In this document: one piece after another, positions 1 to 49,056 of the stretch
How positions within the stretch are numbered: the first letter of the stretch is position 1
How the letters are laid out: every line of letters starts with the position of its first letter
NCBI RefSeq assembly: GCF_902652685.1
Contig: NZ_CACRUY010000041.1
Span: forward strand, 1 to 49,056
Reading direction: 5' to 3'
From: Mycobacterium sp. Marseille-P9652
GTDB lineage: Bacteria > Actinomycetota > Actinomycetes > Mycobacteriales > Mycobacteriaceae
DNA: 49,056 nt
Program-made: the position numbers and the translations under genes
Notes under the pieces: generated by a model
What the model was told of the DNA's origin: nothing
Seen by the model: only the letters and a program-made list of their open reading frames with translations
The model's database searches: none

Positions 1-78
1 AATCACCGGCATGCCTTGGCACACCAGATCCAAAAACTCTCGCCGCACCGCCCTCGAAAACGGATAACCACTCGGCAT
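1..78 (-). mobile_element. Transposase N-terminus (partial, runs off left edge)
   Basis: Twenty-six codons are visible from ATG at 78 down to the window edge, preceded by a good GAGGAG ribosome site. The peptide begins MPSGYPFSRAVRREFLDLV and resembles the N-terminal helix-turn-helix region of IS30-like actinobacterial transposases. Just upstream (107-90, minus strand) is TGCAACATCCGTTGTTTT, which resembles the sequence in front of the transposase start at the right window edge and may be the element's terminal inverted repeat. Family assignment is inferred from a short N-terminus only. Confidence 0.5.
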
Positions 79-178
79 GGCAACTCCTCAAAACAACGGA
101 TGTTGCACTGACCGTATGAATCCGCCCCGAGGAAGGTCGCAGCGGTTGACGTTTCGTGAGGCTGACACCCAAGCGGCG

Positions 179-1120
179 TTAAGAGCCCCAGCGGCCGAGC
201 AGTTCGGCCGCCCCGCGGCACATGCGGTCGACGACCTCGCCCACCGGCGCGTCGTCGCCGACCATGCCGACACCCTGGCCCGCGTCGACCGGCGCGATCC
301 GCGGATCGTCGGCCGCGACCGCCGCGGCGAGCTCGTCCCGCGCCGCCACGTCGAGCGAATCCTCCCTGCCGCCCCAGCGCGCGACGAAGTCGTTGGCCAG
401 CACGCGCGACGGGAACCGCGCCGGCCACGCGAGCCCGCTGGCGACGTCGAAGGCCCGGGTGACGGCGGTGTCGGTGGACCGGGCCGCGATCAGCGCGCGG
501 CGGGCGCCCTCGCCGGTCAGCGCCTCGGGGCAGGCCGCCAGCCGGGTGCCGACCCACGCCCCGCTCGCGCCGGCGGCCAGCACGGCGGCCAGGCTGCGCG
601 CCGAGGCGATGCCGCCGCCCGCGAGCACCGGCACCGCCACGGCGTCCAGCACGGTGTCGAGCAGCGGCAGCGTGCCCAACCCGGCCTCGCCGTGCCCGCC
701 GCCCTCGCAGCCGCGGGCGACGAGGATGTCGACCCCGGCGTCGGCCGCCAGTCGGGCTCCGTCCGCGTCGTAAACCTGTGTGGCCGTGGGGATTCCGGCC
801 TTGCGCGCCCGCGCGACCCACGACCAGTCGGTGCCGAAGCTGACCGACAGCAGGGCGGGCCGGGCGGCCAGCGCCTCCTCGAGCAGGCCGGGCTCGCCGC
901 GCATCACCCAGTCGACCAGGCCGATGCCGAATCGTCCGCGCACGTGCCGCAACTCGTCGGTCAAAGTCTGCCGCGTGGCGGTGCTGCCCATGCCCACCAT
1001 GCCGAGGCCGCCGGCGGCGGTCACGGCCGCGGCCAGCCGGCCCCCCGCGACGCCGCCCATCGGCGCGTTCACCACGGGGACCCGTAGGCCGAAACCCCGT
1101 GACCAGGGCGTCGACAGCAC
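179..1120 (-). CDS. Nitronate monooxygenase family flavoprotein
   Basis: A 313-residue TIM-barrel FMN enzyme of the nitronate monooxygenase (2-nitropropane dioxygenase) family, which oxidises alkyl nitronates. The N-terminal VPVVNAPMGG motif, the central VLAGGGIASARSLAAVLAAGASGAWVG phosphate-binding segment (described here by its ends) and the length are typical. The start is GTG at 1120, directly abutting the TAG of the upstream cupin gene, so it is the last gene of a four-gene operon. Homologs are often annotated as oxidoreductases of unknown physiological substrate; the link to the cupin and regulator is contextual. The distance to the transposase start on its far side is only about 100 bp. 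Confidence 0.88.
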   Translation of the reverse strand: MLSTPWSRGFGLRVPVVNAPMGGVAGGRLAAAVTAAGGLGMVGMGSTATRQTLTDELRHVRGRFGIGLVDWVMRGEPGLLEEALAARPALLSVSFGTDWSWVARARKAGIPTATQVYDADGARLAADAGVDILVARGCEGGGHGEAGLGTLPLLDTVLDAVAVPVLAGGGIASARSLAAVLAAGASGAWVGTRLAACPEALTGEGARRALIAARSTDTAVTRAFDVASGLAWPARFPSRVLANDFVARWGGREDSLDVAARDELAAAVAADDPRIAPVDAGQGVGMVGDDAPVGEVVDRMCRGAAELLGRWGS

Positions 1121-1468
1121 CTACTGAGCCGCCCCGGGAATGGTCTTCAGCACGGTCAGCATCACCACCGAGTCCTCGACCGCGTGCAGGGCGTGCCGCT
1201 GCGCCGGGATCGCGACGAAGTCGCCGGTCGTGCCGTCCCAGGCGTCGTCGCCCGCCGTCAGGCGCACGCGTCCCTGCAGCACCTGCAGCGTCGCCTCACC
1301 CGGGCTGTCGTGTTCGGAGAGGTCGTGGCCGGCGAGCAGGGCGAGCACGGTCTGCCGGAGCTGGTGGGTGTGGCCGCCATGGATGGTGTGGGCCGCACGC
1401 CCGCTGTGGGTCTGCCGCGCCTCGGCCAGCTTCTCCGACGCCATGCCGGTCAGCGAGATGGATTCCAT
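1121..1468 (-). CDS. Small cupin-domain protein
   Basis: A 115-residue single-domain cupin. Residues about 50-100 show the paired beta-barrel motifs (HDSPGEATLQVLQGRVRL and a PAQRHALHAVEDSVVM stretch) with candidate metal-ligand histidines. Such proteins are dioxygenases, isomerases or ligand sensors, and the substrate cannot be read from the sequence. The ATG at 1468 lies 3 nt after the stop of the membrane-protein gene, and the stop abuts the next gene's start, so translation is probably coupled. Mycobacterial cupins of this size often sit beside redox- or stress-responsive regulators, as here. Confidence 0.8.
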   Translation of the reverse strand: MESISLTGMASEKLAEARQTHSGRAAHTIHGGHTHQLRQTVLALLAGHDLSEHDSPGEATLQVLQGRVRLTAGDDAWDGTTGDFVAIPAQRHALHAVEDSVVMLTVLKTIPGAAQ

Positions 1469-1471
1469 CGC

Positions 1472-1894
1472 TCAAGTCAACAGCAGTATTCCGGCCGCGA
1501 GCAATGCCACGATCTTGACGGCCTCCAGTCCGATGTAGACGTAGTGGGCGTGCGAGCGGGGGCCCTCGTCCCCGGCGAGCACGCGGTCGGAGCGGCGTGT
1601 CAGGGCGGGGCGAACCCCGATCAGCTGAATGGCCAGCGCGGCAACGGCAATCGACGACGCGACGGTGACCCGTGCGGGCGTGGGCACGGCCGCGACGATC
1701 GCCACGAGCGCGACGGCGAAGCAGGCCTCCACGGTGTTGAGCGCGCGGAACACGAGCCGCCCGATGCCCAGGCCGATCTGCAGCGTCACATTGGGCGCGC
1801 GGAACTTCAGCGGCGCCTCGAGGAAGGAGATGGCCAACACCATGCCGAGCCACACGAAGACGATGGCGACGGCGACCGCCGGCCAGGTGCTCAA
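1472..1894 (-). CDS. Four-helix membrane protein of unknown function
   Basis: A 140-residue integral membrane protein with hydrophobic segments near residues 3-20, 42-65, 70-90 and 120-138 (WPAVAVAIVFVWLGMVLAI is the first). The motif LEAPLKFRAP after helix 1 recalls small uncharacterised DUF4149/DUF1772-like proteins; this is tentative. I place the start at TTG 1894, because TTGA there fuses start and stop with the upstream regulator's TGA (a 4-nt overlap). A longer frame exists upstream but overlaps the regulator by about 90 nt. Second gene of the operon. Confidence 0.7.
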   Translation of the reverse strand: MSTWPAVAVAIVFVWLGMVLAISFLEAPLKFRAPNVTLQIGLGIGRLVFRALNTVEACFAVALVAIVAAVPTPARVTVASSIAVAALAIQLIGVRPALTRRSDRVLAGDEGPRSHAHYVYIGLEAVKIVALLAAGILLLT

Positions 1895-2592
1895 GAGGCC
1901 GACGCCCGAGGCGCCAGGTGCGCCAGGCACAGGTCCGGCTCGGCGAAGGGTTCCAGGGCGTCGACGGTGACCTGCGCGTCCCATGTCTCCATGGCCCCTT
2001 GCATGAGCCCCAGATGCACCGGGCAGATGACGCTCGTCCGGTTTTCGGCGAGTTCGAGGAACGGGCAGTGCCGCAGTCCGATCTGCTGGCGACCGTCGGC
2101 CTCCCGGCGCTCCGGGGCGAATCCGAGCTCGTCGAGCGCGCCGACAAGGTGGTCGATCGTCTCGTCGACGCTCGGGGCCTCCCCGGGCGGGGGCGGCATG
2201 GTGGCGTCGAGCCGGCGGCCCCAGGCTTTTCCGGCGGCCAGCGCCTTGGCGCGCGGATTGCGCTCGGCGGCGAACGCGGCGGTGAGGATCTCGGCGAGCA
2301 ACCGGTAGTGCCGCGTCCCGCCGCGGTCCATCTGCCGCACCGCGGCAAACATCAACGCCGGCCGCCCCGGGCCGTTGCGGCTCTTCTCCACCTGCTCCAC
2401 CTGGCCTTCGGCAAGCAGGCTGTCGAGGTGGAAGCGGACGGTGTTGGGATGCACGTTGAGCACGTCGGCGATCGCGATGATGCTCATCGGATGGGCCGCA
2501 CCGCGCAGCACCCGCAGCACCTCCCGGCGGCGACTCGCGGGTTCGCCGGTCGGCGTGGCCTGGGACATCGGGGTGCTCACGCTCCTGTTCAT
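1891..2592 (-). CDS. HTH transcriptional regulator with C-terminal cysteines (SufR/ArsR-like)
   Basis: About 233 residues. A winged helix-turn-helix occupies roughly residues 20-85 (IIAIADVLNVHPNTVRFHLD is the recognition region). The C-terminal half carries HCPF, then 13 residues, then CPVH, and a further Cys-Leu-Ala-His near the end, reminiscent of the cysteine-rich domain of SufR-type Fe-S-sensing regulators. It heads the operon with the membrane protein, cupin and nitronate monooxygenase. The start is uncertain: ATG 2592 follows a 12-nt leader from a predicted TAAAGT -10; ATG 2568 and GTG 2580 are alternatives. The -10 lies inside a repeated AT-rich element, suggesting autoregulation. Ligand unknown; a metal- or redox-sensing role is inference. 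Confidence 0.8.
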   Translation of the reverse strand: MNRSVSTPMSQATPTGEPASRRREVLRVLRGAAHPMSIIAIADVLNVHPNTVRFHLDSLLAEGQVEQVEKSRNGPGRPALMFAAVRQMDRGGTRHYRLLAEILTAAFAAERNPRAKALAAGKAWGRRLDATMPPPPGEAPSVDETIDHLVGALDELGFAPERREADGRQQIGLRHCPFLELAENRTSVICPVHLGLMQGAMETWDAQVTVDALEPFAEPDLCLAHLAPRASAS

Positions 2593-2607
2593 CGGCGGAC
2601 GGTCCGG

Positions 2608-2630
2608 TAAGACTTTACCCAAGATTTCTT
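2608..2630. promoter_or_regulatory. Candidate operator: two 10-bp elements over the regulator's -10
   Basis: TAAGACTTTA (2608-2617) and AAGATTTCTT (2621-2630) are two similar, individually near-palindromic 10-mers spaced 13 bp apart in an otherwise GC-rich intergenic region. On the minus strand the first contains TAAAGT, a plausible -10 for the regulator gene. They are good candidates for autoregulatory binding. Confidence 0.45.
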
Positions 2631-2649
2631 GTAAAAAGCCCCGTTCGAG

Positions 2650-2664
2650 GGGACCCATGCCTGT
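2650..2664 (+). promoter_or_regulatory. Weak DosR-box candidate upstream of the Rv2623-like gene
   Basis: GGGACCCATGCCTGT matches 8 of the 12 specified positions of the DosR consensus GGGACTTNNGNCCCT. A TANNNT -10 (TACGGT, 2710-2715) lies downstream; the box centre is about 65 bp before the implied start, more distal than usual. It is credible mainly because the M. tuberculosis homolog is strongly DosR-regulated. Confidence 0.35.
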
Positions 2665-2770
2665 GGCACTGGTGACAAATGGCTCTGACCGCGTGCCCGC
2701 CGCCGCAGATACGGTCGTGTCCGAGCGGCCGGGCCGGCTTGGTTCGCGCCAACGAGCCAAAGGACACGTT

Positions 2771-3652
2771 ATGTCTTCGCGCAAGACAGCTTTGGGCATC
2801 GTCGTCGGCATCGACGACTCACCGGCCGCCCGGGTGGCGGTGCAGTGGGCCGCGCTGGAAGCCGAGCTGCGAAACGTCCCGGTGACCGTCGTGCATGCGG
2901 TGTCGCCGGAGGTCTCGACGTGGCTGAAATCACCGGTGCCCGCGGGGGTGCTGCGCTGGCAGCAGGACCACGGCCGGCGGCTGGTCGACGAAGCGGTCAA
3001 GCTCGTCGAGGAGGCGGCGCAGCACGGCGGCCCCGCCGCCGTCAGCACCGAAATCTGCACGGCCTCAGCGGCTTCGACGCTGATCGACCTGTCCAAGGAC
3101 GCCGAGATGATCGTCATGGGCGCGCAGGGCAGCGGGCGCTGGCCCGGCCGGCTGCTCGGGTCGGTGACGTCGGGCCTGTTGCGTCACGCGCATTGCCCGG
3201 TCGCGATCATCCACGACCAGGACGCCGCCCCGGGGCGCAGCCAGGCGCCCGTCCTGGTCGGCGTCGACGGCTCACCGGCATCGGAGGAGGCGACGGCCAT
3301 CGCGTTCGACGAGGCGGCGCGCCGGCGGGTCGGCCTGATTGCCCTGCATTCCTGGACCGACCTTTCGTCGGAGCTACCCGACATCGATTGGGCAGCAACG
3401 CAATCCATGGCCGAGGAGGTGTTGGCCGAGCGGCTGGCCGGGTGGCAGGAGCGCTACCCCGACGTGCAGATCACCCGCACGGTCGCCCAGGCGCAGCCGG
3501 CGCGCGAACTCGTCGGACAATCCGCGCAGGCTCAGCTGGTGGTGGTGGGCAGCCGCGGCCGGGGCGGGTTCGCCGGAATGCTGGTGGGCTCGGTGGGCGA
3601 GACGGTGGCGCAGATGGCCCGGGTGCCGGTGATCGTCGCGCGCCAGCCCTAG
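2771..3652 (+). CDS. Tandem-domain universal stress protein, Rv2623-like
   Basis: A 293-residue protein with two UspA domains (about residues 8-150 and 160-292). Each carries the ATP-binding signature: GIVVGIDDSPAARVAV opens domain 1, and GAQGSGRWPGRLLGS and VVGSRGRGGFAGMLVGS give the G-2x-G-9x-G-S/T nucleotide loops. It is recognisably the homolog of M. tuberculosis Rv2623 (297 aa), an ATP-binding DosR-regulon protein that slows growth. Start ATG 2771 has an AAAGGAC site 7 nt upstream; the much longer open frame upstream is not used. It converges on the GAF-ANTAR gene: the four bases CTAG at 3649-3652 supply stop codons to both genes. Confidence 0.93.
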   Translation: MSSRKTALGIVVGIDDSPAARVAVQWAALEAELRNVPVTVVHAVSPEVSTWLKSPVPAGVLRWQQDHGRRLVDEAVKLVEEAAQHGGPAAVSTEICTASAASTLIDLSKDAEMIVMGAQGSGRWPGRLLGSVTSGLLRHAHCPVAIIHDQDAAPGRSQAPVLVGVDGSPASEEATAIAFDEAARRRVGLIALHSWTDLSSELPDIDWAATQSMAEEVLAERLAGWQERYPDVQITRTVAQAQPARELVGQSAQAQLVVVGSRGRGGFAGMLVGSVGETVAQMARVPVIVARQP

Positions 3653-4386
3653 GGGCGGACGGGTTTGCCGGGGTCGGGGCTCAACCGGAGCCGGCCCCCC
3701 ACGACGGACCGGGCCACGTCGATCAGCGGCCTGTCGCGGGCGTACGCGTACGCGCGCAACCGCACCAGCGCGTCGAGCGGCGAGACGCCCAGCTGCGACG
3801 AGAGCATCCCGGCCGCCTGGTGGACCTGCGCGTGCCACAGCACGGGACCGATGCCGTTGGCGTGCTCCCCCTCCGGGGACGTCGCGATGCCGCTCTTCGC
3901 GTCGAGCACCAGCAGCAGCGCGGTGTCGGCGTAGATCAGGGCGTCCATCAGCTCTTCCTGATTCAGATGCCCCGGGGCTTCGCTGTAGAGGTCGAGCACC
4001 CCGACCTGGATGGCGCCCAGGGCCAGCGGCAGGCTGTGCATGCCGCTGACACCGAGCCGGGCGGCCTCCGGGGCGAACGCCGGCCAGCGCTGCGCGCTCA
4101 TCGGTGCGGCCAGGTCGCCGACGAGGATCGGCCTGCCCGACTCCAGCGCGTCGGTTCCCGGGCCCTCGCGCAGCGTCGCCTGCAGGTATTCGGCCTCGCT
4201 GGCGCGGGCGTCCGAGACGTACGCCGCCTCCAGCGACGCGTCGCTCCCGGTGAGCATCAGGCTCGCGCCGTCGACGCCGACCGCGTCCACGCACGCCAGG
4301 CACGCGTGTCGCGGCGACAAGGCCGACCCCTCGCGCTGGGCGAGCAGCCCAATGGCTGCCCAGATTTCGGACGTCCGTTTCCGCAC
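3649..4386 (-). CDS. GAF-ANTAR antitermination regulator
   Basis: A 245-residue cytosolic regulator. Residues about 20-165 form a GAF sensor domain (DAVGVDGASLML, then LGAIQVGVLDLYS); residues about 180-235 form an ANTAR RNA-binding domain (VHQAAGMLSSQLGVSPLDAL, then RLRAYAYARDRPLIDVARSVV). ANTAR proteins bind paired hairpins in nascent RNA and prevent termination. The start is GTG 4386; no strong ribosome site is visible. In M. tuberculosis no such gene lies between Rv2623 and Rv2624c as I recall, so this appears to be an insertion into the stress-protein block. It may be read from the Rip3/Usp operon upstream, 104 nt away. The signal sensed by the GAF domain is unknown. Confidence 0.88.
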   Translation of the reverse strand: MRKRTSEIWAAIGLLAQREGSALSPRHACLACVDAVGVDGASLMLTGSDASLEAAYVSDARASEAEYLQATLREGPGTDALESGRPILVGDLAAPMSAQRWPAFAPEAARLGVSGMHSLPLALGAIQVGVLDLYSEAPGHLNQEELMDALIYADTALLLVLDAKSGIATSPEGEHANGIGPVLWHAQVHQAAGMLSSQLGVSPLDALVRLRAYAYARDRPLIDVARSVVGGRLRLSPDPGKPVRP

Positions 4387-4490
4387 CCGACGATCATTTC
4401 CGCGCCGTTCCGGGCCGCGGAAGTGCCAAACGTCACCTCTTCATCTGCAGTGCACACTCGATCCCGGCGATCCAAAGCAACGTCACGTGG

Positions 4491-5285
4491 TTAGCGGACG
4501 ACCAGCACCGAGCACTCGGCATGGCGGAACAGCGGGTGCCCGGACGGGCCGACGAGCCGCGCCAGCTCGCCGGCCTCGGCGGCGCCGATCACCGCGAGCT
4601 GAACCCGTTCGTCGTTGTCCGCCAGGAAGCTCGCGATGCCGGCCCGGGTGGTGATCGGGTAGACGCGCACCTCGGGATGCCGCCGCCGCCATTCGTCGAC
4701 GCGCCGTTCGAACGCACCGTCGGCGTGCTCGCCGAGGTCCTCCGGGGCCGTCCCGAGGACCAGCATCGGCGCCCGGCGCAGCTTCGCCTCCCACGAGGCG
4801 TACCGGATGACGGTGTCGTTGTCCGGCTCGTCGGACATCCGCACCACGATCCAGTTGATGTCGGGTGGAGGCTGGTCCCGCTCGGTGCGCAGCACCGCGA
4901 CCGGACAGTGCGCCTTCTCCGCGAGTTCCGCCGCCGTCGAACCCAGGATCGCGCGGGCGTAGCGCCCGATGCCGACGGAGCCGACGCAGAACATCTCCGC
5001 GTCGCGGGACGCCTCCACGAGCAGCGCGCTCGCCGGGCCGCGCGGGATGTCGGTCTCGACGCTGACCGGCTTGCGGCTGGATTCGATCGCCAGTTGCGCT
5101 GCCCGCAAACAGCTTTCGGCGTGCTCGAGATCGCGGGCATAGTCGTCGCTGGACGGATGGGTGGGCTTGATCACCGAGACCAGCCGCATCGGCACGCCCC
5201 GGCTGATCGACTCGTCGACGGCCCAGAGCGCCGCCGAGATGGCCGCCTGCGAGCCATCGATACCCACCATCACCGGTTTGGTCAT
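4491..5285 (-). CDS. Universal stress protein, Rv2624c-like
   Basis: A 264-residue two-domain Usp. Domain 1 (residues 1-135) starts [20 protein letters not shown] and has the nucleotide loop [20 protein letters not shown]. Domain 2 is more diverged: its loop reads [19 protein letters not shown], so its ATP binding may be lost. Size and position match M. tuberculosis Rv2624c, a DosR-regulon gene next to the Rip3 protease gene. ATG 5285 overlaps the protease stop by 4 nt (ATGA), so the two are translationally coupled. Confidence 0.9.
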
Positions 5286-6466
5286 CGGGACTCCTTCGTG
5301 TACGCGGACTCCGCCGGGCGACCCGCAGCGCCGTCGCGGTACGGATGGGCGAGCCGGTACACGTCGATCATCCGCGCGAGGTCGGTCGGCGTGACGATGC
5401 CGACCAGTCGGCCACCGTCGAAAATCAGGGCGCGGCTGCGCGGGCCGTATGGCGAAACCCGTTCCAGCAGCGCGGTCAGCGGCTCCTGCGGCCCGGCCGT
5501 CGGCACGGCGCTGAGCGGCAGCGCGATGTCACCCACCCGGGTGGACTCCCGCCGGGCGGGCGCGACGTCGCGCAGCTGCGTGAGGGTGACCAGTCCGACG
5601 ATCGACCCGTCGGGGCCGGCCACGGGGTAGGCGGAATGCCGGTCGCCGAGCACGTATTGGTGGATGAACTCCTCGACGCTGATCCACGAGGGCGCGGTGT
5701 GCGGCCCGGCCGTCATCGCGTCGGCGACGCGGACACCCGCGAATACCTGCCGGGTGGTGACTCGGATTTCCTCCTCGCGACTGGCGGCGAAAATGAACCA
5801 GCCGATGAACGCCAGCCACACGCCGCCGACGAGCCCGCCCGCCAGGAACTCGGCCAGGCCCAACGCGATGAGGACGAAGGCCAGCACGCGTCCCGCGTGG
5901 GCGGCGCCGATACTGGCGCGCGCGCTGTCGCCGTGGCGGCGCCACAGGTAGGCCCGCAACACCCGGCCACCGTCCAGGGGCGCGCCGGGCAGCAAGTTGA
6001 AGAGGCCGAGCAGCAGGTTGATGACGGCCAGCCAGGACGCGACCCCGACCACGATCGGCGCGGCCCCCACCGTCTGCAGCCCCGCGACGAGCGCGCCGAA
6101 CGCGGCCGCGAGCGCGAGGCTGGTGGCCGGGCCCGCGATCGCGATCCGGAAGGCGGCTTTGGGCGTCGCGGGTTCGCCGCCCAAACGCGTCACGCCCCCG
6201 AACAACCACAGCGTGACGCTGCCGACGTCCACGCCGGAGCGGCGGGCGACGACGGCGTGCGCAAGCTCGTGCGCCAGCAGCGAGGCCAGCAGGACCAGCG
6301 CGCCACACGCACCGGCGATCCAGTAAGCCGCGGGCGAATAGCCCCGTACGACGCTGGGCAGTGTGCTGGCCAGGCTCCACGTGAACAGCCACAGGATGAC
6401 CAGCACGCTCCAGTGCACACTCACCGGAAAGCCGGCGACCCGCCCGAGCGGGATCGCATCGCGCAC
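5282..6466 (-). CDS. rip3: Site-2 protease with CBS domains (Rip3 / Rv2625c-like)
   Basis: A 394-residue M50-family intramembrane metalloprotease. The zinc motif HELAH lies near residue 66 and the second-ligand motif [11 protein letters not shown] near 162, within about six hydrophobic segments. Two C-terminal CBS domains (about 235-300 and 310-370) probably bind adenine nucleotides. It matches M. tuberculosis Rv2625c, a DosR-regulon member. Start choice: GTG 6466 is preferred over ATG 6472, because GGAGGT sits 7 nt before the GTG but directly abuts the ATG; the resulting start (MRDAIPLGR) also matches the remembered Rv2625c N-terminus. Overlaps the downstream Usp by ATGA. Substrates are unknown. 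Confidence 0.92.
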
Positions 6467-6506
6467 CTGCATACCTCCAATTGCGTTGAGAAACAGAGTC
6501 TTTGGG

Positions 6507-7118
6507 CTACCCGATTTCGCGTACCGGCTGCGTCGCGGTCGCGCGCTCGGCCCGGTGCTTGACGCGGAGCAAGAGGGTCCGCGTGCCCAGCGAGATGCCC
6601 GGCCGGACGAGCTCCATGGCGAACACCTCCCCCGGGTGGCGCAGGGCGACCCTGGCGCGGGTCAGCAACCGGACGCGGTCTTCCCAGTGTGGCTGAATAT
6701 GGAAGGACCACACCGCATCCCAGTGCTGGTCCGGCCGGGTGGCGCGCAGCACGAGGCACTTCTCGGGCACGATCTCGGCGACGGTCATGGTCACCTCGCC
6801 CGACTGGCCCAGCCACGCCGGCGACGCCAGGCGCACCGCGTCACCCAGCGCGAGGTGCTGCCATTCCGGGTGAATCCCGTCGGCTTCGCGGTGTCCCTGG
6901 GCCAACTGCACCAACCAGGGCCAGACCGCCGAGACCGGCGCGTCGATGTACTCCGCCTCGGTCGTCTGGATGGCGGGATCGGCCACCAGTGCGTCCCCGG
7001 GCAGCGGCATCCGGCACTCCGCCTTCGTGGTGCCCCAGTTCCGGTAGTACCGCCGCGTCGCGTAGAGCACCGCCGCGATCGCCGCGGTCTCGGCGATCCG
7101 TCTCGTCACGTTGGCCAT
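6507..7118 (-). CDS. SRPBCC (polyketide cyclase/dehydrase-like) protein
   Basis: A 203-residue protein with a helical N-terminal segment ([19 protein letters not shown], a possible membrane anchor) followed by an SRPBCC/START-fold domain from about residue 45 ([20 protein letters not shown]). The fold binds hydrophobic ligands. ATG 7118 is chosen because the domain and its helix begin there; a frame extends about 97 codons further upstream but lacks coding character. It sits 40 nt upstream of the Rip3 gene in the same direction, so the SRPBCC, Rip3 and Usp genes probably form an operon. The ligand is unknown. Confidence 0.78.
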
Positions 7119-7215
7119 GGCGCCAGTGTCGGCGGCGCACCCTCCGGTCCGCCAGGGTCGATGGTCCCCTCGCTGGTCCTCGATGGTCCCACGCCGAGCC
7201 CGCCGACGGGGCTTG

Positions 7216-7230
7216 ATGACTTTGGACCCT
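7216..7230 (+). promoter_or_regulatory. DosR box
   Basis: ATGACTTTGGACCCT matches the DosR consensus GGGACTTNNGNCCCT at 10 of 12 specified positions. A GATAAT hexamer (7253-7258) follows, placing a transcription start near 7265, with the box centre 42 bp upstream, the geometry expected for a response-regulator activator. It therefore points mainly at the gene at 7318; divergent control of the SRPBCC operon is possible but no good -10 is seen on that side. Confidence 0.7.
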
Positions 7231-7317
7231 ATCCGCAATCCGCGCGTGACGTGATAATGGCGGAGTCTGACGTAACTTTGCGTGCGGCGGTTGCGGCTGA
7301 ACAAAGGAGCATGACGG

Positions 7318-7560
7318 GTGATGGGTGTTAACCCACCGTTGTTGTTGAGCGACTCCGACGTTGACGACCTGGCTTCGGAATTCCTGCGGTCGCGATACGT
7401 CGACACCATCTACGCCGACTGGTCGCCCGATCGGCGCCTCGACACCTTTCTGCGGCGGCGTGGCCTGTCCCGTGTCGCCGACGACGGGGACCTCTCCCGC
7501 ATCGTGCTCGACTGCATCATGGCCCACGTCGGGCGGGCCTCGCAGCCGGCGCGGCGGTGA
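7318..7560 (+). CDS. Conserved small mycobacterial protein (80 aa)
   Basis: An 80-residue acidic, soluble, helical protein (MGVNPPLLLSDSDVDDLASE, later DWSPDRRLDTFLRRRGL). I recognise the pattern as a mycobacterial hypothetical family but know no function. GTG 7318 is favoured over ATG 7321 because AAAGGAG ends 8 nt before it. A seven-codon frame (ATG 7311 to TAA 7331) overlaps the start and could affect initiation. The DosR box at 7216 with its GATAAT -10 makes this a likely hypoxia-induced gene. Confidence 0.75.
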   Translation: MMGVNPPLLLSDSDVDDLASEFLRSRYVDTIYADWSPDRRLDTFLRRRGLSRVADDGDLSRIVLDCIMAHVGRASQPARR

Positions 7561-7579
7561 TCCGGCCCCGGCGGCGGAA

Positions 7580-8998
7580 TCAGACGCCGACCGCCGACTC
7601 CAGTTCGGACAGTGACTGTTCGGTCAGCGGTATCAGGTCGTCGATGTCGGGCACCGCGTCGGCGCCCGCGGCGTAGCCGAACCCGACGCGGCCGGCGTAC
7701 GAGCAGGTCGTCACGTTCAGGGCCTGGCCGTCGTAGACCGTCGACACCGGGTACATCTCGTCGACATGCGCGCCGTTCCAATACATTTCGGCCGGCGGCC
7801 CGGGAACGTGCGAGATCGGCAGGTTGTACCCGGTGCGCATCCGCTGCGTGAAGGGCAGCAACGGCAGCACCACGGTGGCGGCGATGCTGCCGGCGTTCGT
7901 CAGCAGCGAGGCCGCCGATCCGCGCTTGGCCACCCAGTTCTTTCCCTCCGACATCGACCGGTGGATAAGGTCCAGCCGTGCGGCCGGGTCGTCCACGTGG
8001 GTGCCCAACGGGCACAGCCACAACCCGAACTGGTTGCCGTGCCCGTCGTCGGACGCGTCGTCACCCCGGGCGCGCACCGTGATCGGGCAGGCCGCCACCA
8101 GTGACTGCCCGGGCAGCTCCCCGCGATCGCGCAGCCAGCGGCGCAACGCACCGGCGATCGTCGCGGTCACGACGTCGTTGCCGGTCACGCCGGCGGCCGA
8201 CTGGACGGCGGAGATGCGCTCCCTGGCCCAGCTCCCGGCGGCGACGACGCGATCGGGGCCCAGCCGGCCGTTGAAGCGGGTGTGAGGGGCGCCGAACGGC
8301 AGCACGGTGGTGTGCCCGACGAGCGAGTCCAGCACCGTCGAGAACTCGCCGCTGACCACGCGCCCGACCAGTCCGACGCTCGACGCGGCGGCGCCGACCA
8401 GCGAGCGCAGCGGCGAGACCAGGCCGGACACCAGGCCGGTCGTCGGGACGGTCGCCGGGGAAATCGACGCCGCCTCGCGCCCGGACTCGTGGCGGCGGTC
8501 GGCGTAGAAGGGCGGCATGGACCGGCGGCCCGGGTCGTCGCTGAGCGCGTCGGTGATCATCTTCAAGCCCGCCACTCCGTCGATGACGGTGTGGTGCACC
8601 TTGATGTAGAAGGCGAATCGGTCCCCGTCGAAGCCGTCGATCAGATACGACGTCCACATCGGACCCGACCGGTCGAGGCGCTGCGCGTCGAGTTCGCCGA
8701 TCAGCCGCCAGAAGCCGTCGGCGGACGCGTTGCGGCGCAGGCAATGCCGGCTCATGTCGAGCGTGTCCAGCTCCCGCCAGACCCACATGCCACCGGTGTC
8801 CACCCCGCGGTGGGCGTAGCGACGCAGGCGGGGATCGACCGGGTCGTCGGCCGCGAGCGCCTCGGCGTGCAGCTTGTCGACGTAGTGCTTGCCGGCGCCC
8901 TTCGGCGGCGACAGGATCAGCACGGCGCCGACGTGCATCGGGCTGGACACCACCTCGGCGGTCATCATCGCCGCGTCCAGCGGGTCCAGGGGTCTCAT
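7580..8998 (-). CDS. Wax ester synthase/diacylglycerol acyltransferase (WS/DGAT)
   Basis: A 472-residue acyltransferase that transfers acyl-CoA chains to diacylglycerol or fatty alcohols, forming storage lipid. The catalytic HHTVIDG motif (HHxxxDG) is near residue 136; the conserved C-terminal region includes NLPISHVPGPPAEMYWNGA. The length is normal for the family. It starts 7 nt after the stop of the Rv2627c-like gene and is probably cotranscribed with it from the DosR-box promoter at 10254, which would make it a hypoxia-induced triacylglycerol synthase analogous in role (not necessarily orthologous) to tgs1. Confidence 0.92.
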   Translation of the reverse strand: MRPLDPLDAAMMTAEVVSSPMHVGAVLILSPPKGAGKHYVDKLHAEALAADDPVDPRLRRYAHRGVDTGGMWVWRELDTLDMSRHCLRRNASADGFWRLIGELDAQRLDRSGPMWTSYLIDGFDGDRFAFYIKVHHTVIDGVAGLKMITDALSDDPGRRSMPPFYADRRHESGREAASISPATVPTTGLVSGLVSPLRSLVGAAASSVGLVGRVVSGEFSTVLDSLVGHTTVLPFGAPHTRFNGRLGPDRVVAAGSWARERISAVQSAAGVTGNDVVTATIAGALRRWLRDRGELPGQSLVAACPITVRARGDDASDDGHGNQFGLWLCPLGTHVDDPAARLDLIHRSMSEGKNWVAKRGSAASLLTNAGSIAATVVLPLLPFTQRMRTGYNLPISHVPGPPAEMYWNGAHVDEMYPVSTVYDGQALNVTTCSYAGRVGFGYAAGADAVPDIDDLIPLTEQSLSELESAVGV

Positions 8999-9005
8999 GG
9001 CGCTG

Positions 9006-10217
9006 CTATGCCGGGCGGTCGCGCCGCGTCGAGGCGCCCTCCAGGAGCCCGGACTGCTCGAGCGCGGCCTCGACGAACCGCTGCACCGGCCGGGAGCGGA
9101 AGAAGCCGGTGTGACCGCCCGGGTACCAGACGATTTCGGGCTTGCCCCAGTGTTCCCAGAGGCGAACCACTTGTTCGCGCGGGTGCACCACCTGATCGGC
9201 GACGCCGGCGTAGATGAAGCGGCCGGCCGGCGGAACCAGCGGCGACAGCGACAGCGGCGAGGTCATCCTGCCGATCGGTTCGGCCAGTTTCATCGTCTGG
9301 TGGCGGGGGTCGTCGGGGTGCAGGCCGGCGTGCCGGCCCAGCAGCCCGACCAGGTCGGCGACGGGGACGCCCAGGATCGCGCAGACGAGGTCGCGCTCGA
9401 GGCTGGCGACCAGCGCGGCGATGTAGCCGCCCAGCGACAGTCCGTTCAGCCCGATCTGCGACTCCGGCTCTTCGCGCCGTATCCACGACAGCAGCCGCCG
9501 GATGTCCCATACCGACTGCGCGGTGGCGTGCACGTCGTCGAGGACGTCCTCGCCGGGAAACACCGCACCCTTGGGCAGGCCGCGGGCGCGGGGACCGTGC
9601 ATCGGCAGCACCGGCAGGACGACGTTGAGGCCGAAGACCTCGTGCAGCCGCCAGGCGCGGAACAGGGCGAGGTCGAGCCCGGCCCGGCCCATCTCCGTCC
9701 CGTGCACGCAGACCAGCCAGGGCCGCGGCTCCGGGTGGCGGAGCAGCAGGGCGTATTCGCGGTTGTTGGCCGTGTATCCCAGCCACCGCCCAGCGCCGGG
9801 TTCACCGGGCCGCGGCAGGTATCCGCTGTCGTAGGAGATGCGGTGCAGGGTGGCCTTGCGGCCCTTCACTTTTCGGACCGTGACGTCGGTCAGCGGGGGC
9901 GGCGCTCCGAAGAACCGCTTGGGATGGTCGAGCCAGCCCCGTTTGCCGTAGAACTCCAGCGCCGCGACCACCTCGCCGGTGATGCGCTCGAACAGCTCGG
10001 GGCGGCTGAGCGGGCGGCGCGCCCGCAGGCCCAGGAGGACGATCTCGTCGCGGAAGGCCTGCGCGGCCAGGGCGAGCGTCGGCCGCGCGATCGGGAGGCC
10101 GCCCGGCTCGGGGTCGAGGTAGTCCCGCCACGACTGCGCCAGGTACACGCCGGTGTGCGCGAACGGCTTGACGGCATCGCCCAGCCCGGGGACTCGGGGG
10201 GGACCAGGTACTGCCAT
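9006..10217 (-). CDS. Alpha/beta-hydrolase-fold protein, Rv2627c-like
   Basis: A 403-residue protein strikingly similar to M. tuberculosis DosR-regulon protein Rv2627c: the stretches FAHTGVYLAQSWRDYLD, WLVCVHGTEMGRAGLDLA and KPEIVWYPGGHTGFFRSRPV agree with it as remembered. GLSLGGYIA supplies the nucleophile Ser of an alpha/beta hydrolase, and the late GGHTGF supplies a candidate catalytic His. Activity and substrate are unknown. The ATG at 10217 follows a TACCTT -10 by 6 nt, so the transcript is probably near-leaderless, and a perfect DosR palindrome is centred 43 bp upstream. First gene of an operon with WS/DGAT. Confidence 0.9.
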   Translation of the reverse strand: MAVPGPPRVPGLGDAVKPFAHTGVYLAQSWRDYLDPEPGGLPIARPTLALAAQAFRDEIVLLGLRARRPLSRPELFERITGEVVAALEFYGKRGWLDHPKRFFGAPPPLTDVTVRKVKGRKATLHRISYDSGYLPRPGEPGAGRWLGYTANNREYALLLRHPEPRPWLVCVHGTEMGRAGLDLALFRAWRLHEVFGLNVVLPVLPMHGPRARGLPKGAVFPGEDVLDDVHATAQSVWDIRRLLSWIRREEPESQIGLNGLSLGGYIAALVASLERDLVCAILGVPVADLVGLLGRHAGLHPDDPRHQTMKLAEPIGRMTSPLSLSPLVPPAGRFIYAGVADQVVHPREQVVRLWEHWGKPEIVWYPGGHTGFFRSRPVQRFVEAALEQSGLLEGASTRRDRPA

Positions 10218-10253
10218 TGGGGGAAGGTAACAGCACCCAAACGCGCCCGGTTA

Positions 10254-10267
10254 GGGACTTATGTCCC
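10254..10267. promoter_or_regulatory. DosR box (perfect palindrome)
   Basis: GGGACTTATGTCCC is an uninterrupted DosR-type site with GGGAC and GTCCC half-sites. Its centre is about 43 bp from the minus-strand ATG at 10217, and a TACCTT -10 (10229-10224) lies between, so it should activate the Rv2627c-like/WS-DGAT operon. Confidence 0.85.
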
Positions 10268-10302
10268 AGTCGTCCGCCGCGAAGGTCATCGACCGACATA
10301 CC

Positions 10303-10317
10303 AAGGACTTTGGCCAC
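10303..10317 (+). promoter_or_regulatory. Second DosR box, facing the 10387 gene
   Basis: AAGGACTTTGGCCAC resembles the DosR consensus, with the core GGACTTTGGCC intact. A TANNNT -10 (TAACGT, 10341-10346) follows, giving a start near 10353 with the box centre about 43 bp upstream. Confidence 0.7.
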
Positions 10318-10386
10318 TCGTGCCGGTCGATGGCCGGACGTAACGTCGGACCATCGACATACGCGATCGAACCGGAGGAATCTCAC

Positions 10387-10656
10387 ATGGCGAAGACACC
10401 GGAAAAATCCCAGCCACGCTGGGCCGAACTTTCCGACGACGTGCTCGAATCGGTCGAGACCGGCCACACGCAGGCCATCGAGGCCGTCCGCAAGTTCGTC
10501 GACCAGATCAGCCCGGTGCTTCCCGAGGAGTCCCGGCGCAAGACGGTGGTGGACGCAGCCCTGGATCTGGCCGATGACTTGGTCGCCACCAGGCTCGAGT
10601 CCTTCCGCAGCATCGTGCGAAGCGCAGCCCGGGCGACCAGCAAGCACGAGGAGTGA
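10387..10656 (+). CDS. Small helical protein, likely DosR-regulated (89 aa)
   Basis: An 89-residue soluble, amphipathic, all-helical protein (WAELSDDVLESVETGHTQAI, later VVDAALDLADDLVATRLESF). The family was not recognised; its length and helix pattern loosely recall phasin or granule-associated proteins, which would suit the nearby WS/DGAT, but this is speculation. ATG 10387 has a strong GGAGGA site 7 nt upstream. DosR box, -10 and start are correctly spaced upstream. Converges on the flavodoxin gene with a 13-nt gap. Confidence 0.82.
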   Translation: MAKTPEKSQPRWAELSDDVLESVETGHTQAIEAVRKFVDQISPVLPEESRRKTVVDAALDLADDLVATRLESFRSIVRSAARATSKHEE

Positions 10657-10669
10657 CGGCGGGCGCCCC

Positions 10670-11152
10670 TCAAGACGCCGTCGCCGGCGGCCCGATCCGC
10701 TTGCGCAGCCGTTCGGCGAATGCCGCGGCCCGGTCGAGATCGTGGTCGTTGGGCCGCCCGCGGTTGATCCCGCCGATGAACCCGAACGGTCCCACGGTGT
10801 CGAAGCCGCGGCAGGAGAAGGTGCCCAGCACGTCGAAGCCCTTCGCGGAGAGGTCGTTTCGGATCGGCTTGGTGTAGTCCACGAACGGGATCTGGCGCGC
10901 CCCGCTGGTGAAGAAGGTGAACGCGCGGACGCCGTGCACGGCGGGCAGGCGGCCGATCAGCTTGCGTATCCGCGCGTCGAACGCCATGTAGTAGATGCCG
11001 GAGCCGAAGCCGACGAGGTCGTACTCGCCGAGCGATGCCGGGTCCACGGATTCCGGCTCGACCACCTCGGCGCCGAGCACCCCCGCCATCCGGTCGGCGA
11101 CGCGGTGGGTGCTGCCGTGGGACGAGGACACGCAGACGATGAGCGACTTCAT
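10670..11152 (-). CDS. Flavodoxin-family protein
   Basis: A 160-residue flavodoxin-fold protein. The FMN phosphate loop SSSHGSTHRVADRMA is at residues 9-23, and the other flavin-contact loops are GFGSGIYYMAFD and TFFTSGARQIP. It probably acts as an electron carrier or quinone-type oxidoreductase. A degenerate DosR-like site (11188-11202) is centred 43 bp before the ATG, but no convincing -10 is visible. Confidence 0.85.
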   Translation of the reverse strand: MKSLIVCVSSSHGSTHRVADRMAGVLGAEVVEPESVDPASLGEYDLVGFGSGIYYMAFDARIRKLIGRLPAVHGVRAFTFFTSGARQIPFVDYTKPIRNDLSAKGFDVLGTFSCRGFDTVGPFGFIGGINRGRPNDHDLDRAAAFAERLRKRIGPPATAS

Positions 11153-11187
11153 GCCGCCATGCTGCGTCGACGCCCGAGTGCGCGGTT

Positions 11188-11202
11188 AGGGCGCAAAGCC
11201 AC
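11188..11202 (-). promoter_or_regulatory. Degenerate DosR-box candidate upstream of flavodoxin
   Basis: On the minus strand GTGGCTTTGCGCCCT matches 9 of 12 specified positions of GGGACTTNNGNCCCT and is centred 43 bp from the flavodoxin ATG. No TANNNT hexamer occupies the expected position, so this is tentative. Confidence 0.3.
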
Positions 11203-11219
11203 CGAAGTCCGGGGCATTT

Positions 11220-11264
11220 GTCACTTCAGGGGTCACTTCGGGGGTCACTTCAGGGGCACTTCAG
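11220..11264. repeat. 12-bp tandem repeat, about 3.7 copies
   Basis: GTCACTTCAGGG (11220), GTCACTTCGGGG (11232), GTCACTTCAGGG (11244) and a fourth partial copy lacking one base (GCACTTCAG, 11256) run directly into the acetyltransferase stop codon (TGA, 11263-11261). The copies differ by single substitutions. Function unknown; replication slippage near the 3' end is the simplest origin. Confidence 0.85.
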
Positions 11265-12289
11265 TCGAACGCGTGGATCACCTGCCGGGCCACCCGTTCG
11301 ATCCGGCGGCGCTGCGCGGGGTCGAGCGGCAGCTCGTCGAACTCGGGGATCGCCCCCGTCGCCGTCACCACGCCGGGCTCCTCGTGTTCCCACCGGGCGC
11401 TCACCTTGTCGCCCAGCGCGCGGGCGGGCGGGTTGTCGGCCAGCACCCGCCCGTGGAACCGCTTGACGCCGTCCACGCGCGCCGCGACCGCGAGCGCTCC
11501 GAGCAGCAGCGTCCCGATCCCCCGGCCCTGGTAGGCGTCGGCGACGGTGAGCGCCACCTCCGCCGACGCGGGGTCGTCGGCGTCGCGGATGAACCGCGCT
11601 TCGGCCACGACCGGCCCGTCGGAACCGTCGGGGGCGGCCAGTACCACCCAGACGAAATGGTCGACGTAGTCCACCTGGAACAGGTAGACCAGCCGCGCCT
11701 CGGAGGGGACGCCCCCCTGGTAGCGCCGGTACAGCGTCTCGCGGGAGAACGACCCGTTGCCGCTGAACCGCTCGGCGTCCCCGGGCAGGACCGGGCGCAG
11801 CAGCAGCCGGGCGCCGTCCCGGGTGGACATCTCAATGGGCTCGACGTACGCGGCCAACCGCTGCCGGGCGGTGCGGACCATCCGGTCGGCCACCACCGGC
11901 AGGGCGAGCATGCCGTCGAAAGCCGCGTGGTTTCCGGTGTATCCGCGGACGGCCTCCTTGGCGACCACCGTCGCCGTCCTGGGCGCGCGCCGCAGCAGCG
12001 CGATCTCGCCGACGATCGTGCCGGGCGCCAACTCCGTGACGGCCACCTGACCGTCCGGGGCGGTGTGCAGGATGTCGACCCGGCCGGAGGCGATGATCAC
12101 GAACGTCTCCGCGCGTTCGCCCTGGCGCATCAGGACGTCACCGGCGGACGCCCGCAGCGGCGTTAAGTCGGCGGCCAGGGGCGCCAGGTCCTCTGCGGGG
12201 ATGTCGGCGAACACCGGCAGCGCCGCCAGCTCGTCGACGCGAACGGTGTTGTGACGGCGATCATCTCGCCCCGCCGGGTGAGGCACCAC
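11261..12289 (-). CDS. Cyclic-nucleotide-regulated protein lysine acetyltransferase (Rv0998-like)
   Basis: About 342 residues: an N-terminal cyclic-nucleotide-binding domain (residues about 15-140) fused to a GNAT acetyltransferase (about 155-320). The phosphate-binding cassette GEIALLRRAPRTATVVA keeps the Glu and Arg that contact cAMP; the acetyl-CoA loop is DAYQGRGIGTLLLGAL, preceded by a Glu corresponding to the catalytic Glu of the M. tuberculosis enzyme. Rv0998 and MSMEG_5458 acetylate FadD ligases and acetyl-CoA synthetase when cAMP binds. Start GTG 12289 is set by TACCGT (12302-12297) followed by exactly 7 nt, a leaderless promoter. It is divergent from a FadD-type ligase, a plausible substrate. 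GTG 12286 is an alternative start. Confidence 0.9.
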   Translation of the reverse strand: MVPHPAGRDDRRHNTVRVDELAALPVFADIPAEDLAPLAADLTPLRASAGDVLMRQGERAETFVIIASGRVDILHTAPDGQVAVTELAPGTIVGEIALLRRAPRTATVVAKEAVRGYTGNHAAFDGMLALPVVADRMVRTARQRLAAYVEPIEMSTRDGARLLLRPVLPGDAERFSGNGSFSRETLYRRYQGGVPSEARLVYLFQVDYVDHFVWVVLAAPDGSDGPVVAEARFIRDADDPASAEVALTVADAYQGRGIGTLLLGALAVAARVDGVKRFHGRVLADNPPARALGDKVSARWEHEEPGVVTATGAIPEFDELPLDPAQRRRIERVARQVIHAFD

Positions 12290-12343
12290 CCGACGTACGG
12301 TACGCGACCCGAGGCCACAACTGGGACGTTTGCCGTCCGCGGC

Positions 12344-12358
12344 GTGACTTTCGTCTCT
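12344..12358 (+). promoter_or_regulatory. DosR-box candidate between acetyltransferase and FadD genes
   Basis: GTGACTTTCGTCTCT matches 10 of the 12 specified DosR positions. It lies 55 bp from the acetyltransferase start and 83 bp from the ligase start; no ideally spaced -10 is seen on either side, so the target gene is unclear. Confidence 0.45.
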
Positions 12359-12440
12359 ATCCCACCGTGTCCCGGCCGCGTGAGCATGGGGGGTCACCGG
12401 CCACCGCCGGTGTCCGGCTCGGCAGCAACGGATTCCCACC

Positions 12441-14279
12441 ATGAACGCAGCACCGGCCTCAACGGAGAGGCCCGACGTCAGCAAGATCGACAACCGTGCG
12501 CCGTCGGTGGCCCACATGGTCCTCGACCGCGTCGCCGCCACCCCGCACGCCGAGGCCTTCCGGTACCCGCAGGACCACAGCTGGGAGAGCGTGACCTGGC
12601 AGCAGGTCGGCGACCGCGTCCGCAACCTGGCCGCCGGGCTGATCGCCCTGGGCATCGCCGGAGAGGACCGCGTCGCGCTCGCGTCGGCCACCCGCTACGA
12701 GTGGGTGCTCGCCGACTTCGCGATCATGTGCGCGGGGGCGGCCACCACAACGGTCTACCCGACCACCAACGCCGCCGACGTCGCCTACATCGTCGCCAAC
12801 TCGGGAAGCCGGATCGTGTTCGCGGAGAACCGCACTCAGCTCGACAAGCTGGTGGACGACCGCGCCGAACTGCCCGAGGTCACCAAGGTCGTGCTGATCG
12901 ACGGCAACGGCGACGGCGACTGGGTGATCGCGCTGGCCGACCTCGAGCAGATGGGCAAGCAACTGCTCGCCGACTCCCCCGGCGCGGTCGACGAACGGGT
13001 CGCCGCCATCGGACCGGACCGGCTGGCGAGCCTCATCTACACCTCCGGCACCACCGGGCGGCCCAAGGGCGTGCGGCTGAACCACGGCGCCTGGACCTAC
13101 ACCGCCGCGGCCATCGACGCCATCCACGTCCTGGGCCCCGACGACCTGAACTTCCTCTGGCTGCCGCTGTCCCACGCCTTCGGCAAGGTGATGCTGGCGC
13201 TGGCGCTGCAGATCGGCTTCACCACCGCCATCGACGGCCGCGTCGAGCGAATCATCGACAACCTGGCGGCCCTGCGGCCCACCTTCATGGGCGCGGCCCC
13301 GCGCATCTTCGAGAAGGCGCACGCCCGCATCGAGGACATGGCCGCCGGCCAGGGGCGGCTCAAGAAGGCGCTCTTCGACTGGGCGATCGGCGTCGGCAGG
13401 AACGTGGCGGAGGCGCGGCAGGCCGGCCGGAAGCCGTCGCCGGCGGCGCTGCTGGCGTACAAGGTTGCCGACCGCCTGGTGTTCTCGACCATCCGCGGGC
13501 GGTTCGGGGGCCGGCTGCGGTTCTTCGTATCCGCGGCGGCGGCCCTGGACCGGGACGTGGCGCTGTGGTTCGACGCGGTGGGCATCGCCGTGCTGGAGGG
13601 CTACGGTCTCACCGAGACGGCCGCCGCCTCGTTCATCAACCGCCCCAACGCATATCGCTTCGGCACCGTCGGCCAGCCGTTCCCGGCGACCGAGGTGAAG
13701 ATCGCCGACGACGGCGAGATACTGCTGCGCGGGCCCGGCCTGATGACCGCCTATCACGAACTCCCGGACGCCACCGCCGAGGCGCTCGACGCGGACGGCT
13801 GGTTTCACACCGGCGACATCGGCCAGATCGACGACGACGGGTTCCTGCGGATCACCGACCGCAAGAAGGACATGTTCAAGACATCGCAGGGCAAGTACGT
13901 CGCCCCGTCGGCGATCGACGCGAAGTTCAAGGGACTGTGTCCGTACGTCAGCGAGCTGGTGGTCTACGGCGAGGGCAAGCCGTATTGCGTCGCGCTGGTG
14001 AGCCTGGACACCGAGGCGATCATGGACTGGGCCGCCCGGAACGGCATGGCGGGCAAGCCCTTTGACGAGGTCGCGCGTGACGACAGGACCCAGGAGCTGA
14101 TCGCCGGCTACATCGATGCCCTCAACACCGAGCTGAACCGCTGGGAGCAGATCAAGAAGTTCGCGATCGCCGACCGCGAGTTCACCGTCGAGTCGGGCGA
14201 CATGACGCCGAGCATGAAGCTCAAGCGCAAGGTGGTCATCGACAAGTTCGCCGACCGTCTCTCGGCCTTGTACGAGTAG
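12441..14279 (+). CDS. Long-chain acyl-CoA/AMP ligase (FadD family)
   Basis: A 612-residue ANL-superfamily enzyme that activates fatty acids via acyl-AMP to CoA thioesters. Motifs: the P-loop YTSGTTGRPKG at about residue 200, the adenine motif GYGLTET, HTGDIG with the hinge DRKKD, and a C-terminal lysine-rich MKLKRK. Length and the C-terminal linker (SQGKYVAPSAID) match long-chain FadD15-type proteins rather than the shorter 500-residue class. ATG 12441 is chosen although no strong ribosome site precedes it. It ends just before a strong bidirectional terminator. The neighbouring acetyltransferase belongs to a family known to acetylate FadD proteins, and MKLKRK contains candidate lysines. Confidence 0.92.
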   Translation: MNAAPASTERPDVSKIDNRAPSVAHMVLDRVAATPHAEAFRYPQDHSWESVTWQQVGDRVRNLAAGLIALGIAGEDRVALASATRYEWVLADFAIMCAGAATTTVYPTTNAADVAYIVANSGSRIVFAENRTQLDKLVDDRAELPEVTKVVLIDGNGDGDWVIALADLEQMGKQLLADSPGAVDERVAAIGPDRLASLIYTSGTTGRPKGVRLNHGAWTYTAAAIDAIHVLGPDDLNFLWLPLSHAFGKVMLALALQIGFTTAIDGRVERIIDNLAALRPTFMGAAPRIFEKAHARIEDMAAGQGRLKKALFDWAIGVGRNVAEARQAGRKPSPAALLAYKVADRLVFSTIRGRFGGRLRFFVSAAAALDRDVALWFDAVGIAVLEGYGLTETAAASFINRPNAYRFGTVGQPFPATEVKIADDGEILLRGPGLMTAYHELPDATAEALDADGWFHTGDIGQIDDDGFLRITDRKKDMFKTSQGKYVAPSAIDAKFKGLCPYVSELVVYGEGKPYCVALVSLDTEAIMDWAARNGMAGKPFDEVARDDRTQELIAGYIDALNTELNRWEQIKKFAIADREFTVESGDMTPSMKLKRKVVIDKFADRLSALYE

Positions 14280-14295
14280 ACCTGCCGAATTGAAA

Positions 14296-14333
14296 GCGGC
14301 GGTCCCGGAAGGGGGGATTTCCGGGACCGCCGC
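14296..14333. terminator. Bidirectional terminator hairpin
   Basis: A perfect 15-bp inverted repeat (GCGGCGGTCCCGGAA at 14296-14310, its complement at 14319-14333) with an 8-nt loop lies between the convergent FadD and hibernation-factor genes. There is no U-tract, as is common in mycobacteria. Confidence 0.88.
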
Positions 14334-14361
14334 GGCATTCGGGTGGCTTCTGGGTTCGGGC

Positions 14362-15171
14362 TCAGCTCGCCGGTGCGATCAGCCCGTAGTGTCCGTCGTA
14401 ACGGTGGTAGAGCACGCTGCCCCTACCCCGGGCCGTGTCGACGAAGAACAGGAACGGCAGGCCGAGCAGCTCGATCCGCTCGATCGCCTGGTCGACCGTG
14501 AGCCGCGGAGCCGGCTGCGAACTGATGGTCAGCGGCATCTCGAACGGCGCCAGCTTGTCGACGAACTCCGGATCCACCAGTGCCAGGCGGAATTCCGTGA
14601 GGCCCTCGTGATAGAGCACGCCGTCCTGCCGCGTGCCCTCCTCGGTGAAGAGGTGGAAGTCGTAGTCGAGCAGTTCCATCTCGGCCGCGGCCTGGTCGAC
14701 CGTGCAGGTCGGCAGGCTGTAGGACTTGTGCCGCATGATGCGCCGTTCGTCCTCCGGGCGGGGGAAGTAGTTCGGGCGGTGGTTGGGCTCGGACTGCCGA
14801 GCCCATTCGTGCTCCCCGACGTGGGGGGCGGCGCCGCGCCTGCCTTCCCAGTGTTGCGCGGTGCGCTCCAGCCGGCGGCGTAGCCGCGCCTCGAGCAGGT
14901 CGATCGCTTCCCGTGCCGTGTAACCCTCGACCTGCGCGCGGACCAGCCGCCCGTTGACGTCGAGGTTCGCCTGCGCGATCACGCGTCGGGCCACCGCCGG
15001 GTCGCCGTGCCGGCTCAGGCGCACGTGGGCGTCGAGAACGGGCTGGTGGGTGAGATGCCCGAGCTCACCGATCTTGGTGCGCGCGTAGTCCTCGGCACCC
15101 GGCAGCTGCCCATGGGTCGTCACCCGGACATCGAGGACCGCGGGAAGCTCGGGTCGCTGTCTCATGGTCAT
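14362..15171 (-). CDS. Ribosome hibernation/dormancy translation factor (Rv0079/RafH-like)
   Basis: About 269 residues. The N-terminal half (residues 5-100) is an S30AE/HPF-like domain (LDVRVTTHGQLPGAEDYART). The C-terminal half holds two related modules, each with a FHLFTEEG or FLFFVDTA strand and a VLYHEG or VLYHRYDGHYGLIAP strand, the dimerising HPF C-domain type duplicated. M. tuberculosis Rv0079 (DosR-regulated) and M. smegmatis RafH share this long architecture and stabilise ribosomes in hypoxia. ATG 15171 or the in-frame ATG 15165 are equally possible. A perfect-consensus DosR box lies 31-45 bp upstream, inside the 3' end of pcaB. Confidence 0.88.
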   Translation of the reverse strand: MTMRQRPELPAVLDVRVTTHGQLPGAEDYARTKIGELGHLTHQPVLDAHVRLSRHGDPAVARRVIAQANLDVNGRLVRAQVEGYTAREAIDLLEARLRRRLERTAQHWEGRRGAAPHVGEHEWARQSEPNHRPNYFPRPEDERRIMRHKSYSLPTCTVDQAAAEMELLDYDFHLFTEEGTRQDGVLYHEGLTEFRLALVDPEFVDKLAPFEMPLTISSQPAPRLTVDQAIERIELLGLPFLFFVDTARGRGSVLYHRYDGHYGLIAPAS

Positions 15172-15199
15172 ACATGCGACCACCCGGGCACCGGCGGAA

Positions 15200-16468
15200 C
15201 TAGGGGCGGAAGTCCCGAGTCTCGGGGTCGTTCGTCGCATCGCGCGCCGATCGCAGGCGCCCGAGGACGTCACGCGCGCGGTCGACGCTCTCCTCCACCA
15301 GCCGGTCCACGGCGCCGAGGTAGGTGGCCGACGGCGGCTTGCCCAGCAGTCCCGCGATCGCGCGCTGCTCGCCGAGGACGTCCGTGGTGGCGAGATTTTC
15401 GGCCATGCGGCCCGGGTGGACCACCAGGCCCCCCAGCAGTTCGGCGCACTGCGAGCCCGCGACGACGGTCCGCCGGGCCAGCGTGCGCAGGGTGTCCCAT
15501 TCGGCGTGCCAGGCGCCGTCGGGCCGTTCGTCGTGGGCCAGCGCCGCGGCGGTGTGCAACGTCGCCGCGAGGGGCGGCGCCGCGATCGCGGCCCGCCGAA
15601 TCAGGATGGACAGCACGGGGTTTCGTTTGTGCGGCATCGAGGACGACCGGCCGCGGTGGTCGTCGCCCGCCGGTTCGCTCAGCTCGGCGATCTCGGGGCG
15701 GACCAGGGTGACGACGTCCGAGGCGATGCGGCCCCAGGCGTCGGTGCACCCGACCAGGGCGTTTGCGGCCGCGGTGACGGGCGTCCGCGTGGTGTGCCAC
15801 GGCGGCCGGGCGTCCAGTCCCAGAGCCGTCGCGGCCGCGCGCACCAGCTGATCGGCGCGCTCCCCATTGCCGCCGAGCGTCGCCAGCTCGGTGGCGCCGG
15901 CCAGCGTTCCGGCCGCGCCGCCGATCTGGATCGGGGTCGGCAGCGCGGCCAGCCGCTCGGCCGCGTCGGCAACCCCGTCCAACCAGCCGGCCGCCTTGGC
16001 GCCGAAGGTGGTGGGGGCGGCGTGCTGGGTGAGGGTGCGGGCCACCATCGGCGTCGACCGGTGCGCGGCGGCGTGCCTAATCAGCGCCGAAAGCTGTTCG
16101 AAAATAATATTTCTCAACTGTTCGGCCACGGCGCGCACACCCAGCATCAGGGCGGTGTCCACCACGTCCTGACTGGTGAGGCCGCGGTGGATCGACGGGC
16201 CGACGGCCGGTCCGGCCCGTCCCCGCAGCAGTTCCACCAGGCCGAGAACGGGGTTGCCGCCGCCCTCGTCGCCGGCGGCCACCGACTCGGAGTCGGCGTC
16301 GGCCAGCAGTCCCGACAGGTCGGCGCCGGCGCAGTCGGGCGGCGCCAGGCCCGCGGCGGCCAGGGCGTTCAGCCACGCCGATTCCACCGCCACCATCGAC
16401 CGCAGCAACGCCCGGTCGGTCATGAGCTGACCCGCTCGGTGGTCGCCCGGCCACAACAGGTTTGTCAT
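15200..16468 (-). CDS. pcaB: 3-carboxy-cis,cis-muconate cycloisomerase
   Basis: A 422-residue member of the fumarase/aspartase superfamily. The signature SSSMPHKRNP lies near residues 273-283, with HRGLTSQDVVDTALM earlier. PcaB converts beta-carboxy-cis,cis-muconate, the product of protocatechuate 3,4-dioxygenase, to gamma-carboxymuconolactone; placement directly after pcaHG supports this over adenylosuccinate lyase. ATG 16468 overlaps the pcaG stop (ATGA). The last five codons contain the DosR box of the next gene. Confidence 0.9.
   Translation of the reverse strand: MTNLLWPGDHRAGQLMTDRALLRSMVAVESAWLNALAAAGLAPPDCAGADLSGLLADADSESVAAGDEGGGNPVLGLVELLRGRAGPAVGPSIHRGLTSQDVVDTALMLGVRAVAEQLRNIIFEQLSALIRHAAAHRSTPMVARTLTQHAAPTTFGAKAAGWLDGVADAAERLAALPTPIQIGGAAGTLAGATELATLGGNGERADQLVRAAATALGLDARPPWHTTRTPVTAAANALVGCTDAWGRIASDVVTLVRPEIAELSEPAGDDHRGRSSSMPHKRNPVLSILIRRAAIAAPPLAATLHTAAALAHDERPDGAWHAEWDTLRTLARRTVVAGSQCAELLGGLVVHPGRMAENLATTDVLGEQRAIAGLLGKPPSATYLGAVDRLVEESVDRARDVLGRLRSARDATNDPETRDFRP
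15202..15216 (-). promoter_or_regulatory. DosR box inside the 3' end of pcaB
   Basis: On the minus strand GGGACTTCCGCCCCT satisfies all 12 specified positions of GGGACTTNNGNCCCT. It is centred 38 bp from ATG 15171 (44 bp from ATG 15165) of the hibernation-factor gene. Being within coding sequence, it implies independent hypoxic expression of that gene despite the upstream catabolic operon. Confidence 0.8.
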
Positions 16469-16953
16469 CGCGCGCCGTCGGTGTACGCCAGGAACACGGT
16501 CTCGCGGGGACCCTGCAGGTGGATGTCGAAACGGTATGCCGCGCGGTCATTTTCGGCGACACAGAGCAGGACGGAGCGCCGCGCGGGGTCGACGGCGGCC
16601 AGCACCGGGTCGGCGTCCGGGTCGCCGCCGGGCAGGTAGGCGCGCGTGAACAGCCGGTCCAGCAGGCCGCGCGCGAAGACGGTCAGGGCGAAGAACGGGC
16701 CGCCGGGCGGCGCGGTGGTGAATGCGTAGCGCCCGGACGCGTCGGTCGCCGCCCTGCCCCATCCGGTGACCGCGTCGCCCTGCCACAGTTCCACCAGGGC
16801 GTCGGGAATCCCATGTCCGGCGCCGTCGTAGACCGTGCCGTGCAACCGGACCGCCCGCGGATCGGCCGGCGGCGTCAACGCACCGTCGCACGCGAGCCCC
16901 AGCGCGAAGAAGGGACCGACGGTTTGCCCTGGGATGCAGAGGATTTCACTCAC
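16465..16953 (-). CDS. pcaG: Protocatechuate 3,4-dioxygenase alpha subunit
   Basis: A 162-residue intradiol dioxygenase alpha chain. It has the beta-sandwich core (VRLHGTVYDGAGHGIPDALV, VELWQGD) and RYAFTTAPPG but, as in all PcaG chains, lacks the iron-binding Tyr/Tyr/His/His set. It pairs with PcaH to open the ring of protocatechuate. Start GTG 16953 overlaps the pcaH stop (GTGA), and its own stop overlaps the pcaB start. A longer open frame upstream lies within pcaH and is rejected. Confidence 0.92.
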   Translation of the reverse strand: MSEILCIPGQTVGPFFALGLACDGALTPPADPRAVRLHGTVYDGAGHGIPDALVELWQGDAVTGWGRAATDASGRYAFTTAPPGGPFFALTVFARGLLDRLFTRAYLPGGDPDADPVLAAVDPARRSVLLCVAENDRAAYRFDIHLQGPRETVFLAYTDGAR

Positions 16954-17684
16954 AGCGGACCGCCGGGCAGCACAATGTCCCACCGGTAGCCGGTGGCATA
17001 TTCGGGCTCGGTGAGGTCGTGGTCGTAGCGCGCGATCAGCCGGTTGCGCGCGCCGGGCTCGAGGACGGACTGCACGATCGGGTCGAGGCCGAACAGCGGG
17101 TCGCCCGGGAAGTACATCTGGGTGACCAGGCGCTGCGTGAAGGCCGTGCCGAACACCGAGAAGTGGATGTGCGCAGGGCGCCAGGCGTTGCGGTGGTTGC
17201 GCCACGGGTAGGGGCCCGGCTTGACGGTGACGAACCGGTACGACCCGTCCGGGCCCGTCAGGCAGCGCCCCGCCCCCGTGAAGTTGGGGTCGAGCGGCGC
17301 GGGATGCTGGTCGCGTTCGTGGCGATAGCGGCCCGCGGCGTTGGCCTGCCAGACCTCGACCAGCTGGCCCGCGAGCGGCCTGCCCGCCCGGTCCAGCACC
17401 CGCCCGGTGACGATGATGCGTTCCCCGATCGGCTCGCCGGGGTGGCCGGCGGTCAGGTCGGCGTCGGCAGGGTCGACGCCCCGCCCACCGAAACAGGGCG
17501 CGCCGCGTTCGAGCTCGCTCGGGTCCACCAGCAGCAGGGGATGCCTGGGATGGCGCAGGGCGCTGCTGCGGTACGGCGGGTAGTCGAGCCGCGGACGGGA
17601 CGCGTCACCTTCTCCGGGGGCGGCGGCGATCGCGGCCATCTCCGCGCTGATGTCCGCCTGGGAAGCGAGGCGCTCGCCGTCCAT
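16950..17684 (-). CDS. pcaH: Protocatechuate 3,4-dioxygenase beta subunit
   Basis: A 244-residue catalytic chain. The non-haem Fe(III) ligands are visible: Tyr near 120 (AGRYRHERD), Tyr near 159 (KPGPYPW), His 172 and His 174 (RPAHIHFSV); the 39-13-2 spacing equals that of the Pseudomonas enzyme (Tyr408, Tyr447, His460, His462). It cleaves protocatechuate between its hydroxyls. First gene of the pcaHGB operon, transcribed away from the ring-hydroxylating dioxygenase operon. Its promoter shares the region containing the phased TTCTGT repeats. Confidence 0.94.
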   Translation of the reverse strand: MDGERLASQADISAEMAAIAAAPGEGDASRPRLDYPPYRSSALRHPRHPLLLVDPSELERGAPCFGGRGVDPADADLTAGHPGEPIGERIIVTGRVLDRAGRPLAGQLVEVWQANAAGRYRHERDQHPAPLDPNFTGAGRCLTGPDGSYRFVTVKPGPYPWRNHRNAWRPAHIHFSVFGTAFTQRLVTQMYFPGDPLFGLDPIVQSVLEPGARNRLIARYDHDLTEPEYATGYRWDIVLPGGPL

Positions 17685-17750
17685 GAGGCGTGACGCTACC
17701 CCCGATGAGCGCGCAGTCCCGGCGATTGACGGGGCGACGCGCCTGCGGGA

Positions 17751-17784
17751 TTCTGTTCAGCGGAGAAACCTTCTGTCCAGCAGA
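17751..17784 (+). promoter_or_regulatory. Candidate operator: two 14-bp direct repeats 20 bp apart
   Basis: TTCTGTTCAGCGGA (17751-17764) and TTCTGTCCAGCAGA (17771-17784) match at 12 of 14 positions and are phased by 20 bp (two helical turns). They lie between divergent pcaH (start 17684) and the dioxygenase gene (start 17788), just downstream of a possible TTGACG-17-GATTCT promoter. The IclR regulator at 22194 is the obvious candidate to bind. Confidence 0.55.
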
Positions 17785-17787
17785 TAA

Positions 17788-19119
17788 GTGGGGCCCGTGG
17801 ATCGCGACGTCTTGGCCAACGTGCGCCGCGGGATGGTTCCCGCCCACATCTACAACGACGCGGAACTGTTCGCGCTGGAGAAGGAGCGGTTGTTCCGGCG
17901 GGCGTGGATGTTCGTGGCGCACGAATCGGAGATCCCGCACGACGGCGACTACGTGGTGCGCCGCGTGCTCGACGACTCCTTCGTCATCACCCGGGACTCG
18001 AACGGCGTCGTGCGGGCGCTGTTCAACATGTGCCTGCACCGCGGCATGCAGCTGTGCCGCGCCGAGCTGGGCAACGCGTCCAACTTCCGCTGCCCGTACC
18101 ACGGCTGGACCTACCGCAACGACGGCCGGCTCACCGGGCTGCCGTTTCACCGGGAGGCCTACGGCGGCGACGACGGGCTGGCCCGCGACGGCCACGCCCT
18201 GCTGCCGGCGCCCAGTTTCGCCGGCTACAACGGCCTGCTGTTCGTCAGCCTGGACCCGAACGCCGAACCGCTCGAGGACTACCTCGGCGACTTCCGGTTC
18301 TACCTCGACTTCTACACCAGGCAGAGCGCCGGCGGCCTGGAGCTGCGCGGGCCGCAGCGCTGGCGGATCAAGGCCAACTGGAAGATCGGCGCCGAAAACT
18401 TCGCCGGCGACATGTACCACACCCCGCACACCCACGCGTCCATCGTCGACATCGGCCTGTTCCGCGAGCCGAAGGCCCAGAAACGCAAGGACGGCGCCAC
18501 CTACTGGGCGGGCCGCGGCGGCGGCACCACCTACAAGCTGCCGCCGGGCGGCTTCGAGGAGCGCATGCGCTACGTGGGCTACCCCGACGAGATGATCGGC
18601 CGGATCAAGGACGCCTGGACGCCGCGGCAACGGCAGGTCGTGGGCGAGGACGGCTTCATGATCTCGGCCGCAACGTGTTTCCCGAACCTCAGCTTCGTGC
18701 ACAACTGGCCGAAGCTGCCCGGCGGCGACTCCGAGCAGGTGCTGCCGTTCATCTCGCTCCGGCTCTGGCAGCCGATCAGCGAGAACGAGACCGAGGTGTG
18801 CTCGTGGTTCGGGGTGGACTCCGCCGCCCCCGCGCAGTACAAACGAGACTCGTACAAGGCGTATCTGATGTGTTTCGGCTCGACGGGCATGTTCGAGCAG
18901 GACGACGTGGAGAACTGGGTGTCGCTGACCACCACCGCAGGCGGTTCGATGGCGCGGCGGCTGCTGCTGAACAGCCGCATGGGCCTGCTGTCCGACGACC
19001 GCCCGGTGGTCGAGGCGCTGGGCCCCGAGTCGTTCCACGGGCCGGGGCGCGCGCAGGTGGGGTACAACGAGTACAACCAGCGCGCGCTGCTCGGGTTGTG
19101 GGCGGACTACCTGTCATGA
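17788..19119 (+). CDS. Aromatic-ring-hydroxylating dioxygenase alpha subunit (phthalate-type)
   Basis: A 443-residue terminal oxygenase large subunit. The Rieske centre is complete: Cys-x-His near residue 82, 17 residues, then CPYHGW. The mononuclear iron site is in NWKIGAENFAGDMYHTPHTH (Asp, His, His near 205-216). It hydroxylates an aromatic acid to a cis-dihydrodiol. Operon partners (dihydrodiol dehydrogenase, class II aldolase-type decarboxylase, divergent pcaHGB) suggest phthalate 3,4-dioxygenase or another aromatic dicarboxylate oxygenase; substrate is inferred from context. Start GTG 17788 or GTG 17797. No ferredoxin or reductase gene lies nearby. Confidence 0.9.
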   Translation: MGPVDRDVLANVRRGMVPAHIYNDAELFALEKERLFRRAWMFVAHESEIPHDGDYVVRRVLDDSFVITRDSNGVVRALFNMCLHRGMQLCRAELGNASNFRCPYHGWTYRNDGRLTGLPFHREAYGGDDGLARDGHALLPAPSFAGYNGLLFVSLDPNAEPLEDYLGDFRFYLDFYTRQSAGGLELRGPQRWRIKANWKIGAENFAGDMYHTPHTHASIVDIGLFREPKAQKRKDGATYWAGRGGGTTYKLPPGGFEERMRYVGYPDEMIGRIKDAWTPRQRQVVGEDGFMISAATCFPNLSFVHNWPKLPGGDSEQVLPFISLRLWQPISENETEVCSWFGVDSAAPAQYKRDSYKAYLMCFGSTGMFEQDDVENWVSLTTTAGGSMARRLLLNSRMGLLSDDRPVVEALGPESFHGPGRAQVGYNEYNQRALLGLWADYLS

Positions 19120-19634
19120 CGAAACCCTTGCCCTTTAACGACATTCGCCATCAGGAGGCCCACCAGTTCCTGGTCGACGAGGCCTGGCTGCTCGACGCGC
19201 AGGACTACGAGGCGTGGCTGGACACGCTGACCGACGACGTTCGCTACGTCATGCCGGTCCGGGTCACCACCGCGCGCGGGGCGGATCTGCACGGGTCACC
19301 GGGGATGGCCCACTTCGACGAGGACAAGCACTCGCTGAGCCAGCGGGTGGCGCGGTTCGCCACCGAACACGCCTGGACCGAGGACCCGCCGTCGCGACTG
19401 CGTCACTTCGTCACCAACGTGCGCACGTTCGCGGGTGGCGACGAGGCACACCTGACCGTCCAGTCCGCAGAGCTGCTGTTCCGCAGCCGCGGCGACGTCA
19501 ACGAGGCCGCCCTGGTGTCCTGCGGCCGCGAGGACGTGCTGCGCCGGTGCGACGGCCGCTGGAAGTTGGCCCGCCGCAGCATCATTGCCGACGAGTCGGT
19601 GCTGCGCATGCAGAACCTGGCGGTGTTCCTGTGA
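19116..19634 (+). CDS. Aromatic-ring-hydroxylating dioxygenase beta subunit
   Basis: A 172-residue SnoaL-like small subunit (EAHQFLVDEAWLLDAQDYEA, then a late WKLARRSIIADESVL) that stabilises the alpha3beta3 oxygenase. ATG 19116 overlaps the alpha stop (ATGA), and its stop overlaps the next gene's GTG. The longer frame upstream is a shadow of the alpha gene. Confidence 0.92.
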   Translation: MTKPLPFNDIRHQEAHQFLVDEAWLLDAQDYEAWLDTLTDDVRYVMPVRVTTARGADLHGSPGMAHFDEDKHSLSQRVARFATEHAWTEDPPSRLRHFVTNVRTFAGGDEAHLTVQSAELLFRSRGDVNEAALVSCGREDVLRRCDGRWKLARRSIIADESVLRMQNLAVFL

Positions 19635-19846
19635 TACGGCTGGCCAATGAATTCGCCGAGGTCGAGGTGCGCCGGGTAGACACCCGCAACGGGTCGCGGC
19701 TCGAGGTCCGTTCCCCGAGGACCGGGCGGTCGATCACCCTGGACCCCCTCGAGGTCGAGGCCCTCACCCGGCAGAACCCCCGCACGCTGGCGGCGATGGT
19801 CGGCAACTCCGGCCCGCTGCTGCCGGACGAGGAGACCGAAGGGTGA
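19631..19846 (+). CDS. Small protein of aromatic dioxygenase operons (71 aa)
   Basis: A 71-residue protein (VIRLANEFAEVEVRRVDTRN, then GRSITLDPLEVEALTRQ). Small proteins of this type recur in actinobacterial aromatic dioxygenase operons and are sometimes labelled dihydrodiol dehydrogenase, which is implausible at this size. The true role is unknown; oxygenase assembly or activity control are possibilities. GTGA overlaps at both ends show it is translated as part of the operon. Confidence 0.82.
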   Translation: MIRLANEFAEVEVRRVDTRNGSRLEVRSPRTGRSITLDPLEVEALTRQNPRTLAAMVGNSGPLLPDEETEG

Positions 19847-20631
19847 CCGGGTGGCTGGACGGCAGGCGGGCGCTGGTGGTGGGCGCCGGTTCGGGGATCG
19901 GCCGCGCCGTCGTCGACGCCTTCCTCGGCGAGGGGGCGAAAGTGGCCGTGCTGGAACGTGACCGGGACAAGTGCAACGCCCTGCGCGAGGAGTTGCCCGA
20001 GCTGCCGGTGGTCGAGGGGGACGCGACCGGCCGGGAGGCCAACGAACGGGCGGTCGCCGTCGCGGTCGACGCCTACGGCGGGCTGGACACGTTGGTCAAC
20101 TGCGTCGGCGTGTTCGACTTCTACCGGGGCATCACCGATCTCGCCGCCGACGGGCTGGCCGCGGCGTTCGACGAGATGTTCCGCACCAACGTGCTGAGCC
20201 ACCTGCAATCGGTGAAGGCCGCGGTCCCGGCGCTGACGGCCGGGTCGTCGATCGTGCTGACCGAGTCCGCGTCGTCGTTCTATCCGGGACGCGGCGGCGT
20301 GCTGTACGTGTCGTCGAAGTTCGCGGTCCGGGGCCTGGTCGCGTCGCTGGCTCACGAACTGGCGCCGAACATTCGGGTCAACGGGGTGGCCCCGGGCGGC
20401 ACGCTCAACACCGACCTGCGCGGCCTGGCCAGCCTGGGCCTCGACGGCGTCCGGCTCGACGACCGCCCCGATCGGGCGGCCGAGCTGGCGGCGCGCAATC
20501 CCCTCGGGGTTGCGCTCGACGGGCGCGACCACGCGTGGAGCTACGTGTTCCTGGCCTCGGAGAGGTCGCGCGGGATCACCGGCGAGACGGTGCGTCCCGA
20601 CGGCGGATTCGGATTGGGTGTGCCTCGATGA
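19843..20631 (+). CDS. SDR family cis-dihydrodiol dehydrogenase
   Basis: A 262-residue short-chain dehydrogenase. The NAD-binding GAGSGIGRAV is at residues 14-23, NCVGVFDFY at about 88, the catalytic Ser in LTESASSFYPG, and the YVSSK Tyr/Lys pair near 157-161. In this operon it should rearomatise the ring cis-dihydrodiol (PhtB-like role), giving a dihydroxylated aromatic dicarboxylate. Start GTG 19843 overlaps the preceding stop (GTGA); the following gene overlaps by ATGA. Confidence 0.88.
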   Translation: MTGWLDGRRALVVGAGSGIGRAVVDAFLGEGAKVAVLERDRDKCNALREELPELPVVEGDATGREANERAVAVAVDAYGGLDTLVNCVGVFDFYRGITDLAADGLAAAFDEMFRTNVLSHLQSVKAAVPALTAGSSIVLTESASSFYPGRGGVLYVSSKFAVRGLVASLAHELAPNIRVNGVAPGGTLNTDLRGLASLGLDGVRLDDRPDRAAELAARNPLGVALDGRDHAWSYVFLASERSRGITGETVRPDGGFGLGVPR

Positions 20632-21344
20632 CTTCCCTTGAACAGCAACGGCTTCTGGTGGCGCAGGGTTGCCGGGTGGCGGCGGCCCGCGGCTTGGTCG
20701 ACGGCATCCTCGGTCACCTGAGCCTGCGCGTCGGCGAGGAGCATCTGCTCGTCCGCTGCCGCAGCGACACCGACACGGGGCTGGCGTTCACCCGGCCCGA
20801 CGACATCCGCCTGATCGGGTTCGACGGCAGCCCCGGCGCCGACGGGGAACTCGAGGGGTACCGCCTACCGGCCGAACTGCCCATCCACGTCGAGACCATG
20901 CTCTCCGACGAGCGGTACCGCGCCGTCGCGCACCTGCACCCGCCGTCCGTCGTCGCCGCCGACCTCGCCGGCATCACGATCCGCCCGATCTACGGGGCCT
21001 ACGACATCCCCGGCGCCTGGCTCGCCCGCGGCGGCGTGCCGGTCTACCCGCGCTCGGTGCTGATCCGCACCCCGGAGCTGGCGCAGCACATGGTGGCCGC
21101 GATGGGCGACGCCCCGGTGGTGATCTGCCGCGGCCACGGGATCACCAGCGCCGCCGGCAGCGTCCAGCGGGCCGTGCTGCAGGCGATCAGCCTGAACGAG
21201 CTGGCGCGCATGGCGCTGCGGGTGCGCGGGGCCGGCGGCACGCTGCACGCGATCGACGACGCCGACTGGGACGACCTGCCGGATCTTGGGCCCGGGCTCA
21301 ACGTCGAGGCGGCCTGGCGCCACGAGGTGGCGCGGCTCGGCTGA
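20628..21344 (+). CDS. Class II aldolase/adducin-type decarboxylase (PhtC/CmtD-like)
   Basis: A 238-residue class II aldolase-fold enzyme. Zinc-ligand histidines are seen in AVAHLHPPSVVAAD (two His) and VVICRGHGITSAA. In phthalate and cumate pathways, relatives of this family decarboxylate 3,4-dihydroxyphthalate or 2,3-dihydroxycumate; the divergent pcaHGB suggests the product here is protocatechuate. Last gene of the operon; its stop is inside a small imperfect hairpin (21341-21358). Confidence 0.87.
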   Translation: MTSLEQQRLLVAQGCRVAAARGLVDGILGHLSLRVGEEHLLVRCRSDTDTGLAFTRPDDIRLIGFDGSPGADGELEGYRLPAELPIHVETMLSDERYRAVAHLHPPSVVAADLAGITIRPIYGAYDIPGAWLARGGVPVYPRSVLIRTPELAQHMVAAMGDAPVVICRGHGITSAAGSVQRAVLQAISLNELARMALRVRGAGGTLHAIDDADWDDLPDLGPGLNVEAAWRHEVARLG

Positions 21345-21412
21345 CGGTTTCCGTTCAGTCACAGCTTCATCTCCGGCGCGCGCCACGTCACGGAACTTCC
21401 CGCCGGCCGACC

Positions 21413-21425
21413 TAACCTGTCGCGC
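21413..21425 (+). promoter_or_regulatory. Leaderless promoter of the polysaccharide deacetylase gene
   Basis: TAACCT (21413-21418) is followed by exactly 7 nt and then GTG 21426, so transcription should begin at the start codon. Confidence 0.6.
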
Positions 21426-22187
21426 GTGAGCGAACTGGACCGGCGGCGGTTCCTGGTCGCGCTGGCCGCGGGGGCGCTGGCGTGTGCCGCCGCGGGACAA
21501 CCCATGGCGCGCGGTGACGTGCTGGGCGCCGCGCCCGGCCCGATCAACCCGGGATCGCGGGTCGCGCTGCCCGGCGGGGCCGTCGTGAAAAGGCTGCCGG
21601 GCAACGGTGATCTGCTGGCCTGGACGGTCGACGACGGCGCCAACACCGACGTGGTGCGCCTCTACACACAATTCGCCAGGGACACCGGCACCCGGCTCAC
21701 GTACTTCGTCACCGGCAGCTATCACTCGTGGACGGACAACCTCGCCCTGCTCAGGCCCCTGGTGGAATCGGGGCAGATTCAGCTGGCCAACCACACCTGG
21801 ACGCATCCCGACCTGACGAGACTGTCGCCGGCTCAGGTCGCCGACGAACTGCGCCGCACCGACGCGTTCCTGCGCAGCACCTACGGGGTGGACGCCACGC
21901 CGTACTTCCGGCCGCCATACGGGCGGCACAACCCGGTGGTGGACAGGGTCGCCGCCGACCTCGGCTACCAGAACCCCACCCTGTGGTCGGGCGACCTGCA
22001 CGACTCCGCGCTGCTTTCCGAGGGCCAGATCGTCGCGCTGGCCTACCAGTCCTTCCTCCCGCAGAACATCGTGATCGGCCACCTCAACCATCCGACCGTC
22101 ACCCGCGTCTACGGCCAGCTGACAGAGATCATCCGGGAACGCGGGCTGCGCACCGTGACGCTCAACGACGTGTTCGCGCGCCGGTGA
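21426..22187 (+). CDS. Exported polysaccharide deacetylase (NodB domain)
   Basis: A 253-residue carbohydrate esterase 4-like protein. The N-terminus DRRRFLVALAAGALACAAA looks like a Tat signal (RR-x-F-L). The NodB domain runs from about residue 60: WTVDDGAN provides the catalytic Asp pair (usual form TFDDGP), NHTWTHPDL the metal His-x3-His, and YFRPPYGRHN motif 3. It should deacetylate cell-wall or surface sugars outside the membrane. It has its own leaderless promoter and no evident tie to the aromatic operon. Confidence 0.87.
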   Translation: MSELDRRRFLVALAAGALACAAAGQPMARGDVLGAAPGPINPGSRVALPGGAVVKRLPGNGDLLAWTVDDGANTDVVRLYTQFARDTGTRLTYFVTGSYHSWTDNLALLRPLVESGQIQLANHTWTHPDLTRLSPAQVADELRRTDAFLRSTYGVDATPYFRPPYGRHNPVVDRVAADLGYQNPTLWSGDLHDSALLSEGQIVALAYQSFLPQNIVIGHLNHPTVTRVYGQLTEIIRERGLRTVTLNDVFARR

Positions 22188-22193
22188 GCCGCG

Positions 22194-22991
22194 TCAACCG
22201 AGTTCGCCGCCAATGGTTTTCGCCGCACCGATGAGCGCGGCGGCCACCGAGTGATAACGCTGCGTGCCCATCCTGTTCTGCGGCGCGGCGGCGTTGAGCG
22301 CCAGCCGCAGGCCCGGCGCCCGGGTGGGTATCGGCACGGCCACCGACGCGACGCCCTCCTCGCTCTCTTCGCGGTTGACCGCGTATCCGCGCTCGCGGAT
22401 CCGGGCGAGCTCGGCCTCCAACTCGGTGCGGGTGCCGATCGAATGTGTGGTGATCCGTTCCAGCGTCTCGCGCGGAAACAATTGGCGCAGTTCGGCTTCC
22501 GGAAGCTGAGCCAGCATGACCTTGCCCGTCGACGTGCAGTGGGCCGGCATGGTCCGCCCCAACCGGGACGCCACCCGCACCGCCGCCGGGCCCTCCACCG
22601 CGGCGACGAAGCGAACGTTCGCGCCGTCGAGCATCCCGACGTGAATCGTCTCGCGCAGTTGCTCGCTGAGGCCGCGCATCACGGCCGCGGCGGAGCGCTG
22701 GATGTCGATGCGGCTGAAGATCGCGAATGCCACGCCGGTGAGCGCCGGCCCGGGCAGATACGCCTTCGACACCGGGTCCTGCCGGGCGAAGCCGCGGTAG
22801 GTCAGCATGGCCAGCAGCCGGTGAGCGGTGGACGACGCCACGCCCAGATATCGGGTCGCCTCGCTCAACCGGATCTGCGGCCGTTCGCCCAGCAGCAGCA
22901 GGAGCTTGAGCGCGTTGTCGACCGACTCGATGGGGTATTGCGGCGCAAGCGATTCGGTGTCGCGGTCGTCGGGCGCCTGCTTCTTCGGCAT
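22194..22991 (-). CDS. IclR-family transcriptional regulator
   Basis: A 265-residue IclR protein. The winged HTH is at residues about 20-85 (LSEATRYLGVASSTAHRLLA) and the effector domain lies beyond, with the conserved MPAHCTSTGKVMLA near 165. IclR proteins (PcaR, PcaU, PhtR types) commonly control protocatechuate and phthalate genes, so it probably binds the phased repeats at 17751. It is 4 nt downstream of the permease gene, in the same direction, and convergent to the deacetylase with a 6-nt gap. Confidence 0.9.
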   Translation of the reverse strand: MPKKQAPDDRDTESLAPQYPIESVDNALKLLLLLGERPQIRLSEATRYLGVASSTAHRLLAMLTYRGFARQDPVSKAYLPGPALTGVAFAIFSRIDIQRSAAAVMRGLSEQLRETIHVGMLDGANVRFVAAVEGPAAVRVASRLGRTMPAHCTSTGKVMLAQLPEAELRQLFPRETLERITTHSIGTRTELEAELARIRERGYAVNREESEEGVASVAVPIPTRAPGLRLALNAAAPQNRMGTQRYHSVAAALIGAAKTIGGELG

Positions 22992-22995
22992 GTGA

Positions 22996-24054
22996 TCACA
23001 CCAGGCTTAGCACCGTCGCGCCGAGCAACCCCGCCACGATCACCACGGCGGCGGTGGTCGCGGTGGCCTTCCACCCGAGGCCGCGCGCGACCATGACCGC
23101 ACCGGGGACGCTGACGGCGGGAAGCGTGACGAGCAGGGCGCCCAGCGTCCCCGACGACGCGCCCAGCAACGCGAGGCTTTGCAGGATAGGGATCTCGCCG
23201 GCCGTCGGGATGACAAGGAGCGTGCCGACGATCGCCGCCACCACGACGATCAGCACCCCGTGGTGGGGCAGCCGGGTCGCGGCGAGTAGCCAGCCGCGGA
23301 ACGCGCCGAGCCCGAGCACGAGCACCGCGTATTCCGGTAACAGGATCAGGCACAGCCGCAGCAGTGCCTGCGCGAAACTGCGCGCCGGTGGGCGCGAGTC
23401 ACGCCCCGCCGCGGTGTCGGGCGCCGACGCCGTCGTCTCCCGGGTCATCAGTCCCACCGCCGCGGCCGCGCCGATCACCGCCGTGAGGCCCACCGCGACC
23501 CTGGTCAGCGTCCACTGCCAGGGAACGACCAACACCAGGAATACCAGGACCGCGGGGTTGAGCAGCGGATTGCCGAGCCAATACGCGACGGCGGCGACGC
23601 GGTCAACTCCGTTGCGGCGCAGCGTGACAGCCACCGGCGCCGTACAACACGTGCACATCATCGACGGCGTACTGGCCACCGCGCCGGCCAATGCGCTCGA
23701 CAGCACCCGCCGCCGGTTGAACAAGCGCGGAAACCACGTCCGCGGCACCAACGCCTGCGCCGACGCGCTGATCAACAGCGCGACGACGAGCGCGGGCCAG
23801 ATCGATGACAGGTACGCGTGGAAGAACGTCGTCGCCGCGTGCCAGGTCGGACGGTCCCCGGCGCGGACGCCGCCGGTGGTCAAGATGTTGGACGCGGACC
23901 AGTGATGGTGCCGCCGGAGTGCGAAGGCCTTCGCCGCATACGGCGACCATTTCGCCCACGCCAGGCCCGCCACGAACACCGCCAGCGCGACGCCGACGCC
24001 GATCGCGCCGCCCCGCCGACCCCATGCGCTGGTCGAACTGACACTCGCGGCCAC
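22996..24054 (-). CDS. ArsP/COG0701-type permease
   Basis: A 352-residue polytopic membrane protein with about eight helices. The motif SMMCTCCTAPVAVTLRR near residue 133 carries a cysteine cluster like that of the ArsP/DUF318 permease family, whose characterised members export organoarsenicals; YWLGNPLLNPAVLVF and GEIPILQSL are other family-like segments. Substrate here is unknown. Cotranscription with the IclR gene suggests, but does not prove, a link to the aromatic pathway. Confidence 0.78.
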   Translation of the reverse strand: MAASVSSTSAWGRRGGAIGVGVALAVFVAGLAWAKWSPYAAKAFALRRHHHWSASNILTTGGVRAGDRPTWHAATTFFHAYLSSIWPALVVALLISASAQALVPRTWFPRLFNRRRVLSSALAGAVASTPSMMCTCCTAPVAVTLRRNGVDRVAAVAYWLGNPLLNPAVLVFLVLVVPWQWTLTRVAVGLTAVIGAAAAVGLMTRETTASAPDTAAGRDSRPPARSFAQALLRLCLILLPEYAVLVLGLGAFRGWLLAATRLPHHGVLIVVVAAIVGTLLVIPTAGEIPILQSLALLGASSGTLGALLVTLPAVSVPGAVMVARGLGWKATATTAAVVIVAGLLGATVLSLV

Positions 24055-24177
24055 GGGAAAACGCTAACGCGCGCCGCCCGCCGCGAACACAGCGGCACCG
24101 TGCGGGTGGCATGACCTGGATCGCGAAGGCGATAGCGCATCCGATATCGCTTCGTGGACTCACCTATATGCCCCCGC

Positions 24178-25827
24178 TCAGTTCGCCTGCCCGGCTTGCT
24201 CTTTCGCCCACCGGTAGTCGGCCTTGCCGGACGGCGAACGCTGCACCCGATCGCGGAAGACGATCGCCTTGGGGAGCTTGTAGCGGGCGATGTGGCGGGC
24301 GGCCTCGGCGAGAATGCCGTCGGCGTCCGGCCGCGCGCCGTCCGCCACCTGGACGACGGCCACCACCTCGTTGCCCCACCGCGTGCTGGGTCGGCTCGTC
24401 ACGACGGCGTCGTACACGGCCGGATGCCGGAGGAGGGCGGCCTCGACCTCCTCGGCGAAGATCTTCTCCCCGCCGGAGTTGATCGTCACCGAGTCGCGAC
24501 CCAGCAGTTCGATCTGGCCGTCGGCATGCCAGCGGGCGCGATCGCCGGGCACCGAATGCCGGATCCCCTCGATCACCGGGAACGTGCGCGCCGTCTTCTC
24601 CGGATCCCCGAGGTATCCCAGCGGTATCAGGCGTTGCTGCGCCAGCCAACCGATTTCGTCGTCACCGGGCGACAGGATCCGGGTCATGTCCGCGCTGACC
24701 ACCACCGCGCCCGGGTTCGGGGCGAACCGGCCCGAGGCGTCCTGCGCACGCGACGAGACCTGACCCATCTGCGAGCCCGATTCCGACGCGCCCCCCGCGT
24801 CGAGGATCGTCAGCTGCGGCAGGAGTTCGACGAAGCGGTTCTTGAGCGGAGCGCTCAGGGCCGCCCCGCCGGTGATCAGGATCAGGAACCCGGACAGCTG
24901 CTCGCGCAACGACGGCCCGCCGGCCTCCAGCGCGTCGAGCAGCGGCCGCCCGAAGGCGTCGCCCACCATCGACATCGACACCACCCGTTCGCGCGCGGCC
25001 AGCGCCCACGCCTCGGCCGCGTCGAAGTGCGTCGTCGTCGCCGGCATCACGAAGGGCCGCCCGCCGCACAGGTTGATGAACGCGGCCCATTGCGCGGCCC
25101 CATGCATCAGCGGGGCCACCGTCATCGAACCCGGCCCCTCGGGGCGCGAGCGCTCGACGATCTCCTCGAGGCTCGTCGCCTCCTCGCCGGTGCCGAAGTT
25201 GCGGCCGCCCATGGCGTTCAGATAGATGTCGTGCTGGCGCCACAGCACCGCCTTGGGCATCCCGGTGGTGCCGCCGGTGTAGAGGATGTAGAGGTCGTCG
25301 GGCGAGGGAACCACGTCGAGCGGCTCGTCGGATTCCCCCGCCAGCAGCTCCTCGTAGCGCACGGCCCCGGGCAGCGGATCGTGACCGGAGCCGTCGTCGA
25401 CGTGGATGAGCCGGATCGGACCGGGCATCCGCCCCAGCGCCTCGCCGAGCGTCGGCGCGAACCGCGCGTGGTACATCACCGCCTCCGCGCGGGCGTTGTC
25501 CAGCAGGTACACCAGCTCGTCGGCGACGTAGCGGTAGTTGACGTTGAACGGCGCCACCCGCGCCTTGTACGCGCCGAGCATGGCCTCGAGATACTCGTTG
25601 CAGTTCGCCATGTAGAGCCCGAGATGGGTCTGACCGGACTCGTAGGGCGCCAGCCCGGACCGCTCGCGATGAGCGCCCATCCCCCATTTGTGCAGGGCGC
25701 GGGCGAACCTGCGCGCGCGTTCGTCGGTGCGCGCGTACGTGAGTCGCCGGTCCCCGAACACGATGCAGTCGCGGTCCGGATTGGCCGCCGCGACCGCGGC
25801 GAACACCTGGGCGAGGTTGAATTGCAC
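24178..25827 (-). CDS. Acyl-CoA synthetase (FadD-type ANL enzyme)
   Basis: A 549-residue ANL ligase. Motifs: YTGGTTGMPKAV near residue 180, DAGGASESGS (adenine-binding position), GYLGDPEKTA and NSGGEKIFAEEVE, with the late catalytic Lys in SPSGKADYR. The GTG start at 25827 is preceded by GGGAGGA at ideal distance; the long frame upstream is shadow. Length and the GGTTGMPKAV loop resemble FadD19/steroid-acid-type ligases, but the substrate cannot be assigned. Divergent from the leaderless SGNH hydrolase gene. Confidence 0.9.
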   Translation of the reverse strand: MQFNLAQVFAAVAAANPDRDCIVFGDRRLTYARTDERARRFARALHKWGMGAHRERSGLAPYESGQTHLGLYMANCNEYLEAMLGAYKARVAPFNVNYRYVADELVYLLDNARAEAVMYHARFAPTLGEALGRMPGPIRLIHVDDGSGHDPLPGAVRYEELLAGESDEPLDVVPSPDDLYILYTGGTTGMPKAVLWRQHDIYLNAMGGRNFGTGEEATSLEEIVERSRPEGPGSMTVAPLMHGAAQWAAFINLCGGRPFVMPATTTHFDAAEAWALAARERVVSMSMVGDAFGRPLLDALEAGGPSLREQLSGFLILITGGAALSAPLKNRFVELLPQLTILDAGGASESGSQMGQVSSRAQDASGRFAPNPGAVVVSADMTRILSPGDDEIGWLAQQRLIPLGYLGDPEKTARTFPVIEGIRHSVPGDRARWHADGQIELLGRDSVTINSGGEKIFAEEVEAALLRHPAVYDAVVTSRPSTRWGNEVVAVVQVADGARPDADGILAEAARHIARYKLPKAIVFRDRVQRSPSGKADYRWAKEQAGQAN

Positions 25828-25874
25828 TGCCGGTCCTCCCGTCGAGCCAGCGCCACGGTAACGCGCGTAACCAC

Positions 25875-25887
25875 TACTCTCGGCATC
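25875..25887 (+). promoter_or_regulatory. Leaderless promoter of the SGNH hydrolase gene
   Basis: TACTCT (25875-25880) is followed by 7 nt and GTG 25888, predicting a transcript without a 5' leader. Confidence 0.65.
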
Positions 25888-26727
25888 GTGCGCGGGGTTA
25901 TTCACACCGAATATCGCCGATACGTCGCCCTGGGTGACAGCCAGACCGAGGGGCTGTGGGACGGCGACGACACCGTCGGCCTGCTCGGGTTCGCCGACCG
26001 GCTCGCCGCGATGATCGACGCGCTGCACCCCGGGCTTCATTACGCCAACCTCGCGATCCGCGGCAAGCGCATCGCCGACGTGCTCACCGAGCAGGTGCCG
26101 CCCGCGCTGGCCATGGAGCCCGACCTGATCACCGTGTGCGTCGGGATGAACGACGTCATCCAGCCCGGGCGGTCGTTCGGGCCGGCCTTGACGGACCTGG
26201 AGGAGTTGTACGCCGCGCTCGCCGGGGCGGGGGCGACGGTGGTGACGACGACGTTCCCCAACGTCGCGCAGTTCCTGCCACTCGGGCGGCTGGTGTCGGG
26301 CCGGCTCGCGCGCATCAACGGGGCGATCCGTTCGGCGTCCGACCGCTACGGGTTCCGGCTCGTCGACCTGTATCACGCCGCGTCGATGCGCGAGCTGGAC
26401 ACCTGGGACATCGACCGCGTGCACGCCTCGTCGCGGGGGCACGTGCTGTTCGCCGCCGCCGCGGCCGAGGCGCTGAATCTGCCCGGCAGCAACCATGATT
26501 GGGCCGAACCGAGCGTCGACCCGGCGCGGCTGTCGCTGCACGCCACCGCGTTCGGGCACCTGCGCTGGACGCAGGACGCCTTCTTTCCGTGGATCTGGCG
26601 ACGGCTGCGCGGCATGTCGTCGGCCGACGGGCGCGAGCCCAAGCGCCCGCAGCTGGAACGCCTCAGCCCGCCGGGCCAGGGCAATGCGGCGCAGAACGGC
26701 CACCGGTCGGGCATCCTTGACCCATGA
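25888..26727 (+). CDS. SGNH/GDSL hydrolase
   Basis: A 279-residue esterase-type hydrolase. Block I is YVALGDSQTEG with the nucleophile Ser near residue 18, block III is CVGMNDV, and the Asp/His pair is in DIDRVHASSRG near 175-180. No signal peptide is seen, so it is probably cytosolic. Start GTG 25888 is fixed by the leaderless promoter. The stop overlaps the DedA start by ATGA. Confidence 0.88.
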   Translation: MRGVIHTEYRRYVALGDSQTEGLWDGDDTVGLLGFADRLAAMIDALHPGLHYANLAIRGKRIADVLTEQVPPALAMEPDLITVCVGMNDVIQPGRSFGPALTDLEELYAALAGAGATVVTTTFPNVAQFLPLGRLVSGRLARINGAIRSASDRYGFRLVDLYHAASMRELDTWDIDRVHASSRGHVLFAAAAAEALNLPGSNHDWAEPSVDPARLSLHATAFGHLRWTQDAFFPWIWRRLRGMSSADGREPKRPQLERLSPPGQGNAAQNGHRSGILDP

Positions 26728-27389
26728 ACGTGGAGGCGTTGCTGCACACGATCCCGCCGGTCGCGGTGTACCTGGTGGTCTGCGGGGTCGTCGGGGTCGA
26801 GAGCCTGGGCGTTCCCCTGCCGGGCGAGATCGTCCTCGTCAGCGCCGCGCTGATGTCGTCGCACCACGATCTGGCGGTCAATCCGGTCGGCGTCGGCGCG
26901 GCGGTCGTGGTCGGCGCGGTCGTCGGCGACTCGATCGGCTACGCGATCGGGCGCCGGTTCGGGATGCCGCTGTTCGACCGGCTGGGCCGGCGGTTCCCCA
27001 AGCACTTCGGGCCCGGGCACGTCGCGCTCGCGGAGAAGCTGTTCAACAAGTGGGGCGTGCGCGCCGTCTTCTTCGGCCGCTTCATCGCGCTGCTGCGGAT
27101 CCTGGCGGGGCCCCTGGCCGGGGCGCTGAAGATGCACTACCCGCGGTTCCTGGCGGCCAACGTGTCGGGCGCCATCTGCTGGGCGGGCGGCACCACCGCG
27201 CTGGTCTACTTCGCCGGGATGGCCGCCGAACGCTGGATGGAGCGGTTCTCCTGGGTCGCCCTCGTGGTCGCCATCGTGTTCGGCCTGATCGCCGCCTACG
27301 CGCTGCGGGAACGCACCTCGCGGATGATCGCCGAACTCGAGGAAGAGCACTACCGCAAGACGGGGACGACCGCCGCCGACGCGGCCTGA
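26724..27389 (+). CDS. dedA: DedA/VTT-family membrane protein (Rv2637-like)
   Basis: A 221-residue membrane protein with the SNARE-associated/VTT domain: ESLGVPLPGEIVLVSAALMS near residue 27 and the re-entrant motif FFGRFIALLRILAGPLAGAL near 120. DedA proteins are implicated in flipping undecaprenyl phosphate or phospholipids. It closely matches M. tuberculosis Rv2637 as remembered, marking resumed synteny after the aromatic cluster. Coupled to the upstream hydrolase by ATGA. Confidence 0.92.
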   Translation: MNVEALLHTIPPVAVYLVVCGVVGVESLGVPLPGEIVLVSAALMSSHHDLAVNPVGVGAAVVVGAVVGDSIGYAIGRRFGMPLFDRLGRRFPKHFGPGHVALAEKLFNKWGVRAVFFGRFIALLRILAGPLAGALKMHYPRFLAANVSGAICWAGGTTALVYFAGMAAERWMERFSWVALVVAIVFGLIAAYALRERTSRMIAELEEEHYRKTGTTAADAA

Positions 27390-27405
27390 CCCGGCTACGC
27401 CGCGA

Positions 27406-28035
27406 CTAGCCCACGGCCTCGCCGGCGTCCTCATCCGGATAGAAGGCGGAATTCGGCCGATGGTCCTCGATGAGGGCGGCGGCCATGCGGCGGGCGCGCA
27501 GCGCGGCGTCGAGGTCGCCCACGGCGGCCAGGATGATGGCGCCCTTCATCAGGATGTGCCACGACGAGGCGAAGTCCTCCACGTCGGTCAGTCCCGCCGC
27601 GGTGGCGCGTCGGCGCACGATGTCGCGGACGTTGTCGATGTGGGCGACGCAGGCCTGCCCGACCGGGTGATCCGGCCCCACCTCCAGCAGCACGTTGATG
27701 AACGAGCAGCCCTCGAAGCCGTCGCGCGTGTGGAACCAGTCGTGCATGACGTCGAAGATCGCCAGCAACTGCTCCTCGGGCGTGTCGCCGCGCCGCCGCG
27801 ACTGTTCCTCGATCAGGCCGTGCGTCCAGACCTCTTCCCGGCGTTCCAGCACGGCCAGCACCAGGTCGTTCTTGGTCGCGAAGTGCCGGTACAAGGTCGC
27901 CCTCGCCACGCCGGCCCGCTCGATCACCTCGTCGGTACCCACCGCGCGGACCCCGCGGTGGCTGAACAGCTCATATGCGGCGCACAGGATGCGCTCGCGA
28001 GCGGACGCCGCCGGCGCGACATCGTGCGTTGTCAT
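27406..28035 (-). CDS. TetR-family regulator
   Basis: A 209-residue TetR repressor. HTH at residues 12-58 (ARERILCAAYELFSHRGV, then GVARATLYRHFATKNDLVLA); the ligand domain includes FEGCSFINVLLEV, common in this subgroup. It is convergent to DedA (16-nt gap) and divergent from the STAS gene. The intergenic region contains a good palindromic operator (28070-28087), so control of itself and possibly of the STAS gene is likely. Confidence 0.9.
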   Translation of the reverse strand: MTTHDVAPAASARERILCAAYELFSHRGVRAVGTDEVIERAGVARATLYRHFATKNDLVLAVLERREEVWTHGLIEEQSRRRGDTPEEQLLAIFDVMHDWFHTRDGFEGCSFINVLLEVGPDHPVGQACVAHIDNVRDIVRRRATAAGLTDVEDFASSWHILMKGAIILAAVGDLDAALRARRMAAALIEDHRPNSAFYPDEDAGEAVG

Positions 28036-28069
28036 AACAGCCTTAAGTTACTCTTAGGTCAGGACATGT

Positions 28070-28130
28070 AGACAGACCACCCTGTCTCGTTATACAAAAG
28101 AGATTCGCACTGCGCGAGTCTGTCTTCAGA
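28070..28130. promoter_or_regulatory. TetR-type operator region
   Basis: AGACAG-ACCACC-CTGTCT (28070-28087) is a perfect 6-bp inverted repeat with a 6-nt spacer, typical of TetR operators. TCTG-TCTT-CAGA (28119-28130) is a second, shorter inverted repeat sharing the CTGTCT-like core. Both lie between the TetR gene and the STAS gene. Confidence 0.6.
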
Positions 28131-28184
28131 CAACAGGACGGGCACCATCCCGGCGTATCTCTCGCCGGTGGAGTAGGAGTCCTC

Positions 28185-28622
28185 ATGAGCACGGTGATCG
28201 CCGAACCCATGCCCAGCACGCCCCTGATGCTCAGCACGCGGCTTGTGTACCAACTGGGCGAACCGCACAGCGGTCTGCGGGCGACCACCAGCCGCACCGG
28301 CCCGGCCGTGGTGATCACCGCGGGCGGCGACATCGACGCCTGCAACGAGGACACCTGGCGCCAGCTGGTCGGCGAGGCCGCCGCCGTCGTCGTCCCGCCC
28401 GGGCCCTTCATCGTCGACGTGACCGGGCTGGACTTCATGGGCTGCTGCGCGTTCGCGGTCCTGGCCGACGCGGCGCGGCACTGCCGCGATCGCGGCGTCG
28501 ACCTGCGCCTGGTGAGCCACGAGGCGATCGTGGCCCGCATCGTCGACGCCTGCGGGCTCAACCGCGTGCTGCCGATCTACCCCACCGTCGACTCGGCGCT
28601 GGGGGCGGTGTCTCCGTGGTGA
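28185..28622 (+). CDS. STAS-domain protein (anti-sigma antagonist-like, Rv2638-like)
   Basis: A 145-residue protein with a STAS domain from about residue 38 (AVVITAGGDIDACNEDTWRQ, then IVDVTGLDFMGCCAFAVLAD). Anti-anti-sigma factors normally have a phosphorylatable Ser or Thr where this protein has Gly-Cys-Cys, so a redox rather than phosphorylation switch is possible, as described for RsfA. Position after DedA matches the Rv2637-Rv2638 order. ATG 28185 has AGGAG 6 nt upstream. Confidence 0.85.
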   Translation: MSTVIAEPMPSTPLMLSTRLVYQLGEPHSGLRATTSRTGPAVVITAGGDIDACNEDTWRQLVGEAAAVVVPPGPFIVDVTGLDFMGCCAFAVLADAARHCRDRGVDLRLVSHEAIVARIVDACGLNRVLPIYPTVDSALGAVSPW

Positions 28623-28639
28623 TCTGACCGCCGAGGCCC

Positions 28640-29743
28640 ATCACGAGCGACCTTCCCACCTTCGGTGCGGAGGAGGAATTCCTCCTCGTCGACCCGCATA
28701 CCGGTGAACCGGCCCCGCGCAACGCCGCGGTGGCCGCCGAGGCCGAGCGCCGCGACGTCGAGTTGCAGCTCGAACTCAGCAGCTGCCAGGTGGAGACCAC
28801 GTCGAGCGTGGTGTCCACCGGCGAGCAGCTGCGCGACGAGCTCAACCGGCTCCGGCGCGCGGCGGCGGAGGCGGCCGTGGCGGCCGGGGTCACGCTGCTC
28901 GCCTCGGGGCTGCCCCCCGCCACCCCGCACGAATTCCCCGTCACCGACACCCCGCGGTACCGGCGCATCGGCGAGCGATACGGGATGGTCGCCCACGAGC
29001 AGGGCATCTGCGGGTGCCACGTGCACGTGCACGTGCAGGTGCCCGACCGGGCGGCCGCGATCCACGTCAGCAACTGGCTGCGCCCGTGGTTGCCGTCTTT
29101 ACTTGCGCTGTCGGCCAATTCGCCGCTGTACCGCAACTCCGAGAGCGGTTACGCGAGCTGGCGTAGCGTGCTGTGGCGCCGCTGGCCCGCCGCCGGGGCG
29201 CCGCCGTTCTTCCCCTCCCCCGACGACTACGACCGGGCGGTGCAGATGTTCGTCGACACCGGCGTGATCCTCGACCGCAAGATGATTTATTGGGACGTGC
29301 GGCCCTCGGCGAATTTCCCCACCGTCGAGGTGCGCGTGGCCGACGTGCCGCTGACGGTCGACGAGACCGTCCTGCTGGCCACCCTGGTCCGGGCCGCCGT
29401 CATGACGGCGCTCGACGCCCCCGGGGAGGGCGATCAGCTCGGGCGCCTACCACCCGGCGCCCTGCGGGCGGCGTACTGGAAGGCGGCCCACGACGGGCTC
29501 GCCGGCGACGCCCTGGACCTCGTCCACGGGCGTGGCGCCGTCCCGGCGCGCGAGCAACTCGGGGCGCTGGTGCGACGGGTGCGCCCGGCGCTCCAGGCGC
29601 TCGGCGAATACGACCGCGTCACAGCGGAACTCGACCGCGTCGGCGAACGGGGCAACGGCGCGATGCGGCAGCTGGCAGTCTGGCGGGAACGGCGGGACGT
29701 GCTGGCCGTCGTCGCCGAGTTCGCCGCGGCGACGCTCAGCTGA
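28640..29743 (+). CDS. Carboxylate-amine ligase, YbdK/GCS2 family (probable ATC start)
   Basis: Glutamate-cysteine ligase 2 (YbdK-type) family protein, 367 residues if translation begins at ATC 28640. The frame opens after a TGA at 28625 and contains no ATG, GTG or TTG until GTG 28730, yet codons from 28661 encode the essential N-terminal motif FGAEEEFLLVDP. Starting at GTG 28730 would delete it and leave 337 residues. ATC gives ITSDLPTFGAEEEF, the normal family N-terminus with Ile in place of Met, and the usual family length of about 370. GCHVHVHVQVPD is the conserved central motif. Physiological substrates of mycobacterial members are unclear. Confidence 0.85.
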   Translation: MTSDLPTFGAEEEFLLVDPHTGEPAPRNAAVAAEAERRDVELQLELSSCQVETTSSVVSTGEQLRDELNRLRRAAAEAAVAAGVTLLASGLPPATPHEFPVTDTPRYRRIGERYGMVAHEQGICGCHVHVHVQVPDRAAAIHVSNWLRPWLPSLLALSANSPLYRNSESGYASWRSVLWRRWPAAGAPPFFPSPDDYDRAVQMFVDTGVILDRKMIYWDVRPSANFPTVEVRVADVPLTVDETVLLATLVRAAVMTALDAPGEGDQLGRLPPGALRAAYWKAAHDGLAGDALDLVHGRGAVPAREQLGALVRRVRPALQALGEYDRVTAELDRVGERGNGAMRQLAVWRERRDVLAVVAEFAAATLS

Positions 29744-29744
29744 T

Positions 29745-30527
29745 TCAGGCCACGGCCAGCAGGCGGTAAAGCCCGATCAGGCCGACCACCACGATGGTGC
29801 CGCGCAGCGCGTTCGGCGACAGCCGCCGGCCATACCGCGCGCCGACTACCCCTCCCACCAGTGACCCGGCCGCGATCACCCCGGCGGCCGGCCAGCTGAT
29901 CCGGTCGAACGCGACGAGCGTATACGCCACGGCGGCAACGCAATTCACTACCAGGGTGAGCAGGTTCTTGGCGGCGTTCATGCGCTGCACCGACTCGGGC
30001 AGCAGCACCCCCATCACGCCAACCAGCAGGATGCCCTGGGCCGCCGTGAAGTAGCCGCCGTAGACGCCGACGGCGAACGTGCCCAGCACCAGCGCCGCCA
30101 TCCGTGCCGGCGAGGTGTGCTCGGCCGAACGCCCGGCCGCCTCGGCGCGCCGCGCCGTCCACGCCTGAATTCGCGGCCCGACGACGACCAGCACCAGCGC
30201 GAGGATCAACAGCACCGGCACGATCTCGGCGAACACCTTCTCGGGCAGGTGCAGCAGCAGGAAGGCGCCCAGCACCGCGCCCGCCAGCGAGGCCGGGATC
30301 TGCCAGCGCAGCCGATCCCACTGGCCGGACAGTTCCGCGCGGTAGCCCCAGGTTCCCGAGACGCTGCCCGCGACCAGGCCCACGGCGTTGGACATCGTGG
30401 CGGTGACGGGCGGGTAGCCGAGGGCGACCAGCGTCGGGAAGGTGATCAGGGTGCCGGATCCCACGAGGGCGTTGATTGCGCCGGCGCCGAATCCGGCCAG
30501 GCCGATCAGCAACATGTGGGAAAGCAC
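29745..30527 (-). CDS. TauE/SafE sulfite/anion exporter family protein
   Basis: A 260-residue protein with about eight transmembrane helices and the family's N-terminal repeat motif GFGAGAINALVGSGTLITFP and its second-half copy VGVYGGYFTAAQGILLVG. These transporters export sulfite, sulfoacetate or other anions. The start is GTG 30527 or ATG 30515. A perfect 16-bp palindrome covers the GTG. Convergent with the GCS2-family gene, 1-nt gap. Confidence 0.87.
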   Translation of the reverse strand: MLSHMLLIGLAGFGAGAINALVGSGTLITFPTLVALGYPPVTATMSNAVGLVAGSVSGTWGYRAELSGQWDRLRWQIPASLAGAVLGAFLLLHLPEKVFAEIVPVLLILALVLVVVGPRIQAWTARRAEAAGRSAEHTSPARMAALVLGTFAVGVYGGYFTAAQGILLVGVMGVLLPESVQRMNAAKNLLTLVVNCVAAVAYTLVAFDRISWPAAGVIAAGSLVGGVVGARYGRRLSPNALRGTIVVVGLIGLYRLLAVA

Positions 30528-30542
30528 TAGGGAAAACCCTAG
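30527..30542. promoter_or_regulatory. Perfect palindrome at the TauE start
   Basis: CTAGGG-AAAA-CCCTAG (30527-30542) overlaps the GTG start of the TauE gene. It could be a repressor operator or an RNA hairpin masking initiation if ATG 30515 is not used. Confidence 0.45.
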
Positions 30543-30576
30543 CCTGCAGCCGAATTCGGCTGCCCCGCGGCTCCGG

Positions 30577-31509
30577 TCAGGCGGGGGGCGCCTCGGGCCC
30601 GCGGTCGACGCCGGTGCGCAGCTTGACCGACGCCGAGTACGCCTTGGTGCGGAACCGCAGCACGGGGTCGTCGGACGGCTCGATGCCGTCGGTCACCCGC
30701 ATCGGGTCGAACACGACGATGTCGCCGCCGTGCTCGCGCTCCGTGTCGAGGCCGGTGACCTCGAAGTTGCCGACGTTGACGGTCTCGCCGCTGCGCCAAC
30801 TGGCCGACGGGTCGACGATCGAGTCGTCGGGCCCGGCGATCTGCACGACGAAGTCGAACCGCACCGGTCCGCGGGACAGCCGGTGGTTGAGCTCGTGGTG
30901 CAGGAAGTCGGGATCCTTGCGTTTCGCGTCCGATCCCGACAGGAACTCCTCGCCCGCGACCGGGCGCAGGTGATACCGAACGAATCGCGCGCTGCCGTCG
31001 GCCGCGACCCAGCGGAAGGCGTGCAGCCCGTGGTAGGCGACCGTGGCGTAGCTCGCCGGGACCCTGTTGGCGTCGCGCAGGACCGGCAGCGCGCCGAGCA
31101 GCCCCGGATGGGTCAGCAGGTACGTGCCCATGCGCAGCGGCTTGGCCGGCCCGGGCCGCATCGCCTTGAGCAGGTCGATGAACCCGTCGGGAGTGCTCGA
31201 CACGAACAGGCGCGCCGTCTGCGTCGACACGTCGGTGGTGGACCCGTCGGGCAGGGTGAGCTTCACGGCCAGCCCCCGCACGCCGGGCACGCCGTCGGGC
31301 TGGGCAGGGTCGCCGGACCCGTTGGAGAAGCGGAACAGCGCCGGGACCGCCGACCCGTCCAGGTGCTTGGCGCGCGAGAGCGAGGCCGCGACGGGGCCGG
31401 CCGTGAACCGGCCCCGGTACAGGTTGCCCTTGGCGTGCAGCGCGCGACTGCCCGGCTGCGCTCCGCCGGTGCCCCGTATCGCCTCGATCGCGTCGTCGGG
31501 AGTGACCAT
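30577..31509 (-). CDS. Catalase-related haem protein
   Basis: A 310-residue small catalase-fold protein: HAKGNLYRGRFTA carries the distal His, FRFSNGSGDP and GLAVKLTLPDGS are typical, and residues about 130-215 hold the remaining barrel. Such short catalase-like proteins (about 300 residues, no C-terminal domain) often act as organic peroxide-dependent peroxidases. ATG 31509 is 18 nt after the SDR stop, so both are probably cotranscribed. Confidence 0.85.
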   Translation of the reverse strand: MVTPDDAIEAIRGTGGAQPGSRALHAKGNLYRGRFTAGPVAASLSRAKHLDGSAVPALFRFSNGSGDPAQPDGVPGVRGLAVKLTLPDGSTTDVSTQTARLFVSSTPDGFIDLLKAMRPGPAKPLRMGTYLLTHPGLLGALPVLRDANRVPASYATVAYHGLHAFRWVAADGSARFVRYHLRPVAGEEFLSGSDAKRKDPDFLHHELNHRLSRGPVRFDFVVQIAGPDDSIVDPSASWRSGETVNVGNFEVTGLDTEREHGGDIVVFDPMRVTDGIEPSDDPVLRFRTKAYSASVKLRTGVDRGPEAPPA

Positions 31510-31527
31510 TTTGCGAATCCTAGAGGG

Positions 31528-32325
31528 CTACTGCGGGAAGCCGAAGAGTTTGACGACACCGTGATCGCGACCCGCCGTGTAGCCGCCGTCGACCGCGATG
31601 GCCTGGCCGCTGACGAACGAGGCGTCGGGCGACAGCAAAAACGCCGCCATCGCGGCCACCTCGTCGGCCCGCCCGAGCCGCTGCAGCGCGTGCTCGGCGG
31701 TGATCGATGCCAGCGGCTCCTCCATTCCCGGCATGTCGAACACGTTGCGCGCCATGGGCGTATCGATGAACCCCGGACAGATCGAGTTCGCGCGGATGCC
31801 GCTGGGGCCGTAGTCGAGCGCGATGTTCTTGGTGAGCAGGACGACGCCGCCCTTGGCCGCGTTGTAGGAGCTGCCACCCGCCGTGCCCTCAAGGCCCTCG
31901 ATGCTGGCGACGGTCACGATCGAGCCCCGCTCGCCGGCGACGCGGGGCTGCTCGATCATGCGGGCCAGCGCCGCCTTAGCCACCAGGAAGGTGCCGGTGA
32001 GGTTGATGCCGATTACCCGTTCCCATTCGCGGCGGTCGAGCAGGTGGACGGGGCCACCCCCGGCGACCCCGGCGGCGTGGAAGACGCCGTCGAGACGGTC
32101 GGGCACGGCGGCCAGCACGGCGCCGATCGCGGCCTCGTCGGTGACGTCGGCCTCGACGAAGCGGAAGTTCGGGCCGAGATCGGGCGCGGGCGCCAGGTCT
32201 GCGCCGACGACCGTGCCACCCTCGGCCAGCAGTCGTTCGGCGGTGGCCAGCCCGATTCCGGATGCGGCGCCCGTGACGACGAAGGAGCGGGAACGGGCGC
32301 GGTCGGTGTCAACCATGTCGGTCAT
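31528..32325 (-). CDS. SDR family oxidoreductase
   Basis: A 265-residue classical SDR: GAASGIGLA near residue 17, HAAGVAGGG, the catalytic VASIEGLEG and YNAAK near 160, and the C-terminal GQAIAVDGGYTAGRD. Substrate unknown. ATG 32325 is chosen (ATG 32316 is possible); the frame extends upstream without need. Middle gene of a likely CMD-SDR-catalase operon. Confidence 0.88.
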   Translation of the reverse strand: MTDMVDTDRARSRSFVVTGAASGIGLATAERLLAEGGTVVGADLAPAPDLGPNFRFVEADVTDEAAIGAVLAAVPDRLDGVFHAAGVAGGGPVHLLDRREWERVIGINLTGTFLVAKAALARMIEQPRVAGERGSIVTVASIEGLEGTAGGSSYNAAKGGVVLLTKNIALDYGPSGIRANSICPGFIDTPMARNVFDMPGMEEPLASITAEHALQRLGRADEVAAMAAFLLSPDASFVSGQAIAVDGGYTAGRDHGVVKLFGFPQ

Positions 32326-32387
32326 GCTGACATACGTGCGGGGCACCGCGCCCTGTCTAGGCCGGCTGGCCGCGTCGAGCGTGTGCA

Positions 32388-32978
32388 CTAATCGATGTGT
32401 TCCTCACGCCCGGGCACCGAGGCGTCGAACGCGTTGAGTGTGACGGCCACCATCGAGAAGCATCCGACCAGGAAGACGATCTCGCCGACGCCCGGCGCTC
32501 CGAATGCGCCGAGCGCCGCCCGGTAGGTCGTCTCTGGCAGCGGTGCGCCGCGGTTCAGCGCCGCCGCCATGTCATAGGCGACGCGCTCGTCGTCGTCGAG
32601 GTCGCTCGGACGCTCCCCGGCGACGATCGTCGCGATCTTGTCGTCGGCAAGGCCCGCGCGGCGGGCGAAGTACTCGTGACCGTAGATCTCGTATCGGGCG
32701 CCGAACCTGGCCGCGGTCACCAGTATTACCAACTGGTGGATCGCGGCGGGCAACACGGCGTGCTGCCACAGTGATTTGTTGAAGGCCCAGGCGGCTCTGC
32801 CGAAGTCCGGAAAGTGCAGCCAGCCGTTGAACGGGCCGATCAACGCGCCGTCTTCACGGCGCGCGATGAGTTCGCCGAAGTTCTTCTCGATCACCTCCAC
32901 CATGTCGTCATAGAGTTCCCTTTGCTCCGGGCTCAGGCTTGACGGGGGCAACAACGGCAGCCGCGTCCTAGGTGACAT
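32388..32978 (-). CDS. Carboxymuconolactone decarboxylase-family protein
   Basis: A 196-residue all-helical CMD/AhpD-fold protein (LPAAIHQLVILVTAARFGAR, then YEIYGHEYFARRAGLADDKI). The redox CxxC of AhpD is absent and replaced by the YEIYGHE region, so it is unlikely to be a peroxidase; true PcaC function is also unproven. It lies 15 kb from pcaB, so a role in protocatechuate catabolism is not implied by position. Confidence 0.82.
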   Translation of the reverse strand: MSPRTRLPLLPPSSLSPEQRELYDDMVEVIEKNFGELIARREDGALIGPFNGWLHFPDFGRAAWAFNKSLWQHAVLPAAIHQLVILVTAARFGARYEIYGHEYFARRAGLADDKIATIVAGERPSDLDDDERVAYDMAAALNRGAPLPETTYRAALGAFGAPGVGEIVFLVGCFSMVAVTLNAFDASVPGREEHID

Positions 32979-33132
32979 AGCCCGATCGTGCCGTGGACCG
33001 GCGACTTACTCCACGACATATTTGTGACGATTGGTAAGCGCAGGCTCCTACCGGTCGGCGCACGCGCCCCCCCGGCACGGCCGCTAGCCTGAACCGGAGT
33101 CGGCGATAACGGGCTTGACGAGCGGAGGGGCA

Positions 33133-34659
33133 ATGCCGGACACCCGTACCACCGAGACGCTCGCCGGGCTCGTCGAGCGCCACGCGCGCGATCGGCCGCA
33201 CGCGCCCGCGATCCGCTACGGCGACCGGGAATGGTCGTGGGCCGACTGGGCGTCGAGGATCCGGCGCGCGGCCGGGGCGCTGCGCGCCGCCGGGCTGGAG
33301 CGCGGGCAATGCGTGGCGTTCCTGGACAAGAACCATCCGGCCTGCCTGGAGATCCTGTTCGCCGCCGCGTCGATCGGCGCCGTGACCACCGTCGTCAACT
33401 GGCGCCTGGCCGGCGACGAGCTCGCCCACGTCCTCGACGACAGCCGTCCCCGGTTGCTCTTCGTCGGCGCCGAGCTGCGCCCGGCGGTCGAAGGGCTGCC
33501 CGGGCTGGACAGGGTCGTCGTCATCGACGACGAATACGAATCCTTGCTCGCCGCAGCCTCTCCGGCGCAGGGGATCGACGTCGACGAGAACGAGACGGCA
33601 CTGATCATCTACAGCTCCGGCACCACCGGACGCCCCAAAGGCGTCACGCTGAGCCAGCGCGCGCTGGCCAATCACGCGGCCAACCTCGCGCCGGCGTTCC
33701 CGTTCGAGGAGGGCGACGCGAACCTGGTGTGCATGCCGCTGTTCCATGTCGGCGGAATCGGATACGCGCTGTTCGGCATCGCGGCGGGGGTGCCGACCAT
33801 CGTGACGCGGGACGCCGACGCCGGAACGCTGACCGACGCCGTGCGGGCCGGCGCGACCCACGCGTTCTTCGTGCCGCCCGTGATCGCGCGGTTCATGCAG
33901 TCCGAGCGGCCCGACGTGATCTCCGGCCTGCGCTACATCGTGTACGGGGCCGCGCCGATGCCGCTGCCGATGTTGCACCAAGCGCTCGACACCTGGCCCG
34001 AGACGAATTTCGTTCAGGTGTACGGCCAGACGGAGCTGTGCGGGGCGGTGACGGCACTCAGCGACGCCGATCACCGCGACCCCCATCGGCCCGGTCTGCA
34101 GCTGTCGGCCGGAAAAGCGGTGCAGGGCTGCGAGATTCGTGTGGTCGACCCGGAGACGGGCGTCGAGGCGCCGGTCGGGCAGCCCGGCGAGATCTGGGTG
34201 CGCAGCAACCAGAACATGAGCGGCTACCTCAACCGGCCCGAGGCGACGGCCGAGACGATCACCGCCGACGACTGGGTGCGCACCGGTGACATCGGCCGCC
34301 TGGACGCCGACGGCTACGTCTACGTCGAGGACCGGCTGCGGGACATGATCATCACCGGCGGCGAGAACGTCTACGGGCCCGAGGTGGAGAGCGTGCTGAT
34401 CGAGCACCCCGCGATCGCCGACGCCGCCGTCATCGGCGTGCCCGACGACCTCTGGGGCGAGTCGGTGAAGGCGATCGTCGTGGCGACCGCCGATGTCGAC
34501 GCCGCCGACGTCATCGGCTTCTGCCGCGAACACCTGGCCGGATACAAATGCCCGCGGTCGGTGGAGTTCGTGCCGTCGCTCCCCCGAAACGCGAGCGGGA
34601 AGATCCTCAAGGCGCAACTGCGCGAACCGTATTGGCGGGACCGGGAAAGGGGCATCTGA
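33133..34659 (+). CDS. Acyl-CoA synthetase (medium/very-long-chain FadD type)
   Basis: A 508-residue ANL enzyme with YSSGTTGRPKG near residue 158, VYGQTE near 298, DWVRTGDIGRLD, and GGENVYGPEVE, ending with the catalytic Lys in NASGKILKAQL. The length is typical of FadD13-like short FadD enzymes. ATG 33133 has a GGAGGGG site upstream; the in-frame TTG 33115 is less likely. Followed after 2 nt by the MBL-fold gene. Confidence 0.9.
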   Translation: MPDTRTTETLAGLVERHARDRPHAPAIRYGDREWSWADWASRIRRAAGALRAAGLERGQCVAFLDKNHPACLEILFAAASIGAVTTVVNWRLAGDELAHVLDDSRPRLLFVGAELRPAVEGLPGLDRVVVIDDEYESLLAAASPAQGIDVDENETALIIYSSGTTGRPKGVTLSQRALANHAANLAPAFPFEEGDANLVCMPLFHVGGIGYALFGIAAGVPTIVTRDADAGTLTDAVRAGATHAFFVPPVIARFMQSERPDVISGLRYIVYGAAPMPLPMLHQALDTWPETNFVQVYGQTELCGAVTALSDADHRDPHRPGLQLSAGKAVQGCEIRVVDPETGVEAPVGQPGEIWVRSNQNMSGYLNRPEATAETITADDWVRTGDIGRLDADGYVYVEDRLRDMIITGGENVYGPEVESVLIEHPAIADAAVIGVPDDLWGESVKAIVVATADVDAADVIGFCREHLAGYKCPRSVEFVPSLPRNASGKILKAQLREPYWRDRERGI

Positions 34660-34661
34660 GC

Positions 34662-35447
34662 ATGGACGCGCGGCGCCGCGAACTGGCGGTCAGTGTTCTG
34701 GGCGGTCCCACAACGGTCATCGACATCGCGGGCCGGCGGATCGTCATGGACCCGACCTTCGATCCGCCCGGCGAGCACGGCTACCTGACGAAGACCGTCG
34801 GCCCGGCGGTGACCGCCGAAGCCCTGGGGCCGGTGGACGCGGTGCTGATCAGTCACGACGAGCACCCCGACAACCTGGACGACGAGGGCAGGCGGATGGC
34901 GCTGGCCTCGCCGTTGGTGCTCGCTCATCCCGGTGCGGCCCGCCGACTGGGCGCGCCGGCGGTCGGCCTCGCGCCGTGGGGGTCCTGCGACCTCCCCGGT
35001 GGCTCGGGAGCCCTTGCCGTGCAGGCGGTTCCCGCCGTGCACGGCCCGGCCGACGGCAAGCGGGACGCGAGCGGCCATGTCAACTGCGAGGTCACCGGGT
35101 TCGTGCTGTCGGGCCCCTACCTGCCGACCGTCTACCTCAGCGGGGACAACGCCTCGATGGCGGCGGTCAGGGACATCGCCGACCGCGTCGGCACCATCGA
35201 CGTCGCGGTGCTCTTCGCCGGGGCCGCGTGCGTGCCGGCCAAGGAGCGCGGCCGCCCGCTGACCTTGACGTCGGCCCGCGCGGCCGCGGCCGCCGAGGTG
35301 CTGGGCGCCCGGGTGGTGATTCCCGCGCATGTCGACGGCTGGACCCACTTCAGCGAGGGCGTCGACGAGTTCGTCGACGCGTTCGACCAGGCCGGCATCC
35401 GCGACGTGCTGCGGGTGGTCGCCCACGGCGAGTGGGTGGACCTATAG
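34662..35447 (+). CDS. MBL-fold metal-dependent hydrolase (UlaG-like)
   Basis: A 261-residue metallo-beta-lactamase-fold protein. The metal motif is atypical: ISHDEHPDNLDD in place of HxHxDH; later conserved histidines occur in VPAVHGPAD and VVIPAHVDGW. Resembles UlaG/lactonase-like MBL proteins. ATG 34662 follows the ligase stop immediately, indicating an operon. Its TAG shares the palindrome CTATAG (35442-35447) with the convergent crotonase stop. Confidence 0.82.
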   Translation: MDARRRELAVSVLGGPTTVIDIAGRRIVMDPTFDPPGEHGYLTKTVGPAVTAEALGPVDAVLISHDEHPDNLDDEGRRMALASPLVLAHPGAARRLGAPAVGLAPWGSCDLPGGSGALAVQAVPAVHGPADGKRDASGHVNCEVTGFVLSGPYLPTVYLSGDNASMAAVRDIADRVGTIDVAVLFAGAACVPAKERGRPLTLTSARAAAAAEVLGARVVIPAHVDGWTHFSEGVDEFVDAFDQAGIRDVLRVVAHGEWVDL

Positions 35448-36269
35448 CCGGCCCTCGGTGCGCAGTTCCGGGTGCACCCAGGACGGCGAGCGGCGCTCCT
35501 TGAAGGCCCGGACGCCCTCCCGCGCCTCGGCGTCGGTGAGGCTGGCGGTCATGCCGATGCGGTTGTACAGGCCGAGGTAGTCGTCGATGCCGGACTTGAT
35601 CACGCCGCGCGCCCGCGGGGCGGTCCGGCAGCATTGCGCCAGAACGTCTTTCGCCGCGCCGATCAGGTCGTCGTGCGGCACGACCCGGGTCACCAGGCCC
35701 CAGTCGAGCGCCTCGGACGCCGTCAGCACCCGGCCGGTGAACATGAGGTCGCGGGTGCGGACCGGGCCGATGTGGCGGAGCAGCATCTGGCTGTAGTAGG
35801 TGTCGGCGTAGCCGCGGAACAACTCGGGCACGCGGAAGGTCGCGCGCTCGCTGACCACGGACACGTCGCTGCACAGCGCGATCTGGAAGCCGCCGCCCTG
35901 GCACAGGCCGTTGACCGCCGACACGATCGGCTTGCCCGAGGTCCGCACCGCGTCGAAGGGGGTGACGTCCATGCCGAGCGCGGAGCCGAAGGTGATCCAG
36001 TTGTCGGCCTCTCCCCCGCCGCCCATGTCGCCGCCCGGTGCGAAGACGTCGCCCGTGCCGGTGATCAACAGTCCGGCGAGGTCCGGATCCGCGTTGACGC
36101 GGCCGACGGCGTAGCGGATCCCGAAGTACATCGCGGGGGTCAGCGCGTTGCGGGCCTCCGGGCGGTCGATGGTGCACACCGCGAACGGCCCCTGGCGCTC
36201 GAACCTCAGATAAGGGGTGCCCAGCCAGTCGCCGTCGGGAGGGCGCGGGGTGCTGCTCGCTGTCGCCAC
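35442..36269 (-). CDS. Enoyl-CoA hydratase/isomerase (crotonase family)
   Basis: A 275-residue crotonase. The oxyanion-hole segments are GTGDVFAPGGDMGGG (residues about 71-85) and VNGLCQGGGFQIALCSD (about 118). The C-terminal KERRSPSWVHPE is common in mycobacterial EchA proteins. GTG 36269 has GAGGAG 5 nt upstream and a TACAGT -10 candidate at 36298-36293. The precise acyl-CoA substrate is unknown. Confidence 0.9.
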   Translation of the reverse strand: MATASSTPRPPDGDWLGTPYLRFERQGPFAVCTIDRPEARNALTPAMYFGIRYAVGRVNADPDLAGLLITGTGDVFAPGGDMGGGGEADNWITFGSALGMDVTPFDAVRTSGKPIVSAVNGLCQGGGFQIALCSDVSVVSERATFRVPELFRGYADTYYSQMLLRHIGPVRTRDLMFTGRVLTASEALDWGLVTRVVPHDDLIGAAKDVLAQCCRTAPRARGVIKSGIDDYLGLYNRIGMTASLTDAEAREGVRAFKERRSPSWVHPELRTEGRL

Positions 36270-36317
36270 GGGGCTCCTCTCAGAACGGAGCTACTGTAGC
36301 GCTTTCGGTAGGCGCGA

Positions 36318-36617
36318 CTACGCGTAGCCCAGCGAGGCGGTGCCGATGGTTTGGGAGGCGTCGGCGACGAGCGCGGCGAGCTTGTCCTGCAGCGTGGCCG
36401 TAGCCTCGCCGACGGGTTTGTCGCAGAAGCGGCAGTTCGTGCTGAAGCGCGGCTGGTCGGCCTCGTCCGGCCAGAACCGGCGTGGCCCGACGGCCGCTCC
36501 CGGGTCGAATTGGACGGCCTGGTGGGGCGCCTCCTTGAGGATCCTGCCGACCGGATGGGACTGCGGGCACTCGAGTTTGAGCACGCCGATGCCCTCTTGG
36601 TTGGCTGGCACGGTCAC
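36318..36617 (-). CDS. Conserved hypothetical, cysteine-containing (99 aa)
   Basis: A 99-residue soluble protein with VLKLECPQSHPVGRILKEAP and, near residue 68, FSTNCRFCDKPVG, a possible half zinc-ribbon. Start GTG 36617 overlaps the TGA of the preceding 34-aa gene (GTGA); a GTG six bases later is an alternative. Family and function not recognised. Confidence 0.65.
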   Translation of the reverse strand: MTVPANQEGIGVLKLECPQSHPVGRILKEAPHQAVQFDPGAAVGPRRFWPDEADQPRFSTNCRFCDKPVGEATATLQDKLAALVADASQTIGTASLGYA

Positions 36618-36718
36618 CGCCGGCGCGCCTGGTCCGGCGCGCTTTTCAGCCAGGCCCAGACGATGACGCCCTCTAACGCGAGTCCCACCCCGACGAACAC
36701 CCACTGCACAGGAGACAT
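36614..36718 (-). CDS. 34-residue single-helix membrane protein
   Basis: Too short for routine ORF lists. ATG 36718 to TGA 36614 encodes MSPVQWVFVGVGLALEGVIV and then WAWLKSAPDQARRR: one hydrophobic helix (about residues 5-24) followed by a basic tail, so probably N-out/C-in. The TGA overlaps the next gene's GTG, a coupling that supports real translation. Function unknown. Confidence 0.6.
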   Translation of the reverse strand: MSPVQWVFVGVGLALEGVIVWAWLKSAPDQARRR

Positions 36719-36913
36719 GCCTGTGATGACAGCAGCCTCGGCGGGCGCGCGCAACTTCGTTTCTTTGAGCTGCGACGTTCGTGCTCGCGGCGGCGGCCCG
36801 CCATCTGACTGTTCACCGGTTCATCATCTGGATTTTCCGGGTCTTCTCTAGGGTGCGTAGCTATTCGACGCGCGCGGAATCGGCGTCGACCCGTCAGAAA
36901 GGAAGCGCGTCAG

Positions 36914-37261
36914 ATGCCTTCACCTCGCTGGCTTGCCCGCGTGACCGCTCCGTTCATGGTCGGTGTCGCCCTGCTGGCCGGCGCCCCTCATGCGGACGCC
37001 GATGCCGCCGACGACGCCTACCTCGCTCAGCTTCGTGCGGCCGGCTTCAATTGGCCGCCGGACCACGAGGCCGCCCTGACCGGGATGGGGCGCCTCATTT
37101 GCGACGACCTGGGGTGGGGCTGGAACTACGACCAGCTGTCCCAGCAGATCCATGCCACGCTGGACCCGAGGAACGTCACCCTGGGCGACGTCAACAACAT
37201 GGTCGCCATCGCGCATGCGACCTACTGCCCGACCCAGCGGTGCTGGGCGGCGCACTGCTGA
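36914..37261 (+). CDS. Secreted DUF732 protein
   Basis: A 115-residue exported protein. Signal peptide residues 1-30 (RVTAPFMVGVALLAGAPHADA), then a DUF732 domain (DAYLAQLRAAGFNWP, then CDDLGWGWNYDQLSQQI, AHATYCP) with a conserved Cys pair. ATG 36914 has AAAGGAAG 8 nt upstream. DUF732 proteins are mycobacterial envelope proteins of unknown function. The tail adds a CWAAHC cysteine pair. Confidence 0.87.
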   Translation: MPSPRWLARVTAPFMVGVALLAGAPHADADAADDAYLAQLRAAGFNWPPDHEAALTGMGRLICDDLGWGWNYDQLSQQIHATLDPRNVTLGDVNNMVAIAHATYCPTQRCWAAHC

Positions 37262-37462
37262 GCGTCTGGGACCCAGCGACCTCGAGCGTCTGAGCGGCCG
37301 CTCGATTCGAAGCGAAACGTTGTGCTGATCAAGCGATTTGCGCCGGTTCGTGTCATTTGTGCAGGACGGGCCGCCCCGGGCCGCTAGCCCCTGCACTGGC
37401 AGCTGCAAGACTGGTTCCCACGACCAGCCCCACGCGGGCACCAGACACTGACTTAGGCAGCC

Positions 37463-38413
37463 ATGACCCCCACGATCGCCGTTCTGTTCGTCCACGGCGT
37501 CGAGATCAAGGATCCCGACTACGCCGACAACGCGATCAAGCTGCTCCGGGCCGAATACGCCCGCGCCTGCCGGGGCGCAGAAGCCGCGCAACTCGAGATC
37601 GAGGCGGCGTGCTGGATCCCGGTCGTGGAGCCAGGTCTCGACAAGATCGTGCGCGCGTCGTTCGGTCGGGGTTTCGCCGGCTGGGCGCAGCGGCTGGACC
37701 ACCTGGTCCATCGCATCAACAACGGCTCGTATCTCGCCATGCTGCCGGTGGTCGTGTCCGGCCTCGTGGGCCGGATACCCGGGCTGCCGAAGGCACACTG
37801 GCCGACGCTGCGGTGGGCTGTCACCTACTTTCTGGGCGACGTCATCGCCTACCAGATCGCCGAGGGCAGCGACGCCAATTACGACGCCATCCACGCCTGC
37901 CTGGATGAGGCGCTGGCCACCCTGGCCGAACGGGCCCCGGACGCACCGTTGTGCGTCATCGCGCACAGCCTCGGCACCGTCATCGCTTCGGATTATTTTT
38001 ACGACCTGCAGAACACGCCCAAAAAGGGGAAGAAGGCGAAGAAGTCGTCGACTCCGCTCCAGCGTGGCGAGACGCTGACCTGGTTCTACACCCTGGGCAG
38101 CCCCATCGCGTTATGGATGGTCCGCTACCCGAAGTTCGATGCTCCGATCAAACTTCCCGGTCGCACGCGCAGCGCCGCTGCGCGCAGGGCGGCGCAGTGG
38201 GTGAACTTCCACGACCCCGACGACATCGTCGCCTATCCTCTGCGGACGCTGAACGCGCATTACGCCGATGCGGTCGACTGCGACCAGGCGGTGTCGGTCG
38301 GGCCGCCCATTCTCGGGAACACTCCGGTCTCACACGTCGCTTACTTCAATTCGCGGAAGGTCATGCGGCCCATCGCGCAACGCCTCGCCATGTTCACGCA
38401 ACCTGCGCCGTAA
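37463..38413 (+). CDS. Alpha/beta-hydrolase/lipase-like protein
   Basis: A 316-residue protein. AVLFVHGVE at the N-terminus is the oxyanion HG motif; CVIAHSLGTVIASDY near residue 170 carries the nucleophile Ser (xHSLG). FHDPDDIVAYPL and TPVSHVAYF provide candidate Asp and His. A lysine-rich loop (KKGKKAKK) follows the nucleophile helix. No signal peptide. Substrate unknown. The 200 bp upstream contain GAGCGGCCGCTC (37292-37303, palindrome) but no clear promoter. Confidence 0.75.
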   Translation: MTPTIAVLFVHGVEIKDPDYADNAIKLLRAEYARACRGAEAAQLEIEAACWIPVVEPGLDKIVRASFGRGFAGWAQRLDHLVHRINNGSYLAMLPVVVSGLVGRIPGLPKAHWPTLRWAVTYFLGDVIAYQIAEGSDANYDAIHACLDEALATLAERAPDAPLCVIAHSLGTVIASDYFYDLQNTPKKGKKAKKSSTPLQRGETLTWFYTLGSPIALWMVRYPKFDAPIKLPGRTRSAAARRAAQWVNFHDPDDIVAYPLRTLNAHYADAVDCDQAVSVGPPILGNTPVSHVAYFNSRKVMRPIAQRLAMFTQPAP

Positions 38414-38448
38414 CTGGGGCTAGATTCGTCATCTGCACATGACCTGAG

Positions 38449-38520
38449 TGGTCCCGGCTGGGATCGAACCAGCGACCTTCCGCGTGTGAAGCGGACGCTC
38501 TTCCACTGAGCCACGGGACC
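38449..38520 (-). tRNA. tRNA-Val (CAC)
   Basis: Full cloverleaf on the minus strand: acceptor GGTCCCG/CGGGACC, anticodon loop TTCACAC (anticodon CAC), T arm with GGTTCGATCCC. CCA not encoded. Confidence 0.92.
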
Positions 38521-38690
38521 GGCGAACGACGTCGAACATTAGCACCATACCGGCATCGCCTGACCCGCCACCTGCGTCGCCCGACGGGTCACTCCCGCCG
38601 GGAGCCCGAACTTGCCGAAAAATTTGTATGTGCCCGCTCGGGTGGACTATCGTCGTGCTTCGCACCGGGCGACGATCTCGCCCGTTGCGC

Positions 38691-38763
38691 GCGGATGTAG
38701 CGCAGTTGGTAGCGCATCACCTTGCCAAGGTGAGGGTCGCGGGTTCGAATCCCGTCATCCGCT
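38691..38763 (+). tRNA. tRNA-Gly (GCC)
   Basis: Acceptor GCGGATG/CATCCGC, anticodon loop TTGCCAA (GCC), T arm GGGTTCGAATCCC. CCA not encoded. Confidence 0.95.
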
Positions 38764-38792
38764 CGAAGGTGCAAGTGGCATCAATCCCCAGC

Positions 38793-38863
38793 GGTGGAGT
38801 GGCCGAGTGGTGAGGCAACGGCCTGCAAAGCCGTGCACACGGGTTCGATTCCCGTCTCCACCT
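38793..38863 (+). tRNA. tRNA-Cys (GCA)
   Basis: Acceptor GGTGGAG/CTCCACC, anticodon loop CTGCAAA (GCA), T arm GGGTTCGATTCCC. CCA not encoded. Confidence 0.95.
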
Positions 38864-38880
38864 CCATGTGTTTTGACCCG

Positions 38881-38955
38881 GCGCGATTAGCTCAGCGGGA
38901 GAGCGCTTCCCTGACACGGAAGAGGTCACTGGTTCAATCCCAGTATCGCGCACCA
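38881..38955 (+). tRNA. tRNA-Val (GAC), island integration site
   Basis: Acceptor GCGCGAT/ATCGCGC, anticodon loop CTGACAC (GAC), T arm CTGGTTCAATCCCAG, CCA encoded. Its last 11 bases begin the 17-bp direct repeat that bounds the island, so the gene stays intact after insertion. Confidence 0.95.
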
Positions 38956-38961
38956 GAGTTT
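38945..38961 (+). repeat. attL: 17-bp direct repeat in tRNA-Val 3' end
   Basis: ATCGCGCACCAGAGTTT covers the 3' acceptor strand, discriminator and CCA of tRNA-Val(GAC) plus six bases. Confidence 0.88.
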
Positions 38962-39281
38962 ATGCAGACGAAAGCGTATATTTAGCCCACCAAATAAGGG
39001 CCAATGACCTATATATGACCTGACACTCTTCTGCTGGTGACCTATATAAGAGGTAGTCAGGCAGAACCTGCGCCGATTTCCGGCGACACACCAGCAACCC
39101 CATTGCCAAATATCCAAACCGAAGGGGCCGGCGCCGCGGCAATCAGGTTTACTCGCCCATCTGCGTTCAATCGGGCGAGCGTGCGGGTTACGGTTCGATC
39201 CGGGGACCATGACGTAGCAGCCGCAGCACTGATCCGGACACCAGCGGAACTGGATCTCTCCAGCGTTTGGAGGTGGAACCT
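38962..39281. other. Gene-free stretch next to attL with repeats
   Basis: No gene is supported here. It contains AT-rich sequence with the direct repeats at 39005 and 39038 described separately, and nothing resembling an integrase fragment in any frame. Confidence 0.6.
39005..39048 (+). repeat. TGACCTATATA direct repeats near attL
   Basis: TGACCTATATA occurs at 39005-39015 and 39038-39048, 33 bp apart (about three helical turns), with a related ATGACCTGA between. Position 45-90 bp from the att core suits arm-type integrase or excisionase sites. Confidence 0.5.
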
Positions 39282-39517
39282 ATGCGAATCGAGATTTGCC
39301 AACGTTGCAATCGACGGCTGGTAGTGAACCACAAGGGCCGGTTTCCGGCTCATAAAGGGCGCGAGAGTGGACGTGGGTTTGCAGTGGTTCGTATCAGAAA
39401 CCCGGTGAGCAGGAACTGTCGACTGAATTTCAGAAGGAACTGCGGAAGATCGAGAAAGCCAAGGGTCGCGCCAAAGTAAGCGCCAAAAGCAAGACAGGGA
39501 ACAGTCGCCTCCACTGA
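39282..39517 (+). pseudogene. Phage-type zinc-ribbon protein, frameshifted
   Basis: ATG 39282 has a strong GGAGG site and encodes CQRCNRRLVVNHKGRFPAHK. Near 39370 the frame must shift by one base to continue as VCSGSYQKPGEQELSTEF and finish at TGA 39517; in the original frame the ORF runs on to a stop at 39479 with no sensible sequence. Joined, the two halves give the Cys-x2-Cys...His...Cys-x-Gly-Ser pattern of small actinophage zinc-ribbon proteins. A single-base deletion is the simplest explanation; sequencing error or programmed frameshifting is not excluded, though no canonical slippery heptamer is present. Confidence 0.6.
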
Positions 39518-39666
39518 CGGCTAGATGTTCCGTCTGCCACAAGCGGGTACGACTACGTAAAGACGGCCGAGCAGTGTCCCATGGTTACGACGGCGACGGC
39601 TTCAAGTGCGGTGGGTCGGGAAGGTTGCCGGTCGGCGGGCGGCCCCCGCACGATTGGCCTCAGTAA
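39514..39666 (+). CDS. Second zinc-ribbon protein, possible CTG start
   Basis: The frame encodes ARCSVCHKRVRLRKDGRAVS, then HGYDGDGFKCGGSGRLPV: a clear Cys-x2-Cys / His / Cys-x-Gly-Ser zinc-ribbon like its neighbour, indicating a paralogous pair. No ATG, GTG or TTG opens the frame; CTG 39514 overlaps the upstream TGA (CTGA), the position where an ATGA overlap would be expected. It is either a gene with a weak start or a decayed one. Confidence 0.5.
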   Translation: MTARCSVCHKRVRLRKDGRAVSHGYDGDGFKCGGSGRLPVGGRPPHDWPQ

Positions 39667-39917
39667 GCGTCGAACCGATGCCGGACAGCTCGGACGCCGC
39701 CGAAGAAAGGGACTGCGGAACCGCTAGCAGGTAAGACATTGCCGTTCCTCCGTGTGTCTACCCCCCAGCGAAAAGTATGACCCGCCTCTACGGGCCCGCA
39801 AAGCGCATTTTTCAACAACAAAGGCTTTCTGTCGCCCAGGCGCTCCCCATCGAAGGCGTCCAGAGCGCAGGACCCCTTACAAAAGAGGACTGAAACCAAC
39901 TCGACCTGCAGGTCCAG

Positions 39918-40190
39918 CTAACGGTTGTCGGGGCACCCCTGCTCTCGTCGGGGGCGGCCCGGTTCACGCCGAGAGACGTGCCCTCGCTTCAGCGGCAGGG
40001 GCTGCGTTCGCTTCGGGGGCAGCAATGTTCCCAGGATTGGGACGCCGCCAAGGTGTTCGCTGCACCACTTGTCAACGGCACTCTTGTAGCTGCCGTCATC
40101 GTTGTAGAACCGACGGTGAATCCACGGAATCTGGTCGAGTTTGAGGGCCAGTTGCTTGCCGGCCGCGGCGGCCGTGACGATCGGTCTCAC
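39918..40190 (-). CDS. Hypothetical island protein (90 aa), leaderless
   Basis: GTG 40190 follows TAGATT (minus strand) by exactly 7 nt, a leaderless promoter. The 90-residue product reads RPIVTAAAAGKQLALKLDQI, then PWIHRRFYNDDGSYKSAVDK, then a basic tail. It lacks recognisable domains. Coding potential is plausible in the first 60 residues and weaker in the tail. The 250 bp between the zinc-ribbon gene and this one hold nothing I can name. Confidence 0.4.
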   Translation of the reverse strand: MRPIVTAAAAGKQLALKLDQIPWIHRRFYNDDGSYKSAVDKWCSEHLGGVPILGTLLPPKRTQPLPLKRGHVSRREPGRPRREQGCPDNR

Positions 40191-40429
40191 GCTTCCTAAT
40201 CTATACAAATTTGCACTTCGGCGCCCCCAGGTGCGTCGGCAACCGAGTCGCCCCGATCGCGCGTCTGGACTAATCGATCGGGCCGCCGTGCTCTCCTCAG
40301 GGGAAGCCCAGCCATTTTGCGAAATTGCGTTCCGACCACTAGGCAAGAGCTATCAGACACGCGTACAGTACGTGAGTTGTTTTGGCGTTTCATGTGAGGC
40401 CCGCAATTCCCCGACCATGGGAGCTAGCG

Positions 40430-42343
40430 ATGTCGTCTTTTGTGATCGCTTCGCCGGATGTGTTCGCATCGGCATCAGAGGATCTGAGTGCGATTGGGTC
40501 GGTGATTCGGGCGGCCCATGTCGCGGCAGCGCCATCGACGACGACAGTAGCGGCTGCGGCTGAAGACGAGGTGTCGCAGGCGATTGCGTCACTGTTTTCC
40601 GGCTACGCGCAGCGATATCAGGCGCTTAGCGCCCAGGCGAGTGCCTTTCACGACACGTTCGTCAACCTACTCGGTGGCGGGGCCGCGCAGTATGTGAGCA
40701 CCGAGATCGCCAATGCCGGGCAAATGTTGGTGAACACGGTGCAAGCGCCCTCGCAATCTTTACTGGGCAATCCAGCCGCGAGCTCACCGTCGCCTGGGGT
40801 GTTTTCTTCGCTTATCGATGCCGCTTTGATCAACCCAACGGTGATTTCGACCGCCAAGAGCGTGATCGATGCAGTTACCACGACGACTTCGAGCACCAAG
40901 AGTTACGGTTATGGCACTGACGGCACGCAGACCGTGACGGTTGACCGGGTTGTCCTAAACCTTGCACCACTCGCTGATGAAGTTCAAAACGTTGTTCAAG
41001 GATCATTGGGCAGCCAGTTGGCATCGAGTATTAACGGACTTTCCGGCACGCCTCTTTTAACTAGCACCACGATCTCGGGATCGGATTCTGCCGGGAAGTC
41101 GGTAACAACCGTGGACTATCGCACTTTGGGCGGCTTCGGTATAGGGGTCAATGCAGACACCGCTAACCAGAGTTACAGCGCAAATTTGAGCATCCCGGGC
41201 TTCGACATATCGTCAGGGGCAAGCCCCGCAGGTTTCTATGGGAGTAGCCACGTTTTAGGTAGCGGCGGGGCGCTGGCAGTAAATAATGGAAGTGTGATTG
41301 CCAGTGTGCAGTTTGGTGCGGAACTCAGCAAGGACCTCAGTCTCGGCGATGCTTCGGCAACGATTCAGGTGAACACGGCAACCGGGAACGTGTCTGGCGA
41401 CCTATCTTTAAACAGCGGATATTTTGGCGCGTTTAAGGGTGATCTGCTGCTGGACCCTGGCGACGGTATCGGGGGCACCTACACTCAATCTGGTTGGCTA
41501 AATTCCCTTTTGGTGGGGACCAGTGACCCCGTCAATATTCCTCTTCAACTCGACAATCCTTCTTTCCTCGGCTCTTATCCACCGGCTTTAAATCCCTCTA
41601 AGGTCCTCGATGATCTGACCAGTGGAGTGAATTTCTCAAGCCTCAATAAACTGACGATACAATCCCAAGTTGGAAATAATCCGATCACTCAAGGTATAGA
41701 TGGCTTTGTCGGAGATCTATCGAATTGGCCCACGCAGCTATTGGACTTCGGATACGCAACTGATCCTGCGCTGACAAATTACATAGTGGGTGTATGTAAT
41801 GCGCCCGCAGACCTCTTATTGGGGCATCCACTAATCGGTGATGGCGGGTTGCTCGTCAACACTGCGACCGGCGGCACCGGCAGCGGCACCGACACCGGAG
41901 GCAGCATCTCCGCCGACTCAATCGTGGGAACCTGGAAAGAAGTCAACGAAGTAGCAACAGGCTCCTTCGTGGGCACTGCCCCTGGCGTTGCCTATCAAAA
42001 TGGGGCCGAATATTCGATCACCAAGACCGGAGCTGTGTACGACTTCGCAGGTGCAGGAACTCTGACCCCAACCCAACCCCTGAACTACTCGGGCACATGG
42101 GGCCCAGCCATCAACCAGGGTCTTCAATCAGTCATACAGACCCAATACCAAGATCCCTACATCTCCGATGTAGTGCTTACCTTGCCATGGGGAGCGACCT
42201 TGTCGAGTGACGGCACGGTCATGAACCTCGTCGAGAACCTCACCTGGACGTGGGTTGTCACAGACCCAGGTCCACCTACTTCTGTCTTCAATCAAGGTGG
42301 CACGGAGCAAATTACCGTTACCTTTGACAAGGTTTCGAATTAG
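40430..42343 (+). CDS. PE-family protein with non-repetitive C-terminal domain
   Basis: A 637-residue protein. Residues 1-100 form a PE domain (SSFVIASPDVFASASEDLSA), with Pro-Asp rather than Pro-Glu at 9-10, and the ESX secretion motif Tyr88-x3-Glu92 (YVSTE). Residues about 130-480 are Gly/Ser/Thr/Asn-rich beta-type sequence without PGRS repeats. After a Gly/Thr/Ser linker near 498, residues about 510-637 (ADSIVGTWKEVNEVATGSFV onward) resemble a small lipocalin-like beta-barrel. Such proteins are exported by ESX-5-type systems, usually with a PPE partner; none is present here. Third positions are less G/C-rich than in flanking genes. Start ATG 40430 has GGGAG upstream. Confidence 0.85.
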   Translation: MSSFVIASPDVFASASEDLSAIGSVIRAAHVAAAPSTTTVAAAAEDEVSQAIASLFSGYAQRYQALSAQASAFHDTFVNLLGGGAAQYVSTEIANAGQMLVNTVQAPSQSLLGNPAASSPSPGVFSSLIDAALINPTVISTAKSVIDAVTTTTSSTKSYGYGTDGTQTVTVDRVVLNLAPLADEVQNVVQGSLGSQLASSINGLSGTPLLTSTTISGSDSAGKSVTTVDYRTLGGFGIGVNADTANQSYSANLSIPGFDISSGASPAGFYGSSHVLGSGGALAVNNGSVIASVQFGAELSKDLSLGDASATIQVNTATGNVSGDLSLNSGYFGAFKGDLLLDPGDGIGGTYTQSGWLNSLLVGTSDPVNIPLQLDNPSFLGSYPPALNPSKVLDDLTSGVNFSSLNKLTIQSQVGNNPITQGIDGFVGDLSNWPTQLLDFGYATDPALTNYIVGVCNAPADLLLGHPLIGDGGLLVNTATGGTGSGTDTGGSISADSIVGTWKEVNEVATGSFVGTAPGVAYQNGAEYSITKTGAVYDFAGAGTLTPTQPLNYSGTWGPAINQGLQSVIQTQYQDPYISDVVLTLPWGATLSSDGTVMNLVENLTWTWVVTDPGPPTSVFNQGGTEQITVTFDKVSN

Positions 42344-42593
42344 TGCCGCCGCACAGTTATGTCGCCCAAAGCTAGGGCGAGTTTCCGTCAACGGGCCGGC
42401 GATCTAACAGGTTAGGGCGCGTCGCAAGGTCGGCAGTGGGGCCGATCGAAGCTTGCCTGAAAGCGTGTGAGCCGCGCTCGAAAGTTTGCCGCAGCCCGGT
42501 GTGCCTTGCCAAATGTCTTTGAGAACACCCGCTTTCGGACACGGATCGAACCCAGGATCTCGGAGCAATGTCGAGACGGGCACGCCATGTGTC

Positions 42594-42606
42594 TAGTGTC
42601 AGGACG
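42594..42606 (+). promoter_or_regulatory. Leaderless promoter of the AlbA_2 gene
   Basis: TAGTGT (42594-42599) is followed by 7 nt and GTG 42607. Confidence 0.6.
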
Positions 42607-43791
42607 GTGACTAACTCGGAACCCTGGCCACCGCGCACAGAGGAGCAGATTGCACACGCAGCGGCCAACGGACTCCTGGAGGAAACCCACTACCTCGACA
42701 TCAAGCGCGAACTGGCCACAGGACCACGTGCGAACAGAGACATCGCGAAGGACATCGCGGCGTTCGCGCTCGACGGCGGCGTCATCGTAATCGGGGTCGA
42801 CGAGGTCACTTCGCCGCCTAAGCTGCACCCGATTGATGTAGCCAACCTCGGCGAGCGGATCGAGTCGATCGCCGCCTCCTCGGTCCACGAAGCGGTCACC
42901 GTGTACACGCACGTCGTCGAATCCAGCACTCCCGGGCTGGGCTATCTGGTCGTTGAGATCCCGCCATCACCACGAGCGCCGCACATGGCCGACGGGCGCT
43001 ATTACGGCCGCGGCGACAAGAGGAACCGCCCGCTTCCTCACGAAGAAGTATTGAGGCTACATGAGCAGCAAGCGCGGCTCGACCAAGACATTGTCGCCGA
43101 ATCTCAGGAGACGCTCGACCTATTGAAACGGCAATACCAGTTCCACTCAGAACCGCTACTGATTCGAGCCAAGCCACTAGGCGCTCGCGGCAATTTCCTG
43201 ATGCAATTGTCGGACTCTGGCAGTTGGCGTGACGACGTGAGGGACCTCGTACGACTCGCGGCGGTCGGTTCACACCAAGCCGCGGTGCCGTCTCTGGGCG
43301 CGCCGACGGGTGCGGCTAGAAGGGACCGCGGTGTCGCCGCAACGGTGAATATGTTTGACGACAAGCGATTTGGTGGTCCGCAGGATGCTGCAGAAGTGAC
43401 ACTGCGCGAGGACGGCACCATCACCCTGGTATCGGAACGAGCGGTTGCTTACCCGAATCCGGGAGATGCTCGGATATTGGAGGCGGTTTTCCTCGGCCAT
43501 GCCGACCTGATGGCGCGGCTTGCCGCACGAGTATCCGCCTACGGCTTCCGCGGGTCGTGGCGTTTCGCAATTGCCGCAAACGGCCTCCACGGCGCTCGAT
43601 CAGCTGAGTTGAGAAACTACTTCGACATCACCGACGCGCCACCCTTCTCCGAATCGCGTTACGGACAGGCGGCCACCGCAACTTTGAAGGAGCTGGAAAC
43701 CATCCCACCGATGGTGGTGAGTGAGCTTGTAGGCCCGTTGCTTCGGTCTATCGGGAGCGCCGGCCACTTTCCCTGGGTATTCGAGCGATGA
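42607..43791 (+). CDS. AlbA_2/Schlafen-type putative DNA-binding protein
   Basis: A 394-residue protein. Residues about 18-150 form an AlbA_2 (Schlafen AAA_4) domain: EETHYLDIKREL, KDIAAFALDGGVIVIGVDE, LVVEIPPSPRAPHMADGRYY and GRGDKRNRPLPHEEVLRLHE. The C-terminal 240 residues are unassigned. Proteins with this domain occur as regulators and, in several phage-defence contexts, as nucleic-acid effectors; its location on a phage-derived island makes defence or phage-control roles reasonable hypotheses. The leaderless GTG 42607 is preferred over ATG 42568. Confidence 0.8.
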   Translation: MTNSEPWPPRTEEQIAHAAANGLLEETHYLDIKRELATGPRANRDIAKDIAAFALDGGVIVIGVDEVTSPPKLHPIDVANLGERIESIAASSVHEAVTVYTHVVESSTPGLGYLVVEIPPSPRAPHMADGRYYGRGDKRNRPLPHEEVLRLHEQQARLDQDIVAESQETLDLLKRQYQFHSEPLLIRAKPLGARGNFLMQLSDSGSWRDDVRDLVRLAAVGSHQAAVPSLGAPTGAARRDRGVAATVNMFDDKRFGGPQDAAEVTLREDGTITLVSERAVAYPNPGDARILEAVFLGHADLMARLAARVSAYGFRGSWRFAIAANGLHGARSAELRNYFDITDAPPFSESRYGQAATATLKELETIPPMVVSELVGPLLRSIGSAGHFPWVFER

Positions 43792-44107
43792 CCACGTCGG
43801 TCAAGTCCTAAATGATTGCCGGGTCGGACGTGCTGGCATGCCACGCGGTGCTTTGGGTTCGAGCCGAATTGGTCGGTGGCATTGAGTGCCTCGACTTCCT
43901 CGGCACCTCTGCATGGCGAGGAAGTCCGCGAACTCCTGCACGTCACCGCCAGGCCACTCGTTGCCCGCCGTCAGCCACCGCGGGCGCTGGCCCGCGCACA
44001 AGCACGAGCAGGGCTCGTCGTTCCGTCCCACCGCTCGCACTGCGGCCACCGCCGGGCGTCGACTAGCTCGGGCGGCAGCGATTCCCCTTCAGGTGGTCTG
44101 CGCCGCA
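43792..44107. other. Degenerate stretch between AlbA_2 and terminase genes
   Basis: A minus-strand frame (44049-43801; GRNDEPCSCLCAGQRPRWLT, 82 residues) is open but has no recognised domain. Its place downstream of the terminase small subunit suggests decayed phage sequence. No gene is firmly supported. Confidence 0.35.
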
Positions 44108-44428
44108 TCACGCCCCCAACTGGTAAACGCCGCGGATGCCACGGCGCTGGCTTGCTGCTGGGCGGTCGTCCTCATCGCCAGTCGGCACGCGCAGTGCCAC
44201 CAACAGGCGCGCCAGGGTGATCCGCTGCTGACGGATTTCGGCGACGGCAGGATGCGTTTTACCGCCCATTTCGATAGGGAAAACCGGCCCATCGGCATTA
44301 ATGCGGGCCTGTAGAGCAGCGATCAAATCAGCTGTGCGTGCAGCGTTCTCCAATAGCAGCAGCTCGTGAGGCTCAAGCTCATAAGCGCTGGTCACCGCGT
44401 CCCACAGCTTGCGCCCCGCGGAACTCAA
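44108..44428 (-). pseudogene. Phage terminase small-subunit-like remnant
   Basis: About 106 residues: AGRKLWDAVTSAYELEPHEL, then ENAARTADLIAALQARI, THPAVAEIRQQRITLARLLV and ALRVPTGDEDD, the pattern of P27-type terminase small subunits of mycobacteriophages and prophages. The open frame starts at TTG 44428; a TGA lies upstream (about 44470), and a well-placed ATG there is in another frame, implying a damaged N-terminus. No large-subunit sequence follows. The 216 bp between it and the DUF732 gene hold nothing recognisable. Confidence 0.65.
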
Positions 44429-44644
44429 TTTCCGCGGGTCGGGTGCGTAACTGCGGCCATCAGGAGCCTTTCAGGGTCGAGTGCGGTTCAGTCTGCGTGG
44501 GGGGCGCCGTCCATGCCGTAATAGGTGCGGATGGGGCCTAGGGGAGTCATAGGCCAGGTGGGGGGGTCCAGCAGGGTTGAACGAAGGGGTCACGCCTAGC
44601 CGGCGTCGTTGCGCTCCCCCGGTCACCCACGCTCGGTTCTTGTC

Positions 44645-45523
44645 TCAGGGTGCGAGGCTGACAAAGCCCGGCGCCGGCGACGGCCGCGCCCCCGGACCGC
44701 CGCCGTTGCCACCGCCGTCAGTGCTACCACCGCCGGTGCTCCCACCACCCGTGCTCCCACCGCCGTTACTGCCAGCAGCGCCCCCCGGCTGAGGACCGAC
44801 AGCAGGAGGCTCCACCTGCTGCGGTGGAGGCGGCGGCTGTTGCGGTGTTGGCGGCGGTTTTTGCGGCGGAGGCGGCGGCCGATTGGGTCGAGGCACAGGC
44901 GCGAGTTGCTGGGGTGTTGGCTCGACCTGTGCCGCCGGCGGCTGTGGAACCTGCGGCGGGTCGGGTTGGGTGATATCTCCGGACGGAATCGCTTCGGTCA
45001 GCCAAGCGGGCACTGCGCCCCGCGCGTCACCGTCGGACCTGCTTCCCGCGGAGCGGACGGAAGCGAAAGCCATCGGCAACGTCTGGGGACGTACCCCTGC
45101 CCGAGGACCAGGCGTGGAGAAGCCGTAGTCGTTGGTTACGTACGGATCGGTCATATGGCTTGGGCAGTAGACCTGTATTGATACGGCGATGAATCTGACG
45201 GCGGTTCTGTGAACCCGTCCGGACGCTTGGCGGTATTCCGGATTGTGCTCGAACATACCGTTCATCTCTTCGTCGACCACGTCGTAGACCGTGGCGCCGT
45301 GATCGAGTTCGGCACAGATTTGATGGGCTCGGGCAACGAGAGCGGGCACGTTGTCGACGGCGGGAATCTGGGCTGCCGCGAGTTGCGTCACGAAGAAATC
45401 CTGCAGTTCGTGCTGGGTTGGGCCTGGGTCGGCGCCTGCCGCGCCGGCGCAAATAACTGCGGCGGTCAGCACCGTCGAGGCGCTGGCGAGAGCGCCTGCA
45501 AGGGTGGCAATGCCGGTGCGCAC
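44645..45523 (-). CDS. Secreted DUF732 protein with long proline/glycine-rich tail
   Basis: A 292-residue exported protein. Signal peptide residues 1-31 ending ICAGAAGADP; a DUF732 domain to about residue 120 (TQHELQDFFVTQLAAAQIPA, ending VYCPSHM); then a tail from about 195 with poly-Pro/Gln (QQPPPPPQQVEPP) and four GGGSTGG-like repeats. The tail could span the cell wall. GTG 45523 is the start. It is the island's last gene, next to attR, and may be cargo or displaced host sequence. Confidence 0.85.
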   Translation of the reverse strand: MRTGIATLAGALASASTVLTAAVICAGAAGADPGPTQHELQDFFVTQLAAAQIPAVDNVPALVARAHQICAELDHGATVYDVVDEEMNGMFEHNPEYRQASGRVHRTAVRFIAVSIQVYCPSHMTDPYVTNDYGFSTPGPRAGVRPQTLPMAFASVRSAGSRSDGDARGAVPAWLTEAIPSGDITQPDPPQVPQPPAAQVEPTPQQLAPVPRPNRPPPPPQKPPPTPQQPPPPPQQVEPPAVGPQPGGAAGSNGGGSTGGGSTGGGSTDGGGNGGGPGARPSPAPGFVSLAP

Positions 45524-45715
45524 GGCAGGATTTCCGTTTCTTCGGGGCCTTCTGCTCAGTAGCTAATTCAACACGTGTAACGACAGGACGTCCATAGGTG
45601 TAGTTGTGGTTGCCGGGCCGCCCCTGTACTCCTCGCGGGCGGTCCGATCGCGTTATGCCGGCTGTTAGGCGGCGTGCCGGCTGCAACTGGAGATGGTGAC
45701 ATGACTGGAGTTTCC

Positions 45716-45732
45716 ATCGCGCACCAGAGTTT
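45716..45732 (+). repeat. attR: 17-bp direct repeat
   Basis: ATCGCGCACCAGAGTTT is identical to 38945-38961 and lies in non-coding sequence 28 bp beyond the adenylate cyclase stop. Confidence 0.88.
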
Positions 45733-45759
45733 TCGCACTTCGAAGCGATTCACGCCCCA

Positions 45760-47295
45760 TCAGTTGGTGATGTCGACTCGTTCGTCGGCTTCTTGGTCGA
45801 GGCCGAAAACCTGCACGGAGGCCGACTTCCCTTTCAGGACATAGGATCCCCGGTCGATGAGCCCGGCCGGCGGGGACGCAAGCGCGTCGACGCACTGCTG
45901 GGTGAGAAGGATGGTGTCCCCTGTTGTCTTGGTGAGTTGCTCGACGCGGGCCGCCACGTTGACGGCGTCACCGATGAGGGTGAACTCCAGTTTGCCGCCG
46001 CCGCCGATGGTTCCGGCGATCACGACGCCGGTGTTGAGCCCGATGCCGATCCGAAGCTGCCCACCGAACCGCTCGGGAACCAGGCGGTGAATCAGCACCG
46101 CGGCGGTGACCGCGGCATCGGCATGGTCAGCGAGGTCGTTGGGGGCGCCAAACACGGCCAGCGCGCCGTCGCCGAGGAACTTGTTGACGTGGCCACCGGC
46201 GTCGACGACGGCAGGCACCACGATTTCGAACAGCGCGTTCAGACGCGAAACGGTGTCCTCGGCCGAATTCGCCTCCGCGAACGGAGTGAAGTCTCGGACG
46301 TCGACGAACATCACCGTCACCTCGCGGCGCTCCCCGCTGAACACGTCGTCACCCTGCGCGAGCAACCGGGCCGCAAGCGCCGGGTCGACATAGGTACCGA
46401 ACGCGGCGTGCAGGCGACGCCGCTCCGCCAAGCCGGCCTGCATGCGGTTGAACGACGCCGCCAGCGCACCGAGGTCGTCGTCCTGTACCACCGGCAGACC
46501 CTGGCTGTAGTCACCCGCCGCAACCCGCTTGGTTCCTTCGGCCAGGTCCCGAATGGGTTGCATGGAAGGTGCGAACGAGGCTCCGACAGTGATGGGAACC
46601 GCGAAGAACAGCGCCAACCCAGCCGCCACCCCCACCACGAGGACCACGGGAGCCTCGCGGGCGCCCGTGAAGGCCAACGCCAGCATTGCACCTGCGGCAG
46701 CAAACGCGAACGCAGCGGCCAGCACCGTCAGGTTCGACCAGGCGGCGAACGTCGGACGAGAGCGGGGCAGGCTTTCGCCCAACCCCGTCGTACCGGTAAG
46801 CGCCACCCGGGCAGGCCGCAGCGCCGCTTCCGCGATGCTGTGCTGTCCGATCAGAACCACCGAAAGTCCGAAGGCCGCGCCCACGACCGCGTACTGGCCC
46901 AACCGTGAGCCCGTCGACCCGCAAACCGCAGCCACCAGACCGAACAGCACAGCGATGAAGACAGCGTCGGCCACCAATGCCCGGATCCCCAGTGCCCTGG
47001 CATAGGCATACGTGGCTTCGAGCACCTTTGCCCGATCGACCTCTTGCCCGGCGGCCCATCGCTCCAGAAGCCGACTTTTGCCGACTCCGGGAAGGACGTT
47101 CACGTAGGTCGTCACGAGCACCGCTCCGACAGCCAGCGCGCCCGCCTCCACGTAACGATCGGACCCCTCCATGGCGACGACCACAAAACACAAGACGACA
47201 TAGACCGCAATCAATTCGGCGGACAGGATCACATACATCGCCCACGAATACCGCGATCGGTACCGATCCCACGCCCACTGCCACACGCGCTCCAT
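45760..47295 (-). CDS. Membrane class III adenylate cyclase (six TM, HAMP)
   Basis: A 511-residue protein like M. tuberculosis Rv1318c-Rv1320c: six transmembrane helices in residues 1-260, a HAMP linker (MQPIRDLAEGTKRVAAGDYS), then a cyclase domain from about 320. Catalytic residues are complete: metal-binding Asp in VMFVDVRDFT, Lys in VNKFLGDGALAVFG, and the Asp, Asn and Arg of IGDAVNVAARVE. It makes cAMP, the likely ligand of the acetyltransferase at 11261. ATG 47295. Confidence 0.92.
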   Translation of the reverse strand: MERVWQWAWDRYRSRYSWAMYVILSAELIAVYVVLCFVVVAMEGSDRYVEAGALAVGAVLVTTYVNVLPGVGKSRLLERWAAGQEVDRAKVLEATYAYARALGIRALVADAVFIAVLFGLVAAVCGSTGSRLGQYAVVGAAFGLSVVLIGQHSIAEAALRPARVALTGTTGLGESLPRSRPTFAAWSNLTVLAAAFAFAAAGAMLALAFTGAREAPVVLVVGVAAGLALFFAVPITVGASFAPSMQPIRDLAEGTKRVAAGDYSQGLPVVQDDDLGALAASFNRMQAGLAERRRLHAAFGTYVDPALAARLLAQGDDVFSGERREVTVMFVDVRDFTPFAEANSAEDTVSRLNALFEIVVPAVVDAGGHVNKFLGDGALAVFGAPNDLADHADAAVTAAVLIHRLVPERFGGQLRIGIGLNTGVVIAGTIGGGGKLEFTLIGDAVNVAARVEQLTKTTGDTILLTQQCVDALASPPAGLIDRGSYVLKGKSASVQVFGLDQEADERVDITN

Positions 47296-47374
47296 GCCGG
47301 GAGACTAAATGGCCGGCGGTGTTTTCATCCTCCTTCTGCGCGGAATATTCGTCCCGCACTGAATGACGACCTCG

Positions 47375-47548
47375 CTAGTTCTCGGGTGGATATTCCCAAA
47401 TGTTCGTGTGGTTCAACTCGTGGTGATGGACGCACACCATTTGCTTGCCCTGCCCGTCGGTGGTGGGTGGTGCACCCAGCGGGCATTGGTCCCCCGGCGA
47501 CGGCGCCAGCGGTGCGAACACCAGCGCGGCGACTATTGCGAATTTCAT
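47375..47548 (-). CDS. Small secreted protein (57 aa), unlisted
   Basis: ATG 47548 to TAG 47375 encodes a short hydrophobic N-terminus (KFAIVAALVFAPLAPSPGDQ) and a polar remainder with two Cys (DQCPLGAPP, QMVCVHHHELNHTNIWEYP). The two cysteines probably form a disulfide after export. It lies in a row of small secreted-protein genes on the same strand. The HHH run might bind metal. No strong ribosome site. Function unknown. Confidence 0.6.
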   Translation of the reverse strand: MKFAIVAALVFAPLAPSPGDQCPLGAPPTTDGQGKQMVCVHHHELNHTNIWEYPPEN

Positions 47549-47605
47549 ACCAAAGACACGAATTCAGCCAGGCAGTTGTTCACGTCAGCCCCAGCCGGGC
47601 ACTGA

Positions 47606-47839
47606 CTAGTTGGCACCCGGCTTCGGGCTGGCCGCGGCAGGGGCGCCATAGATGCAATCGTGCAGCTCCTGACTTCCCGGGGCGAAGTCGAAGCCGCAGT
47701 TGCACTCGTGAGCGTCGCGGGGCGCGAGCGAATCGCAATATGGGGTGGTCGCGGACGCCGCCGGCGCGGTCCACGCCACCTCGGTCGACATGGCTGCCGC
47801 CGCGACGCCGACCGCCGCAATCAGTACTTTCGTCTTCAC
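47606..47839 (-). CDS. Small secreted cysteine-rich protein (77 aa)
   Basis: GTG 47839 with AAGGAA 7 nt upstream. Signal peptide residues 1-30 (VLIAAVGVAAAAMSTEVAWT), mature part with four Cys (YCDSLAPRDAHECNCGFDFA, then DCIYG), so two disulfides are likely. Family not recognised. Confidence 0.72.
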   Translation of the reverse strand: MKTKVLIAAVGVAAAAMSTEVAWTAPAASATTPYCDSLAPRDAHECNCGFDFAPGSQELHDCIYGAPAAASPKPGAN

Positions 47840-48088
47840 CGTTGGAATTCCTTCTCTTGCCGACGACGGCGCTCTGCTGCGCCCGTTACCGAGATGAGAG
47901 CATCCTGCGCACTCAGGTTGCCGAATACTAGCGTTTTCGCGGGAAAGCCGCATTCCGGCGGCCGCCCGAAAACACGCGGCTCAACTCAGTAGCAAGACTC
48001 CTCGGTGCCAACGAAAGCAATTGTCTCGCTTAACGTCCGGGGCACTCAGGGCGACCCGAACCCCCCGGGCGAACCCATGCGCGCGACG

Positions 48089-48313
48089 CTAGGGTTGCTG
48101 GGGCGGTGCGGGCGCCGGCGGCGGGCACGGCTTGCCGCCGCGAATTCCGATGACCGTTCCCGTCGTCGTGGTCACCGGTCCCACCGTCACACCGCAGGGC
48201 CAGTTGGCCACATTGCCGGGATCATTCGGGTCCGGATCGGCTTGCGCGACCCCCGCGCTGAACGCCAGGGCGGCGAACGCCAGCCCCGCACCCATGATTG
48301 CTTGTTTCCGCAT
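48089..48313 (-). CDS. Small secreted proline-rich protein (74 aa)
   Basis: Signal peptide RKQAIMGAGLAFAALAFSAG to VAQADPD, then a 50-residue mature part with two Cys (WPCGVTVGP, GKPCPPPAPAPPQQP) and a threonine run. ATG 48313. Resembles common mycobacterial small exported proteins; function unknown. The 249 bp upstream (47840-48088) hold nothing recognisable. Confidence 0.75.
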   Translation of the reverse strand: MRKQAIMGAGLAFAALAFSAGVAQADPDPNDPGNVANWPCGVTVGPVTTTTGTVIGIRGGKPCPPPAPAPPQQP

Positions 48314-48410
48314 TTCTTTCTCCCCCTAAGCCGATTTTGAGTTTTCGCGGGATGTTGCGCGCAGAAGCGTCGTCGCCGCCGACAAATTGCCGGCGGCCGC
48401 GCTGACGGTG

Positions 48411-48722
48411 TTATGAGGACTTGTGCTTGTCCGGGCAGTATTCCGCCGTGGCTGCGAGCACGAACAGCCTGGCTTGAGCCTGGTCCATTCGCATCTTCAG
48501 CTGGTCGATCTCATCGCTCGGGGTGTATCCGGCGGAAAGGTCTTGGCACATCGTGCGCCCCATGTTGCCGGTCTGGGACGCGTCACCAAGATGGATCCCG
48601 TTCGACGCCAGGTAATTGGTGAATTCCGCGTCCTTGTTGTCAGCGCCGGCCACCGCCGCGGGCACCACCATCAGGGCCATCGCGGCGCCGATGACGCACC
48701 CAGACACCTTCTTGATCATCAT
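48411..48722 (-). CDS. Secreted DUF732 protein
   Basis: A 103-residue exported protein: signal peptide to about residue 27 (VIGAAMALMVVPAAVAGADN), then DUF732 (DAEFTNYLASNGIHLGD, TMCQDLSAGYT, ATAEYCPDKH) with the conserved Cys pair. ATG 48722 or ATG 48719. Third DUF732 gene in the window, but not closely similar to the others. Confidence 0.85.
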   Translation of the reverse strand: MMIKKVSGCVIGAAMALMVVPAAVAGADNKDAEFTNYLASNGIHLGDASQTGNMGRTMCQDLSAGYTPSDEIDQLKMRMDQAQARLFVLAATAEYCPDKHKSS

Positions 48723-48956
48723 CCCCCACCACTTTCACGGGTCACATGACACTCGGGACAAGACGGGACACCCGAAGCACCGCCTCGAGAACCCTTGCAC
48801 GGGTATTACCCCCGGTGGGGACTAATTGACCGCCGGTTCCAAAGTTCAACCAGCCGTTCATCTCTCGTTTCGGCCGAGTTCGATCCAGGTGGGCGCTCAT
48901 TCTCGCCACGACACGTAAATCCCTGCGATGACACGCCGCTTGGGCTCAAGGGGTGA

Positions 48957-48974
48957 TTGCAACACTTCGTAGTT
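48957..48974 (+). repeat. Putative IS terminal sequence at right edge
   Basis: TTGCAACACTTCGTAGTT, 11 bp before the transposase start, resembles the sequence in front of the left-edge transposase (TGCAACA shared, then a similar TTCG/CCGTTGTT pattern). The other end of the element is outside the window. The sequence between the DUF732 gene and this site (48723-48956) shows nothing else. Confidence 0.4.
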
Positions 48975-48984
48975 AGGGGTGTTG

Positions 48985-49056
48985 ATGACGGGTGAGCCTC
49001 AGGGGTTATCGGTGCGCCGTCGGTTTTGGGAGCTGGTAGCGCAGGGTGTGCCGCCG
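48985..49056 (+). mobile_element. Transposase N-terminus (partial, runs off right edge)
   Basis: Twenty-four codons from ATG 48985 (AGGGG upstream) encode MTGEPQGLSVRRRFWELVAQ and on to the edge. The RR-x-F-x-x-L-V-x-x-G-x-P pattern parallels the left-edge peptide, so both probably belong to the same transposase family, IS30-like by inference. Confidence 0.5.

Follow-up and report, generated by a model that had tools for sequence, protein, structure and literature searches.

Does the 6.8-kb stretch behind a tRNA-Val gene of Mycobacterium sp. Marseille-P9652 derive from a mobile element, and would such an element have brought in the genes that lie on it? The stretch is part of contig NZ_CACRUY010000041.1, of which positions 1 to 49,056 were analysed (49,056 nucleotides, the window). 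An initial annotation had described it as a tRNA-Val island between exact 17-bp att repeats, with phage remnants and without an integrase. The stretch is best read as what remains of a phiRv2-type satellite, no longer mobile and perhaps composite, and we put the probability that it is a decayed phage satellite of this type at roughly 0.65. The following features are referred to in the text.

38881..38955, + strand: tRNA-Val(GAC), predicted by ARAGORN; integration target, last gene of a Gly-Cys-Val cluster, CCA encoded
38945..38961, + strand: left copy of the 17-bp repeat, overlapping the 3′ end of tRNA-Val(GAC), CCA included
39918..40346, − strand: ORF without assigned function; 62% amino acid identity over 88 aa to DNA after the same tRNA in genome G240
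40430..42343, + strand: PE-domain protein of 637 aa (PF00934, 2.5e-29, residues 5-95) with an orphan C-terminal part
42568..43791, + strand: SLFN_AlbA_2 protein of 407 aa (PF04326, 2.1e-10)
44108..44428, − strand: terminase small subunit (TerS; phrog_1496, 3.7e-17), oriented towards the tRNA
44645..45523, − strand: DUF732 protein of 292 aa with a P/G-rich tail (PF05305, 3.7e-11)
45716..45732, + strand: right copy of the 17-bp repeat; taken for a damaged attR that retains 11 nt of the core
45760..47295, − strand: adenylate/guanylate cyclase with HAMP, beyond the right repeat copy; contig C7 holds two stretches that match at 82%
47375..47548, − strand: small ORF R1; 91% amino acid match in G080, some 0.8 kb beyond the second core there
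47606..47953, − strand: small ORF R2; 48% over 77 aa in the flank of G097
48411..48722, − strand: short DUF732-like secreted-type protein, named by eye; its relative in G257 (67%) starts 106 bp after tRNA-Val

Repeat pair at the tRNA-Val gene

The repeat (ATCGCGCACCAGAGTTT) is identical in its two copies, which are the only sites in the whole window that match the 17-mer with up to three mismatches. In 100 shuffles the mean number of 17-mer matches was 0.15 and no shuffle reached two; for the exact 12-mer the chance expectation is 0.02. An in-register alignment of 22 bases shows 91% agreement between the copies. The tRNA gene ends at 38955 inside the left copy, so that the repeat does reproduce the tRNA 3′ end with its encoded CCA, and a start-to-start distance of 6771 bp bears out the enclosed length of about 6.8 kb given initially. 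The G+C content falls from about 0.71 to 0.54–0.68 between the copies; this drop begins at about 36.5 kb, left of the tRNA cluster, and continues past the right copy, and since it is low on both sides beyond the repeats, G+C is no marker of the island. Further to the right, the short DUF732-like protein had no NCBIfam match, and an IS30-type element suggested by eye at the contig break (49056) was not confirmed by NCBIfam on two short pieces.

The tRNA-Val(GAC) locus in relatives

The Gly-Cys-Val tRNA cluster was matched in 374 of 396 genomes of the genus, the own genome counted. Downstream regions of 52 relatives were compared; G173, G091 and G201 (short stretches) and G378 (a stretch without tRNA-Val) were left out. 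A noisy ORF clustering served to choose anchor genes. The core that intact elements duplicate has 23 nt and corresponds to 38933-38955 in the window. Eight of the 52 regions (G080, G058, G277, G203, G064, G285, G327 and G259) hold a second 23-nt core along with all or most of an integrase match, the match in G203 spanning 297 aa. Two more regions (G217, G248) hold a second copy without an integrase match, and 39 have neither an integrase match nor a second 23-nt copy at up to five mismatches. As judged by eye from rough G+C-based ORF calls, the G203 element seems to hold transposase-like genes too. PHROGs assignments for 30 chosen proteins of five elements comprise head protein, head maturation protease, terminase and portal genes as well as primase, excisionase-like and integrase genes, not all of them in each element. 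When the integrases of five tRNA-Val elements were aligned, four were 58-75% identical to the first.

In a scan of genome contigs for related integrase loci, with the best 80 of 89 kept, the last 11 nt of the core lie at most 400 bp upstream of the integrase in 28 of 30 loci that are mycobacterial by record title, and at 13 of the 80 loci the core is paired with a tRNA-Val(GAC) 8.7-11.1 kb away. Judged by comparison of sequences, tRNA-Val is a recurrent integration site, occupied in relatives by elements of 8.7-13.5 kb whose tyrosine integrase adjoins the distal core, and its initial designation as an integration site holds. The initial annotation had also proposed to look for empty sites and for the same island with an integrase. 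Near-empty sites do exist in G257 (next gene 106 bp past the tRNA; A1sec 710) and G249 (A1sec 314); no example of this island with an integrase was encountered, and no relative carried the whole island as a unit. For the upstream genes, long matches in the 396 genomes reached 83% at best.

State of the right copy

Compared with the 23-nt core, the right copy keeps the last 11 nt and has 12 mismatches, whereas each of the 28 mycobacterial integrase-side copies examined, a set that was chosen by presence of the 11-nt core, has the full 23 nt. The repeats are thus not the matched attL/attR pair that had been assumed. Because only the last 11 nt of the core are retained, we read the right copy as a damaged attR; with 12 of 23 core positions gone, it may also be the site of another integrase and not a phiRv2-type attR. 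The 24 nt on the 3′ side of its CCA agree with the post-tRNA consensus of the genus at 16 of 24 positions, and in a control only 12 of 4782 random 24-mers reached 13 matches. Between the surroundings of the right copy and the integrase-side arms beyond the core, no similarity was found. The 11-nt core alone, without the T-loop part, also occurs in G222 and G261 among the 52 regions, in G261 within a CDF gene, so 11 nt can arise by chance.

Two other explanations depend on these data. The right copy could be an unrelated fragment, due to chance or to a duplication of the tRNA end that involved no site-specific recombination; the stretch would then be ordinary chromosome. Its shortness, the 12 bases on its 5′ side that differ from the tRNA and the chance occurrences in two of 52 regions would agree with this; we nevertheless consider it very unlikely in view of the low chance expectation for the longer match, the post-tRNA-like sequence 3′ of the copy and the comparison that marks the site as a hotspot. 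The stretch could also be a small, still mobile element that has no integrase of its own and is moved in trans by that of a related satellite, given that the tRNA holds a full 23-nt core and that the genus is rich in integrases for this site. This is hardly credible for an element with 12 of 23 core positions changed in its right copy, which moreover is unlike the integrase-side arms outside the core.

Integrase and phage genes

A phiRv2-type tRNA-Val satellite should carry a tyrosine integrase beside the far copy, and none was found. The own genome has three matches to PF00589, all on other contigs, and tblastn with three integrases from elements at the tRNA-Val site yielded nothing in 38956-49056, in agreement with the initial statement that the island has no integrase. 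Capsid, protease, primase and large terminase queries from elements of four relatives had no tblastn match in the window, a search that a very distant homologue could escape. What had been called phage remnants comes down to TerS; no further phage gene was recognised. Relatives of TerS (34-45% identity) occur in five integrase-bearing mycobacterial loci (L139, L150, L152, L158, L196), in all of them on the integrase strand. A tRNA-Val(GAC) was visible in the fetched DNA of the first four of these, 3.2-5.1 kb beyond TerS; in the window, which itself has no integrase, the distance is 5.2 kb, and TerS likewise points towards the tRNA, as expected for a gene between tRNA and integrase on the integrase strand. 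Neither blastn with the TerS region nor tblastn with TerS gave a match in the phage collection, and among viral contigs there was one weak relative (26%). By comparison with the mycobacterial loci, the island TerS is homologous to a gene of several tRNA-Val elements, with like orientation and similar distance to the tRNA.

We propose that the attP of an incoming satellite would have recombined, by action of an integrase, with the tRNA 3′ end. Later events would have taken away the genes for integrase, excisionase, replication and capsid, together with 12 nt at the start of the attR core, leaving an element that is probably now fixed in place.

Accessory genes

All three protein families named initially (PE, AlbA_2 and DUF732) were recovered with Pfam inside the repeats. 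Relatives of the AlbA_2 protein are present in 19 of 395 other genomes, at 46-50% for long matches and up to 68% for shorter fragments. One lies within an element of 13.1 kb at tRNA-Val(CAC) (G131), another close to tRNA-Met and to one capsid-like and one integrase-like match (G311); relatives occur on plasmids too, and eight of 12 contexts read have no visible tRNA. Searches with AlbA_2 gave no tblastn match in the phage collection, nothing in viral contigs and no match among PDB sequences. The DUF732 region has a DNA match of about 1 kb (75%) that adjoins tRNA-Val in G261 and lies near tRNA-Ala in G378; these two stretches share 88% identity over 1013 bp, and shorter matches are found at other places in G110, G189 and G387. 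As evidence against an island, the initial annotation had named genes in place without the repeat in close relatives. For one gene this was observed: in G261 a second 23-nt copy is absent within 13.8 kb, and the DUF732 gene may therefore have been resident. We regard AlbA_2 and DUF732 as probably accessory; genes of their kinds turn up repeatedly next to other tRNA genes, and elsewhere also. The ORF at 39918..40346 had no match in Pfam, PHROGs, NCBIfam or PADLOC, PADLOC detected no defence family among five proteins, and the left part of the island had no blastn match in the phage collection.

The genomes matched differ between the small ORF, TerS, DUF732 and AlbA_2, which would suit a composite accretion, in which several elements or genes were gained and lost after tRNA-Val and the copies enclose DNA of more than one event, with TerS from one satellite and DUF732, AlbA_2 and PE from others. 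G259, with 23-nt copies at 9433 and (with one mismatch) at 16494 after the tRNA, and the second copies without an integrase match in G217 and G248 point in the same direction. We consider such an origin possible, if rather unlikely: just two copies remain in the window, no internal junction was recognised, and orientation and position of TerS fit a single element.

The PE protein

The PE gene is enclosed by the repeats and may or may not have travelled with a satellite. A YxxxE sequence was seen by eye at residues 88-92, a motif which we take to be a type VII secretion signal. The C-terminal 527 aa, searched at E 1e-15, matched one of 396 genomes, the own genome, in what was a shallow search; this part had no match in Pfam, NCBIfam or PDB sequences, hence no known toxin domain there, and none in plasmid, phage or viral-contig collections. 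An AlphaFold prediction made without an alignment was uninformative (pLDDT 34.5). The link initially drawn between a virulence-type secreted family and a mobile element turned out weak, as none of 13 paired tRNA-Val elements gave a match to the PE N-terminal domain. Among the 52 relatives' regions this domain had four matches, each outside the stretches bounded by a second 23-nt copy. A WXG100-type partner had no Pfam match among nine proteins tested, shorter ORFs being partly covered.

It appears improbable to us that the orphan PE protein, with a secretion domain and a part of about 540 residues that had no match elsewhere, is true cargo of a phiRv2-type satellite and that tRNA-Val satellites deliver type VII secreted proteins. 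If this were true, slow-growing mycobacteria would obtain such proteins from satellites, comparable to the PEST prophages of M. abscessus.

Comparison with known systems

In M. tuberculosis, phiRv2 is placed at the valU tRNA-Val of a Gly-Cys-Val transcript in PMC3861185, is listed with tRNA-Val and 10.8 kb in Table 1 of PMC3986857, and is termed PICI-like in PMC10654092. As far as the published description (PMC3861185) goes, phiRv2 and the island share the tRNA and the Gly-Cys-Val cluster. Of the traits of a phiRv2-type satellite, a candidate PICI, the island has the location at the 3′ end of tRNA-Val(GAC) and a TerS placed and oriented as in elements with an integrase. It is unlike phiRv2 in its absent integrase, in giving no capsid, protease, primase or large-terminase match, in its damaged distal core in place of a full second 23-nt copy, and in its other accessory genes. 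Examples of satellites with the same tRNA-Val(GAC) site and, in contrast to the island, an integrase are L154 (Mycobacterium sp. 852014-50255), L152 (M. celatum) and L139 (Mycolicibacterium iranicum). L139 and L152 share with it the TerS relative on their integrase strand; the 11-nt core adjoins the integrase in L139 and L154, and an exact 11-nt core was not found in L152. The comparison indicates that the phiRv2 site is a genus-wide hotspot, used in other actinobacteria too as judged by integrase, where satellites arrive and decay and may leave accessory genes behind. The state of the 23-nt core offers a simple test to tell a relic from an intact element.

PEST cassettes encode phage-encoded ESX-secreted toxins in M. 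abscessus prophages and PICIs, as PMC10654092 describes them. By that account the island differs from them in its PE domain, in a C-terminal part without a known domain and in having no adjoining integrase, and resembles them in carrying an ESX-type N-terminal part on a large protein within a phage-derived region. The PE protein might be a further, as yet unproven, case of a secreted-type family within phage-derived DNA.

Results

Repeat and gene content at the tRNA-Val(GAC) site

The island of about 6.8 kb is enclosed by two identical copies of a 17-mer, of which no third match with up to 3 mismatches was found in the window (shuffle expectation 0.15).

38881-38955, + strand, tRNA-Val(GAC), last gene of a Gly-Cys-Val cluster
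38448-38520, strand opposite to tRNA-Val(GAC), tRNA-Val(CAC), near the Gly-Cys-Val cluster
38945-38961 and 45716-45732, exact copies of the 17-mer ATCGCGCACCAGAGTTT

The first 11 bases of the 17-mer correspond to the 3' strand of the acceptor stem, followed by the discriminator base and CCA, so that the exact 17-bp repeat with tRNA 3' end and CCA described in the initial annotation is present at both positions. Its account of the cargo also holds: PE, SLFN_AlbA_2 and DUF732 domains were all matched between the copies, together with a terminase small subunit (TerS, phrog_1496), and a search of the same interval found no integrase. Low G+C begins at ~36.5 kb, left of the tRNA, and is therefore no marker of the island. 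The literature searched names no such island and holds no paper combining Mycobacterium, the PE family, a genomic island and tRNA-Val.

The tRNA-Val site in relatives

A match to the Gly-Cys-Val cluster was obtained in 374 of 396 genus genomes, counting our own; the 396 are an even draw from a larger group. For the upstream genes, no long match in the genomes searched exceeded 83% (over 3.1 kb). The DNA after tRNA-Val was read in 52 further genomes, for 48 of them over 12 kb or more. They had been picked for a similar tRNA cluster or similar upstream genes, and in a few cases for a gene match, and are thus not a random sample; short stretches of G173, G091 and G201 were left out. A second copy of the core, the 23-nt tRNA-Val(GAC) end duplicated by intact elements, was accompanied by an integrase match in at least 8 of the 52 (G080, G058, G277, G203, G064, G285, G327, G259), a lower bound because the integrase can lie beyond the DNA read, as in M. 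europaeum (L138) at ~18 kb from the tRNA by coordinate. Without an integrase match, a second core was found in G217 and G248 and a core copy with 4 mismatches in G132, while G026 and G266 have short pieces of an integrase, 78 and 123 aa long, and no second core. The remaining 39 regions, 4 of them shorter than 12 kb, had neither second core nor integrase match. The last 11 nt of the core, without the T-loop part, also occur in G222 and G261, where they look like chance occurrences. In G259 (L214), 11-nt cores lie 9445 and 16506 past the tRNA, giving three core copies including the tRNA, an arrangement suggestive of two tandem elements at one tRNA-Val.

Past the variable zone follow, where present, what we take by eye to be the anchor genes A1sec (the first), CDF transporter, alpha/beta hydrolase, AGCS, ClpC2-like, MsrB and HemY. 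Nearest to the empty sites that were to be looked for come G249, with A1sec 314 past the tRNA, and G257, with A1sec at 710 and a DUF732-like gene 106 bp past the tRNA.

Integrase-bearing elements

A genome-contig scan gave 89 integrase-related loci, of which the best 80 were used, 30 of them classed as mycobacterial from the record title. Of these best 80, 34 carry the 11-nt core less than 400 bp 5' of the integrase, including 28 of the 30 mycobacterial loci, and in 13 of the 80 tRNA-Val(GAC) lies 8.7-11.1 kb away as well (paired elements). A core in this position is missing from the mycobacterial L133 and L152 and from 44 of the 50 other loci, some of which contain the tRNA without an exact core. 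Comparison of these loci shows that the integrase family goes with this tRNA-Val site. In an alignment of five integrases from relatives' elements, the first shares 58-75% identity with each of the others. PHROGs searches with 30 chosen proteins from five relatives' elements matched major head protein, head maturation protease, a small or large terminase subunit, portal, primase, excisionase-like protein and integrase, not all in each element; several of the 30 had no PHROGs match. A viral-contig scan yielded 44 integrase relatives, which were included when cargo genes were searched for. Integrase relatives ~7-10 kb from tRNA-Val(GAC) were also seen in Nocardioides and other actinobacteria (L170, L181, L191, L193, L194).

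The right repeat copy and its flank

The duplicated piece, TTCAATCCCAGTATCGCGCACCA, runs from T-loop to CCA and is present in all 28 mycobacterial loci with an integrase-side 11-nt core. Copies without integrase match differ from it at 1 (G248), 4 (G132) and 5 (G217) positions. The right copy in the window differs at 12 of 23, all within the first 12, and is, to judge from this alignment, a damaged core. A deletion ending inside the core fits this damage; so does a local rearrangement, in favor of which ACTGG just upstream of the right copy also precedes the core in L141, L143, L147 and L161. The consensus of the 52 post-tRNA regions is matched at 16 of 24 positions after the right and 15 of 24 after the left copy; a score of 13 is reached by 12 of 4782 random 24-mers. 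Since the six further shared bases, GAGTTT, agree with the usual sequence past tRNA-Val, the "17 bp" represent 11 bases belonging to the core plus flank similarity; the proposed att repeats thus stand as an exact match and fall as a core size, which is 23 nt in intact elements. Sequence resembling AGTTTNNGCAGGTCAGAG follows several tRNAs, including at L114 11612-11629 (G378, tRNA-Ala). At least 12 of 18 positions match after 40 of 72 tRNA-Val(GAC), 13 of 57 tRNA-Val(CAC) and the one tRNA-Ala (G378); it could be a signal of the host or the arm of an element.

Past the right copy lie a cyclase, the small ORFs R1 and R2 and a DUF732-like gene before the contig ends at 49056. R1 has a 91% match ~0.8 kb past the second core in G080 and the DUF732-like gene a 67% match directly after the tRNA in G257, so that the right copy seems to be the right edge of inserted DNA. 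The own CDF ortholog is at 4605 on contig C86, and both G249 and G080 have anchor regions with matches to this contig; C86 therefore probably continues the window's contig. At the break (window 49056 / G000:C86 start) an IS30-type transposase appears by eye to be cut in two, for which NCBIfam gave no confirmation. The cyclase, a possible further insertion, shares two 82% stretches (window 45760-47295) with G000:C7:49219-51365, ~8 kb from an integrase match.

Relatives of the cargo

TerS relatives at 34-48% were found in L139 (Mycolicibacterium iranicum), L150, L152 (M. celatum), L158, L196, L194, L242 and L252. In the five mycobacterial loci (L139, L150, L152, L158, L196) TerS is on the integrase strand. 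The first four of them have it between the integrase and the tRNA, at a distance of 3.2-5.1 kb from the latter; the DNA fetched for L196 does not include this tRNA. When 28,613 stop-to-stop pieces of the relatives' regions were scanned against 38962-49056, 42 matches resulted, those between the copies being TerS, a small ORF (G240) and DUF732 (G261), with 7 PE N-domain/cyclase matches set aside. The DUF732 DNA (~1 kb at 75%) adjoins tRNA-Val in G261 and lies 0.6-1.6 kb past tRNA-Ala(CGC) in G378; these two copies are 88% identical to each other. Shorter matches (74-78%, ~0.4-0.5 kb) are located at other places in G110, G189 and G387.

AlbA_2 relatives occur in 20 of 396 genomes, own included, and in 18 plasmid records. 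Context was read in 12 of the 19 other genomes (11 stretches and L119). The relative in G311 has tRNA-Met, a capsid-like match and an integrase-like match nearby; those in G234 and G187 lie <1 kb from a tRNA, and the other 8 of 12 stretches showed no tRNA. In G131 (L119), a 13.1 kb element at the neighbouring tRNA-Val(CAC) contains an AlbA_2 relative; at its ends are two copies (96%) of a 26-nt stretch of the tRNA end (L119 6163-6188 and 19288-19313), and the integrase is at the far end.

The C-terminal part of PE (527 aa, window 40760-42343) was matched in one of the 396 genomes, our own, and in none of the 395 others at E 1e-15, in a search of limited sensitivity with three candidates per genome among the matches listed. 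Of the loci searched for cargo, L156 alone gave a match to the PE N-domain, outside its element; the domain was also matched in four places of the 52 regions (0.93 Mb; G058, G203, G051, G261). The proposed link of the PE family to a mobile element, the single aspect that might turn out to be of greater interest, is weak: no N-domain match falls inside any of the 13 paired elements, and none of the four regional matches lies between tRNA and second 23-nt copy. With at least 30 PE-domain DNA matches in the own genome among the matches listed, a PE gene near tRNA-Val is unremarkable by number.

Discussion

We infer that the island entered by a satellite integrase, on the basis of TerS, of the partial core on the right and of the sequence typical of post-tRNA DNA. 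Such a tyrosine integrase would have inserted the DNA at the 3' end of the tRNA in a way that restored this gene; the integrase-side DNA and most phage genes would next have been lost, and accessory genes would persist. The island is presumably immobile. The chance 11-nt cores, the other places of DUF732 and the 39 regions with neither mark count against this reading.

Earlier work places phiRv2, the prophage-like element of M. tuberculosis, in valU, which lies in a Gly-Cys-Val transcript (PMC3861185), gives its size as 10.8 kb and its site as tRNA-Val (PMC3986857, Table 1), and assigns its integrase to the IntTn916 subgroup (PMC8138268); candidate PICIs in Mycobacterium are described and phiRv1 and phiRv2 termed PICI-like (PMC10654092). 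Given the integrase relatives near tRNA-Val(GAC) in Nocardioides and other actinobacteria, the site preference may be older than the genus. Compared with an intact phiRv2-type satellite, the island does not pass as an intact member; with a probability of roughly 65%, it is a relic at a known hotspot that works or worked like a satellite of the phiRv2 type.
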